This document shows positions 1 through 64,000 of a DNA stretch of 64,000 nt, piece by piece; within the stretch, counting starts at the first letter, position 1, and each line of letters begins with the position of its first letter. Below the pieces are notes generated by a model. It had not been told where the DNA came from. It saw only the letters and a program-made list of their open reading frames with translations, and did no database searches. This DNA is from Flammeovirgaceae bacterium (GTDB taxonomy: Bacteria; Bacteroidota; Bacteroidia; Cytophagales; Cyclobacteriaceae). Both the position numbers and the translations under genes were made by a program. Where the stretch lies: positions 2,789,225 to 2,853,224 of the forward strand of contig CP054185.1 in assembly GCA_015180985.1 (NCBI GenBank), written 5' to 3'.

Positions 1-1524
1 CCTGAAATTCTGCAACACCAGCGCGCATTACCAAATCCGGGCGATGTTATTTATGGTAACCAGAATGACCTGAACTCGAATATCCAGGGCTTTCTTGTAT
101 TCAACCTGTCGCAGGGCGCCACAACTTTCACAACGCAGGCCGGTGCTGTTCGGCTTGACCAAAATTCCAGATACCAACTAATCCGTGGGCAGGGACTCAA
201 TGGCGGCCAAAGCAATTTGGCCTACGCTCAGGTTGTTTCAAACATGTCACAGATAAATCAACGAACTTCGGATGTCGGATTATATGCACAGCAGGAAGTG
301 AATTGGGGCGATAAAATAATTGGTACACTCGGGCTACGCTTCGATAAATCAACCCTAAACCTCGATCAGGATAAGTTCTACTCATTCTATAAAGGCTCAA
401 TTGCAGCAAATATTTCCAATTTTGAGTTCTGGAATGTTGAACAGGTTAATCAATTAAAACTTCGTATGGCATTTGGTCAATCCGGTGGTCTGCCCCTTTA
501 TAACAGAACGTTTGTTGTAATGAATTCTCAACTAATTGGTGGCGAGATTGGCTTTCAGGTTGGAACAAGAGATGTTGACCCTAACCTTAAACCCGAAATT
601 GCGAATGAGTTGGAATTTGGAGTTGATGCCGGGTTTTTGAATAACAAAATCTCGCTTGAGGCCAGTTACTACATCAAAAATGTAAATGACTTAATTATCG
701 ACCTGGTACCAGCCGAATCAACCGGCATTACTGCCATTGCCACCAATGGTGCTGACTTACAAAACAAAGGTATCGAACTTGCATTGGGGGCAACGCCTGT
801 TAGTACAAATCAAATCAACTGGTTTACACGCGTTGCGTGGTGGCGGAACAGAGCTGAAATAACTGATTTAAAAATTCCAGCATACACATTTGGAGGATTC
901 GGTACGGCACTCGGAACGTACATTATTGCGGAAGGCTACTCACCAACCACCATTGTTGGAACACCTGCCGATGTTGACAACCCAACACCAGTTCCGGGGG
1001 TACAGGTTATCGGTGACCGCCAAGCTGATTTTGATATGTCGTGGTACAATTCAGTAACCTTCCTTAAAAACTTTGAATTTTCGTTCTTATTGCACTATAA
1101 AAAAGGTGGTGATAACATTAACCTATCAGCCTTACTTTGGGATGATGGAGGCTCAACACAAGGGTATATGAATGATCCGGATGGCGATGGGCTGGTTTTT
1201 GGATTAGGTCGCTTATTGGATTGGGTCGGTACCGGACAGGGGCGCGTTCCGGCTACCTATATTCAAGATGCCAGCTACTTGAAACTTCGTGAAGTTGGTC
1301 TTTATTACAATGTTCCGAAATCAATCACAACAGGATGGTTTAACGGAGCTATTAGCAATGTAAAAATTGGTTTTTCAGCTAACAACATCCTGGTTTCAAC
1401 TAAATATGGCAGCTACGACCCTGAAGTTTCAAACTTTGGCGCACAACCCATTAACTCGAACGTTGAGGTTACTCCTTATCCCAGTTCAAGGAGATACTTC
1501 TTCCACTTAAGTGTTGACTTCTAA
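1..1524 (+). CDS. SusC/RagA-family TonB-dependent outer-membrane receptor, C-terminal part
   Basis: The frame is open from base 1 to the TAA at 1522-1524, so this is the last 507 residues of a protein that starts before the window. The visible part is the C-terminal half of an outer-membrane beta-barrel: alternating aromatic strands, fragments such as NELEFGVDAGFLNNKISLEASYYIKN (split here as NELEFGVDAGF and ISLEASYY), the strand KLREVGLYYNVP, and a final strand ending in aromatic F (FFHLSVDF), as expected for BAM-dependent insertion. A SusD-like lipoprotein gene follows after 9 nt, which is the standard pairing for import of glycans or peptides through the outer membrane by TonB energy. The substrate cannot be told, and no glycoside hydrolase or regulator of the locus lies downstream. 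The plug and any carboxypeptidase-like domain would be upstream of the window. Confidence 0.93.
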   Translation, partial: PEILQHQRALPNPGDVIYGNQNDLNSNIQGFLVFNLSQGATTFTTQAGAVRLDQNSRYQLIRGQGLNGGQSNLAYAQVVSNMSQINQRTSDVGLYAQQEVNWGDKIIGTLGLRFDKSTLNLDQDKFYSFYKGSIAANISNFEFWNVEQVNQLKLRMAFGQSGGLPLYNRTFVVMNSQLIGGEIGFQVGTRDVDPNLKPEIANELEFGVDAGFLNNKISLEASYYIKNVNDLIIDLVPAESTGITAIATNGADLQNKGIELALGATPVSTNQINWFTRVAWWRNRAEITDLKIPAYTFGGFGTALGTYIIAEGYSPTTIVGTPADVDNPTPVPGVQVIGDRQADFDMSWYNSVTFLKNFEFSFLLHYKKGGDNINLSALLWDDGGSTQGYMNDPDGDGLVFGLGRLLDWVGTGQGRVPATYIQDASYLKLREVGLYYNVPKSITTGWFNGAISNVKIGFSANNILVSTKYGSYDPEVSNFGAQPINSNVEVTPYPSSRRYFFHLSVDF

Positions 1525-1533
1525 CAATTAACC

Positions 1534-2910
1534 ATGATTACTATGAAAATTAAAGTTATAATCTTATCCATCAGTTTGGTGATACTCACGCAGACTGCCT
1601 GTGAAATAGAGCCTGTAGTTGACCCGGATAACCCAACACTGGCCGGTGTGCTTACCAATGCATCCAAAGCTCAATTACGGGTGTTGGTTACAGGCCTGGA
1701 AGCACGAAGCCGCGGGTATTTTGAGAATGCGACAGAAATGTTTGGAAGTTTTGCACGCGAAGTCGCACCTTTTTTTGCTTCCGATCCGCGGTTCGGCAAC
1801 GATTGGTATGGAACAACCACGTACCCTGATTTCTTTGCTTCGAATGGCACGTACCTGACTCCCTATCTTGCAGTGAAACAGGCTAACATTCTTATTCAAT
1901 CTGTAAATAATACTTCAGCAGTAACTGCCACAGAGGCCGCTGGCTATATTGGGTTTGCCAAGACCATGAAAGCCTACCAACTTTTATGGCCTCTTATGCA
2001 GCAATATCAAAATGGTATCCGTATTGACGTAGAACAAACGCTTAATCCCGGGCCAATCGTTGATTACAATACTGCACTTGCTGCCATTCGTTCGCTACTT
2101 GATGAGGCAAAAACCGATTTACAGGCTGCCGGAAGTTCCTTTGACTTCAGTTTGACAATGGGTTTCTCATCTCCCGCTGAATTTTTGAAGGTTAATCGGG
2201 CAATAGCCGCTCGTGTTGCACTTTATGCAGAAGATTTCGCTGGTGCATTAACTGCGCTAAATGAATCATTTATAGACCTTAGTGTAACACCCGGAACCAG
2301 CGATAAGATGTTTATCGGGCCGGTGCATGTTTACGGAAATAACCCCGATGTTGAGAATCCCTTGTTCTATACCAGAAATACCCCGACAAATACTATTCTT
2401 ATCGTTCACCCTGCCATGATTGATGACCTCCTGCCTGGTGACACCCGGGCCAGTAAATTCTATCAGCGAACAAACCTTGTTACTTATGGACCGATTCCTT
2501 TTCCAGGCGAGTATCAGGATAATCGCTGGGATTCAAACACAGACCCAATTCCATTCATCCGAAATGAAGAGCTGATATTAATTAAAGCCGAAGCCGAAGC
2601 CAGAAAGGCTGCCCCAGACTTTGCAGCTGCCTTTGCAGCTATTAATGTTGTTCGTAATACATGGGGATTGACTGACTACACCGATGGTACTCCCACCGTT
2701 GATGAAACCATTGAGGAGATATTATTCCAGAGAAGATATTCCTTGTGGGCTGAAGCTGGTCACCGTTGGATTGATCTCCGAAGAACCGGACGGCTGGACG
2801 CTGCTCATGTTGACCTGACGTATGACAGAGGTGATCCACCTTCAAGTACTCAGTTAATAACACAAGTAGCCCGGAGGGCATCTGAAACCAACTGGGACGA
2901 AAACAATTAA
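1534..2910 (+). CDS. SusD/RagB-family nutrient-binding outer-membrane lipoprotein
   Basis: This 458-residue protein is the surface lipoprotein partner of the preceding SusC receptor and would act as the lid that captures substrate over the barrel. A lipoprotein signal ends in LTQTAC with Cys23 as the lipidation site. Typical SusD pieces are visible: an early helical TPR-like segment (AKTMKAYQLLWPLMQQY), EELILIKAEAEAR and ILFQRRYSLWAEAGHRWIDL near the C-terminus, where the RR..LW.EGHR-type element is a SusD hallmark. ATG codons at 1534 and 1543 are both possible; the shorter form (MKIKVIILS) gives the cleaner signal peptide. It is 9 nt after the receptor gene, so co-transcribed, and is followed by a hairpin at 2926-2945. 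The ligand is unknown. Confidence 0.93.
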   Translation: MITMKIKVIILSISLVILTQTACEIEPVVDPDNPTLAGVLTNASKAQLRVLVTGLEARSRGYFENATEMFGSFAREVAPFFASDPRFGNDWYGTTTYPDFFASNGTYLTPYLAVKQANILIQSVNNTSAVTATEAAGYIGFAKTMKAYQLLWPLMQQYQNGIRIDVEQTLNPGPIVDYNTALAAIRSLLDEAKTDLQAAGSSFDFSLTMGFSSPAEFLKVNRAIAARVALYAEDFAGALTALNESFIDLSVTPGTSDKMFIGPVHVYGNNPDVENPLFYTRNTPTNTILIVHPAMIDDLLPGDTRASKFYQRTNLVTYGPIPFPGEYQDNRWDSNTDPIPFIRNEELILIKAEAEARKAAPDFAAAFAAINVVRNTWGLTDYTDGTPTVDETIEEILFQRRYSLWAEAGHRWIDLRRTGRLDAAHVDLTYDRGDPPSSTQLITQVARRASETNWDENN

Positions 2911-2925
2911 AGCATAGAATTTCAG

Positions 2926-2945
2926 TAAGGGGCTCAGGCCCCTTA
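2926..2945. terminator. Hairpin between convergent genes
   Basis: TAAGGGGC (2926-2933) and GCCCCTTA (2938-2945) form an 8-bp stem with a four-base TCAG loop between the convergent ends of the SusD gene and the TPR gene. The T-rich stretch after it is weak on both strands, so it may be a bidirectional terminator of modest strength. Confidence 0.55.
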
Positions 2946-2946
2946 C

Positions 2947-4002
2947 TTATTTACAATAACTTAAACGCAACTTTCTGCTTTCATTCCGAGTGATTGATTC
3001 CTTAACCGCTTTACAAGCTTCAGCCTCATTACCGGCAAGCCAATACGCTTCGGCCAGGTATGAAAAGACATCATCTACAAACGGGTCCATATCAGCAGCC
3101 TGCTTAAGCAGCCGTATTGCGGCTTCTGCATCGTTTATTTTCAGGTAATAAATCCCCTTGTTACGATAAGCCCACGCGTTGGCCGGACCGTTGGCAATAC
3201 TTTGGTTAATATCTTCAACAGCAGCCTGTAATTCACCCTTCATCAGGTTAATGTAGCCGCGGTTATTAAGATAATATGAATCTCCGGGTTTCAGAAGCAA
3301 TGCCTGGGCGATGAACTTTTCAGCGTTTACTAAGTCTGATTGGGCAGCATAAACCAACGCCAGCGCATTATAGGCGTTGGATTCATCGGCATTAATGATT
3401 AACGCTTCCTGAAGTGCCCATCTGGCGCTGTCGTACTGGCGGGCATAAAAGTGCACCGTACCCAGGTTTATCCATAGTTCCGTGTTTTTTGAATCCAGCA
3501 CAAGGGCTCTTCTGAACGAAGCCTTCGCCCGGTTATACTCGCGCATTTTGGTGTGAATCAACCCTTGCAAAAAGTAAACGGGCATCGAATCAGGCTTAAG
3601 CTCTGCCAGCCGGCTAACATCCTGCAATGCTTTATCAGCAAAATTTAACTCATAATACGTGTTCGCCCTGTTAAATAAACTGTTTATGAAGTCGGGCATA
3701 CACCCCAGGGCGCGGTTATAGTATTCCAATGCTTCAGCATAATTCTTTTGCCTGAACTGTACCGTACCCAGGTTATTCAGCGCATCGGCATAACACGAAT
3801 CGAACTCCAGGGCTGCGTTGAAATTTTTTACGGCCGATTCAAAGTCTTGTTTAAGCAAGGCCTCATTGCCGATTAGAAGAAATCGTTGTTTGCGTGTTTG
3901 GTCTGACTCACAGGCCGAAGCAACCCCAAGTACCCCCAAGATAACAGGTGTGTACAGCTTAGAAGCCCAGCGGATTTTTAATATAAAATTCTTTACTTGC
4001 AT
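2947..4002 (-). CDS. TPR-repeat lipoprotein
   Basis: A 351-residue protein built of tandem tetratricopeptide repeats, presumably a protein-interaction scaffold attached to a membrane by lipid. The start is taken at 4002 (MQVKNFILKIRW) because it places a lipobox Cys (GVASAC) at residue 31 after a hydrophobic stretch; an upstream in-frame ATG at 4062 lies inside the neighbouring gene and would add 20 residues before the signal. Repeats run from about residue 40 to 340, with typical A.NNLG/Y.RALGC.P patterns such as DALNNLGTVQFRQKNYAEAL and ELWINLGTVHFYARQYDSA. The gene is divergent from a DUF3592 gene with only 9 nt between start codons. No enzymatic domain is visible and the partner is unknown. 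Confidence 0.85.
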   Translation of the reverse strand: MQVKNFILKIRWASKLYTPVILGVLGVASACESDQTRKQRFLLIGNEALLKQDFESAVKNFNAALEFDSCYADALNNLGTVQFRQKNYAEALEYYNRALGCMPDFINSLFNRANTYYELNFADKALQDVSRLAELKPDSMPVYFLQGLIHTKMREYNRAKASFRRALVLDSKNTELWINLGTVHFYARQYDSARWALQEALIINADESNAYNALALVYAAQSDLVNAEKFIAQALLLKPGDSYYLNNRGYINLMKGELQAAVEDINQSIANGPANAWAYRNKGIYYLKINDAEAAIRLLKQAADMDPFVDDVFSYLAEAYWLAGNEAEACKAVKESITRNESRKLRLSYCK

Positions 4003-4011
4003 TGGCACGTT

Positions 4012-4638
4012 ATGGCTATTAACCCGGAATACGAAAACGAAGTAAGGCTGCTCCTGAAACAAAATAAACGTTTCGAGGCCGTTCGCTATTTACAAAACAC
4101 ACTTAACGTTTCAAACACCGATGCCGACCGGCTGGTTCAGGCTGTAGAAAATGAAATTGCACTGGAAAAGCAACAGGTATTAAACCCTGCTGCTGAAACG
4201 GCAAAAGGCTGCGGCAGTATGGTTATAAAGGTTATCAGTTTCGGGTTTGGCTTTTTCGGTGTAGTGTTTATACTGATTGGCATTGGTGCCTACCTGCTGT
4301 TTAACTATATCGAGGCTGATGCCGTAGAAGTTCAGGGCCACGTGGTTGACCTGCGTCCCAGCCCGAACGGAGGCGATGGCTTCGCACCCGTTATTGAATA
4401 CGAATGGAACGGCCAGACCAAAACCCATCAAAGCGAAGTGTACTCCTCCCCTCCCGATTTTGAAACCGGGCAAATGGTGCCGGTTTATGTTAACCCGTCA
4501 AACCCGGATATTGTTACGATTATCTATGAGGAAACAGGCTGGATATTCATTTCAGTTTTTGGAGGCATCGGGGCCGTCTTTATCGTAATCGCCATTGTAT
4601 TATTCCGGTTTGGAAAGAAAATGAACCGCCCGCTTTGA
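4012..4638 (+). CDS. DUF3592-type membrane protein
   Basis: A 208-residue protein of unknown function. Residues 1-60 are a charged helical region (LLLKQNKRFEAVRYLQNTL) that resembles a small ribosome-like or UBA-like helical pair. Two hydrophobic segments (about 66-95 and 178-202) flank an extracytoplasmic beta domain with the pattern APVIEYEWNGQTKTH...GQMVPVYVNPSNPD, which is the recognisable DUF3592 signature (a small beta-sandwich between two TM helices). ATG at 4012 is chosen over the TTG at 3997, because the TTG would overlap the start of the divergent TPR gene. The gene stops 35 nt before the his leader ATG, so his transcription starts right behind or inside its end. Confidence 0.8.
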   Translation: MAINPEYENEVRLLLKQNKRFEAVRYLQNTLNVSNTDADRLVQAVENEIALEKQQVLNPAAETAKGCGSMVIKVISFGFGFFGVVFILIGIGAYLLFNYIEADAVEVQGHVVDLRPSPNGGDGFAPVIEYEWNGQTKTHQSEVYSSPPDFETGQMVPVYVNPSNPDIVTIIYEETGWIFISVFGGIGAVFIVIAIVLFRFGKKMNRPL

Positions 4639-4664
4639 AAATTGATACGTGTTTTGTTGCTTTG
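4634..4664 (+). promoter_or_regulatory. Candidate promoter of the his operon
   Basis: TTTG at 4634-4637 and TTGCTTTG at 4657-4664 are separated by 19 nt, matching the Bacteroidota -33 TTTG / -7 TAnnTTTG arrangement with one mismatch (T for A). The predicted transcription start near 4671 would put the leader-peptide ATG (4673) at or next to the 5' end of the mRNA. The -33 box overlaps the stop of the DUF3592 gene. Confidence 0.5.
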
Positions 4665-4672
4665 GCCCTGCA

Positions 4673-4750
4673 ATGAGTTACCGGAATAACATAAACAATC
4701 ATCACCACCACCATGTTAACACCATGTTGCGTGGCAGGTTTATGTTTTAA
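4673..4750 (+). CDS. hisL: His-operon leader peptide with five consecutive His codons
   Basis: A 25-codon reading frame starts ATG AGT TAC CGG (4673) and ends TAA at 4748-4750. Codons at 4700-4714 are CAT CAC CAC CAC CAT, five histidines in a row, flanked by several Asn codons. It lies just upstream of a terminator hairpin (4773-4805) and 89 nt before hisG. In enterobacteria a His-rich leader of this kind controls the his operon by ribosome stalling; the same arrangement is inferred here. No strong Shine-Dalgarno sequence is visible, which is usual in this phylum, and the ATG is very close to the inferred transcription start. Confidence 0.8.
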   Translation: MSYRNNINNHHHHHVNTMLRGRFMF

Positions 4751-4810
4751 CTGAACTATAAAGACTTTACTTAAAGGCTTGCCGCGATAACGGCAGGCCT
4801 TTTTTGTTTT
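4731..4810 (+). promoter_or_regulatory. His attenuator: terminator hairpin with competing antiterminator
   Basis: Terminator: AAAGGCTTGCCG (4773-4784), loop CGATAA, CGGCAGGCCTTT (4791-4802), then a T-rich run to 4810; the stem has one G-T pair. Antiterminator: GTGGCAGG (4731-4738), at the end of the leader coding sequence, can pair with CTTGCCGC (4778-4785), the ascending arm of the terminator, over 8 bp allowing G-U pairs. The two structures exclude each other. A ribosome held at the His codons (4700-4714) would leave 4731-4738 free and favour read-through; a ribosome that reaches the stop at 4748-4750 would cover that arm and favour termination. Confidence 0.75.
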
Positions 4811-4839
4811 ATACCCGATAACAAATTACTCTAATTTAC

Positions 4840-5697
4840 ATGAACGAAACAGTACGGATTGCCATTCAGAAATCAGGACGGCTGCAGGAAGGATCCCTGA
4901 AACTGCTTAAAGACTGCGGCCTGAGCATCAGCAACGGCAAAGACCAACTCAAAACGCAGGCATCCAATTTTCCTGTTGAAGTACTTTTTCTGCGCGATGA
5001 TGACATACCCCAATACATTGAAGACGGGGTGGCCGATGCCGGAATAATTGGCGAAAATATATTCGCTGAAAAACAGAAAAACGGAGCAATCATTAAGCGA
5101 CTCGATTTCGCGAAATGCCGCCTGGCCCTGGCTGTTCCCCGCACAACCGACTACCCGGGTTTAGCATGGTTTAACGGCAAAAACATCGCTACCTCGTACC
5201 CGAACATCGTCAGCAACTACCTGAAAAGGAATACCATTACTGCAGGTATTCATGAGATCAGCGGCTCAGTTGAAATTGCCCCGGGCATTGGTTTGGCAGA
5301 TGCCATCTGTGATATCGTGAGCACAGGCAGCACCTTGCTCAGTAACGGACTTAAAGAAGTTGAAGTGGTTATGCAGTCGGAAGCTGTTTTGATTGGCGGA
5401 AATCTTAGCACAACAAAAAAGCAAATCCTTGACAAACTGGTGTTCCGCATCGAAGCTGTACAGCAGGCCCGAAACAACAAATACATTCTGCTAAACTGCC
5501 CAAACGAAGCCATTGAACCCATTACCCGAATTATACCGGGTATGAAAAGCCCCACTATCCTGCCGCTGGGCAAACCCGGCTGGAGTTCACTGCACTCAGT
5601 GGTAAACGAAAATGACTTTTGGGAAAAAATCGATCGGCTAAAACATTTGGGTGCCGAGGGAATTTTAGTAGTACCGATTGAGAAGATGATTAAGTAG
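4840..5697 (+). CDS. hisG: ATP phosphoribosyltransferase, long form
   Basis: First enzyme of histidine biosynthesis: ATP + PRPP to phosphoribosyl-ATP, in the cytosol. At 285 residues it is the long form, with the catalytic domain in about the first 205 residues (RIAIQKSGRLQEGS at the start, DDDIPQYIEDGVADAGIIG, and ISGSVEIAPGIGLADAICDIVSTG with the PRPP-binding region) and a C-terminal ACT-like regulatory domain (MKSPTILPLGKPGWSSLHSVV). The long form is feedback-inhibited by histidine and does not need HisZ, and no hisZ is seen. It is the first structural gene behind the attenuator. A 143-nt spacer with a period-7 repeat separates it from hisD, the only long gap in the operon. Confidence 0.97.
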   Translation: MNETVRIAIQKSGRLQEGSLKLLKDCGLSISNGKDQLKTQASNFPVEVLFLRDDDIPQYIEDGVADAGIIGENIFAEKQKNGAIIKRLDFAKCRLALAVPRTTDYPGLAWFNGKNIATSYPNIVSNYLKRNTITAGIHEISGSVEIAPGIGLADAICDIVSTGSTLLSNGLKEVEVVMQSEAVLIGGNLSTTKKQILDKLVFRIEAVQQARNNKYILLNCPNEAIEPITRIIPGMKSPTILPLGKPGWSSLHSVVNENDFWEKIDRLKHLGAEGILVVPIEKMIK

Positions 5698-5741
5698 ACA
5701 TTAGTAAGAAGACGCAAGACTTAAGACCTATGAATGCAGGT

Positions 5742-5826
5742 AACTAAGAACCAAGAACTTTGAACTAAGAACTAAGAACCCAAGAACTAAGAACTAAGAA
5801 CTAAGAACCAAGAACCAAGAACCAAC
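5742..5826 (+). repeat. Period-7 tandem array between hisG and hisD
   Basis: Twelve consecutive units of mostly 7 nt: AACTAAG (six copies), AACCAAG (three), AACTTTG, one 8-nt unit AACCCAAG (5777-5784) and a last AACCAAC (5820-5826). The array ends 14 nt before the hisD start. It is free of stops in one frame on the minus strand but no gene is likely there. Its role is unknown; it may be slippage-generated filler or a dispersed repeat, since units of the same kind recur at 23665-23692. Confidence 0.85.
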
Positions 5827-5840
5827 AGCACACAAACCCA

Positions 5841-7142
5841 ATGAAACTTTATATCAATCCCTCCCGCGACACCTGGCCGCAACTGTGCGAACGCCCGCAA
5901 TTGCAGCTGGAGTTCCTGGAGAGTTCGGTAAGAAATATTCTGGCCAGAGTTAAACAGAGTGGCGATTACGCTCTTAAAGAATTTACCCGCCAGTTTGATA
6001 ACCTGGAACTGGAGAACCTTATCGTAACCAAAGCCGAAATACAAAAGGCTGCTACCCTGGTTGAACCCGCACTAAAGACTGCTGTACAAACTGCTGCATC
6101 GAATGTTAAAAAATTTCATCAGGCACAACTGCCATTGGCAATTCAAGTAGAAACAATGCCGGGTGTAACCTGCTGGCGCAAAAGCGTACCGATTGAAAAA
6201 GTTGGTATTTATATACCCGGAGGAACTGCCCCGTTATTTTCAACCGTACTCATGCTGACAATTCCGGCTGCGCTGGCGGGCTGCCACGAAATAGTGCTGG
6301 TTACTCCTCCTGATAAACAGGGCCTAATCCACCCGGCCATCCTGTACGCTGCACAACTAACGGGTGTAAAAAAAATTTATAAAGTCGGGGGCGCACAAGC
6401 CATTGCTGCCCTCGCTTACGGCACGGAAACCATTCCGAAAGTGAACAAAATTTTCGGGCCCGGTAACCAGTATGTAACCAAAGCCAAGCAACTGGTTAAC
6501 CAGGAGGGAACGGCAATTGATTTGCCGGCCGGGCCCAGCGAATTGCTGGTATGGGCCGATGACTCGGCAATACCTGAATTTGTTGCTGCCGACCTCCTGT
6601 CGCAAGCCGAACATGGTACCGACAGTCAGGTGATGCTGGTTACCAACAAATCAATACTTGCCGAAAAAGTTTTCGATGAGATAGACCGCCAAGTTGCGCT
6701 ATTACCCCGGATGGAAATTGCCGGGCTTGCCCTGCAAAACAGTCGGGCACTTGTTTTTGGTAACGATAATGAGGCATTGGATTTTATAAATACCTATGCA
6801 CCCGAACATCTGATTATTAACAAAAGACAGGCGGATGAACTGGCAGAAAAAATCACCAATGCCGGTTCGGTGTTTATCGGCAACTACACGCCCGAAGCAG
6901 CCGGTGATTATGCCTCAGGAACAAATCACACGCTGCCGACCAATGGATTTGCTACTACGTATGGCGGTGTCTCAGTTGAAAGTTTTTTAAAGCACATCAC
7001 CTTTCAGAAAATCTCAGAAGAGGGTATCCGGCAGGTTGGTCCGGCAGTTGAAGTGATGGCACAGGCTGAAGAATTAATTGCGCACAAAAATGCGATCACC
7101 ATCAGGCTTAACTACCTGTCAACCCGAAAACAGAATCCATAA
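5841..7142 (+). CDS. hisD: Histidinol dehydrogenase
   Basis: Last enzyme of the pathway: two NAD-dependent oxidations of L-histidinol to L-histidine, zinc-dependent. The 433-residue length is normal. Visible family motifs are VPIEKVGIYIPGGTAPLFST, KVGGAQAIAALAYGTETIP, KIFGPGNQYVTKAKQLV, DLPAGPSELLVWADD, LLSQAEHGTDSQ (with the Gln/His zinc ligands) and YAPEHLII; the C-terminal GTNHTLPTNG region is also intact. ATG at 5841 follows the repeat array by 14 nt. The stop at 7142 is followed after one base by hisC. Confidence 0.97.
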   Translation: MKLYINPSRDTWPQLCERPQLQLEFLESSVRNILARVKQSGDYALKEFTRQFDNLELENLIVTKAEIQKAATLVEPALKTAVQTAASNVKKFHQAQLPLAIQVETMPGVTCWRKSVPIEKVGIYIPGGTAPLFSTVLMLTIPAALAGCHEIVLVTPPDKQGLIHPAILYAAQLTGVKKIYKVGGAQAIAALAYGTETIPKVNKIFGPGNQYVTKAKQLVNQEGTAIDLPAGPSELLVWADDSAIPEFVAADLLSQAEHGTDSQVMLVTNKSILAEKVFDEIDRQVALLPRMEIAGLALQNSRALVFGNDNEALDFINTYAPEHLIINKRQADELAEKITNAGSVFIGNYTPEAAGDYASGTNHTLPTNGFATTYGGVSVESFLKHITFQKISEEGIRQVGPAVEVMAQAEELIAHKNAITIRLNYLSTRKQNP

Positions 7143-7143
7143 C

Positions 7144-8172
7144 ATGGACATACAATCGCTACTCAGAGAAAATATAAGAGCACTAACGCCCTATTCAACT
7201 GCAAGAGATGAATACAAGGGAACAGCCGAAGTGTACCTGGATGCCAATGAAAACCCTTTCCCTTCCGGTTACAACCGGTACCCCGATCCACATCAGCAAA
7301 AACTAAAAGAAAAAATCAGTACCCTAAAAAATATGCCGGTAAAAAATATTTTTCTGGGTAACGGCAGCGATGAAGTTATTGACTTGATTATTCGTGCATT
7401 CTGTGAACCAGCAGCCGATTCCATACTCATCACCGAACCAACGTACGGCATGTATGCCGTTTGTGCTAACATTAATAATGTACCGGTTAAGCGGGCCCTA
7501 CTGAGTTCCGGTTTCGATTTGGATTTGCAGGCTATAAACAAAAGGCTGGATAAATCGGTAAAAATTATTTTTCTGTGTTCCCCCAACAATCCATCGGGTA
7601 ACCTGCTGAACAAAGAAAAAGTAAGAAGCCTGATTACCAGCTTTGCCGGCATTGTGGTGATTGATGAGGCCTATATCGACTTTGCAAACGATGCAGGTTT
7701 TTTACCGGTTTTGGATAACCATGCTAACCTCATCATTCTGCAAACATTTTCAAAAGCATGGGGTTTAGCGGGCCTCAGAATGGGCATGGCATTCGCTTCC
7801 GAAGAAATAGTTTCGGTGCTGAATAAAATAAAGTTCCCATACAACATTAATACCCTAACCCAGCAAACAGTTATGGAAAAACTTTCCTCGGATGAAAATA
7901 AAAAACGGCAGGTAGAAATAGTTATAACTGAGCGTAACAAACTATCCCGGCAGCTGGCCGGTATACCGGGTGTAACTAAAATATTCCCCTCCGATGCCAA
8001 CTTTATCCTGGTACGATTTAACAATGCTGCCCATGCGTATAATCAATTGTTAAAGCAAAAGATTATTGTACGCGATCGCTCGTCCTTAACATTATGCGAA
8101 GGTTGTTTACGGATAACCGTAGGCACACCTGAAGAGAATACTAAACTTATCGAAACACTGAAAACGTTATGA
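7144..8172 (+). CDS. hisC: Histidinol-phosphate aminotransferase
   Basis: PLP-dependent fold-type I aminotransferase of 342 residues that makes L-histidinol phosphate from imidazole-acetol phosphate and glutamate. Motifs: YLDANENPF and YNRYPDPHQ near the N-terminus, [42 protein letters not shown], and [14 protein letters not shown] with the PLP-binding Lys204. ATG at 7144 is preferred: an upstream alternative start at 7078 would lie inside hisD. The stop TGA overlaps the hisB start (ATGA, 8169-8172), implying translational coupling. Confidence 0.97.
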
Positions 8173-9284
8173 AACGGGTATTGTTTATTGACCGGGATGG
8201 AACCCTTATCATCGAACCAGCAGACGAACAAATCGACAGCCTGGAAAAACTGGAATTTTATCCGGGCGTTATCCAATGGCTGGGCCGTATTGCCAGCAAA
8301 ACGGATTTCGAACTGGTGATTGTAACCAACCAGGATGGATTGGGTACCGCCAGGTTCCCTGAAGAATCATTCTGGCCGGCTCATACCAAAATGCTTAAAA
8401 CTTTTGAAGGAGAGGGTATCCGGTTTTCAAACGTATTTATTGATCGATCATTTGCACACGAAAACAAGCCCACCCGAAAGCCGGGTACTGCCATGCTTAC
8501 CGAATACATTACCGGAAATTATGACTTAGCCAACTCGTATGTTATTGGCGACCGGCTTACGGATGTGGAACTTGCTTATAATCTCGGCTGCAAATCAATC
8601 CTTATAAACGATGGCCGGCTTACAGAAAAATTAAGTGAAAAGCCTTACGCGTACGTAAATCAGCTAAGTACAACCAGTTGGAAAGAAGTGTATGAATGGC
8701 TCTCAAAACCCATGCGTGAAGCAACAAGTACCCGAAAAACCAATGAAACCGAAATAACTATCTCGCTTAATCTTGATGGAAGCGGAAAGTCGTTTATCCA
8801 TACCGGCATTGGCTTTTTCGATCACATGCTGGATCAATTGGCAAAACATGGAAATATGGATTTGCAAATTCAGGTTCAGGGCGACCTGCATGTAGATGAA
8901 CACCATACCATTGAAGACACCGCCCTTTTACTGGGCGAAACTTTTTATAAAGCACTGGGCACCAAGCTTGGTATTGAACGATACGGGTTTGTGTTGCCGA
9001 TGGACGATTGTCTGGCGCAGGTAGCGGTTGACTTTGGCGGAAGACCCTGGTTGGTTTGGGAGGCAGAATTCAAGCGCGAGAAAATCGGTGAAATGCCAAC
9101 TGAAATGTTTTACCACTTTTTTAAATCATTCTCCGATACGGCACGGTGTAACCTGAATATTAAAGCTGAAGGAACAAACGAGCACCATAAAATTGAAGCC
9201 ATCTTCAAAGCCTTTGCCCGGGCCCTGCGCATGGCAGTGAAACGAAGCGGAAATGAATTACCAACTACCAAAGGAACGTTGTAA
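8169..9284 (+). CDS. hisB: Bifunctional histidinol-phosphatase / imidazoleglycerol-phosphate dehydratase
   Basis: A 371-residue fusion carrying two steps of histidine synthesis. Residues 1-165 are a HAD phosphatase (FIDRDGTLI with Asp8 and Asp10, [31 protein letters not shown]). Residues from about 177 to the end are the dehydratase ([70 protein letters not shown]) with the His/Glu manganese ligands present. The phosphatase part lacks the zinc-loop cysteines known from E. coli HisB: the equivalent segment reads [15 protein letters not shown]. Start overlaps the hisC stop by 4 nt. Confidence 0.96.
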
Positions 9285-9290
9285 CATCAA

Positions 9291-9878
9291 ATGAAAACAG
9301 CCATTATAAAATATAACGCAGGCAACATTCAATCAGTAGCTTACGCACTGGAACGGCTTGGGGCCAGCTTTATTATAACTGATATCCCTGAAGAAATTGC
9401 ATCGGCTGACAATGTAATTTTCCCCGGTGTAGGCCAGGCACAAACCACAATGGCGTATTTACGAAAGCAGAACCTGGATAAACTAATCCGTAAACTTAAT
9501 CAACCCGTATTAGGCATTTGCCTCGGCATGCAACTACTATGTGGTTTCTCCGAAGAAGGAAACACCCCATGCCTCGGAATATTTGATGAGACCGTAAAAC
9601 GTTTTGCGCCCGATGCGCAACATAAAGTTCCGCACATGGGCTGGAATCAGGTGGAGTTCAAAACTAATGGAATAGGGCTATTCATGCAGCCGGCTAACTT
9701 CTATTTTGTTCATAGCTATTATGTTCCTGTAAACAAATACACCATCGCCCAATGTCATTACGGAGAACCCTTCAGCGCCATGATGCGAAAGGACAATTTT
9801 CTGGCGGTGCAGTTCCATCCGGAAAAATCAGGTCAAGCCGGTGAACATGTTTTACGCTATTTTCTACAATCGTTTTAG
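9291..9878 (+). CDS. hisH: Imidazole glycerol phosphate synthase, glutaminase subunit
   Basis: Class I glutamine amidotransferase subunit (195 residues) that hydrolyses glutamine and channels ammonia to HisF. The N-terminus IIKYNAGNIQSVAYALERLG, the oxyanion/nucleophile motif LGICLGMQLL with Cys77, HMGWNQVEF, FVHSYYV and the C-terminal VQFHPEKSG supplying the catalytic His and Glu are all present. Start is 6 nt after hisB and the stop is 8 nt before hisA. HisF, its partner, lies two genes on. Confidence 0.96.
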   Translation: MKTAIIKYNAGNIQSVAYALERLGASFIITDIPEEIASADNVIFPGVGQAQTTMAYLRKQNLDKLIRKLNQPVLGICLGMQLLCGFSEEGNTPCLGIFDETVKRFAPDAQHKVPHMGWNQVEFKTNGIGLFMQPANFYFVHSYYVPVNKYTIAQCHYGEPFSAMMRKDNFLAVQFHPEKSGQAGEHVLRYFLQSF

Positions 9879-9886
9879 TTGTACCT

Positions 9887-10609
9887 ATGAAAATGAAAAT
9901 CATACCAGCAATTGATATCATCAATGGAAAATGTGTCCGCCTTGTTCAGGGCAACTTTGGCAAAGTAACGGTGTACAGCAAAGATCCTGTTAAAGTTGCC
10001 CGCCAGTTCGAAGAAGACGGATTTGAATTCCTGCACCTGGTTGACCTTGACGGTGCCCGGCTGGGCGGTGTAACAAACTGGAAGGTAATTGAAAAAATTG
10101 CGGAGAACACGGCCTTAAAAACCGATTTTGGCGGTGGTGTAAAAACCGATGAAGAGATTGAGCGGCTACTGGGTTTAGGCATTGACTACATTAATGCAGG
10201 CAGCCTGGCTGTTCAGCAACCTGACACGTTTAATGCGTGGCTGAAGAAATACGGCTCAGATAACTTTATCCTTAGCGCAGATGTACAGCATGAAATGGTA
10301 AAAATTTCAGGATGGCAGAAGGAGGCCGGTATTTCGGTCTTTGATCTGATCAGGAAATTCAAGGCTGTACGGCACGTAACCTGCACCGACATCAGCACCG
10401 ATGGCATGTTAAACGGACCGAACATTACACTCTATAAAAAGCTGAAAATAAAATTCCCGAACCTGGGCATCATCGCCAGCGGTGGAATAAGTACTGCTGA
10501 TGATGTGGAGGAACTGAATTACCTTAAACTGGAGGGTATTATTATCGGAAAAGCGCTTTACGAAAAAACAATTTCAGCCGAAGAATTAAAAAACAGAAAC
10601 CTGTTGTAA
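9887..10609 (+). CDS. hisA: ProFAR isomerase
   Basis: TIM-barrel isomerase (240 residues) that opens the ribose of ProFAR to PRFAR by an Amadori rearrangement. Motifs: IIPAIDIINGKCVRLVQG with the general base Asp (Asp10 from this start, Asp8 if the second ATG at 9893 is used, which matches the usual numbering), LHLVDLDGARLGG, DFGGGVKTDEEIERLLGLG, CTDISTDGMLNGPN with the second catalytic Asp, and IIASGGISTADDVEEL. It is followed directly by hisF with no gap (TAA 10607-10609, ATG 10610). Confidence 0.96.
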   Translation: MKMKIIPAIDIINGKCVRLVQGNFGKVTVYSKDPVKVARQFEEDGFEFLHLVDLDGARLGGVTNWKVIEKIAENTALKTDFGGGVKTDEEIERLLGLGIDYINAGSLAVQQPDTFNAWLKKYGSDNFILSADVQHEMVKISGWQKEAGISVFDLIRKFKAVRHVTCTDISTDGMLNGPNITLYKKLKIKFPNLGIIASGGISTADDVEELNYLKLEGIIIGKALYEKTISAEELKNRNLL

Positions 10610-11365
10610 ATGCTTGGTAAACGCATTATACCATGCCTTGACGTTGCGGGCGGCCGAACCGTTAAAGGCGTCAACTTCAGCAACCTTCGCGATGCAGGCG
10701 ATCCGGTTGAATTGGCCGCCACGTATGCCAGCCAGGGAGCCGATGAACTGGTATTTCTGGATATTTCGGCTACGCTGGAAGAGCGTAAACCGATGACCAC
10801 CTGGGTTAAAGCCGTTGCGCGCCAAATCAACATTCCGTTCACCGTGGGCGGAGGAATTTCGACCCTGAATGATGTTGATGTTCTGCTCAATGCCGGAGCC
10901 GATAAAGTAAGCATCAATTCGGCAGCCGTCCGCAACCCGCACGTGCTCGATGAACTGGCCGGCCATTTTGGCTCTCAGTGTATTGTGCTGGCCATCGATG
11001 CACGCAAAATCCATAATAGCTGGGTAGTCCATACCCATGGCGGCAAAAACCCGACTGACAAAAAGCTTTTCAGTTGGGCAAAAGAAGGCCAGGAGCGCGG
11101 TGCCGGAGAAATTCTGTTTACCAGCATGGACCACGATGGCACAAAAAACGGATTTGCCCTTGACCCACTGGAAAAGCTGCATCACTTGCTTACCATACCC
11201 GTTATCGCTTCGGGTGGAGCAGGCACCATGGGGCACTTTGCCGATGCATTTGCCTTGGCTAAGGCTGATGCTGCATTGGCGGCCAGCATTTTTCATTTTG
11301 GCGAGATTAGCATACCGGAACTGAAAAAATTTTTACACAAACACCATATACCCGTTCGGCTATGA
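10610..11365 (+). CDS. hisF: Imidazole glycerol phosphate synthase, cyclase subunit
   Basis: TIM-barrel cyclase (251 residues) that uses ammonia from HisH to convert PRFAR into imidazole glycerol phosphate and AICAR. Evidence: [19 protein letters not shown] with catalytic Asp11, [41 protein letters not shown] (second catalytic Asp), [19 protein letters not shown] and [13 protein letters not shown]. It abuts hisA and its stop overlaps the hisIE start by 4 nt (11362-11365). A 236-codon open frame on the opposite strand here is a codon-bias shadow. Confidence 0.97.
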
Positions 11366-11949
11366 AACCCGATTTTTCTAAAAACAACGGACTGCTGCCT
11401 TGTATAATTCAGGATTACAGAACGCAAAAAGTGTTAACGTTAGGGTACATGAATGAAGAAGCGTGGTTAAAAACACAAGCTGAACAGCGGGTAACTTTTT
11501 TCAGCCGGTCTAAAAACCGGTTGTGGACGAAAGGTGAAACCTCCGGAAATTTCCTTTATGTGGTTGATATGCTTCCTGATTGTGATAAGGATACGCTGCT
11601 GATTAAGGTGAAACCAGCAGGGCCTGTATGCCATACCGGCACCGATACCTGCTTTGGTGAAACAAATAACGTGTTTAGCCTTGCTACGCTTGAAGAGGTC
11701 ATCCGGTTTCGCAAGGAAAAACCTGAAGGGGCCTCATATACCTCTGCATTATTTCAGGCCGGCATTAATAAAATAGCCCAAAAAGTGGGCGAAGAGGCAG
11801 TTGAATTGGTTATTGAAGCGAAAGATTACAATGATGAAGGATTCCTCAATGAAGCAGCTGATTTACTATACCATTACCTGGTTTTGCTGGCCGCACGCAA
11901 TAAAACACTGGCCGATGTGGAGCAGGTGCTGAAAGACAGGCACCGTTAA
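11362..11949 (+). CDS. hisIE: Bifunctional phosphoribosyl-AMP cyclohydrolase / phosphoribosyl-ATP pyrophosphatase
   Basis: A 195-residue fusion for steps two and three of the pathway. Residues 1-105 are the cyclohydrolase ([53 protein letters not shown] and TDTCF with the zinc cysteines). Residues 110-195 are the helical pyrophosphatase ([29 protein letters not shown]). It is the last gene of the operon; the 79-nt spacer after it shows no obvious terminator hairpin, so read-through into the nitroreductase gene cannot be excluded. Confidence 0.96.
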
Positions 11950-12028
11950 TTTCAACATAACCGAAAGAATTGTCAACCGGCTTACACTTTAAAACAACGG
12001 ATATAGCGGGGGATTTTTATCTTCGTGA

Positions 12029-12718
12029 ATGAAATTACCCGAAACAAAAACCATCAACGGCTTTTCTTTTATCCGATACACGCGTGAACCCTATCCGGAA
12101 TCTGAAGTAACTTCACGTAGTCAATGGTTTTACGAATGGATGAACCAACGCAGAACCGTGCGCGAGTTTTCTGATAAACCCGTTTCTAAGGAAGTCATCA
12201 CCAACCTGGTATTAACGGCCTCAACAGCACCCAGTGGTGCACACAAACAACCATGGACATTTTGCGTGGTTGAACGGCCGGAACTAAAGAAAAAAATACG
12301 CGAAGCAGCCGAACAAGAGGAGTACGAAAGTTACACTAACCGGATGAGTGAGGAGTGGCTTAACGCCATTAAACCGCTGCAAACCGACTGGCATAAACCC
12401 TTTCTGGAAACGGCCCCCTATCTGATTGTTGTTTTCAAAAAGCTTTACGATTTACATCCTGATGGCTCCAAAAGCAACAATTACTATGTAAGCGAATCGG
12501 TTGGCCTTGCCTGCGGCTTTCTACTGGCTGCCATCCACTATGCCGGGCTTGTTGCTTTAACACATACGCCCAGTCCGATGAATTTTCTTACCAAAATCCT
12601 TAACAGACCTGAAAACGAAAGACCGTTTCTGTTAATACCGGTAGGTTACCCAACTGAAGAATCTTATGTACCCGATTTAAAACGGAAGGATTTATCAGAA
12701 ATAGCGGTGTACTGCTAA
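12029..12718 (+). CDS. Nitroreductase-family flavoprotein, iodotyrosine-deiodinase-like
   Basis: A 229-residue FMN-dependent protein of the nitroreductase superfamily. The phosphate-binding Arg cluster NQRRTVREFS and APSGAHKQPW are present. The central lid EEYESYTNRMSEEW, followed by TDWHKPFLETAPYLIVVFK, lines up with the iodotyrosine deiodinase active-site lid, where Glu, Tyr and Lys bind the halotyrosine zwitterion; all three appear conserved. Bacterial relatives (a Haliscomenobacter enzyme among them) dehalogenate halotyrosines, so reductive dehalogenation is a reasonable inference, though the physiological substrate is unknown. A promoter-like TATCTTCG (12018-12025) stands directly before the start. 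It ends overlapping the convergent gene by 4 nt. Confidence 0.85.
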   Translation: MKLPETKTINGFSFIRYTREPYPESEVTSRSQWFYEWMNQRRTVREFSDKPVSKEVITNLVLTASTAPSGAHKQPWTFCVVERPELKKKIREAAEQEEYESYTNRMSEEWLNAIKPLQTDWHKPFLETAPYLIVVFKKLYDLHPDGSKSNNYYVSESVGLACGFLLAAIHYAGLVALTHTPSPMNFLTKILNRPENERPFLLIPVGYPTEESYVPDLKRKDLSEIAVYC

Positions 12719-13287
12719 TTTTTGTTAATTAAGCGATTGTTCTTGGGGTATGTTTTAAGATAAGTCAATGTATAGGTAATTGTTTGGTTTCCTTTTACAA
12801 ATGAATAAACGCCCTCCAGAATATCAGGCTTCATCGAATCATAAACAAAGGTAAACGTCATCACCTTTCCATCGGGTTCAAAATGCTTGTATATAAATCC
12901 TCCTCCTTCTGATAAACTGTTTACTTCGGCCACCACCGGATACTCAGCGCCATCTTTATTTGTAATGGCAATTTCTATGTATTCGTTTTTTGATTCGGGC
13001 CAGTCTTTTAAAATGGCTACCGTGGCATAGTTTTCCTTTCTAACCAGTGTTCTCTCACGTTCTGTGGATGACAACAGGGTTGGTCCTTTCTTTTTTATCA
13101 CACAGGATACCGAATAAATGCCTTCGATAGACGTTTCAACAAAATCACGGGCGATATACCGCCTGATCATCTCTTCGGCATTAACCATTTTATAAACAGA
13201 TTTCTTCTGAGGCACCTTGAAAGAAAACAGTTGTGCTTCGCAGTGAAAGCTGAGAAGCAGCAACAAGCATGTGAAGCGTATAGTCAT
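12715..13287 (-). CDS. Secreted protein of unknown function
   Basis: A 190-residue protein with an N-terminal signal peptide (TIRFTCLLLLLSFHCEA, cleavage near residue 18). The rest is mainly predicted beta strand with many charged residues and no motif that I recognise. It follows the flavoprotein gene at 13289 after a single base, so the two are almost certainly one transcript. Its stop overlaps the end of the convergent nitroreductase gene by 4 nt. It may be a periplasmic or outer-membrane-associated accessory protein; nothing in the sequence gives a function. Confidence 0.75.
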   Translation of the reverse strand: MTIRFTCLLLLLSFHCEAQLFSFKVPQKKSVYKMVNAEEMIRRYIARDFVETSIEGIYSVSCVIKKKGPTLLSSTERERTLVRKENYATVAILKDWPESKNEYIEIAITNKDGAEYPVVAEVNSLSEGGGFIYKHFEPDGKVMTFTFVYDSMKPDILEGVYSFVKGNQTITYTLTYLKTYPKNNRLINKN

Positions 13288-13288
13288 G

Positions 13289-14773
13289 CTAAAAATGCAG
13301 GTCCTGGTAAACGCCCTGCGTGGAGGTTCGGCACGAAAGCTTACCGGTTAAAGCGCTGGGTTTAAACATGGATTTACCCAGCAGCATACGCACACACTCC
13401 TGAATGCCCTCCGTGATAGACGGATGCGGGTGCACACATTCGGCCAGTTCTTCAATCCCTTTATCCATAGAAATTAACAAGGCTACCGCCTGGATGGCAC
13501 TGGAGGCATGGTTGCCCACTACCTTCATACCCAGAATTTTCATGTGCTCATCGTTGGTAACAAGTAATTTAATAAAACCCTGCGTATTACGCTTGGCAAT
13601 GGCTCGTGGAATGCAACTGTAATCCAGGGTAACTACTTTATAGTCAATACCCTTTTCGCGCGCTTGTGTTTCATTAAGGCCCACACCTGCCACTTCCGGA
13701 TTTAAAAACATAATGGTACTGATGTTTTCATACACCAGTTTACGTTCCGGTTTTCCAAAAATCTTTTCAACTGCATAGCGGCCTTCCAGTTCGCCAACGT
13801 TTACCAATGAAATATCCGCTGTAATATCGCCAACGGCATAAATATTCGACACATTGGTTTGGGTGTCGTTATCTTCAATACCGCGCTTCGAGATGTGTAT
13901 ATCCACCCGGTTTTCATCCCATAATTCCTCATAATTAGGTGTACGCCCTACGGCCACCAACGCCTTTTCAACATTAAAAATTTCTTTGCCTCCATCGGTG
14001 TACTCCAGTTCATACTCCACACGCCCGTTCTTTATTTCCATCCGAACCAGCCGCGAGTTCCGGTGTATCAGCACACCGCTGTTTTCCATATTCCGCTCAA
14101 TAACACGCACCACGTCTTCATCTTCAAACGGCAGTATGCGATCGCCCTTGTCAATCAGGTGAACCTTGGTTTTGCCGAATCCGGAAAAAATGGTGGCGTA
14201 TTCGCAGCCGATAACTCCGGCACCGACAATCACCATGCTTTCTGGAAAATCTTCCATATTTTCAATTCCCTCACTTGTCATAACAATCTTTTCATCAAGG
14301 GGCAGTTCGGGCAAATGGCGAGGGCGGCTACCGGTGGCCAGAATGATATAATCGGTTTTAACTACTTCCTTGTGTGCTCCGTTAACAATTTCAACTTCGT
14401 GCTGGCTTATTAACCTGGCTGTTCCGGTTTTAAAGGTCAGCAGCCTGGCGTAGGCCGAATCCTGCAGCAGGTGCATATGCTCTTCCAGCAAAGACTTTCG
14501 TTCGTTTACAGCTCTTCGAACTTCGGCCTGAATTTCTTTATAGGAGATGCTGGGCGCCTGAATGTTGTACCGTTTTAAACTTTTACGAAAACTGGCTGCC
14601 TCCCGCGATAGTTCCCACCAGGTTTTTGATGAAAGTGCACCGTTGGTAACACCGGCACCCCCTACGCGGTTGCGTTCAATGAGTAGAACCTTCTTTTTGA
14701 AATCAAGTGCGCGCATAGCCGCAGCATAGCCTGAGGGACCGGCACCTATAACCACCAAATCGAATTTTTCCAT
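13289..14773 (-). CDS. FAD/NAD(P)-dependent oxidoreductase lacking the redox disulfide
   Basis: A 494-residue protein of the dihydrolipoamide dehydrogenase/transhydrogenase class. It has the FAD dinucleotide fold (VVIGAGPSGYAAAMRAL), a second NAD(P)-binding fold (MVIVGAGVIGCEYATIFSGFG), the IYAVGDIT FAD motif and a C-terminal dimerisation domain with the HPHPSITEGIQE segment. At the position of the redox-active CxxxxC the sequence is GGAGVTNGALSSKTWW, with no cysteine. Without the disulfide it cannot act as a classical Lpd or glutathione reductase; a soluble transhydrogenase-like hydride exchange or a quite different acceptor is more likely. The secreted-protein gene 1 nt downstream is probably co-transcribed. 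Confidence 0.88.
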   Translation of the reverse strand: MEKFDLVVIGAGPSGYAAAMRALDFKKKVLLIERNRVGGAGVTNGALSSKTWWELSREAASFRKSLKRYNIQAPSISYKEIQAEVRRAVNERKSLLEEHMHLLQDSAYARLLTFKTGTARLISQHEVEIVNGAHKEVVKTDYIILATGSRPRHLPELPLDEKIVMTSEGIENMEDFPESMVIVGAGVIGCEYATIFSGFGKTKVHLIDKGDRILPFEDEDVVRVIERNMENSGVLIHRNSRLVRMEIKNGRVEYELEYTDGGKEIFNVEKALVAVGRTPNYEELWDENRVDIHISKRGIEDNDTQTNVSNIYAVGDITADISLVNVGELEGRYAVEKIFGKPERKLVYENISTIMFLNPEVAGVGLNETQAREKGIDYKVVTLDYSCIPRAIAKRNTQGFIKLLVTNDEHMKILGMKVVGNHASSAIQAVALLISMDKGIEELAECVHPHPSITEGIQECVRMLLGKSMFKPSALTGKLSCRTSTQGVYQDLHF

Positions 14774-14826
14774 ACGAAAAAAGCTTAACTATAATTGACC
14801 GGTTGCCAAGTTACTTGTTTATAACA

Positions 14827-15759
14827 TCAATGCTTATCCCGTAAAGGCAAAAAATTACCGGCTATCATACACCGCACACTGCCACCACCGTATTTTTCAA
14901 TAGTTGGTATGGGGATGGGGATCATCTCGGCAAAGCGTGAAATGGCATTAACCTGACCGGGTAACAGCGAATTGAAAGCCTGTTCAGATAGCAGCACGTA
15001 CGGCTCATTATTTCGGTTTCTTACTTCCATCATATTTCCGGCAAACGCCCGCATCTGCGCATAACTAATAGCTACTACTTTATGGCCGGTTGTTAAAAAA
15101 CTGTTTAAAAGAAGCTCCTGGTCTTCATCATCCCTTACAGCATCAAGACAGATAACCGCAAAACCAGAACCCACGCACATCATCACGTTAGTATGATAAA
15201 TAGGAATCTTCTGCTCATCAACAGCATTGAAAATCAATGAAGTGAAACCCAATTTGTTGGTTACAGTTGCAACCAATGCTTCGTTTGTTCTGGACGAGCG
15301 GGCTGCGTAAGCTATCCGGTTAACGTAATCAAATACAAGACTTCCGGTTCCTTCCAGAAAGCGGTTTTGTTTTTCTTCACCGGTTATATCAACCACTCCA
15401 TTAATAATAAACTGCTTTTTTAGCTGGTCAATAATATCGGCCCTGCGCTCAGATCTGCGGTTTGGGGCCAGCATCGGGTACAGCACCAGGGTACCGTCTT
15501 CGTGTAACGAAATCCAGTTGTTTGGAAACTGGGCATCAGGCTTTACCGGCTGGGGCGTGTCATCAAATACCTGCACATCAATATCATGCGAACGCAACAA
15601 ATCAACCATCCTATCAAATTCCAAAAGCGCTTTATGCCTTACTTCTTCTCTGACTGGGCTTTCCAAGGGTTGTTGAAACATATTGGAGCCGGCCGTATCC
15701 GGATTATAGCCGAATGCGGCCGGGCGTACCATAAAAACAGAAGCGGGAGCCTGATGCAT
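14827..15759 (-). CDS. ctlX: CtlX-like arginine-deiminase-related hydrolase
   Basis: A 310-residue member of the guanidine-modifying (amidinotransferase) superfamily. Recognisable elements: VFMVRPAAFGYNPDTAGSN at the start, PDAQFPNNWISLHEDGTLVLYPM with the substrate-binding Asp and Asn, the catalytic His segment IPIYHTNVMMCVG, and the C-terminal nucleophile segment GGGSVRCMIAG with its Cys. The first and last motifs are characteristic of the CtlX group, linked in Francisella to citrulline use; here the substrate is inferred to be citrulline, arginine or a related guanidino/ureido compound. It stands alone, divergent from the PAP2 gene with a 70-nt shared upstream region. Confidence 0.82.
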   Translation of the reverse strand: MHQAPASVFMVRPAAFGYNPDTAGSNMFQQPLESPVREEVRHKALLEFDRMVDLLRSHDIDVQVFDDTPQPVKPDAQFPNNWISLHEDGTLVLYPMLAPNRRSERRADIIDQLKKQFIINGVVDITGEEKQNRFLEGTGSLVFDYVNRIAYAARSSRTNEALVATVTNKLGFTSLIFNAVDEQKIPIYHTNVMMCVGSGFAVICLDAVRDDEDQELLLNSFLTTGHKVVAISYAQMRAFAGNMMEVRNRNNEPYVLLSEQAFNSLLPGQVNAISRFAEMIPIPIPTIEKYGGGSVRCMIAGNFLPLRDKH

Positions 15760-15784
15760 GCCGTTGCAGTTACAATTATAAACT

Positions 15785-15792
15785 TAATTTTG
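15785..15792 (+). promoter_or_regulatory. Candidate -7 box for the PAP2 gene
   Basis: TAATTTTG at 15785-15792 fits TAnnTTTG exactly, with GTTG (15763-15766) 18 nt upstream as a one-mismatch -33 box. The predicted start of transcription leaves an untranslated leader of about 30 nt before the ATG at 15830. Confidence 0.45.
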
Positions 15793-15829
15793 CAGCAGCA
15801 ATAACGCTTACTCCCTATACCTAAACAGT

Positions 15830-16405
15830 ATGCTGGATACCCTGCTGGAACTTGATAAACAACTTCTGCTATGGCTTAACGGTTTTCATGCCCCCTGGCT
15901 GGATCCGATAATGCTTGTTCTTACTAAAACCATCGCCTGGTTGCCCTTGTATCTCTTCCTGCTCTATCTTGTAATTAAAGATTATCAGAAAGAAAGCTGG
16001 CGGGTATTGCTGGTTATTGCTGTAACTATTCTCCTGACCGACCAGCTGACAAGTAGTGTGATGAAGCCGTTTTTTGAACGGCTTCGCCCATCGCGCGACC
16101 CGGAACTGGCCGGACTGATTCACCTGGTTAACGGATACAAAGGTGGATTGTACGGTTTTGTCTCAGGCCATGCTGCCAACAGCTTTGGCATTGCCATGTT
16201 GTTTTGGTTATTATACAAACAAAGTCGGAAGTGGATTTGGACACTGTTTATCTGGGCAGGTTTTCTTACTTATACACGCATTTATCTGGGGGTACATTTC
16301 CCCGGTGATGTATTAGTTGGGGCTCTTGTCGGCATTGGCTGTGCACTCCTAAGCCATTACCTGTATAAGCGTTTTTTAGAACCCGCTAAATTAACTCAAG
16401 CTTAA
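15830..16405 (+). CDS. PAP2-family membrane phosphatase
   Basis: A 191-residue integral membrane phosphatase with about five or six hydrophobic segments. The three PAP2 signature motifs are present: KPFFERLRP (KxxxxxxRP), SGHAANSFG (PSGH-type, here VSGH) and RIYLGVHFPGDV (SRxxxxxHxxxD-type with the catalytic His and Asp). Likely substrates are undecaprenyl pyrophosphate or other lipid phosphates on the outer face of the inner membrane. The N-terminus LLLWLNGFHAPWLD is typical of Bacteroidota PAP2 proteins. Its 3' end overlaps the convergent head-GIN gene by 4 nt. A separate UppP is encoded at 50522. Confidence 0.9.
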   Translation: MLDTLLELDKQLLLWLNGFHAPWLDPIMLVLTKTIAWLPLYLFLLYLVIKDYQKESWRVLLVIAVTILLTDQLTSSVMKPFFERLRPSRDPELAGLIHLVNGYKGGLYGFVSGHAANSFGIAMLFWLLYKQSRKWIWTLFIWAGFLTYTRIYLGVHFPGDVLVGALVGIGCALLSHYLYKRFLEPAKLTQA

Positions 16406-17109
16406 TTGTCTCTTCCCCTTACCTCGGCACCAAAATTGGTGTTGGTATGGCGCACGGCCGGGCTTCCTGCGTAATCAACCACAGCACCCAACCCGGCTGA
16501 AACCTCAATCTCATCGGTTACGGAAACAAAAACTTCTGACCCCATGCTGGCTTTTACATAAGCCGATTTACTCTGCAATTGCCGGGCTTTAATAACACCA
16601 CCCATACTGGATTTCACTTCAAGATATTCTGTACGGCCATTTAAGCGCAGAACTGAACCCATGTTTGACTTGAGATACAAATTCTTCGCCAGCACCTCCA
16701 TTGATATTTCAGCGCCCATGCTGCAATCAATTGCCAGGTTCTTTGATTTTAACCTGTCGGATGTGGTAACCACGGCACCCGCGCTCGCTTTGATCTCGTC
16801 AATATCGGTGTAATAAACTTTTACACGGATGTACTCATCCCACTTCGAATCGGAACCCCAGTCGTTAAAATAATGGCGGTTGCGAAGTTTAAGTTTTAAC
16901 GTGTTACCACTAACACCGGCTACAACGTCCTTCGAATCAACTCCTTTATACTCCAGTTCAACACGGTTTTTGTCGGAGTAAATCAGTTCCACATCGAAAG
17001 GTCCAAATACATCAATAGCATTAAAAGTTTCCAGGTTAACCGATTGCCGTTGTGCCATGGCACTAACCGGGAGACTGAAAAGAAGGGCAAGAATAAGGTT
17101 TTTCGCCAT
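16402..17109 (-). CDS. Head-GIN domain secreted protein
   Basis: A 235-residue exported protein with a signal peptide ending near AMAQ (residue 19). From about residue 25 it has the DUF2807 / head-GIN pattern: NAIDVFGPFDVELIYSD, then a series of short parallel beta-helix turns in which S-M-G/A-type steps recur (CSMGAEISM, SNMGSVLRL, SSMGGVIKA, ASMGSEVFV). The family is described as putative adhesin or autotransporter-like but has no proved function. The gene stands alone on the minus strand between PAP2 and riboflavin synthase, with a weak promoter-like TATACTTG just upstream. Confidence 0.85.
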   Translation of the reverse strand: MAKNLILALLFSLPVSAMAQRQSVNLETFNAIDVFGPFDVELIYSDKNRVELEYKGVDSKDVVAGVSGNTLKLKLRNRHYFNDWGSDSKWDEYIRVKVYYTDIDEIKASAGAVVTTSDRLKSKNLAIDCSMGAEISMEVLAKNLYLKSNMGSVLRLNGRTEYLEVKSSMGGVIKARQLQSKSAYVKASMGSEVFVSVTDEIEVSAGLGAVVDYAGSPAVRHTNTNFGAEVRGRDN

Positions 17110-17158
17110 AATTAATCAAGTATATGCGAATGACGACAACAACCGCCTAAAGGTTGCA

Positions 17159-17749
17159 TCACTCCCGTTGTTTTATCAGCCGTTGCACGTACTTGCCAAT
17201 GATATCAAACTCAAGATTCACACGGTCACCGGGCTGCAGACTTTGAAAACTGGTGTTTTCGAAGGTGTAAGGAATAATAGTAACCCTAAAGCCATTCGCT
17301 TTAGTATTAAAGCAGGTTAGGCTAACCCCGTCAACACTAATGGAGCCTTTTTCAACCGTAATGTTTCCTGTTGCGGAGTCATACTCAAAGTCAAACAACC
17401 AACTGCCCCCAACTTCCTGAACGCGCACGCAAGTACCTACCTGGTCAACATGCCCCTGAACAATGTGGCCATCGAAGCGGCCATTGGCTACCATGCATCG
17501 CTCAAGGTTAATAAGGCTTCCCTCTTTCCATAGACCCAGTGTTGATTTCTTTAATGTTTCATCCACTGCGGTAACCCAATGTTTACCACCTTCGGCCTTC
17601 GTTACCGTAAGGCACACCCCATTATGTGAAACACTTTGATCAGTTCTTAATTCTTGGGAGATCGGGCTACTGATACAAAAATGTTTGTTGGTTTGATCGG
17701 TAACAATCCGCTCAACTCTTCCTAAGGCTTCAATAATACCGGTAAACAT
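17159..17749 (-). CDS. ribE: Riboflavin synthase, alpha chain
   Basis: A 196-residue protein that dismutates two molecules of 6,7-dimethyl-8-ribityllumazine into riboflavin. It has the internal two-fold repeat of the family: MFTGIIEALGRVERI, then SVSHNGVCLTVTKA in the first half and SISVDGVSLTCFN in the second, with HIVQGHVDQVG between. Length is usual. It starts 1 nt after the stop of the M20 amidohydrolase gene, so the two are probably co-transcribed although unrelated in function. No FMN riboswitch is visible. The FAD synthetase gene ribF lies at 51969. Confidence 0.96.
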   Translation of the reverse strand: MFTGIIEALGRVERIVTDQTNKHFCISSPISQELRTDQSVSHNGVCLTVTKAEGGKHWVTAVDETLKKSTLGLWKEGSLINLERCMVANGRFDGHIVQGHVDQVGTCVRVQEVGGSWLFDFEYDSATGNITVEKGSISVDGVSLTCFNTKANGFRVTIIPYTFENTSFQSLQPGDRVNLEFDIIGKYVQRLIKQRE

Positions 17750-17750
17750 G

Positions 17751-19394
17751 CTATCTCTTCGACTCTAATCTTTGAAGTGCGTCTTTCTGGTCAGGCCGCA
17801 AGGTAGGATATTGAATACCCAATTGATCAAGATAGGTTTTATATTTTGCCGGATTGTAATACAGCGGCTTGAGTTTGGGCTTGTATTCTTCCATGATTTT
17901 CTGGTTCAGGTAAATGGCTGGATTGTCTTTTTCTCCTACCAGTGGTGTATACTGGATTTCTTTAGTTTGCTCGTTTTTATAATACGTCCACGCATTGGCT
18001 ATGATTTCGGGCTTCAATAACATATCGAGCAGCGTCATCGCTTCGGCCCTCGCTCCGTAAAGAATTCCTTTGTGTGCAATGGGCGTGGCCATGGTAATGG
18101 CATTACTCCAATGATGACCCGGCAAGCCGGGGATATTCGATGGGTAACGAAGAACGATTGTAGGCAACGACCAACTAATGTCGGCAATGTCATCAGAACC
18201 ACCGCCCATGGCCATAAGCTGGCGCCCCATAATGTTGATTGACCCGGTAGGACTTGGAAGGCCAAGCGTATCCAGTTTTACCGCCAGGCCTTCCACTTTA
18301 GGTGCTTTCATTTCCAGCTGTACCGCTTTGGCCAACAGTTGGTCTTCGGCCGACCATTTTGGCAGACCAACTTTCTTGATGTTTTCGTACATCGCTTCGG
18401 CCAGCGGTTTGTTAAAATGACCGGGCCATGCCGAGCCAAGAATTTCGTAGGTAAACTTTGTGTCCGTCATCATGGCCGCACCTTCGGCAATCTTTACACC
18501 GGTGTCGAACAATTTTTTGATATCCGGATAGGTGCGCTCGCGGAAATAATACCATACCGATGCTTTAGAGGGAACAACATTCGGCTGATCGCCTCCATCG
18601 GAAATAACGTAGTGCGATCGCTGGGTAAGTTCCAGGTGCTCACGCCTGAAGTTCCAGCCTATGTTCATTAACTCCACAGCATCAAGCGCACTTCGCCCCC
18701 GCCACGGTGCGCCCGCGGCATGAGCAGCTGATCCTTCAAAATTAAAGCGAACAGAAACCAATCCGTTCATACCCGAATCGCCATATGAAACGCCCAGGTT
18801 GTTGCCAACGTGAGTGAAAATACAGGCGTCAACATCTTTGAAATATCCCGCACGCACGTAATACGCTTTTGTACCCACCAACTCCTCGGCAATGCCGGGC
18901 CACAACATCAATGTTCCTGAAATTTTTTCGCGCTCCATTATTTTTTTGAGCGCCAGTGCAGCGATAATGTTAACGGCCTGGCCGGAGTTATGCCCTTCAC
19001 CATGGCCGGGTGCACCTTCGACTAATGGATCATGGTAGGCTACACCAGGTTTTTGCGAAGCTTTGGGAATACAATCCACATCTGAACCTAATGCGATTAA
19101 TGGCTTGCCGGAACCCCAGGTGGCAATCCATGCCGTGGGCACACCGGCTATCCCCTTCTGCACGTTAAACCCGTTTTTCTCCAGCAGTGTGGTGAGGTAA
19201 TTAAAGGTTTCAAATTCTTGGAAGCCAAGCTCGGCAAAACTGAAAAGCATATCGTTTATTTGCTGGCCAAGCGGGGCAAGTTTTTCAACTTCAGCAACAG
19301 CTTCCGTTTTAAGTTTTTCAAGCCGCTGCACTTCCGGTTGGGAATAAAGCAACAGCGATGAGCACAACAGGAAGAAGGTAAAAATCCGCGTCAT
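17751..19394 (-). CDS. Secreted M20-family amidohydrolase (AbgB-like)
   Basis: A 547-residue zinc metallohydrolase with an N-terminal signal peptide (IFTFFLLCSSLLLYSQ). Metal-site segments GHGEGHNSG, IAEELVGTKAYY and FTHVGNN are in the expected order, with the dimerisation (lid) domain in the middle (VRFNFEGSAAHAAGAPWRGR). The subfamily resembles AbgB, the p-aminobenzoyl-glutamate hydrolase subunit, and the amide-hydrolysing aminoacylases; substrate unknown, probably an N-acyl amino acid or peptide in the periplasm. The C-terminal 70 residues (QYTPLVGEKDNPAIYLN onward) extend past the usual catalytic core. A TACTTTCG (minus strand, 19422-19429) gives a likely promoter 27 nt upstream. Confidence 0.88.
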   Translation of the reverse strand: MTRIFTFFLLCSSLLLYSQPEVQRLEKLKTEAVAEVEKLAPLGQQINDMLFSFAELGFQEFETFNYLTTLLEKNGFNVQKGIAGVPTAWIATWGSGKPLIALGSDVDCIPKASQKPGVAYHDPLVEGAPGHGEGHNSGQAVNIIAALALKKIMEREKISGTLMLWPGIAEELVGTKAYYVRAGYFKDVDACIFTHVGNNLGVSYGDSGMNGLVSVRFNFEGSAAHAAGAPWRGRSALDAVELMNIGWNFRREHLELTQRSHYVISDGGDQPNVVPSKASVWYYFRERTYPDIKKLFDTGVKIAEGAAMMTDTKFTYEILGSAWPGHFNKPLAEAMYENIKKVGLPKWSAEDQLLAKAVQLEMKAPKVEGLAVKLDTLGLPSPTGSINIMGRQLMAMGGGSDDIADISWSLPTIVLRYPSNIPGLPGHHWSNAITMATPIAHKGILYGARAEAMTLLDMLLKPEIIANAWTYYKNEQTKEIQYTPLVGEKDNPAIYLNQKIMEEYKPKLKPLYYNPAKYKTYLDQLGIQYPTLRPDQKDALQRLESKR

Positions 19395-19511
19395 AGGTTA
19401 ATCGGGTTTAGATGTGGTTTCCGAAAGTAGCGGATTATACCAGCCCAAACAAATGCATTTTTATTACCGTAAACATGCGATTTTGGCCTAAAATCAAACA
19501 AAATTTTAATA

Positions 19512-19543
19512 TTTGGTTTATAATATAAACTATTTTATGTTTG
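19512..19543 (+). promoter_or_regulatory. Promoter with palindromic operator in its spacer
   Basis: TTTG (19512-19515) and TATGTTTG (19536-19543) form an exact Bacteroidota-type promoter with a 20-nt spacer. The spacer contains GTTTATAATATAAAC (19516-19530), a perfect 15-bp palindrome around a central A. A protein bound there would block the polymerase, so this looks like an operator, most simply for the winged-helix regulator encoded at 20141. Confidence 0.65.
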
Positions 19544-19560
19544 TATCGTTAATGCCGTAT

Positions 19561-20148
19561 ATGGAAACCAAAAACGACAACCTGAAGCCGCAAGAAAGCC
19601 TGGAACTGATTGCCGCTATGATCAACCAAGCCAAGGGAAACATCGGACGCAGCAGCTTTTACTTTTTATTGTGGGGCTGGGTCATTGCCATCTGCAATTT
19701 CAGCATGTATGGGATTTTTAAATTTTCAAGTTTTCCACAATACGCACCCTTTGTTTGGATACTTGTTGTACCGGCCTGGATTGCCACTGTGATCTATGCC
19801 AATAAGCAACAAAAGCAAAAAGGCGCTACTACACATCTTGACGAGATAAATAAGTGGCTCTGGATTACCATGGCCATCAGTATTTTGCCGGTTTGGTTTT
19901 TTGGAGCCCAATTAAACTGGATGATTAACGCCATTGTTATGATGCCCATAGGCTCAGCTACTTTCCTTTCGGGAATCATTCTTCGATTCAGGCCGCTCAT
20001 ACTTGGTGGCATAACATTTTGGTTAGCAGGCATTGCCTGTTACCTGGTCAATCCCACCGAGCAAATTCTGATTGGCGGCTTGGCTGTTTTGCTGGGCTAT
20101 TTAATTCCGGGTTACATGTTAAAAAATCAGCGGGAGAACAATGTTTAA
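19561..20148 (+). CDS. Multi-pass membrane protein of unknown function
   Basis: A 195-residue protein. The first 35 residues are soluble and charged (ETKNDNLKPQESLELIAAMINQ), followed by about five hydrophobic helices (FYFLLWGWVIAICNFSMY, FVWILVVPAWIATVIY, WLWITMAISILPVWFF, WMINAIVMMPIGSATFLSG and two short C-terminal ones). ATG at 19561 is chosen because transcription is predicted to begin near 19549; ATG at 19552 is also possible. It overlaps the regulator gene by 8 nt. Membrane protein plus small wHTH regulator pairs of this kind are common in Bacteroidota, but the function is not known to me. Confidence 0.75.
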   Translation: METKNDNLKPQESLELIAAMINQAKGNIGRSSFYFLLWGWVIAICNFSMYGIFKFSSFPQYAPFVWILVVPAWIATVIYANKQQKQKGATTHLDEINKWLWITMAISILPVWFFGAQLNWMINAIVMMPIGSATFLSGIILRFRPLILGGITFWLAGIACYLVNPTEQILIGGLAVLLGYLIPGYMLKNQRENNV

Positions 20149-20425
20149 AGAACTTGATCCGTTGCTGCATTCACAATTACGACTGGGCGTCATGTCCTTA
20201 CTGATGAGTGTGGAGTCAGCTGAGTTTACCTTTCTGAAAGAAAAAACAAACTCAACGGCCGGAAACTTAAGTGTGCAATTGGATAAACTTTCGGAAGCAG
20301 GTTATATAACCATTGAAAAATCATTTAAAGGAAAAAAACCGCTGACTACGTGCAAAGTGACAAAAAAGGGGATGAAAGCTTTTGAAGACTATGTAAATGC
20401 ACTGAAGCAATACATCAAACCATAA
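20141..20425 (+). CDS. Winged-helix transcriptional regulator
   Basis: A 94-residue single-domain DNA-binding protein of the MarR/PadR-like winged-helix type (HTH_34-like). Residues 1-20 pack as the first helix (LLHSQLRLGVMSLLMSV), residues 28-60 form the helix-turn-helix (FLKEKTNSTAGNLSVQLDKL then SEAGYITIEKSF) and the wing is FKGKKPLTTCKVTKKG. There is no ligand-binding domain, so the signal may come through the membrane protein whose gene overlaps it by 8 nt. Two matching palindromes, at 19516-19530 and 20442-20456, are the obvious candidate binding sites, giving autoregulation and control of the hydrolase gene downstream. Confidence 0.85.
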   Translation: MFKELDPLLHSQLRLGVMSLLMSVESAEFTFLKEKTNSTAGNLSVQLDKLSEAGYITIEKSFKGKKPLTTCKVTKKGMKAFEDYVNALKQYIKP

Positions 20426-20441
20426 TTTTTTTACCCATTTA

Positions 20442-20456
20442 GTTTATAAAATAAAC
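20442..20456 (+). promoter_or_regulatory. Second copy of the palindromic operator
   Basis: GTTTATAAAATAAAC is an inverted repeat (GTTTAT / ATAAAC around AAA) that differs in one base from the palindrome at 19516-19530. It lies 17 nt after the regulator stop and 11 nt before the hydrolase start, in a spacer without a clear TAnnTTTG box. It suggests a second, internal control point for the same regulator. Confidence 0.6.
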
Positions 20457-20466
20457 CAGTTTAATA

Positions 20467-21366
20467 ATGAGAACAAAAACAAAGAAAATCTACCTCATAG
20501 CCGGCTTGATTACCTGTATAATCGCCCTCTGCATGCTTCAATCAGAAGCAACTGCCCGTCCGCCATTTAAAGTTGAAAAAGTTGGAAAAGGAAAACAGCA
20601 CATCATTCTTATTCCCGGGCTTACCAGCCCGGGTGAAGTGTGGAATGAAACCATAGCCCGGTATAAAACCAACTACACCTTGCATGTGATTTCACTTCCA
20701 GGTTTTGCCGGAACGCCCGCCATTGAAACCAGTGAGTATCTGAAAACCATGCGTGATGAATTGATTAGGTACATCAAAGACAACAAACTAAAGCAGCCAA
20801 TCCTGATTGGTCATAGTTTGGGTGGTTTTTTAAGCTTGTGGATTAGCGCAACCGAACCGGACTTAGTTGGTGCAAATTTCATTGTTGATGCGCTCCCCTT
20901 TCTGCCGGCTATTCAAAATCCTTCCGCTACTGTGGAGTCTATAAAACCCATGGCCGCCAGCATGCGCGACATGATGAAGAACGCAACACCTGAACAAACC
21001 AAACAAAGTCAGCAATATTACCTGAGCAGCATGGCCACCGCACCCGATAAACTTGAATTGATTGGCCGCTGGGGCATTGAATCGCACGCACCTACAGTGG
21101 CGCAAGCCCTGTACGAACTGCACACCATCGACTTGCGGAATGATGTTGCCGCCATCAAAGTGCCCGTAACCGTCTTAGGTGCATGGATAGCCTACAAAAG
21201 CTATGGTGCAACCCATGAGAGCACGTTGAAAAATTTCTCCGACCAATATCAGAAAGTAAAAAACGTAACCATCCGGTTAACCGATACCGCAAAACACTTC
21301 ATCATGTATGATGATCCGATGTGGTTCTTTGAACAGCTGGACAATTTTCTTAGAAACAACAAATAA
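20467..21366 (+). CDS. Secreted alpha/beta hydrolase
   Basis: A 299-residue exported hydrolase with an N-terminal signal sequence (KIYLIAGLITCIIALCML). The fold is visible from HIILIPGLTSPGEVWNETI (oxyanion loop), the nucleophile elbow LIGHSLGGFLSLW with Ser117, and the catalytic His in DTAKHFIMYDDP near residue 280. This is the general esterase/lipase fold and the substrate is unknown. A lid-like helical insert lies at about residues 150-215. The gene is 41 nt after the regulator gene and has an operator-like palindrome between them. Confidence 0.88.
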   Translation: MRTKTKKIYLIAGLITCIIALCMLQSEATARPPFKVEKVGKGKQHIILIPGLTSPGEVWNETIARYKTNYTLHVISLPGFAGTPAIETSEYLKTMRDELIRYIKDNKLKQPILIGHSLGGFLSLWISATEPDLVGANFIVDALPFLPAIQNPSATVESIKPMAASMRDMMKNATPEQTKQSQQYYLSSMATAPDKLELIGRWGIESHAPTVAQALYELHTIDLRNDVAAIKVPVTVLGAWIAYKSYGATHESTLKNFSDQYQKVKNVTIRLTDTAKHFIMYDDPMWFFEQLDNFLRNNK

Positions 21367-21375
21367 ATACTACCT

Positions 21376-21912
21376 ATGAAATCACTGATTATCATTGCCA
21401 TCACTTTTCTGGGAACGTTGCTGGCAAAAGCCCAGGGAACCGCACCCGAAGGTTTAAAGCAGGAAATGCAAAAGCTGGCCTTCATGGCCGGCAAGTGGCG
21501 GGGTGTGGCCGCCATCAGGCAACCAAACGGAACGTTGCTCAAAGTAAACCAGGAGGAAGACGTCCAATTTAAACTGGATGGAACTGTATTACTGATTGAG
21601 GGTATCGGAAGAAATACAGTTGACAATTCGATATCATTCAACGCGCTCGCCATACTTTCATTCAATCAGCAAACCAAAGAATACGTATTCAAATCTTATG
21701 TAATGGACGGTAACCAGACTGATGCCTACTTTAAAATCATTGAAGAAAACCACTTTGAATGGGGATTTGACTTACCAACCAAAGCCAAAATCCGCTATGA
21801 TCTCGTTCTGAACCCGCAGAAAAAATTATGGTTTGAAAAAGGAGAATATTCACCTGATGGCAATACCTGGTTTCCGTTTATTGAAATGACTTTAACCAAA
21901 CTTGAAAAATGA
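21376..21912 (+). CDS. Secreted DUF1579-like protein
   Basis: A 178-residue protein with a signal peptide ending AKAQ (residue 20). After it, KLAFMAGKWRGVAAIRQPNG resembles the opening of DUF1579-like and lipocalin-like beta-barrel families, where FLxGxWxG starts the barrel. The remainder is a series of beta strands ending PFIEMTLTKLEK. It is 9 nt after the hydrolase and overlaps the next gene by 4 nt, so it belongs to the same operon. A ligand-binding function is possible but not shown. Confidence 0.7.
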   Translation: MKSLIIIAITFLGTLLAKAQGTAPEGLKQEMQKLAFMAGKWRGVAAIRQPNGTLLKVNQEEDVQFKLDGTVLLIEGIGRNTVDNSISFNALAILSFNQQTKEYVFKSYVMDGNQTDAYFKIIEENHFEWGFDLPTKAKIRYDLVLNPQKKLWFEKGEYSPDGNTWFPFIEMTLTKLEK

Positions 21913-22418
21913 ATTCATTAGTACACAGTCCTACAGGACTCATTCATTTATTCAGTGCAATCATGGCGCTAATCACAGGAACAGTCGTTCTCTTCAGCAC
22001 GAAAGGAACACGGTCGCATCGTATTACCGGTTACTGGTATGTTGCTTCGATGCTCATACTAAACGGCACCGCCTTTGGATTATATCAGCTATTCGGGCGG
22101 TTTGGGCCCTTTCATGTTGCGGCATTGGTGAGTATGTTAACGCTATTGATGGGAATATTACCGTTGATTAACCGGCAGCCATCAGGCAAGTGGTTGATGC
22201 GCCACTTAACCTGGATGTACTATTCCGTCATCGGGCTGTACGCAGCCTTTGCATCAGAAATCATTGTGCGCATCCCGGGCCTACCTTTCGCTGCCATGGT
22301 GGTTACTGCTTCCGTTACCATAACTGCTGTGGGAATCTTTATCTTTATAAAAAACCATCGATCGTGGATTAAAAATATTCATACACATAAACCCCATTCA
22401 TATGAACAACACCGATGA
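21909..22418 (+). CDS. DUF2306-like membrane protein
   Basis: A 169-residue polytopic membrane protein with about five hydrophobic helices. The opening SPTGLIHLFSAIMALITGTVVLFSTKGTRSH (given as SPTGLIHLFSAIMALITG and LFSTKGTRSHR) and RHLTWMYYSVIGLYAAFASE match what I know of DUF2306 proteins, with conserved His residues in several helices that could bind heme or metal. It overlaps the secreted-protein gene by 4 nt upstream and the 2TM gene by 17 nt downstream. Function unknown. Confidence 0.75.
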   Translation: MNSLVHSPTGLIHLFSAIMALITGTVVLFSTKGTRSHRITGYWYVASMLILNGTAFGLYQLFGRFGPFHVAALVSMLTLLMGILPLINRQPSGKWLMRHLTWMYYSVIGLYAAFASEIIVRIPGLPFAAMVVTASVTITAVGIFIFIKNHRSWIKNIHTHKPHSYEQHR

Positions 22419-22686
22419 CAAACTTTACCGCGAAGCACGCAAACGGGTAAAGCGCAAGAAAGAATTTTACAGCCACCTGCTAAGTTATTTAACCATTGGC
22501 TTATTCCTAACTTTTATCAATTGGTACTCTAACCCGGGTGGCTGGTGGGTACAATGGGTATGGCTTGGCTGGGGCATCGGTATTTTCTTCCACGGCATGA
22601 GCCTGTTCCGGAAAAACATCGTGTTTGGCGATGAATGGGAAGAGAAGGAAATACAGAAAGAGATAAAGAGGATGAGAAAACAATGA
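22402..22686 (+). CDS. 2TM-domain protein
   Basis: A 94-residue protein with the 2TM domain pattern: a charged N-terminal helix (LYREARKRVKRKKEFYSHLL), two transmembrane segments (LSYLTIGLFLTFINWY and WWVQWVWLGWGIGIFFHGM), and a charged tail (EEKEIQKEIKRMRKQ). The domain is often found fused to Bacteroidota sensor kinases or as a stand-alone small protein; here it is stand-alone and overlaps the preceding gene by 17 nt. It is the last gene of the cassette and a perfect inverted repeat starts immediately after its stop. Confidence 0.85.
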   Translation: MNNTDDKLYREARKRVKRKKEFYSHLLSYLTIGLFLTFINWYSNPGGWWVQWVWLGWGIGIFFHGMSLFRKNIVFGDEWEEKEIQKEIKRMRKQ

Positions 22687-22754
22687 TTCAATTTTCAATT
22701 AGCCAATTTGGAGACCCATCGGCTAATTGATACATTGGCTAATTGAAAATTGAA
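22687..22754. repeat. 21-bp perfect inverted repeat
   Basis: Bases 22687-22707 and 22734-22754 are exact reverse complements (21 bp), with a 26-nt loop that itself holds a partial copy, CGGCTAATTGA (22720-22730). The arms are built of TTCAATTTTCAATTAGCC. The element fills the whole space between the 2TM gene stop and the DUF72 start. It could act as a terminator, but the lack of a T-run and the regular AT-rich make-up suggest a dispersed intergenic palindrome. Confidence 0.85.
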
Positions 22755-22756
22755 CA

Positions 22757-23650
22757 ATGGAATTCGGCCGCGTTTCTTCTGATGAGTTAGAAAAAACAGA
22801 TTTCACCCTCCCACCCGATCATCCCGGAACTACAGCCATCCTTAAAAATCAGAAGAAAAAATCTAAGTCCACTGTTTTTGTCGGGTGCGCCAAATGGGGC
22901 CGGCCCGACTGGGTTGGCAAAATTTATCCCAAGGGAACAAAGGCTGGTGATTTCCTTGAACATTATGCGCGACAATTCAACTGCATTGAGTTAAATGCCA
23001 CCTTTTACCGCATGCCCACACGCAAGCAAACCAGCGGGTGGAAAAGCAAAGTAGGCGATGATTTTAAGTTTTGCCCCAAGTTTGTTGACCAGATTACGCA
23101 CATCAAACGATTAAAAGATGTTGATGAACTAACCGATCGTTTTTTAGACGGCATCTCCGGCTTTGAAAAAAATCTTGGCCCGGTTTTCCTGATGCCGCAC
23201 CCGGGCATGGGACCTAAAACGCTGGAGGTCCTTGAAACTTTTATCCAGTCCCTTCCCAAAGACATTGAACTCTATACCGAGTTGCGTCATAAAGACTGGT
23301 TCGCCAACCCGGAAGCGTTTGAAGCTGTTTTCACCATGCTCGAACGGAACCAATCGGGCTCCATTATTACCGATGCTTCCGGCCGCAGGGATTGCCTGCA
23401 CATGCGGCTTACCACACCATCGGCATTTATCCGCTTTGTCGGTAATGGGCTCCACCCCACAGACTACACGCGCTGTGATGACTGGATCAACCGGATGAAA
23501 GCGTGGGCTCAGCAAGGCATTGAATCCATGTACTTTTTTATGCACCAGCATGAAGAACTTCACTCACCCGAACTTTGCCGGTACCTCATCCCGAAAATCA
23601 ATGAACAACTGGGAACAACCATCCATGTTCCGGAGTTTGTTAGCCAGTAA
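22757..23650 (+). CDS. DUF72 family protein
   Basis: A 297-residue protein of the DUF72 (YecE-like) family, a TIM-barrel fold of unknown biochemical function. Typical elements: VFVGCAKWGRPDWVGKIYP, HYARQFNCIELNATFYRMP, FKFCPKFVDQITHIKRL, VFLMPHPGMGP, ELYTELRHKDWF and a C-terminal YFFMHQHEE segment. Acidic and aromatic residues lining the barrel are conserved, suggesting an enzyme. The ATG at 22757 comes just 2 nt after the inverted repeat, so the RNA hairpin would sit right against the start codon. Confidence 0.9.
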   Translation: MEFGRVSSDELEKTDFTLPPDHPGTTAILKNQKKKSKSTVFVGCAKWGRPDWVGKIYPKGTKAGDFLEHYARQFNCIELNATFYRMPTRKQTSGWKSKVGDDFKFCPKFVDQITHIKRLKDVDELTDRFLDGISGFEKNLGPVFLMPHPGMGPKTLEVLETFIQSLPKDIELYTELRHKDWFANPEAFEAVFTMLERNQSGSIITDASGRRDCLHMRLTTPSAFIRFVGNGLHPTDYTRCDDWINRMKAWAQQGIESMYFFMHQHEELHSPELCRYLIPKINEQLGTTIHVPEFVSQ

Positions 23651-23664
23651 AGTTTATTACGAAA

Positions 23665-23692
23665 AACCAACAACCAACAACCATCAACTATT
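23665..23692 (+). repeat. Short period-7 repeat upstream of cysS
   Basis: Units AACCAAC (23665-23671), AACCAAC (23672-23678), AACCATC (23679-23685) and AACTATT (23686-23692) keep a 7-nt period. The unit AACCAAC equals the last unit of the array at 5742-5826. It lies 35 nt before the cysS start. Confidence 0.65.
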
Positions 23693-23726
23693 CACTTTTT
23701 AGTAGTTTCGCTCCGACTTTTGTATT

Positions 23727-25223
23727 ATGACTTTGTTTGAAAAATACCCGGTTTCCATAACCAATTCGCTTTCGGGCAAGAAAGAAGTATTCATTCCGCT
23801 GAAATCGCCTTTTGTTGGACTGTACTCCTGCGGACCTACCGTATATAATGAAGTACACCTGGGCAACCTGCGCACCTTTACAGCTTTTGATGTGGTGTAC
23901 CGCTACTTAACACACATCGGCTACAAAGTCCGCTACGTGCGCAACATTACCGATGCCGGCCACCTGACCAACGATGCCGGTGAAGGGGTTGACCGCATTG
24001 AAGAAAGCGCCAAGCTTGAACAACTGGAGCCCATGGAAATTGTTCAAAAGTACACCTTCAGTTTCCATGAAGTATGCCGGATATTCAACATCCTTCCGCC
24101 CTCTATTGAGCCCACCGCAACCGGGCACATTGTTGAGCAGATTGAGATGGTGAAGAAAATTTTAGCAAACGGCTATGCCTACGCGGTAAACGGCTCGGTG
24201 TATTTCGATGTGCGCAAGTTCATGGAAAAGTATAAGTACGGAGAACTCAGCGGCCGCAATATTGATGAACTACTGGAAGGCACACGCGAACTGGACAGGC
24301 AGGATGAAAAACGACATGCCGTTGACTTTGCCATCTGGAAGGCCGTATCGCCAAATCACATCCAGCGTTGGCCCTCACCCTGGGGCGAAGGCATACCCGG
24401 CTGGCATTTGGAGTGCTCGGCCATGGGAACAAAATACCTGGGTGAACAATTTGATATTCATGGCGGTGGAATGGATTTAAAATTTCCGCACCACGAATGT
24501 GAGATCGCTCAAAGTATAGGCGCTTACGGAAAAGCACCGGTGCGCTACTGGATGCACGCCAACATGCTTACCGTAAACGGTGAGAAGATGAGCAAGTCGA
24601 AAGGCAACTCGTTTTTGCCGCGCGAATTATTCACAGGCTCGCATCCCCTGCTGGCAAAAGCCTACAGTCCCATGGCTGTACGTTTTTTTATGTTGCAATC
24701 GCATTACTCCAGCACCCTTGATTTTTCGAACGAAGCCCTGCAGGCCGCAGAGAAGGGATACAAGAAACTGAGTAACGCACTGAGTACAATTAAAAAAATT
24801 GATCACCCGGGTGGGTCAGGCAAACAAAATGAAGAGTTGTTAAAGCTGATTGATGAAGCTTACCAGAACATGAGCGATGATTTCAATACAGCAAAAACGC
24901 TTGCTGTATTGTTTGAGATGTCATCCCGAATCAACGACATTAAATCAGGTAATTACAAATTAACCGACCTTGATTCGGATACCTTCCAAAAATTCAAGTC
25001 GGGTTACATTACGTTTATGGAAGACGTATTGGGCTTGCAGGAAGAAGGCAGCCAGAACCAGGAGTTGCTGGATGGTGTTATCCGGGTGATGATTGAACTC
25101 CGCAAAAAAGCCCGCACCGACCGGAATTATGCTCTGTCCGATAAAATCAGGGATGATTTGAAAGCCCTGGGTGTTCAGTTAATGGATGGGAAAGATGGGG
25201 AAATCAGTTACACGATTGAATAG
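23727..25223 (+). CDS. cysS: Cysteinyl-tRNA synthetase
   Basis: Class I aminoacyl-tRNA synthetase of 498 residues that charges tRNA-Cys. Evidence: [19 protein letters not shown] with the zinc Cys and the HIGH-type motif [26 protein letters not shown] and [18 protein letters not shown] with the remaining zinc ligands, and the KMSKS loop [11 protein letters not shown]. The C-terminal DALR-like anticodon-binding region is present to the end ([20 protein letters not shown]). The CGACTTTTG upstream (23714-23722) is near a TAnnTTTG box. An imperfect palindrome follows the stop. Confidence 0.97.
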
Positions 25224-25242
25224 CTGCAAGCTGTTAGCTGCG

Positions 25243-25295
25243 AGCTACAAGCCTCGAGCTTGTGACTCGAAGCTGACAGCTTGAGGCTTGTAGCT
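25243..25295. repeat. 18-bp inverted repeat after cysS
   Basis: AGCTACAAGCCTCGAGCT (25243-25260) pairs with AGCTTGAGGCTTGTAGCT (25278-25295) over all 18 positions, one of them a G-U pair. The surrounding bases (25222-25300) are a patchwork of AGCTG/AAGCT/CGAGCT words. It stands 5 nt before the yidD start. No T-run follows, so it is more like a dispersed palindromic repeat than a terminator. Confidence 0.75.
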
Positions 25296-25300
25296 TAGCT

Positions 25301-25534
25301 ATGTTAAAAAAAATTCTCATCCTCCCCATCCGCTTTTACCAGCTCAGCATTTCTCCCCTGTTGGGTGCGCATTGCCGGCATACACCTACCTGTTCGCAAT
25401 ACACCATCGAAGCCATACAGGAATGGGGCGCTTTAAAAGGTATTTGGCTGGGCATGAAGCGTATAGCACGATGCCACCCGTGGGGAACAAGTGGGTATGA
25501 TCCGGTGCCAAAGAAAAAACACATCGCTGATTAA
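25301..25534 (+). CDS. yidD: Membrane protein insertion efficiency factor YidD
   Basis: A 77-residue protein with an N-terminal amphipathic or membrane-associated helix ([21 protein letters not shown]) and the family core [20 protein letters not shown], followed by [19 protein letters not shown]. The three conserved cysteines and the CHPWG motif are present. YidD assists YidC-dependent insertion of inner-membrane proteins. The gene is usually near rpmH-rnpA-yidC in other phyla but is often separate in Bacteroidota, as here behind cysS. Confidence 0.95.
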
Positions 25535-25582
25535 ACCTTTTCGGGTGAGTTCAATCAAAGACAGCGTTAAAACACAACTACA

Positions 25583-25843
25583 ATGAAAGCCAGGATTTTA
25601 ATCAGCCTTTTTGCACTATTTCTAATCACTGCCAACACTGCTATGGCTCAGTCTGACCAAAACATACGCCAGAAGAATTTGCAAAAGCGTGAAAACGTAA
25701 ACCAAAATCGCCAGGAACGTATTGAGAAGCGCAACCCCAATGGTTACGGACGTGTTGACAACCGCGTTGAAAGGCGGGGCGACCGGATTGACCGCAAACA
25801 AAAACGAACCGACAGGCGCGTGAAACGCAAAAAGGGAGAATAG
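25583..25843 (+). CDS. Small secreted Arg/Asn-rich basic protein
   Basis: An 86-residue protein with a clear signal peptide (ILISLFALFLITANTAMAQ). The mature part of about 64 residues is extremely charged, with repeated R/N/D words: NIRQKNLQKRENVNQNRQER, RVDNRVERRGDRIDRKQKRT, and a basic tail RRVKRKKGE. It is probably disordered or a long single helix. No family function is known to me; similar small exported proteins are frequent in Cytophagales and may bind nucleic acid, envelope polymers or metal. Confidence 0.7.
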   Translation: MKARILISLFALFLITANTAMAQSDQNIRQKNLQKRENVNQNRQERIEKRNPNGYGRVDNRVERRGDRIDRKQKRTDRRVKRKKGE

Positions 25844-25956
25844 AAGACTCCAGCAAATAGTACTTAGCCTTATTCCATATTTGAATTCGGCTGATTTCAG
25901 TTAGGAAAAAAGCGTTACAGAAAGTATCTTAGCTGTAACCAAACTGAAATCAGAAC

Positions 25957-26481
25957 ATGAAGTACTTACTATCACTTATTGTCATTTTTTTTACCGTTGA
26001 AAATGTATTGGGTCAACGATGTGAAAAGAGGGTAGATGCCTTTACCAACGAGTCAGTTTCTACTTTTGAATGGCGGCCCCGTGGAATGCGCACAATCTTT
26101 TTTGAATCCAGAAACAAAGTAAACATAATGGAATTCAGAACGTCCGAACTTATTGCCGTTGAATACACCGTACCAAAAGGATCGGAGGTTCTGCTCAAAT
26201 TAGAAAACGGAGAGGTTATAGAACTGAAGACAATAAACGATAGCAAATCTACAGTTGCCAGCATGACCATGTCTGAATCCGATAATCTTGTTTATTCAAC
26301 CTATTTTCTGAAAATGGAAGTTACACCGGAACACCTGCAAAAAATGGCGGCTTATAAAGTAACCGACCTCCGGTATCCGGATCTGCACGGTGGTTCCAGG
26401 AGCCTTAGCGATAAAGAACTAAGGAATAAATGGCAGCGATTGATTATGGATGGATCAAAATGTATGTTGGGCCTTAAATAG
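25957..26481 (+). CDS. Secreted protein of unknown function
   Basis: A 174-residue protein with a signal peptide (YLLSLIVIFFTVENVLGQ). After it the pattern RCEKRVDAFTNESVSTFEW and a run of beta strands (VEYTVPKGSEVLLKLENGEV) suggest a small periplasmic beta protein. No catalytic motif is visible. It stands alone with 113 nt of upstream sequence, in which TATCTTAG (25926-25933) is a one-mismatch -7 box. I do not recognise the family. Confidence 0.75.
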   Translation: MKYLLSLIVIFFTVENVLGQRCEKRVDAFTNESVSTFEWRPRGMRTIFFESRNKVNIMEFRTSELIAVEYTVPKGSEVLLKLENGEVIELKTINDSKSTVASMTMSESDNLVYSTYFLKMEVTPEHLQKMAAYKVTDLRYPDLHGGSRSLSDKELRNKWQRLIMDGSKCMLGLK

Positions 26482-26509
26482 GTAAGATACACCTGGGTGC
26501 CAACTGCAT

Positions 26510-27916
26510 TCAGTCCTTAAAGTAATACAGCTTTACTTCGGCTAACACCGGAGGTGATTTAGATTCGAGTATTCTCACCCTGATTTTAGATGTAGAAGTA
26601 TTATTCAATTGTAATATTCGTTTATAGCCGATTGTTGTGTGACGATCAATCTCTTCATAACGGCCATCTTTCAAAACATCAACGGCAAATTTCTTTACCC
26701 GTTGGCCAAACTCAATGCCTTCCTGAAGAATAATCCTGTTAAACATTACCGGCTCTTTAAACTCAAGTTCTATTTCAGATAAAACATCAACTGACGCCCA
26801 GTACGAACGGGCATTCTCATCAATTAAATTGCTCACCCTATAATTTCCGAGAGTAGTGGATGCACTCGTGTTGGCTTTTATTGCTAAATTTTCTTTAAAA
26901 GATTTATTGATCACCTCAGCCAATTCCATCAGCCGTACCGAGTCAGCATACGGAATCAACCCTCTCCTGTCCACCGGCACATTCAACAGTAAGCTAGCCC
27001 CCCGGCCAACCGAACCGTAGTAAATATCAACCAACTCCTCCAATGATTTCACTTTGCTGTCCGTATCCGGACTGTAAAACCAACCCGGGCGTATCGACAC
27101 ATCACATTCGGCAGGCACCCAATGCGTGCCATTTTCATGGCCTTCGGTTAGCTCATGATAATCCGGGTAACCGGGATAGACTTTTTCAACATTCAGCGTG
27201 TTCCAGTTGGTGATCCCTGCAAAACCCTTTTCATTGCCAACCCACCGGCAGCCCGGACCTGCATCACTGAAAATGATAGCATTCGGTTGATGTTTATACA
27301 CTGTACCATTAAATAATGGCCAGTCATATTCCTGCTTTTTACCATTTGGCCCTTCCCCGTTTGCACCATCAAACCATTGTTCAAAAACCTCACCATAATT
27401 GGTAAGCACTTCTCCTAACATATTCACAAAAACCTGGTTGTATTCAGGCGTTCCGTAAGCCGGATGATTGCGGTCCCACGGAGAAAGATAAACCCCAAAC
27501 TTCAATCCATACTCCCGGCAGGCATCCGAAAGCTCGCGCAACACATCGCCTTCTCCGTTTTTCCATAAACTTTCGCGAACGGTATGCGTGCTGAATTTAC
27601 TCGGCCACAAACAAAATCCATCGTGGTGCTTGGCTGTAATAATAATTCCTTTCATTCCGGCCAGTTTTGCAGTTGCTGCCCACTGCCTGCAATCCAGTTG
27701 GGTAGGATTAAAAACTTTCGGATCCTCATGGCCATGCCCCCATTCAACATTGGTAAAAGTGTTCGGCCCGAAATGAATAAACATGTAATACTCAAGTTCG
27801 TGCCAGTTTAACTGGCTTACAGAAGGCACAGCTCCAAACGGTTTTAGTTGAGGTGGTGAGCAACCGGCCATGAGTAATAAAGTGGCAATGAAGAAACGTC
27901 TCATAAAACAGTCCAT
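26510..27916 (-). CDS. Alpha-L-fucosidase lipoprotein (GH29)
   Basis: A 468-residue GH29 glycosidase that would remove alpha-linked fucose (or a related sugar) from glycans. The start includes a lipoprotein signal with LLLMAGC (Cys19); ATG at 27904 is an alternative start. The TIM barrel shows WHELEYYMFIHFGPNTFTN, IIITAKHHDGFCLWPSKFS, KFGVYLSPWDRNHPAYG and the nucleophile in FEQWFDGANGEG (Asp183). A C-terminal beta-sandwich with discoidin-like character covers about residues 345-468. The variant with YFSDAGPGCRWVGNEKG is common in Bacteroidota. It is divergent from the GMC operon, with 66 nt between, and may serve the same glycan pathway. Confidence 0.92.
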   Translation of the reverse strand: MDCFMRRFFIATLLLMAGCSPPQLKPFGAVPSVSQLNWHELEYYMFIHFGPNTFTNVEWGHGHEDPKVFNPTQLDCRQWAATAKLAGMKGIIITAKHHDGFCLWPSKFSTHTVRESLWKNGEGDVLRELSDACREYGLKFGVYLSPWDRNHPAYGTPEYNQVFVNMLGEVLTNYGEVFEQWFDGANGEGPNGKKQEYDWPLFNGTVYKHQPNAIIFSDAGPGCRWVGNEKGFAGITNWNTLNVEKVYPGYPDYHELTEGHENGTHWVPAECDVSIRPGWFYSPDTDSKVKSLEELVDIYYGSVGRGASLLLNVPVDRRGLIPYADSVRLMELAEVINKSFKENLAIKANTSASTTLGNYRVSNLIDENARSYWASVDVLSEIELEFKEPVMFNRIILQEGIEFGQRVKKFAVDVLKDGRYEEIDRHTTIGYKRILQLNNTSTSKIRVRILESKSPPVLAEVKLYYFKD

Positions 27917-27982
27917 CAGGCAAAAAGCGGTTTTTAAACTTAAAAGAAAATTTTACATTTAGCGAACTCATAAAATCTTCTC

Positions 27983-29722
27983 ATGCCTTTTCAGATTAAA
28001 GAGAACAGTACCGTGTACGATGTCTGCATTGTCGGGTCTGGTGCCGGAGGCGGCATGGCCGCCTATGTGCTTACACAAGCCGGTTTAAAAGTTTGTGTAC
28101 TGGAAGCCGGGCCCTGGTACGATCCTGCAAAAAATGTAACCCAATTAAAATGGCCCTGGGAATCGCTGCGCAGAGGTGCCGGTACCACCTTCCGGCCGTT
28201 TGGTGATTTCGATGCTGCCTACGGTGGCTGGGAAATGGAAGGTGAGCCGTACACGCGGGTGCCTGGAACACAATTCGACTGGTTTCGTTCACGCATGCTG
28301 GGCGGAAGAACCAACCACTGGGGAAGAATTTCACTTCGGTTTGGCCCGAAAGATTTCAAAGGAAAAAGTCATGATGGGCTGGGTGAAGACTGGCCAATCG
28401 GTTATGAAGATGTTGCCCCGTATTATGATAAGGTAGATGAACTTATTGGAGTATTCGGAAGCAAAGAAGGAATCCCTAACGAGCCCGATGGAAAATTTCT
28501 TCCTCCACCAAAGCCCAGGCTGCATGAACTCATTATAAAAGAGGGCGCAAAAAAGCAGAACATTCCGGTTATTCCCTCACGCCTATCGATTCTCACCAAA
28601 AAAATTAATGACGACCGTGGCGCATGCTTTTATTGTGCACAATGCAACAGAGGTTGCACTGTATATGGTGATTTTTCATCCTCATCCTGCCTCATTAAAC
28701 CGGCTGCAAAAACCAATAACCTGGATGTGATCGTTAATGCCATGGTGCGCGAAGTACTAACCGATGAAAACGGAAAAGCCACTGGCGTTTCATACGTAGC
28801 AAAAGATGATTTGCAGGAATACCAGGTAAAAGCAAAAGTTGTGGTGTTGGCCGCCAGCGCATGCGAGTCGGCCCGGTTGCTGCTGAATTCAAAATCAAAA
28901 GCACATCCTAGCGGCCTGGCAAACTCCAGCAATGTGGTTGGAAAATATTTGCATGACTCAACCGGTGCAGCTATTGGCGGTGTGCTGCCGCAACTATTTG
29001 GCCGCAAACGATACAACGAAGACGGTGTGGGCGGCATGCACGTCTACACACCTTGGTGGTTAGACAATAAGAAACTGGATTTTCCAAGAGGATACCACAT
29101 TGAATACTGGGGCGGCATGGGCATGCCCGGTTACGGATTCGGTTTTGGTATTCAGGGATTGAACGGTCGCTTTCCCGATAGAAACGGAAACCAGAAAACA
29201 GGTGGTGGTTATGGTACATCTTTGAAAGATGACTACCGCTATTACTGGGGCGCATCGGTAGGTATGGCCGGCCGGGGTGAAGCAATCGCCCTGGAAAGTA
29301 ACTATTGCGAAATTGACCCGAATGGTGTAGTCGATAAATACGGTATTCCTGTTTTACGCTTCCATTATAAATGGAGTGACCACGAAATAAAACAGGCCAA
29401 ACACATGCAGGAAACCTTTCAGGAACTGATGCACAACATGGGCGCAGTGATTACCTGGGGAGTTGCCGGCCCTGAAACAAATTACGGACTGGAAACACCC
29501 GGAAGAATCATTCACGAAGTGGGAACAACACGCATGGGGAATGATCCAAAACGTTCGGTGGTCAATAAATTTAACCAGGCCCACGATTGTAAAAATCTTT
29601 TTGTTGTAGATGGCGGGCCGTTTGTTTCACAGGCTGATAAAAATCCAACATGGACCATACTCGCATTATCCTGGAGAGCATCTGATTATATTATTGAGCA
29701 GTTTAAACAACAGAACATATGA
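27983..29722 (+). CDS. GMC-family dehydrogenase, large subunit with Cys cluster
   Basis: A 579-residue FAD-dependent sugar or alcohol dehydrogenase of the glucose-methanol-choline family. The ADP-binding fold [19 protein letters not shown] is at the N-terminus, [19 protein letters not shown] follows, and the C-terminal [10 protein letters not shown] and [11 protein letters not shown]...[10 protein letters not shown] segment carries the active-site His/Asn region. A cysteine cluster [13 protein letters not shown] (about residues 213-226) fits the 3Fe-4S site seen in FAD glucose and glucoside-3-dehydrogenases. It has no signal peptide of its own; the overlapping small-subunit gene supplies a Tat-like one. 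The exact sugar substrate is unknown. Confidence 0.9.
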
Positions 29723-30375
29723 AGAGAAGAGAGTCTCTCAAAGCAATAGCCTTAACGGCCATATCATCCGGTGTGCTGCTGCAGTCGTGCGACACTGATA
29801 AAAAAGAAACAGCATCAATTCCGGTAAAAACATCCGGAATTGACAGGCATCCCTTTGAACAGGTGCGCGATGAAAAACTGTTAGCTGACAAATTCTTTGA
29901 TGACCATGAAATGAATACAATCAAAGTATTAATCGATATCATCATACCAAAAGATGAAACCAGTGGCAGCGCTACCGATGCAGGCGTTCACGATTTCATT
30001 GAATTTATTGTAAAGGATATGCCGCGCCATCAGCTGCCGCTTCGCGGTGGACTTAAGTGGCTTGATGTTCAGTGTTTAAAGCGATTCAACAAAAACTTTA
30101 TTGAGTGCTCACCGCAGAATCAATTGGGTATTATTGATGACATTGCCTACCCATCAACCGCTAAACCCGAAATGAAACAAGGAGTAACTTTTTTCAACTT
30201 GCTACGCGATTTAACCGCTACCGGGTTTTTTACCAGCGAAATCGGATTGAAAGATTTGGGGTATGCCGGCAACCGGCCCAATCAATGGGATGGCGTACCA
30301 CAGGAGGTACTCGATCAGTACGGACTTAACTATTCGGATCGCGAACTTACCGAAAGTGTAAAATTTAACTCATAA
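29719..30375 (+). CDS. Gluconate 2-dehydrogenase subunit 3-like small subunit
   Basis: A 218-residue partner for the GMC dehydrogenase, overlapping it by 4 nt. The N-terminus [23 protein letters not shown] combines a twin-arginine motif with a lipobox Cys24, so it can carry the cofactor-loaded large subunit across the membrane ('hitch-hiker' export, as known for FAD glucose dehydrogenases) and anchor the pair. The domain core shows MNTIKVLIDIIIPKDETSGS, AGVHDFIEFIVKD and FFNLLRDLTATGFFTSEIG (LxxxTxxGFF), typical of the family. A cytochrome subunit is not present in the window. Confidence 0.9.
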   Translation: MKRRESLKAIALTAISSGVLLQSCDTDKKETASIPVKTSGIDRHPFEQVRDEKLLADKFFDDHEMNTIKVLIDIIIPKDETSGSATDAGVHDFIEFIVKDMPRHQLPLRGGLKWLDVQCLKRFNKNFIECSPQNQLGIIDDIAYPSTAKPEMKQGVTFFNLLRDLTATGFFTSEIGLKDLGYAGNRPNQWDGVPQEVLDQYGLNYSDRELTESVKFNS

Positions 30376-30380
30376 GATTT

Positions 30381-31787
30381 ATGGTATCACGCAGAAAGTT
30401 TATTCAACAGGCGGGAGCAGCAGCAGCTTTTACTATAGTTCCTCGTTTTGTACTGGGTGGTAATGGTTTTATTCCGCCAAGCGATACACTCTATTTAGCC
30501 GGAATCGGTGTGGGCGGCAAGGGTACTTCCGACCTGACGGAATGTGCTAAAAGCCCGAACGTAAAAGTGGTCTTTCTCTGCGATGTGGACGACCGCCAGG
30601 CGGTGAAATCAAAGGATAATTTTCCGCAAGCGAAGTATTATAAGGACTTCCGTGTTATGCTCGATAAAGAGGAAAAAGGCATTGATGCAGTTACCATCTC
30701 TACACCCGACCATACCCATGCCGTTGCAGCCCTTAATGCCATGCAACGCGGTAAACACGTGTACGTTCAAAAACCACTCACGTGGAGTATACACGAAGCA
30801 CGAACACTGGCCGAGGCAGCAGGAAAATACAAAGTAGTCACTCAAATGGGTAACCAGGGCGGCTCAGGAGAAGGCGTTCGTAAAGGAAAAGAAATTTACC
30901 AGGCTGGTTTGATTGGTGATGTTACCCGCGTTTACGCCTGGACGAACCGGCCTGTTTGGCCACAGGGAATTCCCACCCCATCAGGTAATCACCAAATACC
31001 TGCCGAACTGGATTGGGATCTGTGGCTCGGCCCGGCTGATGCGATTGACTATAACCCCGCTTATCATCCGTTTAACTGGCGCGGCTGGTGGAATTTTGGA
31101 ACGGGCGCATTGGGCGATATGGCCTGCCATATTCTGGATCCTGCCTTCAGAATTTTACCGATTGATTATCCTTCAGAAGTTGAGTGCAGCACCGGAACGG
31201 TATGGACCGGATTTTTCCAGGAGGGTTATTTCCCCGACAGTTGTCCGCCCTCTTCTATCGTTCACCTGAAATTTCCCGGAAAAAATGGCAAGCCGGATAT
31301 TAAAGTAACCTGGATGGATGGCGGTGTATTGCCCGAACGACCCGAAGAACTCTTACCCGATGAGCCGATGGGCAACTGGGATGGCGGACTGATAATGGTG
31401 GGCACCAAAGGCAAACTTATGTTCGACTGCTATGGAGCAAATCCCCGGCTTTTGCCAACAACAAAAATGAAAGACCTCAACATTAAAGAATCCATTCCGC
31501 GCGTTAAAGAAGGTCACTATGTACAATGGGTTAATGCCTGCATGAAGGGCTATGGAAAAACTGAACTCAGCTCACCTTTCGATTTTGCCGGCCCGATGAC
31601 CGAAGCCATTCTGATGGGTAATCTGGCTATCCGCAGTTATGGTTTGCGGGTTAAAAATGATAAGGGACAGAATACTTACCCCGGACGGAAAAAACTTTTG
31701 TGGGACTGGAAGAGCATGAAGATTACAAACTTTGATGAAGCTAATAGTTTTGTTAAGAGAGTGTATCGCAACGGGTGGAGTTTGTAA
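30381..31787 (+). CDS. Secreted Gfo/Idh/MocA-family oxidoreductase
   Basis: A 468-residue NAD(P)-dependent sugar oxidoreductase-like protein. A Tat signal precedes it (SRRKFIQQAGAAAAFTIVP). The Rossmann core starts TLYLAGIGVGGKGTSDLT, VVFLCDVDDRQAV, and DAVTISTPDHTHAVAALNAM with YVQKPLTWSIHEARTLAEAA replacing the common EKP by QKP. The C-terminal alpha/beta domain contains NFGTGALGDMACHILDPAFR, a usual pattern of the exported subfamily. Five nucleotides separate it from the small-subunit gene, so all three likely act together; a 3-keto-glycoside route is a good hypothesis but is not proved by sequence. Confidence 0.9.
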   Translation: MVSRRKFIQQAGAAAAFTIVPRFVLGGNGFIPPSDTLYLAGIGVGGKGTSDLTECAKSPNVKVVFLCDVDDRQAVKSKDNFPQAKYYKDFRVMLDKEEKGIDAVTISTPDHTHAVAALNAMQRGKHVYVQKPLTWSIHEARTLAEAAGKYKVVTQMGNQGGSGEGVRKGKEIYQAGLIGDVTRVYAWTNRPVWPQGIPTPSGNHQIPAELDWDLWLGPADAIDYNPAYHPFNWRGWWNFGTGALGDMACHILDPAFRILPIDYPSEVECSTGTVWTGFFQEGYFPDSCPPSSIVHLKFPGKNGKPDIKVTWMDGGVLPERPEELLPDEPMGNWDGGLIMVGTKGKLMFDCYGANPRLLPTTKMKDLNIKESIPRVKEGHYVQWVNACMKGYGKTELSSPFDFAGPMTEAILMGNLAIRSYGLRVKNDKGQNTYPGRKKLLWDWKSMKITNFDEANSFVKRVYRNGWSL

Positions 31788-31850
31788 TCCTTTAGTCACC
31801 GCTGAATTATCTTCTAAATCTCCGATATTGCAGGATTGTTCGGTCAATCC

Positions 31851-32858
31851 ATGCTCAAAATCGATACCCATACGCACATCATCCCTAAAAAGCTGCCCAA
31901 CTGGGCTGAGAAATTCGGGTATGGCGATTTCATCTACTTACAGCATCATAAAAAAGGCTTTGCCAAAATGATGCGGGGCAACCAGTTCTTCCGCGAGATA
32001 AAAGAAAATGCCTGGAACCCGAAATTAAGAATTGATGAGTATGCCCAATTCAATACGCAGGTCCAGGTAGTGTGCACAATACCTGTTATGTTTTCGTACT
32101 GGGCCAAGCCGATGGATTGCCTGGACGTATCGAAGTTCTTAAATGACCAGATCGCTGACCTTACTGAAAAATATCCAAAGCATTATGTAGGCCTGGGTAC
32201 TATACCCATGCAAGACACCGAACTGGCTATTCAGGAACTTGAACGTTGTAAAAAAATCGGATTACTCGGAATTCAGATCGGCTCAAACATCAACGACCTG
32301 AACCTGAACGAGGATCGCTTCTTCCCTGTTTTCGAAGCATGCGAAAAACTAAGCATGGCCGTGCTGGTGCACCCCTGGAATATGATGGGCATGAAAAGTA
32401 TGCAACGCTATTGGCTGCCCTGGCTGGTGGGCATGCCGGCCGAAACTTCCCGGGCAATCTGTTCCATGATCTTCGGAGGAATCTTTGAAAGGTTACCAAA
32501 ACTCAGGGTAAACTTTGCACATGCAGGAGGATCTTTTTTGGGAACCATCGGACGGATTGAACACGGCTTTATCTGCCGCCCCGATCTGGTGGCTATTGAT
32601 AATCCGGTTAACCCGCGAAATTATTTAGGTAAATTCTGGGTTGATTGCATTACGCACGATGCCATGATGCTTGAATATGTATTAAAATTGCAAGGCTCAA
32701 AACACATTACATTGGGCTCGGATTACCCCTTCCCGCTTGGCGACCTGGAAATTGGCCGGTTTATTGAAGAAATGAACATCGATAAGTCGGTTAAGGAAGA
32801 TATTTTTTGCAATGCCCCGTTAAGCTGGTTAGGGATAACTAAAGACCGATTTACCTGA
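31851..32858 (+). CDS. ACMSD-like amidohydrolase/decarboxylase
   Basis: A 335-residue zinc enzyme of the amidohydrolase_2 group. MLKIDTHTHIIPKKLPNW supplies the HxH metal pair; AVLVHPWNMMGM the next His; LRVNFAHAGGSF another; and HITLGSDYPFPLGD the metal Asp. This set matches 2-amino-3-carboxymuconate-6-semialdehyde decarboxylase, and the length is right. ATG at 31851 is taken; a TTG at 31836 is unlikely. No other kynurenine-pathway gene is nearby, so the true substrate could be another gamma-resorcylate or uracil-type acid. Its stop shares one base with the next start (TGATG, 32856-32860). Confidence 0.88.
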   Translation: MLKIDTHTHIIPKKLPNWAEKFGYGDFIYLQHHKKGFAKMMRGNQFFREIKENAWNPKLRIDEYAQFNTQVQVVCTIPVMFSYWAKPMDCLDVSKFLNDQIADLTEKYPKHYVGLGTIPMQDTELAIQELERCKKIGLLGIQIGSNINDLNLNEDRFFPVFEACEKLSMAVLVHPWNMMGMKSMQRYWLPWLVGMPAETSRAICSMIFGGIFERLPKLRVNFAHAGGSFLGTIGRIEHGFICRPDLVAIDNPVNPRNYLGKFWVDCITHDAMMLEYVLKLQGSKHITLGSDYPFPLGDLEIGRFIEEMNIDKSVKEDIFCNAPLSWLGITKDRFT

Positions 32859-33481
32859 TGACTATGACTGTACGTTACACATTGGTTTTTATCGTTGCTT
32901 TATTATTTTCTGATGCACCGGCACAAGACCGTAGTGCAGCCGAAGAATACCGCATTCAACTGGAGCAACGCAAACGTGCCGATTTACTTCGGGTGATGGA
33001 TTCGGCTGTTGTGATGATGGAGGAAGGACGATACGAAGTTGCCGATCAAAAACTGATTTATGTGCTAAACAACATAAAAAGCATCCCCTCAGACCTGACC
33101 TTTTACTTTGGTAAAAATTCGTTCTACCTCAACAAGTTTAAACAAAGTATTGACTGGCTGAACAAGTACATTCAATTAAAAGGGGTAACCGGCCAATTTT
33201 ATACCGAGGCCGTGAATTTACTTAAGAAAGCTGAAACCGAAATTGTAAAAGAGCAAACCAGGAATACCGCTAAAGTAAAAGAAATTCTGTCATCTGAATA
33301 TGAAATTGACTGTGGCCCGGCAGGCAAAGTTACCTGTCCGGTTTGCAAAGGTACTACCGTACTTATTCGCAAGGGCGCTTTCGAAAATCAATACAAAACG
33401 TGCCCGTATTGCGACAAGCATGGATTTCTGACTTGCGCAGAGTATAACTTGCTCATTAAAGGACAACTGGAGCCACGCTAA
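32858..33481 (+). CDS. Secreted helical-repeat protein with paired zinc-type Cys motifs
   Basis: A 207-residue protein, one base overlapping the upstream gene. It has a signal peptide (MTVRYTLVFIVALLFSDAPAQ). Residues 25-140 are helical with a TPR-like pattern (VVMMEEGRYEVADQKLIYVL, KFKQSIDWLNKYIQLKG). The C-terminus has two CxxC pairs: TCPVCKGTTVL and YKTCPYCDKHGF, with a last Cys (LTCAEYN), similar to one DnaJ-type zinc ribbon. In an exported protein this zinc or disulfide knuckle is unusual. I do not recognise the family. Confidence 0.75.
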   Translation: MTMTVRYTLVFIVALLFSDAPAQDRSAAEEYRIQLEQRKRADLLRVMDSAVVMMEEGRYEVADQKLIYVLNNIKSIPSDLTFYFGKNSFYLNKFKQSIDWLNKYIQLKGVTGQFYTEAVNLLKKAETEIVKEQTRNTAKVKEILSSEYEIDCGPAGKVTCPVCKGTTVLIRKGAFENQYKTCPYCDKHGFLTCAEYNLLIKGQLEPR

Positions 33482-33512
33482 TCTTTCGTTTCATCACTCA
33501 GTCAAGAAATCG

Positions 33513-33520
33513 TATCTTTG
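33513..33520 (+). promoter_or_regulatory. Candidate promoter of trhO
   Basis: TATCTTTG at 33513-33520 fits TAnnTTTG exactly, with TTTC (33490-33493) 19 nt upstream as a near -33 box. The ATG of trhO is at 33552. Confidence 0.5.
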
Positions 33521-33551
33521 TGCCCGTTAGGTTTTCCTGCAAAAAACACTA

Positions 33552-34595
33552 ATGACTTTGTATAACCGAATTGAGGGAAGGTTGCTCAAGGAGCAGCTTC
33601 ACTCAGCACCCCGAATTGACCGCACTACGCTGTCGTTTTACAAGTATCATCACCTGGCCGATCCCAAAGTTTTTCGCGATGACCTGTATAAAATGTTTAG
33701 CAACATGGGTGTACTGGGTCGCATTTATGTGGCACCCGAAGGAATTAACGCCCAAATCAGTGTACCTGCCAACAACCTAAACACCTTCCGCGAAGCCCTC
33801 TACTCCATTTCATTTTTGAATGGGACACGATTAAATATTGCTGTGGATGACAACGGAAAATCATTTTTTAAACTGAAAATTTTAGTCAGAAAAAAAATTG
33901 TTGCCGATGGACTGGACGACTCCTCCTTTGATGTAACCAACTGTGGTAAACATGTTTCTGCGGCTGAGTTTAATAAATTGGCTGATGATCCGAACACGAT
34001 TATCATCGACATGCGCAACCATTACGAAAGTGAGGTAGGTCATTTTAAAAACGCCATCTGCCCCGATGTCGATACCTTTCGGGAAGAATTGCAGGTAGCC
34101 GAAGATTTGATGGCACAGCATAAGGATAAAAATCTGCTGATGTACTGCACAGGCGGTATCCGCTGCGAAAAGGCCAGCGCCTGGATGAAGCACAAAGGAT
34201 TCAAAAACGTTTTCCAACTGGATGGCGGCATCATTGAATATGCGCGTCAGGTAAAGGCGCACGGACTTGAAAACAAATTCATAGGGAAAAACTTTGTGTT
34301 TGATGAGCGCCTAGGCGAAAGAATAACTGATGACATAATCAGTTCATGCCACCAGTGCGGTACCCCATGCGATGACCACACCAACTGCAAAAACGATGGC
34401 TGTCATTTGCTGTTCATCCAATGTAAAACTTGCGCTGAGAAGTTTGATGGATGCTGCTCCGAAGAATGCAAATCCATCATCAGGTTGCCCAATGAAAAGC
34501 AAAAAGAAATACGAAGAGGCATCAATAAAGGACGCCAGGTATTTAAGAAAGGCCGGCCGCAACACCTCCTTAAAAAATCAGATTCGGTTTTATGA
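33552..34595 (+). CDS. trhO: tRNA uridine-5-hydroxylase (rhodanese-like)
   Basis: A 347-residue YceA-type protein that hydroxylates wobble uridine 34 of tRNA, the first step toward 5-carboxymethoxyuridine-type bases. The N-terminal acylphosphatase-like domain shows [18 protein letters not shown] and [15 protein letters not shown]; the rhodanese domain shows [19 protein letters not shown] and the active-site loop [17 protein letters not shown] with the catalytic Cys. The C-terminus is cysteine-rich ([34 protein letters not shown]), as usual in this family and probably zinc-binding. It overlaps mogA-like gene by 4 nt. Confidence 0.94.
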
Positions 34596-35122
34596 CCATT
34601 CGCATCGGCATCATCAACGTGTCCGACAGGGCCAGCCAGGGCATCTATGAGGATATTCCCGGGAAGGAAATTGTTGCGACATTAACAGAATACATAAAAA
34701 GCCCTTGGGAAAAAGAGTATGCCGTTATCCCGGATGAACAACACCTGATTGAGCAATGCCTGATTGAGATGGCTGATAAAAAGCAATGCTGCCTCATAAT
34801 AACCTGCGGAGGAACAGGCCCCGCCAAACGCGATGTGACCCCCGAAGCCACTGAAAATGTCTGTGAAAAAATGCTGCCCGGATTTGGCGAACTGATGCGC
34901 ACAGAAAGCCTGAAATATGTGCCCACAGCCATCCTCTCCAGGCAAACAGCCGGAATTCGTGGAAAATCACTAATTTTGAACCTGCCGGGAAAGCCAAAAG
35001 CCATCCGGCAGTGCCTGAATGCTGTTTTCCCAGCGGTCCCTTATTGCATTGACCTGCTGGAAGGACCGTTCATCGAATGCAATGAGGAGGTTGTTAAGCC
35101 ATTCAGGCCGCATTCCGTATAA
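34592..35122 (+). CDS. mog: Molybdopterin adenylyltransferase-like protein
   Basis: A 176-residue MogA/MoaB-fold protein. Motifs: [40 protein letters not shown] (the GGTG molybdopterin-binding loop with the catalytic Asp following) and [25 protein letters not shown]. MogA adenylates molybdopterin before molybdate insertion. No other molybdenum-cofactor gene appears in the window, so its partners must be encoded elsewhere. It overlaps trhO by 4 nt, a linkage with no obvious functional reason. Confidence 0.9.
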
Positions 35123-35133
35123 TTGCAGGCTTT

Positions 35134-36111
35134 ATGAAAATTAAATACTACTACGATACCGAAACCTGTAAGTACGAGAGAGTTCGTACCAAAACCAGCG
35201 ACATCGTACTGAACGGGTTAGGCCTATTCTTCCTTACCTTGTTGCTGGCCAGCGGTATATACCTGATGTTCAGTACGTACTTCGAATCACCCAAAGAACT
35301 CTTCCTGAAAAACGAAGTAAAAGAACTTGAGTACTATTATGCCAGCTTAAAAAGGCAGGTTGACGAACTTGAAAAAACCGTACAGGGACTGGAGCATCGC
35401 GATGACAACATTTACCGCGTGGTATTAGGCTCCGAACCTATCGATAAATCAATACGAAATGCCGGTGTGGGCGGTGTTGAACGGTACAGCGATATCCTTA
35501 ACAAACCGATCGAACATAAAGATCTTATTCTTGAATTAAGTAAGCGCGTAGATTTACTGCGCAGAAAAGTGTACATCGAATCAAAATCACAAGATGAAGT
35601 TGTTGAACTGGCCGAAAATAAAGAAAAACAATTTGCTGCTACCCCCGCCATTCAACCTATCGCCAACAAACAACTCATCGCGCTGGCTTCAGGTTTTGGT
35701 ATGCGCATACACCCGGTGTACAAAGTAAAGAAAATGCATACCGGTATTGATTTTGCCGCGCCCATTGGAACACCCATCTATGCTACAGCCGATGGCGTTG
35801 TGGAAGAAGTGGACATTCGCTTTAGCGGCTATGGTAAAATGATTACCATCGATCATGGCTTTGGCTACCAGACCCGGTACGCCCACATGCACGATTTTGC
35901 CGTGCGCAAAGGCCAGAAAGTTAAACGCGGAGATTTAATTGGCTACGTAGGCAATACAGGGCTTTCAACTGCTCCGCACCTGCATTATGAGGTATTGCTG
36001 AATGGTGTGCTGATTAACCCGGTACATTATTTCTACAACGATCTGTCGCCTTCGGAATACGAAAAAATCATCGAACTGGCCTCCATTGAAAATCAGTCAC
36101 TGGGAATGTAA
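35134..36111 (+). CDS. M23-family peptidoglycan endopeptidase, membrane-anchored
   Basis: A 325-residue protein with one TM helix (IVLNGLGLFFLTLLLASGIYLMF, about residues 25-48), a periplasmic coiled coil (LKNEVKELEYYYASLKRQVD, residues 62-92) and a C-terminal LytM/M23 domain (residues 185-300). The zinc motif is HTGIDFAAPIG (HxxxD) and HLHYEVLLNG (HxH), so the active site is complete and the enzyme should cut peptidoglycan cross-bridges. The coiled coil suggests division or elongation control, as in EnvC/MepM-like proteins. An intrinsic terminator follows at 36135-36158. Confidence 0.95.
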   Translation: MKIKYYYDTETCKYERVRTKTSDIVLNGLGLFFLTLLLASGIYLMFSTYFESPKELFLKNEVKELEYYYASLKRQVDELEKTVQGLEHRDDNIYRVVLGSEPIDKSIRNAGVGGVERYSDILNKPIEHKDLILELSKRVDLLRRKVYIESKSQDEVVELAENKEKQFAATPAIQPIANKQLIALASGFGMRIHPVYKVKKMHTGIDFAAPIGTPIYATADGVVEEVDIRFSGYGKMITIDHGFGYQTRYAHMHDFAVRKGQKVKRGDLIGYVGNTGLSTAPHLHYEVLLNGVLINPVHYFYNDLSPSEYEKIIELASIENQSLGM

Positions 36112-36134
36112 TTCAGCATCAAAGTTTTTATAAG

Positions 36135-36162
36135 AAAGCCTGCCCGGTTGCAGGCTTTTTTA
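36135..36162 (+). terminator. Intrinsic terminator after the M23 gene
   Basis: AAAGCCTGC (36135-36143), loop CCGGTT, GCAGGCTTT (36150-36158) and a continuing T-run give a 9-bp stem and a standard rho-independent terminator. Confidence 0.88.
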
Positions 36163-36211
36163 TTAACGTGGATTTAGTAATTTCATATTTTAAAGCTATA
36201 TCCTGCCGGCA

Positions 36212-37165
36212 ATGCGATTCGCACTTTTGTTTTCCATAATGGTTAGTACTTTACGTATTGCACTTACACAGGGCTGCAGTGATGCCGGATTTTGCACCAT
36301 GGGAGCCATGAAACCCGACCAGCCGTTTAATAAGAAAATACCTGTAAAGTTGCGTTCCATGGAGGTAAGTTTTTACCGGGGCACCACCACCCTTTCACCC
36401 ATCGTATATGTAGCCAACCTGGACATGAGTTTCAACATTATTGACAGCAAAACCTTTTTTCAGATAAAACTTCCATACCAGGCTGTTACCGGGAATTTCG
36501 GAAACACCGCAGGGCTTGGGGATATTTCGTATTGCATAACCCGTAACCTGTTTTCTTCCGAACAATTCGATATCAGTTTTACGGTAGGTGGCAAAATACC
36601 ATCCAATAATTCCAACCTGAAAGACGATAAATTTAACCTGCCCTTACCGATGTACTACCAAACCAGTTTAGGCACCTACGATGCCATTGCCGGTATTTCG
36701 TTGGTTAGCCGTAAATGGCTGTTTGCTACGGGCATTCAACATCCGTTTAACAAAAATGGAAATAGGTTTCAGTGGGCCGATTGGGATCCGGTTTATAAAA
36801 ATGGTGAAGGTGTGGACTATGTTCATAAATACGACAAAGCCTATAAACTTAAAAGAGGAACAGATGTTATGCTGCGTATTGAACGCAACTTCCGCTTCTC
36901 ACGATTTAATTTCACAGCAGGCTTGCTTCCTATATTCAGAATTACCCGAGACGAAATTGAAGACCCCCCGGCATCCGGTACACGCATAAAACCCGATGGC
37001 ACCACCGGCATGGCCCTGTCGGGAATTGTAACAGCCGGCTACAGTTTTAATGTAAAAACCGGTGTACGGCTTTTAGTAGGTCATAAAATCACCCAGCGCG
37101 ATGTGAACCCGGACGGCCTGACCCGAAACATGGTTACCACATTAAGTTATTTTTACCGATTCTGA
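36212..37165 (+). CDS. Outer-membrane beta-barrel protein
   Basis: A 317-residue protein with a signal peptide (ALLFSIMVSTLRIALTQ) followed by GCSDAGFCTMGAMKPDQPF, and then long alternating beta strands ending in an aromatic Phe (LSYFYRF), the usual mark of an outer-membrane barrel. The strands GLGDISYCITRNLF and ISFTVGGKIPS are typical of transporter-type barrels. Its last base is shared with the CHAT gene start (TGATG), so the two are translationally coupled. Its ligand is unknown; the pair suggests a partner for the secreted CHAT protein. Confidence 0.8.
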   Translation: MRFALLFSIMVSTLRIALTQGCSDAGFCTMGAMKPDQPFNKKIPVKLRSMEVSFYRGTTTLSPIVYVANLDMSFNIIDSKTFFQIKLPYQAVTGNFGNTAGLGDISYCITRNLFSSEQFDISFTVGGKIPSNNSNLKDDKFNLPLPMYYQTSLGTYDAIAGISLVSRKWLFATGIQHPFNKNGNRFQWADWDPVYKNGEGVDYVHKYDKAYKLKRGTDVMLRIERNFRFSRFNFTAGLLPIFRITRDEIEDPPASGTRIKPDGTTGMALSGIVTAGYSFNVKTGVRLLVGHKITQRDVNPDGLTRNMVTTLSYFYRF

Positions 37166-39867
37166 TGGCACGCAGCAGCTTACTTCCTGGGCTTCTCCTG
37201 TTCGTTGTAAATTTGCTGCAGGCTCAAAATTCACAATCCGCTTCAGAGCAAATTGACGAATTACTGTATGACTCAAAATTTGAAGACGCCATTGCTTTTG
37301 CTGATAAGTTTACTGGCGGTACCTCCGAAATAAGTATCCTTATCGGTAATAAAAAGGCTGAAGCACTTATTCAATTAGGCCGATATGAGCAGGCTACAGC
37401 CCTGCTTGACCAACTACAAAGCCAGGCCGAAAAATCCAATAAACCCGATGCCCTCGGGGCTATCGTTCAATCCACCCGCGGATTTCTTTACCTCAACCAG
37501 GGAAGAAGTGATTTGGCATTAGAGCTCCTTGAAAATGCCGTAATCACACTTAATGAAACCGGGGATCCGCTTTATCAGGCACGGGCAATGGCATACCTGG
37601 GGCAAGCGTACTCCGCCACCGGTAAGTACGCCCAGGCCGAAGAGCAATTACAAATGGCACTTACCATCCGATTAGATAAGTTGCCCGAATCACATGAACT
37701 GATTGCCGCATCGTACAACGATCTGGGCATGGCCTTTAGTCAGACTGATGTTGACAAAGCACTCGACTATTTTGACAAAGCGATTGAATTATACACCCGG
37801 CTGCACGGTGCCACCCATCCGAAAACAGCAATTGTTAATACCAACATGGGCCTTGCCTACCGGTCTTTGAAACTGTATGGTGATGCCATTACTGTATTTG
37901 AAGATGCCCTTAAGATATGGCAAACCGTTTACGTGAACCCACACCCCTCACAGGCTTTCGTATTGCTGAACCTGGGGCAAACCTATGCCAGCATGGGCGA
38001 ATTAAACACAGCCCTCAGCTTTTACGCGAAAGCTCTGGCTATTTATCAGCAAACTCACGGAAGAAAACATCCGGATATCGCCTCCACCTATAATCTTATC
38101 GGCAAAATAAAGGTTACACAAGGCAACTTTAACGAAGGCCTGGCGAGCTATCAGCAGGCGCTGATTGCCAACGTGAGTACTTTTGAAAGTACCGATGTTA
38201 ACCAGAATCCGGATGGCAGCACATTTTATAACGGCAACCAGTTGCTGTACTCCATCATGTATAAGGCACAGGCGCTTGAAGGTCGTTATTTCGGCAAAAC
38301 TCTAAAACAAACCGATTTGAACAACGCCATTACCCACTTACAAAACTGCGATGCCCTTATTGACCGGCTACGCCAGCAAACCATTAAAGAGTCGGATAAA
38401 ATTACCCTGGGTGCTATTGCCAATGAAGTGTATGCCGATGGTGCACGAATAGCCTTTGAACTAAGTGATGTGGCCTTCCGTAAAAGATCATACTACCGTG
38501 AATTAAGTTTTTATTTTGCCGAAAAAAGTAAAGCAGCCGTTTTACTGGATGCCATTTCGGATACAAATGCCAAGTCGTTTGCCGGAATTCCCGAAGAGTT
38601 ACTGGAAGAAGAACGCGGCCTTAAATCGGCTTTGGCCCTGGTCAATCAAAAACTGGCACAAAAACCATCGGAGGATGAAGAGAAATACCTTCGCGAAACA
38701 GCTTTTCACCTCAACCAAAGCTACCAGGCCTTTATTAAAAACCTGGAAAATCAATACCCCGAGTATTTTAACCTGAAATATAATTCTACCGCACCTTCTA
38801 TAAGTCAGGTACAGGCTGTCCTTCCGGGTAATTCAGCTGTTCTTAGTTACTTTATTGATGATTACAACGGCAGGGCAAGGCTTTACACGTATGTTATCAC
38901 TAAAAAGTCGTTCCGAATTGTAAGTAAACCGCTGCCGGCAGCCTATAACAAAAATTTAACAGGTTACCGTAACAGTATTTTTTTTCGCGATCAACATTCG
39001 TTTATCGAAACGGCTACCGCGCTTCATCGAACACTTATTCCCGGGCTTCCGCGCCACATAAACGATCTGATTATACTTCCGGCCGGCCGTATGGGTGTAA
39101 TTCCTTTCGAAGCATTACTAACACAGAAAGTGAAAAACGAAGATGAACCCTATCCGGTACTGCCTTACCTGGTAAAAAAATTCAGTACGCGTTATGAATT
39201 CTCTACCGGCCTGATGTTACAACGAAAATCGGACAAGCCCGGGCCGATACAATCGGCCATGTTGTGCGCCCCGGTTACTTTTCCTGAAAAAGACAACTTA
39301 AGCGATTTGCCAGGCACGGCCGCAGAAGTAAATACCCTAAATGAACTGTTCGCAACTAAAAAAATTTCCTGCGAATTACTCACCAATCACCTGGCCAGTG
39401 AATCGGCAATAAAAACCAAAGCACTTAAAAATTATAATCTGCTGCATTTTGCAACCCACGGCATTGTGGATGAAAACAACCCGGAGCTATCGCGGATATT
39501 TCTTCAAAACGATTCGGAAGCAGAAGATGGCAACCTGTTCTCTGGCGAAATTTATAACCTGCAGTTAAACGCCAGCCTGGTTACGCTATCGGCTTGCCAA
39601 ACCGGGCTGGGCAAAATATCAAAAGGCGAAGGGGTAATTGGTTTATCGCGCGCATTGGTTTATGCCGGTGCAAAAAATATTATTGTTACATTCTGGAGTG
39701 TTTCTGATGAATCAACCGCCCAACTTATGACTGATTTTTATAAGTTGCTGTTGGAAAATCCTTCTCTACCGTTTAGTTCAACTTTGCGCCAGGCAAAACT
39801 TAATTTGCTAAGCAGCCACTATTCAGCACCGTATTACTGGGCACCCTTTGTTCTTATTGGCTTCTGA
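37165..39867 (+). CDS. Secreted TPR-CHAT caspase-like protein
   Basis: A 900-residue protein: signal peptide (LLPGLLLFVVNLLQAQ), TPR array from about residue 30 to 330 (repeats such as ALDYFDKAIELYTRLHGATH, AFVLLNLGQTYASMGELNTA, DIASTYNLIGKIKVTQGNF), a helical linker (370-540) and a C-terminal CHAT domain (about 590-900). The caspase-type dyad is complete: HFATHG with His765 and LSACQTGLG with Cys811. CHAT proteases, including TPR-CHAT (Csx29) and gasdermin-cleaving ones, are usually cytosolic; this one appears exported. The overlapping barrel gene suggests a surface or periplasmic proteolytic module. The target is unknown. Confidence 0.9.
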   Translation: MARSSLLPGLLLFVVNLLQAQNSQSASEQIDELLYDSKFEDAIAFADKFTGGTSEISILIGNKKAEALIQLGRYEQATALLDQLQSQAEKSNKPDALGAIVQSTRGFLYLNQGRSDLALELLENAVITLNETGDPLYQARAMAYLGQAYSATGKYAQAEEQLQMALTIRLDKLPESHELIAASYNDLGMAFSQTDVDKALDYFDKAIELYTRLHGATHPKTAIVNTNMGLAYRSLKLYGDAITVFEDALKIWQTVYVNPHPSQAFVLLNLGQTYASMGELNTALSFYAKALAIYQQTHGRKHPDIASTYNLIGKIKVTQGNFNEGLASYQQALIANVSTFESTDVNQNPDGSTFYNGNQLLYSIMYKAQALEGRYFGKTLKQTDLNNAITHLQNCDALIDRLRQQTIKESDKITLGAIANEVYADGARIAFELSDVAFRKRSYYRELSFYFAEKSKAAVLLDAISDTNAKSFAGIPEELLEEERGLKSALALVNQKLAQKPSEDEEKYLRETAFHLNQSYQAFIKNLENQYPEYFNLKYNSTAPSISQVQAVLPGNSAVLSYFIDDYNGRARLYTYVITKKSFRIVSKPLPAAYNKNLTGYRNSIFFRDQHSFIETATALHRTLIPGLPRHINDLIILPAGRMGVIPFEALLTQKVKNEDEPYPVLPYLVKKFSTRYEFSTGLMLQRKSDKPGPIQSAMLCAPVTFPEKDNLSDLPGTAAEVNTLNELFATKKISCELLTNHLASESAIKTKALKNYNLLHFATHGIVDENNPELSRIFLQNDSEAEDGNLFSGEIYNLQLNASLVTLSACQTGLGKISKGEGVIGLSRALVYAGAKNIIVTFWSVSDESTAQLMTDFYKLLLENPSLPFSSTLRQAKLNLLSSHYSAPYYWAPFVLIGF

Positions 39868-39891
39868 CAAAGGAGAACAAATTAAAGCATA

Positions 39892-40035
39892 AGCCATCTC
39901 AAAAATAAACATAACCACAAAGGTCACTAAGTGCACTCAAAGAACACAGAGAATTACATTTATACTAACCACTTTCTTTGTGACTTTTATGCCATATCTG
40001 TGCTACTTTGTGGTTAGCCTGATTTTGAGATGGCT
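39892..40035. repeat. 144-bp nested imperfect palindrome
   Basis: Outer arms AGCCATCTCAAAA (39892-39904) and TTTTGAGATGGCT (40023-40035) are exact reverse complements, as are inner arms TAACCACAAAG (39912-39922) and CTTTGTGGTTA (40006-40016). Between them lie irregular CACTAAG / CTTTGTG words. It is located between the convergent CHAT and TonB-receptor genes. It looks like an intergenic repeat element of a kind found in many genomes, not a coding region. Confidence 0.8.
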
Positions 40036-40040
40036 GCTGG

Positions 40041-40094
40041 TTATCCCGCAGACTTGGACAAATAATCGGATAATCTGCATCGCCTGCGGGATAA
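40041..40094. repeat. Stem-loop after the nested palindrome
   Basis: TTATCCCGCAG (40041-40051) and CTGCGGGATAA (40084-40094) are exact reverse complements with a 32-nt loop. It lies just 4 nt beyond the 3' end of the TonB receptor gene (40099) and may end its transcript, though no T-run is visible. Confidence 0.65.
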
Positions 40095-40098
40095 GCTA

Positions 40099-42366
40099 TC
40101 ATTTTATCCGGTAACGAAAGCCGGCATAGGCCATGCGTCCGAATATCGGTCCCCAAACCATTGATGAATCAAAGTACGGACTAAAAGGCTGGTCGGCCGC
40201 AACAATCGGGTTTGCCAGTGTAAAGTTATTAAGGTTCTCAACACCAAGGTAAACACTCCAGCGATCGTTGAAATCTTTAGTTACCTGTGCATTCATCAAA
40301 AAATAATCAGTTGAATAACTACTGAGCTGGTACTCGGACGGGTTCTCGGACGTATCCGGAATACGCTGCGGGCCAAGCCATTGTACAGTATAATCAAACT
40401 TCCATTTACTTTTGGTTTCATACGCCAGATTAATAAACGCGCGATGCTTTGAAATCAGCGGGCGGGCCAGCCGCGCCTCAGTATAATCCGTCTGAACATC
40501 CAGCCACCGGTAAGCCAGGCGTAAATCGAACCGCCTGATTAATTCGTAATCAACCTGCACCTGCATACTGTGTGAAAATGACCTGCCGGTAAGGCCAAAA
40601 AAACGTGCTTGTCTTGCCGAGAAGTCGTAATCCAATACCACCTGATTCTGAAAATCGGTAAAGAAATAATCCACCGTAAGCGATCCGCTCCGGTAATCAA
40701 TGGTAAAATCCTGCGACAGGTTCACCCCGTAATTCCAGGCCTCATCGGGTTTAAAACCATATCCGTACGCGCTTTGCAAGCCGGTAAATACAAATTGACG
40801 GGAAGAAACCATGATGCCGGTATTTTCTGCCAGAATATTGGCCACCCGTATTCCTTTGCCTGCCGATGCTCTCAGCGTTGTTAAATCGGTTAAGTTGTAC
40901 CGTATATGCAGGCGTGGTGTAAAAAAGGTTCCAAACAAATTGTGCTGGTCAACCCGCACACCGGCAATCAGCGAAAACTTATTCTGATTGTCGTAATTGT
41001 ATTCGGCAAATGCCCCCGGTACAATTTCGGCTCTTTTAAAAGCCATACCCGGAGCCGGCAATCCATCGTAATTAACACCAACTATCGGGTTAGCCAGATT
41101 CTCCTCTACATCATCATACAAGAAACTTAAACCCGCTTTAAACTTATGCGCGGTATTACTTACGATGGACTGATAGATTAGGTTAGCATAGAATGAATTT
41201 TGGTTTGCAAAATGCTCGGTAAAGCCATAATAACTTTCATGATCATGGGCTGTTCCGCTAACCTGCAGACCGATACTTTTATAGGGCTTGCCCGGAAACT
41301 GATATCCTAACTTACCCCACAACTCGTATCGTTTTGTGTTTATTTCAAAGCCATACCGGTTGGTAGTAAACTTATCGTGAGGTGGGTGAAAGCCGGTTTG
41401 GCCTCCCAGTTTATTATCCCCAAGCAGCTTAATCCCAATTTGTCCAAGCAGGCCTTTGCCATTGTTATACACCCACCGGTTTATAAAGTTAAGCTGGCTT
41501 CCTACGGGAAAATCAAGGAAGGAGTCCTCATTACTGTCCATCTCCATAGGCCTTGCACTGCCATGAATCAAAAAAGTAGTTGCCCATTTTGGCCCTGTGT
41601 GTACGGTGTAATTCAGGTTCAACTCGGCACGTGCGGCCTGGTTAACATACCCGTTGAGGTAAAACTTTTCGCTTTCTTCGGGCTTTTTTAACTCAACGTT
41701 TATCTGGCCGGCAATGCTTTCATAGCCATTAACCACCGAACCCACGCCTTTTGTTACCTGAATGGAATTTATCCAGGTGCCGGGAATGAACTGAATGCCC
41801 TGGCTGGCAGCAAGCCCGCGAACCCCCGGCATATTTTCAATAGAGATCAGCGTATTAGGACCGGCAAGACCGAGCATCTGAATCTGTCGAGTTCCGGTAA
41901 TGGCATCGGTAAAGGCCACATCCACCGAGGGATTGGTTTCAAAGCTTTCAGACAGGTTACAACAGGCTGCTTTGAACAACTCTTTTTCCGACATGATTAC
42001 CGTATTGATATTTCTGGCCTGATCCAATCCGCTGGCGGGCCGCCATCCTTGAACCGTAATCTCCTCAAGCACCTGTTCAGAAACAAGGTAAATCTTCACG
42101 CTGGTTTGATTGGTTACATCAACCGTATCGGATTTAAAGCCCACATAACTCACCACTAACTTTTGATGATTACCCACACGTTCAATCATAAATATGCCGT
42201 TGGCACCCGTAGTTGTTCCGATAGTGGTGCCGAGCCAAAACACACTGGCTCCGGCCAAGGGCTCATCAGCCCCTTGCGTATTCTTCTCTACAACCAGTCC
42301 CATTAGTTTCTGGCCGTACGCGTATTGACAGGCCATCAACAGGATGGTGATCAAAAACTTACTCAT
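40099..42366 (-). CDS. TonB-dependent receptor, probable metal (copper) uptake
   Basis: A 755-residue outer-membrane receptor. After a signal peptide (FLITILLMACQYAYGQ) comes a carboxypeptidase-like beta-sandwich (LMGLVVEKN...GASVFWLGTTIGTTTGANG, residues 20-100), then the plug (KELFKAACCNLSESFETNPS, IQMLGLAGPNTLISIENMPG) and the barrel, ending at YRIK. The AACCNLSESF segment with paired Cys is characteristic of a Bacteroidota receptor group found next to HMA and HYC_CC_PP proteins, as here (42378 and 42816). Copper is inferred from that context. The 3' end is 4 nt from a stem-loop. Confidence 0.9.
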   Translation of the reverse strand: MSKFLITILLMACQYAYGQKLMGLVVEKNTQGADEPLAGASVFWLGTTIGTTTGANGIFMIERVGNHQKLVVSYVGFKSDTVDVTNQTSVKIYLVSEQVLEEITVQGWRPASGLDQARNINTVIMSEKELFKAACCNLSESFETNPSVDVAFTDAITGTRQIQMLGLAGPNTLISIENMPGVRGLAASQGIQFIPGTWINSIQVTKGVGSVVNGYESIAGQINVELKKPEESEKFYLNGYVNQAARAELNLNYTVHTGPKWATTFLIHGSARPMEMDSNEDSFLDFPVGSQLNFINRWVYNNGKGLLGQIGIKLLGDNKLGGQTGFHPPHDKFTTNRYGFEINTKRYELWGKLGYQFPGKPYKSIGLQVSGTAHDHESYYGFTEHFANQNSFYANLIYQSIVSNTAHKFKAGLSFLYDDVEENLANPIVGVNYDGLPAPGMAFKRAEIVPGAFAEYNYDNQNKFSLIAGVRVDQHNLFGTFFTPRLHIRYNLTDLTTLRASAGKGIRVANILAENTGIMVSSRQFVFTGLQSAYGYGFKPDEAWNYGVNLSQDFTIDYRSGSLTVDYFFTDFQNQVVLDYDFSARQARFFGLTGRSFSHSMQVQVDYELIRRFDLRLAYRWLDVQTDYTEARLARPLISKHRAFINLAYETKSKWKFDYTVQWLGPQRIPDTSENPSEYQLSSYSTDYFLMNAQVTKDFNDRWSVYLGVENLNNFTLANPIVAADQPFSPYFDSSMVWGPIFGRMAYAGFRYRIK

Positions 42367-42377
42367 AGGTAAAGCTG

Positions 42378-42755
42378 TTAATGATCGCTTTTCTTACCAT
42401 CCTGTATGCCGGAGTGGTCGTGATCTCTGTATAAACAACAAAAGGGAAGTTCGGCATACACTTCATCTTTTGCCTTAACCGTGTCTGTATCATGCCCGAC
42501 TGAAGCAACCAGTTCGCAGATTTTTTGCTCAGTGACTTTAGAGGGAACATAAACCACATGCAGATTTTTAGTGGCAACGTCCCAGGTGGCTTTCTTTATT
42601 CCATTGTGGTCAAGCACACCTTCAATGCGCTCCTTACACATGCCGCAGTTGCCGTAAACTTTAATTGTAGCTGTAACTACTTTTGATTTCGACTGACCAA
42701 AGGAAGAAATTGTGACTAAGGACAGTAAAAGGATATAAATAAGATTTGATTTCAT
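42378..42755 (-). CDS. Secreted heavy-metal-associated (HMA) domain protein
   Basis: A 125-residue protein with a signal peptide (LIYILLLSLVTISSFGQ) and a single HMA fold: VTATIKVYGNCGMCKERIEG with the CxxC metal site, then VASVGHDTDTVKAKDEVYA. The C-terminal tail adds FCCLYRDHDHSG, another Cys/His-rich patch. It is exported, so it would capture copper or a similar soft metal in the periplasm. It is 11 nt before the receptor gene and 60 nt after the HYC_CC_PP gene, in one minus-strand operon. Confidence 0.93.
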   Translation of the reverse strand: MKSNLIYILLLSLVTISSFGQSKSKVVTATIKVYGNCGMCKERIEGVLDHNGIKKATWDVATKNLHVVYVPSKVTEQKICELVASVGHDTDTVKAKDEVYAELPFCCLYRDHDHSGIQDGKKSDH

Positions 42756-42815
42756 GATGAATAAAAGTTAAAAATGAGTAAAAACGAATAGCTTCCGTAA
42801 AACCTAAGAGGCTAC

Positions 42816-43223
42816 CTAAGCCCTGGCCGCACACGGTTCATCATAAAAAACTAAGGAGCAATTAACCTTATAAAGTGGTTTTGGAGGGGGTGAGTAATCG
42901 CTAAAGCAATTATTAACACTTGCCTTAGCGGGTTTAATTATTATTTCTTCAGGAACTCTTAGCTCAGCAAGGAGGTATAATTCCGGTGCAACATGAGCTA
43001 AATGCGATGTAAAAACCTGATTTTCACTTAGCCTAAAGATTTCGTGGTTATCATCGCAACAGGAGTTTTCGGGTGAAAACAGACTGCAGGCGCATTTTTT
43101 AGCCTCAAAACTGAAAAGTTCAGCGGATTTTGCCCGCCCCATGCAGTAGTGAGTGGTTTTAACCACGCCTACTGACAGGAGCAGGTAAATACACGTGAAC
43201 GCTATGGCAAAAAGCTTATTCAC
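42816..43223 (-). CDS. HYC_CC_PP-type secreted protein
   Basis: A 135-residue exported protein with a signal peptide (LFAIAFTCIYLLLSVGVV). It contains the signature THYCMGR, then KKCACSLF, NSCCDDNHEI (CC) and, near the C-terminus, YSPPPKPLY (PP), from which the family takes its name. Cys and His positions suggest metal binding. The start is a GTG at 43221-43223; no in-frame ATG lies upstream before a stop-free limit that would fit a signal peptide. A TACTTTAG box upstream gives a weak promoter. First gene of the candidate copper operon. Confidence 0.88.
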   Translation of the reverse strand: MNKLFAIAFTCIYLLLSVGVVKTTHYCMGRAKSAELFSFEAKKCACSLFSPENSCCDDNHEIFRLSENQVFTSHLAHVAPELYLLAELRVPEEIIIKPAKASVNNCFSDYSPPPKPLYKVNCSLVFYDEPCAARA

Positions 43224-43329
43224 TGTGCATGAGAGAACCCTAAAGTACGCGGTAAGGTTTCAATTTTCCTAAAGAATTTCTGAAACTTTGTTTAGCCCCG
43301 AAAAATGCCCTTTTTTGCATGAATACCGC

Positions 43330-43980
43330 ATGTTGGAGGATAATTACAAGCAACGGGGCCTGCGCAAAAAACTGGTTAAAATTCTTGAAAAAAAGGGTAT
43401 TTCCGACCCCCATGTACTCCAGGCCATTGGCAAAGTGCCCAGGCACGTATTTTTTGATAATGCCCTGCTGGAGCATGCTTATCAGGATAAGGCATTTCCG
43501 ATTGGCGAAGGGCAAACCATATCGCAGCCCTATACGGTAGCGTTTCAGACAGAGAAACTGGAAATCAAGCCGGGCGACAAGGTGCTGGAAATAGGTACAG
43601 GGTCGGGCTATCAGGCCTGCATCCTGCTTGAACTGGGTGCACAGGTTTATACCATCGAATACAACAAAAAGCTGTACGATAAAGCAAAATCATTTTTACC
43701 CCGCATCGGGTATAAACCCTGGTTCTATTTGGGTGATGGCTCAAAAGGTTTACCCGCGAAAGCACCTTTCGATAAAATTTTAGTAACGGCCGGTGCTCCG
43801 GTAGTACCCGAGGCGCTTATCAGCCAATTGGCAGATAATGGCGTGCTGGTTATTCCGGTTGGCAATCGCGAGAAACAACGTATGGTGCGAATACGGAAAA
43901 AGAATGGTCGGCTTACAAAAGAAGAGTTCGATTACTTTAGTTTTGTGCCGCTGCTTGGCGAAAAAGGCTGGACCAGGTAG
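43330..43980 (+). CDS. pcm: Protein-L-isoaspartate O-methyltransferase
   Basis: A 216-residue SAM-dependent repair enzyme that methylates isoaspartyl residues in damaged proteins. Motifs: AFPIGEGQTISQPYTVA (substrate loop), KVLEIGTGSGYQACILLELG (SAM motif I), VYTIEYNKKL, FDKILVTAGAPVVPEAL and a C-terminal FSFVPLLGEKGW. ATG at 43330 is chosen: a TTG at 43288 lies within a promoter-like AAACTTTG (43283-43290) and would be upstream of transcription. Next gene follows after 15 nt. Confidence 0.95.
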   Translation: MLEDNYKQRGLRKKLVKILEKKGISDPHVLQAIGKVPRHVFFDNALLEHAYQDKAFPIGEGQTISQPYTVAFQTEKLEIKPGDKVLEIGTGSGYQACILLELGAQVYTIEYNKKLYDKAKSFLPRIGYKPWFYLGDGSKGLPAKAPFDKILVTAGAPVVPEALISQLADNGVLVIPVGNREKQRMVRIRKKNGRLTKEEFDYFSFVPLLGEKGWTR

Positions 43981-43995
43981 TTAAATGAATCAATT

Positions 43996-44520
43996 ATGCC
44001 AAGAAAAAAGAAGCATCCGCGTGAATCATTTGTGAGTATGACCGAACTGGTTTTGCCCAACGACACCAACACGCTCAACAACCTGATGGGCGGAAGGCTG
44101 ATGCACTGGATGGACATTGTATCGGCCATTGCCGCCCAAAAGCATTCTAACCGCATTGTTGTTACTGCCTCTGTTGATAATATTTCGTTCAGGCATCCCA
44201 TTCTATTGGGTAATGTGGTTACGCTGAAAGCACGGGTAACCCGCTCGTTTAATTCATCAATGGAAGTGCGTATTGATGTGGAAGCCGAAGACATCCCTTC
44301 GGGAAAAAAAATTGAAAGCAACAGTGCTTACTTTACGTTCGTTGCTGTTGACCAGAGCGGAAGACCCATTGACGTGCCTGAAATTGAACCTGAAACTGAC
44401 GAAGAAAAAGAATATTACAATGGCGCACTTCGCAGAAGGCAGTTGCGCCTGATTCTGGCCGGCCGCATGAAACCGCAGGATGCTCACGAACTAAAATCTA
44501 TCTTTGACATAAAGCAATGA
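43996..44520 (+). CDS. Acyl-CoA thioesterase (hotdog fold)
   Basis: A 174-residue thioesterase of the YciA/BFIT group. The hotdog core is seen in VLPNDTNTLNNLMGGRLMHW (active-site Asp and the helix), MDIVSAIAAQKHSN, VTASVDNISFRHPILLGNVV and VEAEDIPSGKKIESN; the C-terminal tail (from about 130) is charged and may extend the fold. It hydrolyses acyl-CoA esters, with chain length not predictable. The last 4 nt overlap the next gene (ATGA, 44517-44520). Confidence 0.93.
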   Translation: MPRKKKHPRESFVSMTELVLPNDTNTLNNLMGGRLMHWMDIVSAIAAQKHSNRIVVTASVDNISFRHPILLGNVVTLKARVTRSFNSSMEVRIDVEAEDIPSGKKIESNSAYFTFVAVDQSGRPIDVPEIEPETDEEKEYYNGALRRRQLRLILAGRMKPQDAHELKSIFDIKQ

Positions 44521-44909
44521 ACGGTGTGCTTGACGTTGCCGCTGAAATCTATTCCGAAGATCTTTACTGCATCGCAAACCAAACGTTGGTTGTAATCCCT
44601 GAGAATTGGTCCAACATGGCAGTATCAGAAAAAGATCTGATAACAAGGTTTGTTGATGCACTTAAACAACACTTTTCAGTTACAAAAATCAATGTAGTTA
44701 CCGAATCAACTATTACGCTATCCGTAATGAATCAATACCAAACCAGCCTCATTATTAGTTTTGGAGTTCCCCTGCCGGAAATTAATGACCAATACTCACC
44801 CTTAAAGTATCAAAACACAGAGTTAATTCTGGCGGATAGACCAGCCGAAATGAACCAGGAACGGAAAGAAAAATTATGGGCCGCCCTTAAAAAACGATAT
44901 CCTCGCTGA
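44517..44909 (+). CDS. Small cytosolic protein, unknown
   Basis: A 130-residue protein overlapping the thioesterase gene by 4 nt. No signal peptide. It has two alpha/beta parts: EIYSEDLYCIANQTLVVIPENW, then an amphipathic helix (SEKDLITRFVDALKQHFSV), SLIISFGVPLPEINDQYSP and the end ERKEKLWAALKKRYP. The order (LY, beta strand, helix, ISFG, YxxxK-LILADRP, LWxALK) recalls the psi-like clamp-loader subunit seen in some Bacteroidota, but the resemblance is from memory and weak. I would call it conserved-hypothetical pending a structure search. Confidence 0.6.
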   Translation: MNGVLDVAAEIYSEDLYCIANQTLVVIPENWSNMAVSEKDLITRFVDALKQHFSVTKINVVTESTITLSVMNQYQTSLIISFGVPLPEINDQYSPLKYQNTELILADRPAEMNQERKEKLWAALKKRYPR

Positions 44910-44934
44910 CCATAGTTCTTGACCTGTTGGCCTT

Positions 44935-44965
44935 TTTGCCGAATAGGTCAGTTCTTCTATCTTTG
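44935..44965 (+). promoter_or_regulatory. Promoter of the pyrophosphatase gene
   Basis: TTTG (44935-44938) and TATCTTTG (44958-44965) with a 19-nt spacer fit the Bacteroidota consensus exactly. About 80 nt of untranslated leader precede the ATG at 45051. Confidence 0.65.
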
Positions 44966-45050
44966 CGCAGTTTTTTTAAGGGGTCTCGGCTTAACGTATA
45001 ATTACCCGATTGACCTTGAAACTCTTAATCAATAACCTGTAAACGTTACA

Positions 45051-47351
45051 ATGGAAAACCTACATTACTACTTGCCGGCATTCGGAGTGCTGGGGATTAT
45101 TTTTGTTTTATGGAAAAGCGCCTGGGTTAATAAGCAGGATGCCGGCTCAGATAAAATGAAAAAGATTGCCGGCCACATAGCCGAAGGCGCCATGGCTTTT
45201 CTGAAAGCTGAATACAAAATCTTAGCAGTGTTTGTTGTTTGCGTAGCTATTCTGCTCGGGGTAACGGCCAATACCGAATCCTCCTCCCCCCTGGTAGCTG
45301 TTTCATTTGTACTTGGAGCCTTCTGCTCCGCACTTGCCGGTTTTATCGGTATGCGGGTAGCAACAAAAGCCAATGTTCGTACCACCCATGCGGCCCGCAC
45401 CAGCTTGGGCCGTGCGCTGGAAGTTGCCTTTGCCGGAGGTTCAGTGATGGGTATGGGGGTTGTAGGACTTGGCGTACTGGGGCTAAGCACGCTATTTATC
45501 ATCTACTCCAATATTTTCGGTATTGATTCACAAGCCAATCTTACACAGGTTATTACCATCATTACTGGTTTTTCATTTGGCGCTTCTTCTATCGCATTAT
45601 TTGCCCGTGTTGGCGGAGGTATCTACACCAAAGCGGCCGATGTTGGTGCTGACCTTGTAGGCAAAGTTGAAGCCGGTATCCCTGAAGACCACCCGCTTAA
45701 TCCGGCTACCATTGCCGATAACGTGGGCGATAACGTGGGTGATGTAGCCGGCATGGGAGCCGATTTGTTTGAATCGTATGTAGGCTCCATTGTGGGTACG
45801 ATGGTACTGGGTGCCGCTTTTATGGTACCTGGATTTGTCGATAACTTCAATGGCTTGTCTGCCGTGCTATTACCTCTTGTACTGGCCGGTGTTGGTATTG
45901 TTATGTCCTTTATCGGAACATTTTTCGTTCGCGTTAAAGAAGGGGGCGATCCGCAAAAAGCCCTGAACATGGGCGAGTTTGTTTCATCAGGTATTATGAT
46001 TGCCGCCTCTTACTTTATTATTACAAGCATGCTGCCGGCCCAGTGGAGCTTTACGGACCCGCTGTATACCGATGGAGAAGGAAATGCTGTAGTAAGGACG
46101 ATGACCGCCTTGGGTGTATTCTGGGCAACAGTCATCGGGTTAATTGCCGGCTTACTTGTTGGACTTATTACCGAATATTACACCGGTATGGGTAAAAAGC
46201 CCGTACTCTCCATTGTTCGGCAGTCGTCAACCGGGGCTGCTACAAATATTATAGCCGGCCTGGGCGTTGGTATGATGTCCACCGCATTACCCATAATCAT
46301 TATTGCATTATCCATTATTGGTGCATTTTACTTTGGCGGCTTGTACGGCATTGCGATTGCCGCTGTGGGCATGCTTTCTAACCTGGGTATTCAACTGGCC
46401 GTTGATGCCTATGGTCCCATTTCGGATAATGCCGGTGGTATTGCCGAAATGTCGGAATTACCCAAAGAAGTTCGCTCCCGCACCGACAAACTGGATGCCG
46501 TTGGTAATACTACAGCCGCAATTGGAAAAGGTTTTGCTATTGCTTCGGCCGCACTAACTGCACTAGCGTTGTTTGGCGCTTTTATGACTACGGCAAAACT
46601 CGGATCGATTGACGTTTCAAAAGCCAATGTAATGGCCGGCTTATTTATCGGTGGTATGCTCCCATTTGTATTCTCCGCACTTGCTATGGGCGCAGTAGGC
46701 CGGGCAGCCATGTCCATGATTGAAGAGGTAAGGAGGCAGTTCACATCCATACCCGCTTTAAAAGCCGCGTTGGACGTAATGAAGCGCAACGGTGATAAAA
46801 GCAAAGAAGAATGGTCGGCTGAAGACCAGAAAATTTTTAATGATGCCGATGGCAAGGCCGAGTACGGAAAGTGTGTTGAAATCTCCACGCAGGCAGCAAT
46901 CCGCCAGATGGTCGTTCCCGGGCTGATGGCAGTTATTGCTCCGGTTTTAATTGCCTTTTTGCCTGGCTTTGGCGTTGAAGCCTTGGGGGGTATGTTGGCC
47001 GGAGTAACTGTGTCCGGTGTACTGATGGCCATTTTCCAGTCTAATGCCGGTGGTGCCTGGGATAACGCCAAGAAAAGTTTTGAAGAGGGAGTTGAAATAA
47101 ACGGCCAGAAGTATTACAAAAAATCCGACCCCCACAAAGCAGCCGTGGTTGGCGATACCGTAGGCGATCCGTTTAAGGACACTTCTGGGCCTTCACTGAA
47201 TATTCTTTTAAAACTTATGTCGGTAGTAGCCCTGGTTATTGCCCCGTTGCTCGCACAGGATACTAACACCAGTCAGTCGCAGGTTGAAGAAAATAAGCTC
47301 AAAATGGAAGTCATAAGCGTTACTCCATTAGATAACGCCCAGGCAAAGTAG
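45051..47351 (+). CDS. hppA: Membrane-bound ion-pumping pyrophosphatase, K+-dependent type
   Basis: A 766-residue integral membrane enzyme with about 16 helices that couples PPi hydrolysis to Na+ or H+ export. The substrate motifs are complete: [39 protein letters not shown] (DNVGDNVGD), [19 protein letters not shown] and [15 protein letters not shown]. The segment [10 protein letters not shown] has Ala and Gly at the positions that distinguish K+-dependent from K+-independent (Lys/Thr) pumps, so K+ dependence is inferred; ion choice is not clear. A leader with an exact promoter (44935-44965) precedes it and a terminator follows (47371-47395). Confidence 0.96.
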
Positions 47352-47370
47352 CCTCTGTTTATTATAAAAG

Positions 47371-47399
47371 AACCCTGGCCGTGCCGGTCAGGGTTTTTT
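47371..47399 (+). terminator. Intrinsic terminator after the pyrophosphatase gene
   Basis: AACCCTGGCC (47371-47380), loop GTGCC, GGTCAGGGTT (47386-47395) and a T-run to 47399. The 10-bp stem has one G-T pair. It ends 15 nt before the next start codon (47414). Confidence 0.88.
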
Positions 47400-47413
47400 G
47401 TTTATTTTACACC

Positions 47414-47833
47414 ATGCTTAAACTCGTTGTTTTTGCTCTACTTTCGCTAAGCGCCTCGGGCCAAACAGTCTTTGGAAAATGGAAGACCATTGACGACACC
47501 TCCGGAGAGCTTAAATCGGTTGTTGAGATTTATGAACGAAACGGTAAGGTGTTCGGAAGGGTCATTCAAACGTTTCCGAAACCCGGGCAAAACCCCGACC
47601 CCGTATGTTCCAAATGCGATTCGGAGGATGAGCGGTACAATAAAAAGATTATTGGTATGGAGATTATGAAAGACCTGATAAAATCTGGCAACGAGTACAC
47701 AAACGGAAATATTCTTGACCCGGAAAATGGTAAAGTTTACCGGTGCAAAGTATGGCTGGAAGGTGTAAATCTTAAACTCAGGGGTTATTGGGGACCATTT
47801 TGGCGAACCCAAACCTGGCTTAAAGCCGATTAA
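47414..47833 (+). CDS. Secreted DUF2147 protein
   Basis: A 139-residue protein with a signal peptide (LKLVVFALLSLSASGQ). The DUF2147 pattern is clear: GKWKTIDDTSGELKSVVEIY, GKVFGRVIQTF, CSKCDSEDERYNKKIIGMEI and a C-terminal LRGYWGPFWRTQTW. The CSKC pair is common in the family. Start at 47414 is used because the GTG at 47381 sits inside the terminator hairpin. Function is not known; the family is periplasmic. Confidence 0.9.
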   Translation: MLKLVVFALLSLSASGQTVFGKWKTIDDTSGELKSVVEIYERNGKVFGRVIQTFPKPGQNPDPVCSKCDSEDERYNKKIIGMEIMKDLIKSGNEYTNGNILDPENGKVYRCKVWLEGVNLKLRGYWGPFWRTQTWLKAD

Positions 47834-47904
47834 TCTGCCTATGCAACATTTTAACGATAATATAGTACATTAAACCACGTTTACGGTTACCAAATTGACA
47901 CAGG

Positions 47905-48468
47905 ATGGTATTCAAGTCGAGCTCTGCAATGGACGAAAAGGAAATTTTCGAGCGCATCTGTAAAGGTGATGAACGAGCTCTGGAGTTCTTATACAAAAAA
48001 TACTACCGGATGATGACCAAGTTGGTCATTACCAACAGCGGAACCGAGGAAGAAGCCCGCGATATCTACCAGGAAGCCCTGGTAGTATTCTGGCAAAAGG
48101 CCGTTTCGGGTAAGTTGGTGCTCACCTCAAAAATGAGTACGTTTATCTACAGCATTTGCCAGAATTTATGGCGAAAAGAGCTGGACCGGAAAAAACGGCT
48201 GAGCAGCGAAGAGAAAGACCTGCCGGTTACCCTTGATACAGAAACCGAAGAAAGGAATAAAATCATCGCCCGGTGTATTGATCAGTTAGGCGATACCTGC
48301 AAAAAAGTGCTGATGTACTACTATTTCGATGAGATGTCAATGCAGGAAATTGCTGACAAGTTGGGGTTTGCCAATACCGATACCGCAAAAACCAAAAAGT
48401 ATAAGTGCAAACAAAAACTGGATGAATTAATTAAAGCTCAGTATTCTGAGATGGATTTTTTAGATTAG
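47905..48468 (+). CDS. ECF-type RNA polymerase sigma factor
   Basis: A 187-residue sigma-70 family factor. Region 2 is EEEARDIYQEALVVFWQKA with the -10 recognition helix STFIYSICQNLWRKELDRKK; region 4 is YYYFDEMSMQEIADKLGFA plus TAKTKKYKCKQKL. An internal ATG at 47929 (MDEKEIFERICKGDE) is also a possible start. The gene after it (48472, 3 nt away) has an N-terminal helix and a TM helix as in anti-sigma factors, so the two are a likely regulated pair. The stimulus is unknown. Confidence 0.92.
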   Translation: MVFKSSSAMDEKEIFERICKGDERALEFLYKKYYRMMTKLVITNSGTEEEARDIYQEALVVFWQKAVSGKLVLTSKMSTFIYSICQNLWRKELDRKKRLSSEEKDLPVTLDTETEERNKIIARCIDQLGDTCKKVLMYYYFDEMSMQEIADKLGFANTDTAKTKKYKCKQKLDELIKAQYSEMDFLD

Positions 48469-48471
48469 AAC

Positions 48472-49317
48472 ATGGCCTCCGAAAACGAATTACGCTTACT
48501 GGATGATTACCTGGCCAACCGGCTCACCGGACAGGACAAAACCGCCTTTGAACAGCAATTACAGGGTAGTCCTGAGTTGCAGCAAGAGTTAAGATTCCAG
48601 CAGGAGCTTATACAAGGCATCCGCCAGGCGCGTGTGACTGAGTTAAAAGCCATGCTTAACAATGTTCCGGTACCTCCGGCACATGTTGGTACAGCCTCCG
48701 TTGCTAAAATTATTTCAGCTATTGCCGTTGTGGGTGTAGTGTCAACTGCCCTGTATTATTACTTTGTTAATAAAGACAACGAGCAGCCACAGGTTAATAA
48801 AAAAGAAGCAACTAATGTTGGCCCTGTAACCCCGGCTGGCACTGAATCAATATCGCAGGACCCGGCAGCAGGTAATACTGACGAAGGCGCAGTGAATACC
48901 AAACCCGCAGAAAAGCCGGTTGTTTCCGAGTCAACTGCACCGGCTGTACAACCTAAACTCGAGGTTTATTCACCCGAGGATGAAGCAGACCAATTGCAGC
49001 TGCAAAAAGAACAAGCTCAACTGGAAATAATCTCAAAAGCGTTTGTAACTTCTTCCATTGAAGTTGCAACCGAAGAAGGTACCCGCAAGCACGGTTTCCA
49101 CTATATGTTTAAAGACAACAAACTGGTGTTGTTCGGATCATTCGATGACAACCTGTATGAAATTCTTGAATTCATAGCAGGCGATCAGCGCACCGTGGTG
49201 CTCTACTACAATAGTGCATACTACCTGCTTGACCTTGATAAGTCAGTGCCAACTCCGCTGGTGCCCATCAAAGACAAAGCACTCCTCAACAAGTTAAAAC
49301 AATACCGAGGCAATTAA
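48472..49317 (+). CDS. Membrane protein, probable anti-sigma factor
   Basis: A 281-residue protein encoded 3 nt after the sigma factor gene. Residues 1-60 are helical (LRLLDDYLANRLTGQDKTAF, QELRFQQELIQGIRQAR) and resemble the cytosolic anti-sigma part, but without a zinc motif. A TM helix is at about 78-98 (IISAIAVVGVVSTALYYYF). After it comes an Ala/Glu/Pro-rich linker and a C-terminal periplasmic domain (EVYSPEDEADQLQLQKEQ onward) of unknown fold that could sense a signal. A terminator follows at 49325-49347. The anti-sigma role is an inference from position. Confidence 0.72.
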   Translation: MASENELRLLDDYLANRLTGQDKTAFEQQLQGSPELQQELRFQQELIQGIRQARVTELKAMLNNVPVPPAHVGTASVAKIISAIAVVGVVSTALYYYFVNKDNEQPQVNKKEATNVGPVTPAGTESISQDPAAGNTDEGAVNTKPAEKPVVSESTAPAVQPKLEVYSPEDEADQLQLQKEQAQLEIISKAFVTSSIEVATEEGTRKHGFHYMFKDNKLVLFGSFDDNLYEILEFIAGDQRTVVLYYNSAYYLLDLDKSVPTPLVPIKDKALLNKLKQYRGN

Positions 49318-49324
49318 CAGGAGG

Positions 49325-49347
49325 CCCCGCTTATGGCGGGGTTTTTT
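49325..49347 (+). terminator. Intrinsic terminator after the sigma/anti-sigma pair
   Basis: CCCCGC (49325-49330), loop TTATG, GCGGGG (49336-49341) and a T-run of six. Stem of 6 GC-rich base pairs. Confidence 0.85.
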
Positions 49348-49390
49348 GTTGGTATGTTTATTTGCTACCGGCTTTACAGAATTAAATAGT

Positions 49391-49398
49391 TACCTTTG
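49391..49398 (+). promoter_or_regulatory. Candidate -7 box just before ftsX
   Basis: TACCTTTG fits TAnnTTTG exactly and ends 5 nt before the ftsX ATG (49404). TTTG at 49361-49364 is 26 nt upstream, longer than usual. If used, the mRNA would be leaderless or nearly so. Confidence 0.45.
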
Positions 49399-49403
49399 CC
49401 CCG

Positions 49404-50294
49404 ATGCAGAGGGGCTACGTAACCAAAAAACTTGGCAGCTATCCGTTAATTGGGGTAATCCTAAGCATTACGCTTGCCCTCTTTGTAACGGGTCTTTTTG
49501 GACTGCTCATTATCTACTCCAGCCAACTTGAAAAACTGGTGCGCGAAAATGTACGCATACAGGTTTATTTAAAGAACGGCTTAACCGAAAGTCAGCGTAC
49601 GCAAATCCAAAGAAAACTAGAAGCACTCCCTTACCTTACCAAAAATGCAACTAATACTCAGCCGGTAACGTTCATGTCGAAAGACGAAGCAGCCAGGAAA
49701 TTTATTGCCGAAACGGGTGAAGACTTTACCAAATTTCTTGGTGAAAATCCGCTGCATGATGCCTACCTGATTACTATTGACCCGGCTTATCACAGCCCCG
49801 AAGACCTGAATAAAATAAAGAAGGAGATCGAAGGCATGAATGGCATCTTTCAGGTTTACTACGTTGAAGAACTGATAACCGCCATTAATAACAATGTAGC
49901 CCGTATTAGCCTGATTCTGCTGGGTCTTATCCTTATCTTTTTACTGGTAGTTATTCTACTTATCAATAATACCATACGGCTGGCCTTATTTTCTCAGCGC
50001 TTCCTTATCCGCAGCATGCAACTGGTTGGAGCAAAGAATTGGTTTATTCAAAAACCCTTCTTACTTCGGGCAATGATTTATGGTTCGGTTGGCGGATTAT
50101 TGGCATCCGTTGCGCTTGCCGGTGTTATTGAAACCGCTAACCGTAAAATTGAAGATCTTAAAGTACTTCAGAGTTTACCTCATTTCGCAATGCTGATGGG
50201 TGGCCTGCTTTTGCTTGGAATAATTATTTCTGTGGTCAGCACCCAGGCGTCCATTCGCAGGTATCTCCGCATGTCGTTAGATGAACTATATTGA
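49404..50294 (+). CDS. ftsX: Cell-division permease FtsX
   Basis: A 296-residue FtsX with an N-terminal TM helix (GVILSITLALFVTGLFGLLIIY), a periplasmic ectodomain (residues 50-165; VRIQVYLKNGLTES, KFLGENPLHDAYLITIDPAY) and three C-terminal TM helices (LILLGLILIFLLVVILLINN, YGSVGGLLASVALAGVIE, MLMGGLLLLGIIISVVS). With FtsE it activates peptidoglycan hydrolases at the septum. FtsE is not adjacent, as is common in this phylum. First gene of the conserved block ftsX-DUF3098-uppP-truB-ribF. Confidence 0.93.
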   Translation: MQRGYVTKKLGSYPLIGVILSITLALFVTGLFGLLIIYSSQLEKLVRENVRIQVYLKNGLTESQRTQIQRKLEALPYLTKNATNTQPVTFMSKDEAARKFIAETGEDFTKFLGENPLHDAYLITIDPAYHSPEDLNKIKKEIEGMNGIFQVYYVEELITAINNNVARISLILLGLILIFLLVVILLINNTIRLALFSQRFLIRSMQLVGAKNWFIQKPFLLRAMIYGSVGGLLASVALAGVIETANRKIEDLKVLQSLPHFAMLMGGLLLLGIIISVVSTQASIRRYLRMSLDELY

Positions 50295-50300
50295 TAAGTT

Positions 50301-50510
50301 ATGGAGCACAAATTACCCTTTAGCCGAAAAAACTACATCCTGATGATTGCCGGTCTGATAACGCTGATCGTTGGTTTTATTGTTATGTCGCTGGATAAAG
50401 AACCACATGGCTTCGGATTTCTCGGCCTGACGCTGGGGCCAATTATAGTTGTAGCCGGGTTTATCATCCAACTCGTTGCTATTCTGTACCGGGCCGAAGA
50501 GAAAAAGTAA
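50301..50510 (+). CDS. DUF3098 small membrane protein
   Basis: A 69-residue protein with two TM helices ([20 protein letters not shown] and [20 protein letters not shown]) and the family opening [26 protein letters not shown]. It is always, in my recollection, found between ftsX and uppP in Bacteroidota. Function unknown; it starts 6 nt after ftsX, 11 nt before uppP. Confidence 0.9.
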
Positions 50511-50521
50511 CCGCAGTTTCC

Positions 50522-51313
50522 ATGACGGTTATCCAGGCTATTCTGCTGGCCATCATAGAAGGCCTTACCGAATTTCTTCCTGTATCATCAACAGGGCATA
50601 TTATAATTGGCTCCTCGCTGATGGGTATTGCTACCCAACCTTTCACAAAATTGTTTACCGTGGCCGTTCAGTTTGGGGCTATTCTTTCGGTGGTTGTGCT
50701 TTATTGGAAGAAATTCATTCAATCGGTCGATTTCTATTTCAACTTATTTATTGCCTTTATACCTGCTGCACTCATCGGCCTTTTGTTGGATAACTTTATC
50801 GATGCCTGGCTTGAACGGGTTGATGTGGTGGGTTATGCCCTGGTGGCCGGAGGATTCTTTTTCTTGTTTGTCGACAACCTGTTTGTAATGAACGAAAAGA
50901 ATATTGAGCAGCGAATAACAAACCCGGTTGCCCTGCGCATCGGACTGTTCCAATGCCTGGCGCTTATTCCCGGGGTTTCGCGTTCAGCAGCCACCATCAT
51001 TGGTGGACTTACTCAAAAATTGAATAAAAAGAACGCAGCAGAATTTTCTTTCTTTCTGGCCGTTCCTACCTTATTTGCAGCAGCAGCCTACAAGCTTTAT
51101 TCATTCGCAAAATCCGGAACAACCATTTCATCGGATGATGTTCTCCTGCTGGTAGTCGGTAACCTGGTGGCGTTTGTGGTTGCCATGCTGGCAATGAAGT
51201 CGTTCATTGGCTTTTTGACACGACACGGCTTTAAGGCATTTGGCTACTATCGCATTGTGGTTGGCCTCACTATTTTGCTGCTTTACCACCTTGGTTTCGA
51301 CCTCGTTATCTGA
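50522..51313 (+). CDS. uppP: Undecaprenyl-diphosphatase
   Basis: A 263-residue BacA-type membrane phosphatase that recycles undecaprenyl pyrophosphate for peptidoglycan synthesis. Motifs [16 protein letters not shown] (Glu-rich catalytic part) and [14 protein letters not shown] (the Ser/Arg pair) are intact, with about eight hydrophobic segments. It shares one base with the truB start (51313). A PAP2 phosphatase at 15830 may provide a second activity. Confidence 0.96.
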
Positions 51314-51972
51314 TGGTGAATCAGGAATTATCCGATACCGACCGCCTGCTGCTTGTTAACAAGCCACTGGGGTGGACCTCCTTTGATGTAGTTAACAAGC
51401 TGCGTTATAAACTGAAAATAAAAAAAATTGGCCATGCCGGCACACTTGACCCGCTGGCAACAGGTCTGCTAATTATCTGCACCGGCAAAATGACCAAACG
51501 AATTGAAGAGTTTATGGGGTTAGAAAAAGAATATACAGGTACACTTATTCTGGGGCAAACAACGCCCTCGCACGACCTGGAAACACCGGTATCAGAAAAA
51601 AGGGAACTAAGTCACCTTACCGAAAGGGTTATCCGTGAAACTGCTAAAAAATTTACCGGCACAATCCTTCAAACGCCCCCTGCACACTCGGCCATCCGTA
51701 TTGGCGGTAAACGCGCGTATGTCCTGGCCCGGAAAGGAAAGGATCCGGCTTTACAACCGCGCGAAGTTTTAATAAAAGACTTCACCATCACAACCATCAA
51801 TCTGCCTGCTGTACAATTTAAGGTAGTGTGCTCAAAAGGCACTTACATCCGCAGCCTGGTACGCGACTTCGGTGACACTCTTGGTGTTGGCGCCCATCTT
51901 TCGCAACTTTGCCGAACACGTATCGGTACGTATCAACTGGCCGATGCGCTAAGCCCCGAACAAGTTCAATGA
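51313..51972 (+). CDS. truB: tRNA pseudouridine-55 synthase
   Basis: A 219-residue TruB that makes pseudouridine 55 in the T-loop of tRNA. Evidence: LLVNKPLGWTSFDVVNKL, HAGTLDPLATGLLIICTG with the catalytic Asp, EKEYTGTLILGQTTPSHD, QTPPAHSAIRIGGKRAYVLAR and GTYIRSLVRDFGDTLG. It is a short variant without the C-terminal PUA domain, usual in Bacteroidota. It overlaps ribF by 4 nt (51969-51972). Confidence 0.96.
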   Translation: MVNQELSDTDRLLLVNKPLGWTSFDVVNKLRYKLKIKKIGHAGTLDPLATGLLIICTGKMTKRIEEFMGLEKEYTGTLILGQTTPSHDLETPVSEKRELSHLTERVIRETAKKFTGTILQTPPAHSAIRIGGKRAYVLARKGKDPALQPREVLIKDFTITTINLPAVQFKVVCSKGTYIRSLVRDFGDTLGVGAHLSQLCRTRIGTYQLADALSPEQVQ

Positions 51973-52901
51973 AAATATACCACCACCTTGATGACTTTAA
52001 CCGGCTGCCCTATGCCGTGGTTACCAGCGGAACTTTTGACGGTGTTCATTTGGGGCACCAGCGCATATTAACACGCCTGAAAGAAATAGCCCAAAAGAAC
52101 CATGGCGAAACCGTGGTTCTTACCTTTTGGCCGCATCCGCGGCTGGTACTGTATCCGGAAGACAACAGCCTGAAATTATTAAACACGTTCGAGGAAAAAG
52201 CCGAACTCATTAAAGAGCAAGGCATTCAGCACCTGGTACGGATCCCATTCACCCGTGAATTCTCTAATTTATCATCAGTAGAATTTATTACTCATATACT
52301 TGTACAAACCATCGGAACTAAAAAACTGGTTATCGGGTACGACCACCGGTTTGGGCACAACCGCGAAGGAAGTTTTGAGGAATTAAAAACCAATGGCCCC
52401 CGGTATGGCTTTGATGTTGAAGAAATTCCCCGGCAGGATGTTGACCACGTTACGGTTAGTTCAACAAAAATCCGTCAGGCGCTGGAGCAAGGCGATGTTT
52501 CATCGGCTAACCAGCTGTTGGGCAAGCCTTACCTGCTAACCGGGCGCGTGATTAAAGGCGATAAAATCGGCAGGCTGATTGGATTTCCTACAGCCAATCT
52601 GGAAATTGACTCACAACACAAACTCATTCCGGCTGATGGCATCTATGCCGTTACGGTTGTATATGGAAATAACACATTTGGCGGCATGCTTTACATCGGT
52701 TACCGCCCCACTATCGGAGGTAATCAAAAATCAATCGAGGTAAACATCTTTAATTTTGCCAAAGATATCTATGGAGAAACCCTTACACTGTACCTGCATG
52801 CTCTTATCCGCAAGGATACGAAGTTCAATGACCTCGAACAGTTACGCCTGCAACTGGAGCAGGATAAGATTGAAGTCAGTCGGATTTTAAAATTGGATTA
52901 G
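51969..52901 (+). CDS. ribF: Bifunctional riboflavin kinase / FAD synthetase
   Basis: A 310-residue protein that makes FMN then FAD. The N-terminal adenylyltransferase has TSGTFDGVHLGHQRIL (HxGH-type) and VIGYDHRFGHNREGS; the C-terminal kinase has GRVIKGDKIGRLIGFPTANL and ADGIYAVTV, GGMLYIGYRPTIGG. ATG at 51969 is chosen by the 4-nt overlap with truB; an upstream frame extension from 51909 would run inside truB. Last gene of the block. Confidence 0.96.
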   Translation: MKIYHHLDDFNRLPYAVVTSGTFDGVHLGHQRILTRLKEIAQKNHGETVVLTFWPHPRLVLYPEDNSLKLLNTFEEKAELIKEQGIQHLVRIPFTREFSNLSSVEFITHILVQTIGTKKLVIGYDHRFGHNREGSFEELKTNGPRYGFDVEEIPRQDVDHVTVSSTKIRQALEQGDVSSANQLLGKPYLLTGRVIKGDKIGRLIGFPTANLEIDSQHKLIPADGIYAVTVVYGNNTFGGMLYIGYRPTIGGNQKSIEVNIFNFAKDIYGETLTLYLHALIRKDTKFNDLEQLRLQLEQDKIEVSRILKLD

Positions 52902-52922
52902 ATTTGTAAAAATCAGTTGCAC

Positions 52923-53618
52923 ATGATTAATAAAGTTGTTCGCGATGCCGATGAAGCCGTGCGGGATATTCCCGATAATGCCGTGTTAATGCTGGGTGGC
53001 TTCGGCTTATCGGGTATCCCCGAAAATTGCATCGCAGCCCTGCTCCGCAAGGGCGTAAAAGGTTTAACGTGTATTTCGAACAACGCAGGCGTTGATGATT
53101 TTGGCATTGGGTTATTACTAAAAACCCGGCAGGTAAAAAAAATGATTTCATCGTATGTAGGTGAAAACGAGGAGTTTGAGCGGCAACTGTTGTCGGGAGA
53201 ACTGGAAGTTGAACTCATTCCGCAGGGAACACTGGCCGAACGCTGCCGTGCGGGCGGTGCCGGCATACCCGCTTTTTACACACCGGCAGGTGTAGGTACT
53301 GAAGTGGCTCAGGGAAAAGAAGTAAGGGAGTTTAATGGAAAAAAATACCTATTGGAACACTGGCTTCGGGCTGATTTTTCGCTGGTAAAAGCCTGGAAAG
53401 GCGATACAACCGGCAACTTAATTTACCGGGGCACCTCCCGAAATTTTAACCCGATGATGGCTGCGGCCGGAAAAATTACGATTGCCGAAGTAGAAGAACT
53501 GGTGCCTGTGGGGCAGTTGGATCCCAACCAAGTTCATACCCCCGGAATTTATGTACAGCGCATATTCCAGGGTAAGAATTACGAAAAACGGATTGAACAA
53601 CGTACAATTCGAAAATAA
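52923..53618 (+). CDS. scoA: 3-oxoacid CoA-transferase subunit A
   Basis: A 231-residue alpha subunit of a class I CoA-transferase, likely succinyl-CoA:acetoacetate. Motifs: [57 protein letters not shown] and [22 protein letters not shown] at 52923 is preferred to the TTG at 52917. The B subunit starts 7 nt after its stop. It allows ketone-body or acetoacetate activation and growth on fatty or branched-chain amino acids. Confidence 0.95.
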
Positions 53619-53625
53619 GCCGGTT

Positions 53626-54282
53626 ATGTTAGACAAAATAGGTATAGCCAAACGCATTGCCCGCGAAGTAAAAGACGGCATGTATATTAACCTGGGTATC
53701 GGTATTCCCACCCTGGTAGCCAATTATATACCGGCCAACCTCAACGTAGTTCTTCAATCAGAAAACGGATTGCTGGGGATTGGCCCCTTCCCTACCGAGG
53801 ATCAGGTTGACCCGGATTTAATCAATGCCGGCAAGCAAACCATCACCATGTTGCCCGGTTCAGCATTGTTTAGTTCGGCCGAAAGTTTTGCCATGATTCG
53901 GGGCGGGCATATCGATCTGACAATCCTTGGCGCCATGGAGGTGAGCGAACAGGGCGACATCGCCAACTGGAAAGTACCAGGCAAAATGGTAAAAGGAATG
54001 GGGGGTGCCATGGATCTGGTGGCTTCAGCTGAACACATTATTGTAGCCATGCAACACTGCAGTAAAGACGGAGCCTCCAAACTTTTAAAAGAATGTACCC
54101 TGCCCCTTACCGGCCTCCGTTGCGTGAAACGAATTGTTACTGATATGGCCGTGTTGGATATCGTGCCCACCGGAGGCTTTAAACTGCTTGAACGCGCACC
54201 GGGCGTAAGTGTAGAGCAAATAAAAAATGCAACAGCAGGCAAACTGATTACCGAGGGCGAAATTCCCGAAATGACTTTCTGA
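53626..54282 (+). CDS. scoB: 3-oxoacid CoA-transferase subunit B
   Basis: A 218-residue beta subunit containing the catalytic Glu in [14 protein letters not shown]. Other family pieces: [55 protein letters not shown] and [20 protein letters not shown] at 53626 follows the A subunit stop; an open extension from 53551 runs inside scoA and is rejected. gldC follows after 17 nt. Confidence 0.95.
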
Positions 54283-54299
54283 TTTACTACCTGACCGAC

Positions 54300-54641
54300 A
54301 TGAGAAAAACAACCATCAACTTTAGCGTAGAACTGGACAGCAACAACGTACCCGATAAAATCCTGTGGGATGCTTCTGACAAGCCTGAAGCGGCACCTGC
54401 CCAAACCAAGTCCATCAGTATATCCCTGTGGGACCAATCGCAAAAAAATACCCTACGCATTGATTTATGGACCAAAGACATGCCGGTTGATGAAATGAAA
54501 CGATTTTACATTGATTGCCTTGGCGGGCTTGCCCAGAGCATCTTAACGGCTACTGGCGATGAATACATGGCCAGCGAAACCCACGCCCTGTGCGACAGGT
54601 TGGTTGACCACCTTCGCTCCGAAAACCTTAAAAACGGGTAA
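54300..54641 (+). CDS. gldC: Gliding motility protein GldC
   Basis: A 113-residue cytosolic protein with the GldC pattern: TINFSVELDSNNVPDKILWD, SISISLWDQSQKNTLRIDLW, TKDMPVDEMKRFYIDCLGG and MASETHALCDRLVDHLRSEN. GldC supports gliding in Flavobacterium together with GldB, though it is not essential there. No other gld or spr gene appears in the window, and the protein also occurs in non-gliding Bacteroidota, so it does not prove motility. Confidence 0.93.
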   Translation: MRKTTINFSVELDSNNVPDKILWDASDKPEAAPAQTKSISISLWDQSQKNTLRIDLWTKDMPVDEMKRFYIDCLGGLAQSILTATGDEYMASETHALCDRLVDHLRSENLKNG

Positions 54642-54680
54642 CACCTCAAGCAGCCCTTTAACGAAATCACAGGCGTTTAC

Positions 54681-54710
54681 TTTGTTTTTTACTAAAATTT
54701 TGTACTTTTC
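54681..54710 (+). promoter_or_regulatory. Candidate promoter of the TonB receptor
   Basis: TTTG (54681-54684) and TACTTTTC (54703-54710) with an 18-nt spacer fit the Bacteroidota pattern except the final base of the -7 box. It leaves about 75 nt of leader before the ATG at 54792. Confidence 0.4.
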
Positions 54711-54791
54711 AGGATAGTACAAAGAAGATCCTTTTACCATAACCAAACACAATTAATTATTTCACAAAACCAACCAACTAAAGAAAACCGT

Positions 54792-57524
54792 ATGGAGAAG
54801 TTTTACAAACGTTCGTGGGCTCTATCACTACTGATGATACTGGGCTATACGACAACTTTTGCTCAAACCACTGTTTCCGGCAAGGTGAAAGACGAAACCG
54901 GAACACCTATGCCAGGTGTAAACATCATCGTTAAAGGCACAACCGATGGAACCGTAACGGATGCCAATGGTGATTATACGTTAAGCACCAGCAAAACTCC
55001 GCCTTTTACCCTTCGATTTTCCTTTATCGGATACCGGGGCTTGGAGGTGGAGGTTACCGGTGCCACATCAGGTATTGATGTTTCTATGGAATCAGACCCA
55101 CTAGGCCTTGATGAGATTGTGGTAATCGGCCAGGGCCAGCGGGCTGAGTTTATGAAAGCGCCCGTAACAGCCTACCGTGTCGGGTCGCTGGATATCCGCA
55201 ACGTACCTGCCCCTGACTTTTATGAATCCGTTTCCTATCAGCCGGGTGTTCAGATGACTGCCGGCAGCTTAAACTTCCAGGCCATGAATACTCGTGGCTT
55301 CGCTACCATTGCCAACACACGGTTCGTTCAGTTGGTTGATGGAATGGATACCTCCGCACCCATTCTCAATTTCCCCACCGGTAACCTTGTAGGTATCAGT
55401 GAACTGGATGCAGAAAGCATGGACTTACTACCCGGGGCTTCCTCTGCTTTGTACGGACCTAACGCCTTTAACGGCATCATTCTGATGAACAGCAAATCGC
55501 CTTTTGAGTACCAAGGGCTTAGCGTAACAGCAAAAGGTGGCGTAACCCGTTCGGATGCACAAGGCGAGGCCAACCCGATGTACAACTTCGGCCTCCGGTA
55601 TGCCAAAGCCTTTAATAACAAATTCGCTTTTAAAATTAACTTCTCGATGGCTGATGCAACCGACTGGAAAGGAAATGACTACCGCACCCACCGGCCCGAT
55701 CCGGAAAATCCGGTAAGTCAAACCAGTCTGCCGTACTTTGACGGTCTTAACCTATACGGAGATGAAACCGTGATTAACACAGGAATTCCTGGCTTTTCTC
55801 CGCTTACGCGTACCGGCTTCAGGGAAGAAGATCTTGTTGATAACTATGATGCCAGCAGTATGAAGTATGATGCTGCTTTGCATTACCGATTCAATCCTAA
55901 CCTTGAGCTTAGCTACGCTTATCGTTTTGGTGGAGGTAATACCGTTTACCAGGGTAGTGAAAAATACGCCATTCGTGACTTTACTCAGCAGTTTCACAAA
56001 GTAGAACTTAGGGGCAAGAATTTCTTTATTCGCGGTTACAATACACGTACCGATGCAGGAAACTCGTATAACATGAGTGCACTTGGTGCTTTTGTAAATG
56101 AGGCTTTCCGTACTTCAGCAACGGGTCCATCAGGCGGTTGGGTACAAGATTATGTATTGGCATACAGTGGTGCAATCCCAACGGTTACACCGGGCGATCA
56201 TGCTGCAGCAAGGACATTTGCCGACAGGTTTATGTTAAACGCTACTCCTGAACAGATTCAGGATACCATTAATGCTGTACGCAACCGATTCTTTCAGCGC
56301 ACTCCTCCAGGCGCCAAATTCATTGACAACTCCAGGCTCTACCATGCCGAGTTTAACTACCGGTTTGACGATATGATTACATGGGCCGAAGTGCAGATTG
56401 GCGGTAACTTCAGAAGGTATGATCTTTTCTCTGATGCCACAGTGTATAATGAGGATCCGGATGGGGACGGTAATGCATCGCGTATTACCATTGACGAGTA
56501 TGGCGCATACCTGCAAATGGCGAAAGAATTCGGTAAACTAAAACTTACCGGTTCAATCCGTCATGATAAAAACCAGAACTTTGACGGCTTGTGGACACCC
56601 CGGCTTTCAGCCGTATTCTCAGCCAGCGAAAACAGTTTCTTCCGGGCTTCGTTCCAAACCGGTTTTCGTAACCCCGACACGCAAGCTCAGTACATTTACT
56701 TCCCTACAGGGTCAGGCATCCTGCTGGGAAGCACCAAGGACAATGCCGAACCGTACGGTGTACACAATGGAGGAGCCTACACCGAAAGCTCATGGCTCGC
56801 CTACAGAGCCTCAGGTGGTAGTATTGACGGTGCAACCGGAACACTTATCGGAGGTAATCAATCGCTTTTAGAAACCGCTGACATCCCGTACATTAAACCA
56901 GAGAAACTGCAAACCATTGAAGTTGGTTATAAAGGTTCCTTCAACAAAAGCCTGCTGGTAGATGCCTATGCATTTTACAATACCTACAAAAATTTTCTTG
57001 GCGACCAACTGGTGTATAGCAAACTGCCCACTACCCATAAAGGAAATACGGTGCCAGCAGGTACGCTGTGGTCCCCGTATGTGAACTCACCCGAATCCAT
57101 TACCTCACTGGGTGCGGGTCTTAACCTGAGTTATTCCTTCCTGAAAGGCTATGTGGCCATGGCCAACTATACCTTTCAGAACTACGATGCCAACGAAGAA
57201 GAATTTATTGCCGGCTTTAACACACCCGAAAACAAAATTATGGTTGGCCTCAGTAACCGGAATATCAATAACACAGGTTTTGGATTTAACCTGAACTTCC
57301 GCTGGCAGGAATCCTTCATGTGGAACTCGGGTTTTGGGAACTGGATTGTTCCTGAATATGGAGTTTTTGATGCGATGCTGAGCTACCAGATCACCTCCAT
57401 GAAGGCCATACTAAAACTGGGTGGCACCAACCTGCTGGGTGGCGACTACCGGCCGAACTTTGGTAGCAGTTTTGTAGGGCAGCAATACTACCTGTCGATA
57501 ACCTTTGATGAACTTTTTAAATAG
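54792..57524 (+). CDS. TonB-dependent receptor with carboxypeptidase-like domain
   Basis: A 910-residue outer-membrane receptor. Signal peptide (WALSLLMILGYTTTFAQ), then a CarboxypepD_reg-like beta domain (VSGKVKDETGTPMPGVNIIV, DANGDYTLS, FSFIGYRGLEVEV), plug domain (residues 125-235; GASSALYGPNAFNGIILMNS) and barrel ending FDELFK. The lipoprotein downstream has an SGNH hydrolase fold, so this is a receptor-plus-esterase pair instead of a SusCD pair. The substrate is unknown; a fatty-acid ester or acylated sugar would suit the partner. Confidence 0.93.
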   Translation: MEKFYKRSWALSLLMILGYTTTFAQTTVSGKVKDETGTPMPGVNIIVKGTTDGTVTDANGDYTLSTSKTPPFTLRFSFIGYRGLEVEVTGATSGIDVSMESDPLGLDEIVVIGQGQRAEFMKAPVTAYRVGSLDIRNVPAPDFYESVSYQPGVQMTAGSLNFQAMNTRGFATIANTRFVQLVDGMDTSAPILNFPTGNLVGISELDAESMDLLPGASSALYGPNAFNGIILMNSKSPFEYQGLSVTAKGGVTRSDAQGEANPMYNFGLRYAKAFNNKFAFKINFSMADATDWKGNDYRTHRPDPENPVSQTSLPYFDGLNLYGDETVINTGIPGFSPLTRTGFREEDLVDNYDASSMKYDAALHYRFNPNLELSYAYRFGGGNTVYQGSEKYAIRDFTQQFHKVELRGKNFFIRGYNTRTDAGNSYNMSALGAFVNEAFRTSATGPSGGWVQDYVLAYSGAIPTVTPGDHAAARTFADRFMLNATPEQIQDTINAVRNRFFQRTPPGAKFIDNSRLYHAEFNYRFDDMITWAEVQIGGNFRRYDLFSDATVYNEDPDGDGNASRITIDEYGAYLQMAKEFGKLKLTGSIRHDKNQNFDGLWTPRLSAVFSASENSFFRASFQTGFRNPDTQAQYIYFPTGSGILLGSTKDNAEPYGVHNGGAYTESSWLAYRASGGSIDGATGTLIGGNQSLLETADIPYIKPEKLQTIEVGYKGSFNKSLLVDAYAFYNTYKNFLGDQLVYSKLPTTHKGNTVPAGTLWSPYVNSPESITSLGAGLNLSYSFLKGYVAMANYTFQNYDANEEEFIAGFNTPENKIMVGLSNRNINNTGFGFNLNFRWQESFMWNSGFGNWIVPEYGVFDAMLSYQITSMKAILKLGGTNLLGGDYRPNFGSSFVGQQYYLSITFDELFK

Positions 57525-57544
57525 TAAATGTTAATAAGCAGTTT

Positions 57545-59113
57545 ATGAAAAAGATGAAATTTTTAAGCATACTACTTACCCTGCTCTTTGTGTTTGGTTG
57601 TGAGCAGGAAATATTGGTGCAACAAGATCCTGACCCGGATCCGGATCCGACCGGGGAGTCCGGCAGTGCAAACTTTACCAAGTTTGTTTCAATTGGCAAT
57701 TCATTAACGGCCGGTTACATGGCCAGTGCACTGTTTGCATTTGGTCAGCAAAATTCTTACCCGGCTATTATGGCTGAGCACTTTGCCTATGTAAGCGAAA
57801 ACGATCCGTTCGATCAGCCCATGGTTAACTCGGTAAACGGGTGCTTTAATCCATCTGCCGGGTGTACATTGGGCCGGTTGATTTTGTTTGACCCTGACGG
57901 CCCGACCGGACCTTTATCTGCATCGCCAACACCTGCAGGTACAACCGGAGTGCCGGCTCCATATAACACCACCTCAACTGATCACTTATTGGCTTTGGCA
58001 CCGTATGCAGGCAACAAAGACAACCTGAACAACTTCGGTGTTCCGGGCATTATCCTCGCACAAGCACTTACACCGGCAACCGGTGGACCTCCGCCACCGG
58101 CACCGAACCCTGCCTACAACCCGTACTTTGCCCGCTTTGCCAAAACCCCTAGTACGGATGGTTCTACCGGCTCCACAATTATCAGTGATGCATTAGCCAC
58201 CAATCCAACCTTTGTATCTTTCTGGCTTGGAAATAATGATGTACTGGGTTATGCAGTAGGTGGTGCTTCTAATCCATCTATTTTAACCAGTGTGCCAGCC
58301 TTTACAGCCCAGTATTCAGCGGCTATTGATGCCATTCTGGCCCACCCAAACAACGTGAAAATGGTGGTTGGCAACATACCCAATGTTACTACTATTCCGT
58401 ATTTCAGGTTGGTTCCCTATAATCCTGTGGTGATTACTAACCAGGCCCAGATTGATGCGATTAATGCGGGGTATGCTCCCTACAATGCAGGTCTTGAAGC
58501 CGCATTTGGCGGTGGCTTTATTACCGCTGAAGAACGTGATAAGAGAAAAGTTATCTTCTCAGTTGGGCAAAACCCGGTGGTAATTGTTGATGAATCTTTG
58601 ACTAATTTGGGCGGGATGGGATTACCCAGTTACCGGGAAGCTACAGCCCAGGATTTACTGGTTCTTCCTGCTGCTTCGTTTATTGGAACTTTGGTAAGTG
58701 GTGACCCCACGTTGATTAATGGAGTTACTGTGCCACTGGCCGACCAGTGGGTACTGATTCCTTCTGAAATTACGGAAATTACTACCCGCATAAACGACTT
58801 CAATACAGCTATAGCCGCAAAAGTTGCAGCCAACAGCAGCCGCATGGCGCTGGCAGATATATTCACCAAGTTTAATGAGATTGCCACCAGCCCTACCGGT
58901 GGCATTGTAGTGGATGGCTTGTTTATCCGGTCAACCTTGGCTCCCCCGAACGGAGTTTTCTCGGAAGATGGTGTTCACCCCAACCCGCGTGGATCGGCTT
59001 ACATTGCTAAAATCTTTATTCAGGCAATTAATGCCAAGTTCGGTTCAACAGTGCCTGAACCAAACATTTCGAAGTATTTTGGAACCTTCTTCCCGGTAAG
59101 CCCTCCACTTTAA
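57545..59113 (+). CDS. SGNH/GDSL-type surface lipoprotein hydrolase
   Basis: A 522-residue lipoprotein with lipobox LFVFGC (Cys19) and a short Asp-Pro linker (DPDPDPDPTGES). The SGNH motifs are VSIGNSLTAGY (block I Ser), SFWLGNNDVLGYAVG (block III Asn, with Gly earlier) and DGVHPNPRGSAYIA (block V Asp/His). The insert between them (Pro/Thr-rich, residues 110-190) is long, so it is larger than the usual GDSL esterase. It follows the receptor gene by 20 nt and ends before a strong bidirectional terminator. Esterase activity is predicted, substrate unknown. Confidence 0.9.
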   Translation: MKKMKFLSILLTLLFVFGCEQEILVQQDPDPDPDPTGESGSANFTKFVSIGNSLTAGYMASALFAFGQQNSYPAIMAEHFAYVSENDPFDQPMVNSVNGCFNPSAGCTLGRLILFDPDGPTGPLSASPTPAGTTGVPAPYNTTSTDHLLALAPYAGNKDNLNNFGVPGIILAQALTPATGGPPPPAPNPAYNPYFARFAKTPSTDGSTGSTIISDALATNPTFVSFWLGNNDVLGYAVGGASNPSILTSVPAFTAQYSAAIDAILAHPNNVKMVVGNIPNVTTIPYFRLVPYNPVVITNQAQIDAINAGYAPYNAGLEAAFGGGFITAEERDKRKVIFSVGQNPVVIVDESLTNLGGMGLPSYREATAQDLLVLPAASFIGTLVSGDPTLINGVTVPLADQWVLIPSEITEITTRINDFNTAIAAKVAANSSRMALADIFTKFNEIATSPTGGIVVDGLFIRSTLAPPNGVFSEDGVHPNPRGSAYIAKIFIQAINAKFGSTVPEPNISKYFGTFFPVSPPL

Positions 59114-59130
59114 TTCTGAATTGCACCCAA

Positions 59131-59164
59131 AAAACCCTGACGGCCTTCGTCAGGGTTTTTTTTA
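59131..59164. terminator. Bidirectional intrinsic terminator
   Basis: AAAACCCTGACG (59131-59142), loop GCCTT, CGTCAGGGTTTT (59148-59159), then T's to 59164. The stem of 12 bp has A's before and T's after, so it can end transcription from both the SGNH gene and the convergent YdcF-like gene. Confidence 0.9.
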
Positions 59165-59926
59165 TAAATAACCGGCCATCCAATAGGCCGCAAAGCCAGT
59201 CCACTCTTTAACTAGTTTACTCCAAATCAGCAGGGCGTCAACCTTCGGAATGAACAATACATCCGGAGTATAGTAACGGGGGTGGGTGTAAAAATCCGTT
59301 GAAAAGGGAGTAACATGGAGGCCGGCTTTGCGAAAACAGGCCAGCGACCTGCGCATATGAAAGCCCGAGGTGATCAGTACGATACCACCGGTCGTATCAG
59401 CAGACACCATCCGCATAACATTTACAGCCGACTCGTATGTGTTTCGCGATTTATTTTCAATAATAAGGCTGTCGGCTGGCACACCCATCAATACCAATGC
59501 CCTGGCAATCTCATCGGCCTCTTTGCGGCTTTTAGTAATTAAGCGGCCGGTACCACCTGAAACAATAAGCTTCCGTACAAGGCCGCGCTTATACAAATCA
59601 ACCGCATGCACTACCCGGTCGGCACCGTGCTCAAAAAAAACGCGATCGGTTAAAGCTGCATCGTTGCTGGTTACTCCGGTTAAAATGATACCATACCTAT
59701 AGCTGCCGGTCATCTGCGCATACGGGGTTGGGGGTACCTCCCACCGTTGCATAATTTCATTGGCAATAAATTCATTGGAAAAAAAGTACAGTAATCCGAA
59801 AGCGATCCAAAAAAGCCGCTTGCGCCACTGCTGTGTCGGCAGGAAAGCTGATAGAAGAAACAACAGGCTTATCAGCACCAGCGGCATAACCAGATAGCCC
59901 AATGTTTTGGAGAGAAAAAAGAACAT
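59162..59926 (-). CDS. YdcF/SanA/ElyC-type membrane protein (DUF218)
   Basis: A 254-residue protein with two N-terminal TM helices (LGYLVMPLVLISLLFLLSAFL, LFWIAFGLLYFFSNEFIA) and a DUF218 domain: YGIILTGVTSNDAALTDRVF, VHAVDLYKRGLVRKLIVSGG, SRKEADEIARALVLMGVP, IIENKSRNTYESAVNVMRM and GIVLITSGFHMRRSLACFRKAG. This family acts in envelope integrity (ElyC/SanA), enzymatic detail unclear. The stop is inside the terminator region. Confidence 0.92.
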   Translation of the reverse strand: MFFFLSKTLGYLVMPLVLISLLFLLSAFLPTQQWRKRLFWIAFGLLYFFSNEFIANEIMQRWEVPPTPYAQMTGSYRYGIILTGVTSNDAALTDRVFFEHGADRVVHAVDLYKRGLVRKLIVSGGTGRLITKSRKEADEIARALVLMGVPADSLIIENKSRNTYESAVNVMRMVSADTTGGIVLITSGFHMRRSLACFRKAGLHVTPFSTDFYTHPRYYTPDVLFIPKVDALLIWSKLVKEWTGFAAYWMAGYL

Positions 59927-59934
59927 GCCGGATT

Positions 59935-59988
59935 TTAGAAAATCCTTACCAGAATCAAAAGCAGCAGGATAAGTATCAAAATAATCAT
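59935..59988 (-). CDS. Tiny hydrophobic open frame (17 codons), doubtful
   Basis: On the minus strand ATG at 59986-59988 opens a 17-codon frame, almost all Leu/Ile/Val, ending TAA at 59935-59937, 8 nt before the YdcF-like start. It reads as a lone short TM segment with an Arg near the end. No ribosome-binding site is visible. It may be a real micropeptide or a chance frame. Confidence 0.25.
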   Translation of the reverse strand: MIILILILLLLILVRIF

Positions 59989-60015
59989 GGTCTTTTTATT
60001 ACGGCCGTAAAGGTA

Positions 60016-63000
60016 TTATTTTTTATATAACGGGTTCGATAAATTTCCTATCCCATCAATAATTCTTCGTAAAACGTCAAAATACAGGGTTATAGCCAGC
60101 ACCAGCGTCATCGACCAGATTACCCCGGTGTTAAAAATCAAGGTACTAACGTTTCGGTTAAGGAAATGTTTAGCCGGCATGTAAAACTGGGCATCAAAAT
60201 CAACAATATGCTCAGGTTCAGGGTCTTTATAAATCGGGTAAATTTTCTGGATGAGTTTACCGTCTTTCTCGATAATCCGATGGGTTTCCGACAGGTTCTT
60301 GACAAATTCGGCTATGGCCTCGTTACGGTACCTTTCGCGAAAGAGTTCGTATTCACGCTCCTTTTCTGGGGAGTCAGTCATCGAAGCCACCAGTTTTTCT
60401 TTCTCGTCATCGGCTTTATTATAGAGTCTTATATAGAATCGCCTCAGGCTTACTAAAAACTCAGATGCACGGACATAGGTAAGCGAATCAAAATGTTTCA
60501 GGGTAATGTTATCAGTCCATACCATGTCTTGTGAGGTATTAACAAAAAGAGCTTCTTTACGCAATTCGTTCCGTATCAAATCCAGATCGCGCATAACCTT
60601 GGCAATCACATCACGGTCGATAGCTTTGAGGTTATTCAGGCAATACTGCAGTCGGGTTTCCAGTTCGGGCAGGTAGTACACCTTTTTATAATCCGACTCG
60701 GCCATGATTTTATCGTACAGGTAAAATTTTTTCTCGTACCGGTTATCCTTAAACTGCGTAACCATGGCCGCCTCAAATGCCCAGCGCGAGGCCATCAAAT
60801 CACCAACAAACGGTACGGTAGCCGTGTTACCTATCACCGGGTTTAGTTTATCAAACTTTACCACCACACCGCTTAAAATAAGCTGAGGTATTATCAACAA
60901 CGGAATAAGAATGTAAATAGTAACGGCCGAGTTGAACGCAGATGAAATATTTAAACCGAGTACATTGGCAAAACACGATACCGTAAACAGGATCATCCAA
61001 TGTTCAGGTAGCATACCGCGGATCTCAAGAATATAATTACCCACCACCACAAACGTGAGTGTTTGGATGGCCGATAAAGTAAACAGGATGGAAATTTTGG
61101 AAAGGAGATAACTGCTGCGGCTTAAATGCAGAAAGGCTTCACGTTTAAGAATTTTACGATCACGAATAATTTCTTCAGCACTCACCGTCAGGCCCATAAA
61201 CAGGGCTACAATGACACTCATAAACAGGTAAGCGGGCAGGTTGAGGTTTTTGGCAAAAACATATCCCGACAGCAGTTTGTCGTCAACATTGTAATACCGA
61301 ACGATAAAGGCGAGTATAAATGCAAGCAACGGTGCTTCCAGCAAATTAATAATCATGTATTGCCGGTTGTGCAGTTTGGCTTTCAGGTCGCGCATGGAAA
61401 AAAGCAGGGTTTGCTTAAGCCTGCCTGGTATTTGCAGCGATGATTTAATGGGTTCATGCGCGGTTTCGATTGGAGGAAGTTTAGCTGAATTTTTATAGAT
61501 GCGGCTCCATTGCTCCGGGGTTATTTTGCGCTCGTTGGTAAAGTGTCCGTATTCGTTAATAATTTTAGTTTCAATAATATTAAAAATCTGCTCGGGGTTA
61601 ACATTGCCGCACGCGTAGCACTCGCCTTCATCACTACTTACCAGGTCGATACTCTTTTTAAAATAAACAATGGCATCAACGGGATTTCCGTAATAAATCT
61701 GGTAACCACCCGTGTCGAGAATCAGTAACCGGTCGAACTTTTTGAAAATATCAGAAGAGGGCTGATGAATAACGGCAAAAACGAGTTTTCCTTTTAACGA
61801 AAGTTCTTTGAGTAAATCGATAATATTCTCCGAGTCGCGTGAAGAAAGCCCGCTGGTGGGCTCATCACAAAAAAGTACTGCAGGCTCGCGAAGCAATTCC
61901 AACCCGATGTTCAGGCGTTTGCGTTGCCCACCACTGATGGTTTTTCGCAGGGGTGAGCCGACTTTTAAATCCTTAATTTCGGCCAGGCCTAGATCTTCCA
62001 ACGTCTTCATCACCAGGAAGTGAATTGATTCCTCTTCCTTATCGTTAAAACAAAGTTTAGCCGCATAATAAAGGTTTTCATAAACCGTCAGGTCCTCAAT
62101 AAGCAGGTCGTCTTGCGGAACAAAGCCAATAACACCCTCAATTTTTTCGGGCTCCTTATGTATATCAATTCCGTTTATTAAAACCTGCCCTTCACTTGGT
62201 TTTTCCGTGCCATTAAGAACATAAAGCAGGGTTGATTTGCCGGCACCGCTGGCGCCCATCAATGCTACAAGGTTACCGGATTGTTCGGCCAGGTTTACCT
62301 GGCGCAAGCCGAGTTTACCATTTTTAAACTTGAAAGTGATATTTTTTGCCTCAAATGATATCCGGCCACTCTCACTGAATTTTTTAAAGGCATTCAAAAT
62401 TTCACCGTAGTAAACGGGGTCATCCTTTTCCCACCGCAGGGTACTGCCAACGGCCAGTACCGAAATAAATCCCGGCTTAATCGGAACTCCGTTAAGGTAA
62501 ACATCAGAGTTGCCGATGTACTTAACAAAATACAATTCGACATTTCGGAAATAGAGCACGGCAATGAACCCGTTAAGACTTTTACGGCTAATCCGTTTGC
62601 TTTGGCCTGATGATGGAGCTGATGCACTACTGATGATGAGGATGGAATCACTTTCCAATAAAGTGGCATCTTTACCTAGAACAAACAGGAGTGCCGCCTG
62701 AATATCAGCTTCACTTATTTTAAACTCGCTGCCAATAACCTTCAGCAAATCCTTTTCACGGGTAGTAATCATTTCATCGGCCAGTACAATTCGGATAAGT
62801 TCAAGAGTAATGATAACCTTTTGCTTTTGCGTAATCTCCAGGTTAAGACCAGCACATATTTTCTGTATGGTTTGAATGTCGCGCTGCTGATCCTGAGAAC
62901 TTACCTCGCGCGAGTATTCATCAAAGCGGATAAGATAATGGTCGAGTTTGCTTATGCTGACATGCTCGGCAAGAAATGCACGAATTTGCTCACGCTCCTG

Positions 63001-63072
63001 TCGGGTGACTTCATCCTGACGGGCAACAACGGCAAACAATTTAAGGATAGCATTCAGTACAACTTCACTCAT
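60016..63072 (-). CDS. TerB-FHA-ABC-ABC2 fusion transporter
   Basis: A 1018-residue protein combining four parts: an N-terminal TerB-like helical domain (residues 1-130; LFAVVARQDEVTRQEREQIR and VLADEMITTREKDLLKVIG), an FHA-like beta domain (about 150-230; VYLNGVPIKPGFISVLAVGS), an ABC ATPase (about 240-470; Walker A GASGAGKS, Q-loop FVPQDDLLIEDL, signature ISGGQRKRLN, Walker B AVLFCDEPTSGL, H-loop VIHQPSSD) and an ABC2/ABCG-like permease with some six helices (from about 575; IINLLEAPLLAFILAFIVRY) with a long cytoplasmic insert before the last helix (residues 990-1010). It is a full half-transporter, probably a homodimer. The substrate is unknown. Confidence 0.88.
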   Translation of the reverse strand: MSEVVLNAILKLFAVVARQDEVTRQEREQIRAFLAEHVSISKLDHYLIRFDEYSREVSSQDQQRDIQTIQKICAGLNLEITQKQKVIITLELIRIVLADEMITTREKDLLKVIGSEFKISEADIQAALLFVLGKDATLLESDSILIISSASAPSSGQSKRISRKSLNGFIAVLYFRNVELYFVKYIGNSDVYLNGVPIKPGFISVLAVGSTLRWEKDDPVYYGEILNAFKKFSESGRISFEAKNITFKFKNGKLGLRQVNLAEQSGNLVALMGASGAGKSTLLYVLNGTEKPSEGQVLINGIDIHKEPEKIEGVIGFVPQDDLLIEDLTVYENLYYAAKLCFNDKEEESIHFLVMKTLEDLGLAEIKDLKVGSPLRKTISGGQRKRLNIGLELLREPAVLFCDEPTSGLSSRDSENIIDLLKELSLKGKLVFAVIHQPSSDIFKKFDRLLILDTGGYQIYYGNPVDAIVYFKKSIDLVSSDEGECYACGNVNPEQIFNIIETKIINEYGHFTNERKITPEQWSRIYKNSAKLPPIETAHEPIKSSLQIPGRLKQTLLFSMRDLKAKLHNRQYMIINLLEAPLLAFILAFIVRYYNVDDKLLSGYVFAKNLNLPAYLFMSVIVALFMGLTVSAEEIIRDRKILKREAFLHLSRSSYLLSKISILFTLSAIQTLTFVVVGNYILEIRGMLPEHWMILFTVSCFANVLGLNISSAFNSAVTIYILIPLLIIPQLILSGVVVKFDKLNPVIGNTATVPFVGDLMASRWAFEAAMVTQFKDNRYEKKFYLYDKIMAESDYKKVYYLPELETRLQYCLNNLKAIDRDVIAKVMRDLDLIRNELRKEALFVNTSQDMVWTDNITLKHFDSLTYVRASEFLVSLRRFYIRLYNKADDEKEKLVASMTDSPEKEREYELFRERYRNEAIAEFVKNLSETHRIIEKDGKLIQKIYPIYKDPEPEHIVDFDAQFYMPAKHFLNRNVSTLIFNTGVIWSMTLVLAITLYFDVLRRIIDGIGNLSNPLYKK

Positions 63073-63133
63073 AGGCTGAGGGTGTTAAGCAAGGTTAAAT
63101 ATACGTCAAACCCATGGATTATAGCGAAATAAA

Positions 63134-63163
63134 AAGGCCCTGGCGTTTGTTCACCAGGGCCTT
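63134..63163 (-). terminator. Intrinsic terminator downstream of the edge gene
   Basis: AAGGCCCTGG (63134-63143) and CCAGGGCCTT (63154-63163) form a 10-bp stem; read on the minus strand it is followed by a T-rich run into 63127. It lies 21 nt beyond the stop of the partial gene at 63185 and so separates it from the ABC fusion gene. Confidence 0.8.
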
Positions 63164-63184
63164 CAGAGATTTTTATTTACAAAG

Positions 63185-64000
63185 TTATTCTGTAATACCT
63201 TTTCGAATCTTACCGACAATAGAACTAATCTGTGTCAGGTTCTTATCCGAAAGGACCATATCAGCCCGGTTGTTGCGAATCTGCTCTTCGATATTCAATG
63301 CTGCATAGGCTTTTTCAAGTTCCTGTAAATCAACAACAATACCGGCCACGGGTTCAGTTTGTTCAACTGAACTGAGCATTTTTAAAAGTTCAGTTACTGA
63401 TTTCTTTTGGTTAAGAATAACCTGAATTACCGGAGTAAGAATAAGGTTGCGGGCATCATCCGGAAGCAAATTTTTCGGATACGAATTAACTAAACCGGTT
63501 GAGATATAAAGACCCTCAATGAAACTTCCTGTAACCACCAATGCGGCCAGGCGGTTGCGGCTGTCGTCTTTCAGCAGGCGCTCGGTTTGCTTAAGGGTTT
63601 GATCCAACAAGGACGTAAGTGAGTCTTTATTGGAGATGTTAGCCTCAAAGCGCTTAAGGATTTCCATATCAAACGTACCGATTACACCCAGAATATCAGC
63701 CAGGTTCTTACAGGAGTTGAGGTAGTCAATGGCTTCCTGGGTTTTATCGTAGGAGGCCAGGTACCCGATATCAGCCGCATAAACACCCAGGTTAAGGGCA
63801 GCTTTATCGTTCCTGCGGGTGTACCGCTCGGCATTATTAATCGGGTTAACAAGGCTTTGGTTAAATTCGGCCCCGGTTTGCTGTATCATATAAGGAATTT
63901 CTGACGGTGAAGGGATGCCGTAAACGACTTCTTCAATGGACTGCTTAAGGTTCTTATTCGCTTCGTCAAACTCAGCGGAATTTTTATCGGTGCCGCTTCC
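63185..64000 (-). CDS. Unknown protein, 5' end beyond the window
   Basis: The frame is open on the minus strand from the right edge (64000) to a stop at 63185, at least 271 codons long. It reads GSGTDKNSAEFDEANKNLKQ at the edge, which is typical for the first residues after a lipoprotein Cys, so the lipobox may lie just outside. The rest is entirely helical (DYLNSCKNLADILGVIGTFD, LLDQTLKQTERLLKDDSRNR) and ends SSIVGKIRKGITE. I do not recognise a family. A terminator follows at 63134-63163, so it is a separate transcript from the ABC fusion. Confidence 0.85.
   Translation of the reverse strand, partial: GSGTDKNSAEFDEANKNLKQSIEEVVYGIPSPSEIPYMIQQTGAEFNQSLVNPINNAERYTRRNDKAALNLGVYAADIGYLASYDKTQEAIDYLNSCKNLADILGVIGTFDMEILKRFEANISNKDSLTSLLDQTLKQTERLLKDDSRNRLAALVVTGSFIEGLYISTGLVNSYPKNLLPDDARNLILTPVIQVILNQKKSVTELLKMLSSVEQTEPVAGIVVDLQELEKAYAALNIEEQIRNNRADMVLSDKNLTQISSIVGKIRKGITE

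Follow-up and report, generated by a model that had tools for sequence, protein, structure and literature searches.

A very likely histidine attenuator before the his operon of a Cyclobacteriaceae-related genome, with a terminator-less counterpart in other Bacteroidota

Described histidine leaders and the locus before hisG

The enterobacterial his attenuator combines a leader peptide containing histidine codons with mutually exclusive RNA helices, and its leader, hisL, has seven His codons in a row. The same logic is also set out in PMC9413887, which describes His attenuators of Firmicutes (Bacillus cereus group, Eubacteriales, and Erysipelotrichales); Firmicutes attenuators are described in PMC2965389 as well. 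Within the phylum of interest here, a 2021 study of Flavobacterium psychrophilum (PMC9723704) reported "strong clues" for leader-peptide attenuation before amino-acid operons, together with a structured element before hisG that is present in other Flavobacteriaceae genera and has no Rfam matches; its section on the hisG element gives no His codons, antiterminator, or start site. A previous sequence-only reading of our locus had placed the bacterial his leader chiefly in Proteobacteria, which holds only in part: the case is less isolated than this suggested, because Firmicutes His attenuators and a Flavobacteriaceae hisG element have been published. A 2010 attenuation survey by Lopatovskaya and others may also include Bacteroidetes. 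In the literature searched, mostly papers available without subscription, we found no detailed Bacteroidota His leader and no terminator-less form, and the word "leader" is absent from the main text of PMC8305728, a study of his genes in this superphylum.

The window (the whole stretch of DNA analyzed, 64,000 nucleotides), whose nearest named relatives are Cyclobacteriaceae, harbors a short His-rich ORF followed by a complete his operon:

4673-4750, plus strand: leader peptide ORF of 25 codons plus stop, read from the sequence; a His-rich ORF is present in 17/17 genus genomes
4700-4714, plus strand: putative regulatory codons, five consecutive His (CAT CAC CAC CAC CAT), from the sequence and relatives
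4840-5697, plus strand: hisG, ATP phosphoribosyltransferase with C-terminal domain, first gene of the operon (TIGR00070, TIGR03455)
5841-11949, plus strand: hisD, hisC, bifunctional hisB, hisH, hisA, hisF, and hisIE (NCBIfam matches above cut-off)

Direct reading confirmed the frame and its five His codons as they had been proposed, with an ATG at 4673, a TAA stop at 4748-4750, and the encoded peptide MSYRNNINNHHHHHVNTMLRGRFMF. Every gene of the operon scored above the cut-off of its NCBIfam model. A same-strand ORF upstream ends at 4638, 34 nt before the leader ATG; the leader stop and hisG are 89 nt apart, with a 12-pair terminator in this gap. Inside the operon, the hisG-hisD gap houses a 7-base tandem array (5742-5825, AACTAAG-like, about 11 copies). 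Runs of five His codons occur three times in the 3.38-Mb genome, a number that is not unusual because the same pattern reversed occurs nine times; the remaining two runs lie within short open frames without an ATG. A scan of the window for short ORFs that have a terminator behind them and a high content of any one of 12 residues yielded the His leader and a Leu-rich match at 58968, the latter of which we take for chance.

Based on these parts and on the modeled RNA folds below, we consider it highly probable that the locus is a ribosome-mediated transcription attenuator that would sense charged tRNA-His and control the his operon. Like hisL (RF00514), it has a His-codon leader ORF and mutually exclusive protector, antiterminator, and terminator helices before hisG; unlike hisL, it has five rather than seven consecutive His codons and a putative near-leaderless start. 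The Firmicutes attenuators (PMC9413887) likewise have a leader peptide, with three to five consecutive His codons, and a terminator and antiterminator before his operons; they belong to another phylum, and the likeness is one of description, not of sequence. With the Flavobacteriaceae element (PMC9723704) the locus shares the gene, the phylum, the suggestion of leader-peptide attenuation, and the lack of an Rfam match. The RF00514 His_leader model and the Rfam T-box model gave no match in the window at gathering score and were not among the 12 Rfam matches to E 10 in 4500-5000, and no Rfam match at gathering score was obtained for 12 related loci. Thr_leader (24.5 bits vs a gathering score of 55), L20_leader, and GlmZ matched over the leader far below their gathering scores, which we take for a general resemblance to hairpins plus a terminator.

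Conservation of the leader and candidate start of its transcript

hisG was located in 51 of 59 relatives and in 122 of 128 family genomes. In all 17 genus genomes examined, including the window's own, hisG is preceded by a short His-rich ORF and a terminator; the His run and the hairpin, whose loss among relatives the sequence-only reading had named as evidence against it, are thus both kept. A strict test was established requiring at least four His within eight residues of a short ORF, with a terminator sought within 75 nt. His leaders were identified by this test at 208 of 279 distinct hisG loci, whereas a single dinucleotide shuffle out of 1395 and a single reverse strand out of 279 passed it; the loci, drawn from three overlapping samples and biased to the window's family, were counted as distinct by their last 200 bases alone. 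The 208 leaders split into 121 with a terminator and 87 without one detected, an automatic classification with some errors, as L128 was counted with a terminator and by eye is terminator-less with a weak false match, and L022, L028, L036, and L265, among several loci scored as lacking a leader, have a His leader by eye. One locus of the genus (L050, genome G014) shows hisG in two overlapping pieces, a frameshift or assembly error, behind a leader that passes the His and terminator test.

The terminator form was found in Chryseosolibacter, Fulvivirga, Chitinophaga, Niastella, Flavihumibacter, Sediminibacterium, Cryomorpha, Maribellus, and a Draconibacterium MAG, among others, and the terminator-less form in Algoriphagus formosus, Marivirga sericea, and Marinigracilibium. 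Forty further phylum loci showed a His-rich leader in several families and none in others. No His leader was found at any of six Dyadobacter loci examined. At Dyadobacter L197, L203, and L210, hisG without a His leader lies close behind another gene, which we take to be histidyl-tRNA synthetase, judging its end by eye. A covariance model of the leader was searched against 12 genomes, with the best 150 first-look candidates scored in each; it gave a single match in the window's own genome, at this locus, full-length matches in seven other genomes, all of the terminator form, and none or partial matches in four genomes without that form. On a FastTree tree of HisG (162 rows, 117 labeled), the two leader forms change 4 times vs 21.3 times when shuffled, and the leader form therefore follows descent.

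Upstream of the leader, two candidate promoter elements were identified:

4635-4637, plus strand: candidate -33 element TTG, overlapping the end of the upstream ORF
4657-4664, plus strand: candidate Bacteroidota -7 box TTGCTTTG, one base off the published consensus TAnnTTTG (PMC7366714, PMC9723704)

The TTG lies 19 nt from the box, and the box 8 nt from the leader ATG. In F. psychrophilum the promoter box sits at -12 to -5 (PMC9723704), and placing the candidate box likewise would put the start at about 4669 with a 5'UTR of about 4 nt, close to the start of about 4671 proposed by the sequence-only reading. This promoter spacing would suit a near-leaderless start of the leader. A scan of 3800-6200 for sigma-70 promoters returned two sites, fewer than in shuffles. 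Over all 208 leaders, a box was found for 141, with a TTG 18-22 nt 5' of it in 100 of the 141 and a predicted 5'UTR shorter than 10 nt in 90.

The locus may also be a classical attenuator whose true start is further upstream, giving the leader an ordinary 5'UTR, which we regard as rather unlikely. Such a start would suit the box of the window, which is off consensus, and the 67 of 208 leaders having no box; leaderless mRNAs are moreover rare in the phylum, with about 3.7% of 5'UTRs under 10 nt in Bacteroides thetaiotaomicron (PMC7366714) and leaderless transcripts making up 5.5% of 890 mRNAs in F. psychrophilum (PMC9723704). However, the gap from box to ATG is 4-13 nt in 14 of 17 genus genomes (13 of 17 under the rule applied to all leaders, by which L018 gives another box), a fitting box being absent or far off in L003, L006, and L007; among the leaders that have a box, 51 of 86 with a terminator and 39 of 55 without one have a predicted 5'UTR below 10 nt. 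In a separate group (f41), the His-rich leaders of L287 and L289 apparently start with GTG 4-5 nt after a TAnnTTTG box; these are possibly leaderless GTG starts, and no terminator was detected in either.

Alternative helices of the leader RNA

The leader RNA can form three helices, for which the following elements were delineated:

4688-4746, plus strand: protector hairpin 1:2 (4688-4696 with 4738-4746; 4705-4715 with 4723-4734)
4730-4741, plus strand: antiterminator 5' strand, region 2, pairing with 4775-4786
4775-4786, plus strand: antiterminator 3' strand, region 3, common to the terminator 5' arm, pairing with 4730-4741
4773-4802, plus strand: intrinsic terminator stem-loop 3:4 of 12 pairs with a T-rich tail to about 4812, from the consensus scan and the alignment

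The protector 1:2, antiterminator 2:3, and terminator 3:4 are mutually exclusive and are kept in the alignment of relatives. The terminator had been proposed at 4773-4810 and was recovered as the stem-loop and T-rich tail above, starting 22 nt 3' of the leader stop codon and conserved in the genus. A consensus terminator scan of 3800-6200 returned this one site; because shuffles average 3.3 sites, the scan alone proves nothing, and the proof lies in the conservation. The antiterminator, previously given as 8 bp between 4731-4738 and 4778-4785, is real and is longer than claimed, extending over 12 pairs (C4730-U4741 with A4775-G4786) with a duplex energy of -19.1 kcal/mol vs -19.7 for the terminator. 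Folding the leader RNA (4671-4839), as the sequence-only reading had suggested, gave a stability beyond that of shuffles (z -4.3, 0 of 200 as good), and both the 2:3 and the 3:4 structures form under opposite constraints in shortened RNA.

Pairing was evaluated in alignment A1, a hand-chosen set of 32 of the 49 leaders with a terminator in the first family sample; the 17 more diverged or doubtful ones were omitted. Standard pairs in A1 amount to 97.9% for the terminator (at most 64.6% when the partners are slid), 89.9% for the antiterminator (at most 54.7%), and 81.7% for the protector (at most 48.2%). The terminator shows clear compensatory change, both partners having been substituted in 6 of 12 pairs. 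Such change is weak for the antiterminator within A1, where the covariation score is 0.169 vs 0.161 +- 0.006 when shuffled (55 of 500 as high) and both-side changes occur in 3 pairs vs 5 in one slid version. The protector beats its slid versions in pairing and covariation score only, its both-side changes (11 and 22, vs up to 12 and 28 slid) being no better.

Better evidence for the antiterminator than covariation within A1 comes from the diverged leaders. For 38 of the 49 terminator leaders, the 17 genus leaders among them, the cognate duplex is equaled by no more than 10 of 200 shuffled region-2 strands, and this extends to leaders of very different sequence (L021, L025, L026, and L044); in 11 of the 49 the antiterminator is not clearly above shuffles. 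Likewise, at most two foreign region-3 strands pair as well in 30 of the 49 loci, again including the 17 of the genus, and more than two foreign terminators pair equally well in 19. Over 46 of the 49 leaders (L019, L127, and L128 dropped), the distance from the last His codon to the antiterminator start has a median of 12 nt and is at least 8 nt in 38, and that from the antiterminator end to the stop codon has a median of 6 nt and is at most 17 nt in 46, a geometry that follows in part from the search itself, which allowed pairing only in the interval from 40 nt upstream to 12 nt downstream of the leader end. This spacing suggests that a ribosome would free the antiterminator strand when at the His codons and cover it when at the stop.

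Constrained folds with assumed ribosome footprints agree with such a switch in shortened RNA. In transcripts truncated at 4788 or 4795, the antiterminator 2:3 reaches 0.82-0.88 when the ribosome sits over the His run; when it sits at the stop codon, 2:3 is at 0.00 and 3:4 at 0.91-0.96 in transcripts truncated at 4795 or 4812. At equilibrium the terminator wins in the full-length RNA in each case, that with a stalled ribosome included (0.96-0.98), and without any ribosome the antiterminator still reaches 0.34 in the transcript truncated at 4788; the switch must therefore be kinetic. Of the features that define an attenuator, the locus thus has a cluster of end-product codons in a short ORF, an intrinsic terminator between this ORF and hisG, and an exclusive antiterminator placed for opposite effects of stalled and finishing ribosomes in the shortened RNA, not at full-length equilibrium.

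From the sequence parts, their conservation, the alternative pairings, and the geometry, which are directly supported, we infer the start site, stalling, termination, and histidine response as follows. Transcription would start a few bases 5' of the leader ATG. When histidine is ample, the ribosome would reach the stop codon at 4748 and cover region 2, leaving region 3 free, so that the 3:4 terminator forms and RNA synthesis stops near 4810. Under a shortage of charged tRNA-His, the ribosome would stall at the His codons (4700-4714) and open the 1:2 hairpin, and region 2 could pair with region 3 before the terminator 3' arm exists, allowing RNA polymerase to continue into hisG. With no translation, the 1:2 hairpin would sequester region 2 and the terminator would form. 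The proposal that the locus follows the logic of the enterobacterial his attenuator is supported by the conserved exclusive helices and the ribosome-compatible spacing.

The role of the His ORF could instead be translational, feeding ribosomes to hisG by reinitiation or coupling or stabilizing the mRNA, with the hairpin as a pausing or processing site. Leader-gene reinitiation has been proposed for several phyla, Bacteroidetes included (PMC4833913), and a His ORF without a detected terminator at 87 of 279 hisG loci fits such a role. However, the 89 nt and 12-pair terminator between leader stop and hisG in the window, and the retention of terminator, antiterminator, and their spacing in relatives, make it quite improbable here. 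The same-strand ORF ending 34 nt before the leader ATG would fit a hairpin that merely terminates the upstream gene, with the His run there by chance. This is scarcely credible, as the His ORF lies between that gene and the hairpin, His ORF and terminator occur together in 17/17 genus genomes and also before hisG in other families, and a single shuffle in 1395 passed the strict His test.

Leaders without a detected terminator

The 87 leaders without a detected terminator differ from the terminator form in several respects. In 83 of them at most 6 residues separate the last His codon from the stop. Measured against shuffles, the folding energy of a 28-nt segment around the stop codon has a mean z of -1.69, with z below -2 in 40 of 87, vs a mean of -0.24 and 8 of 121 for terminator leaders. 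Among terminator-less leaders ending in HHSS or alike, z is below -2 in 31 of 42, and in an earlier overlapping set such ends (49) had a mean z of -2.60 vs -0.73 for others (37); the stop-codon hairpin is therefore typical of a large subset of the terminator-less leaders and not of the class as a whole. For 32 terminator-less leaders, RNAalifold gave no structure other than a 6-bp hairpin at the stop codon. Simply counting stems of at least 5 bp across the stop codon did not separate the classes (66 of 87 without vs 87 of 121 with a terminator), whereas the folding energies against shuffles did. In the stretch that separates the leader from hisG, C outnumbers G in 82 of 85 terminator-less loci vs 26 of 47 regions after terminators (only those of at least 30 nt), which may be a hint of Rho.

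Several further observations were made by eye. L270-L274, five loci from a different family of the class (group f22), seem to have hairpins at the ORF end, and in terminator-less leaders the HHxHH codons are often immediately preceded by a hairpin whose sequence varies. Many of these leaders carry the motif (A)CATATYGCCC a few bases past the stop-codon hairpin (e.g., L087, L091, L098, L116, L120, and L137), and something close to this motif often recurs where the leader ORF begins. Readings of CATATYGCCC as a tRNA-His mimic, or of a hairpin-stabilized pause, were not pressed, as sister clades carry a different C-rich motif at this place.

The closest parallel is tnaC of Escherichia coli, a Rho-dependent leader with its regulatory site near the leader stop, no intrinsic terminator, and C-rich, G-poor RNA downstream; the terminator-less leaders resemble it in the last three respects. 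These features suggest that the terminator-less relatives couple the same sensor to another read-out, for which Rho is the likeliest candidate. In this view, a ribosome halted when only a few codons remain to the stop would block (or allow) a step of termination or decay. Unlike tnaC, which responds to free Trp (PMC8429421), the terminator-less His leaders would be expected to sense uncharged tRNA-His, with Rho in a putative role. Taking both forms together, we tentatively propose, as a possible reading, that Bacteroidota his operons have in common a near-leaderless His leader peptide that is read out in two ways according to descent: through the intrinsic terminator seen in the window or, in a large part of the window's family and in some further families, through a terminator-less form with His near the stop, often a stop-codon hairpin, and C-rich, G-poor RNA, which would most likely act through Rho.

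The attenuator of the window is very likely real; it is a classical His attenuator in a new setting, ordinary in its logic and new for this group. More novel are the terminator-less relatives, and these above all, together with the way in which translation starts, merit bench work. Since attenuation needs a ribosome close behind RNA polymerase, a conserved His attenuator indirectly supports the coupling of transcription and translation in a phylum where Shine-Dalgarno sequences are little used, and the leader offers a ready reporter of this coupling. The putative very short 5'UTR suggests a way for ribosomes to load immediately. The terminator-less relatives offer a natural experiment in which the same sensor is joined to a different output and, if the reading proposed for them is true, they would represent a starvation-sensing, tRNA-driven counterpart of tnaC.
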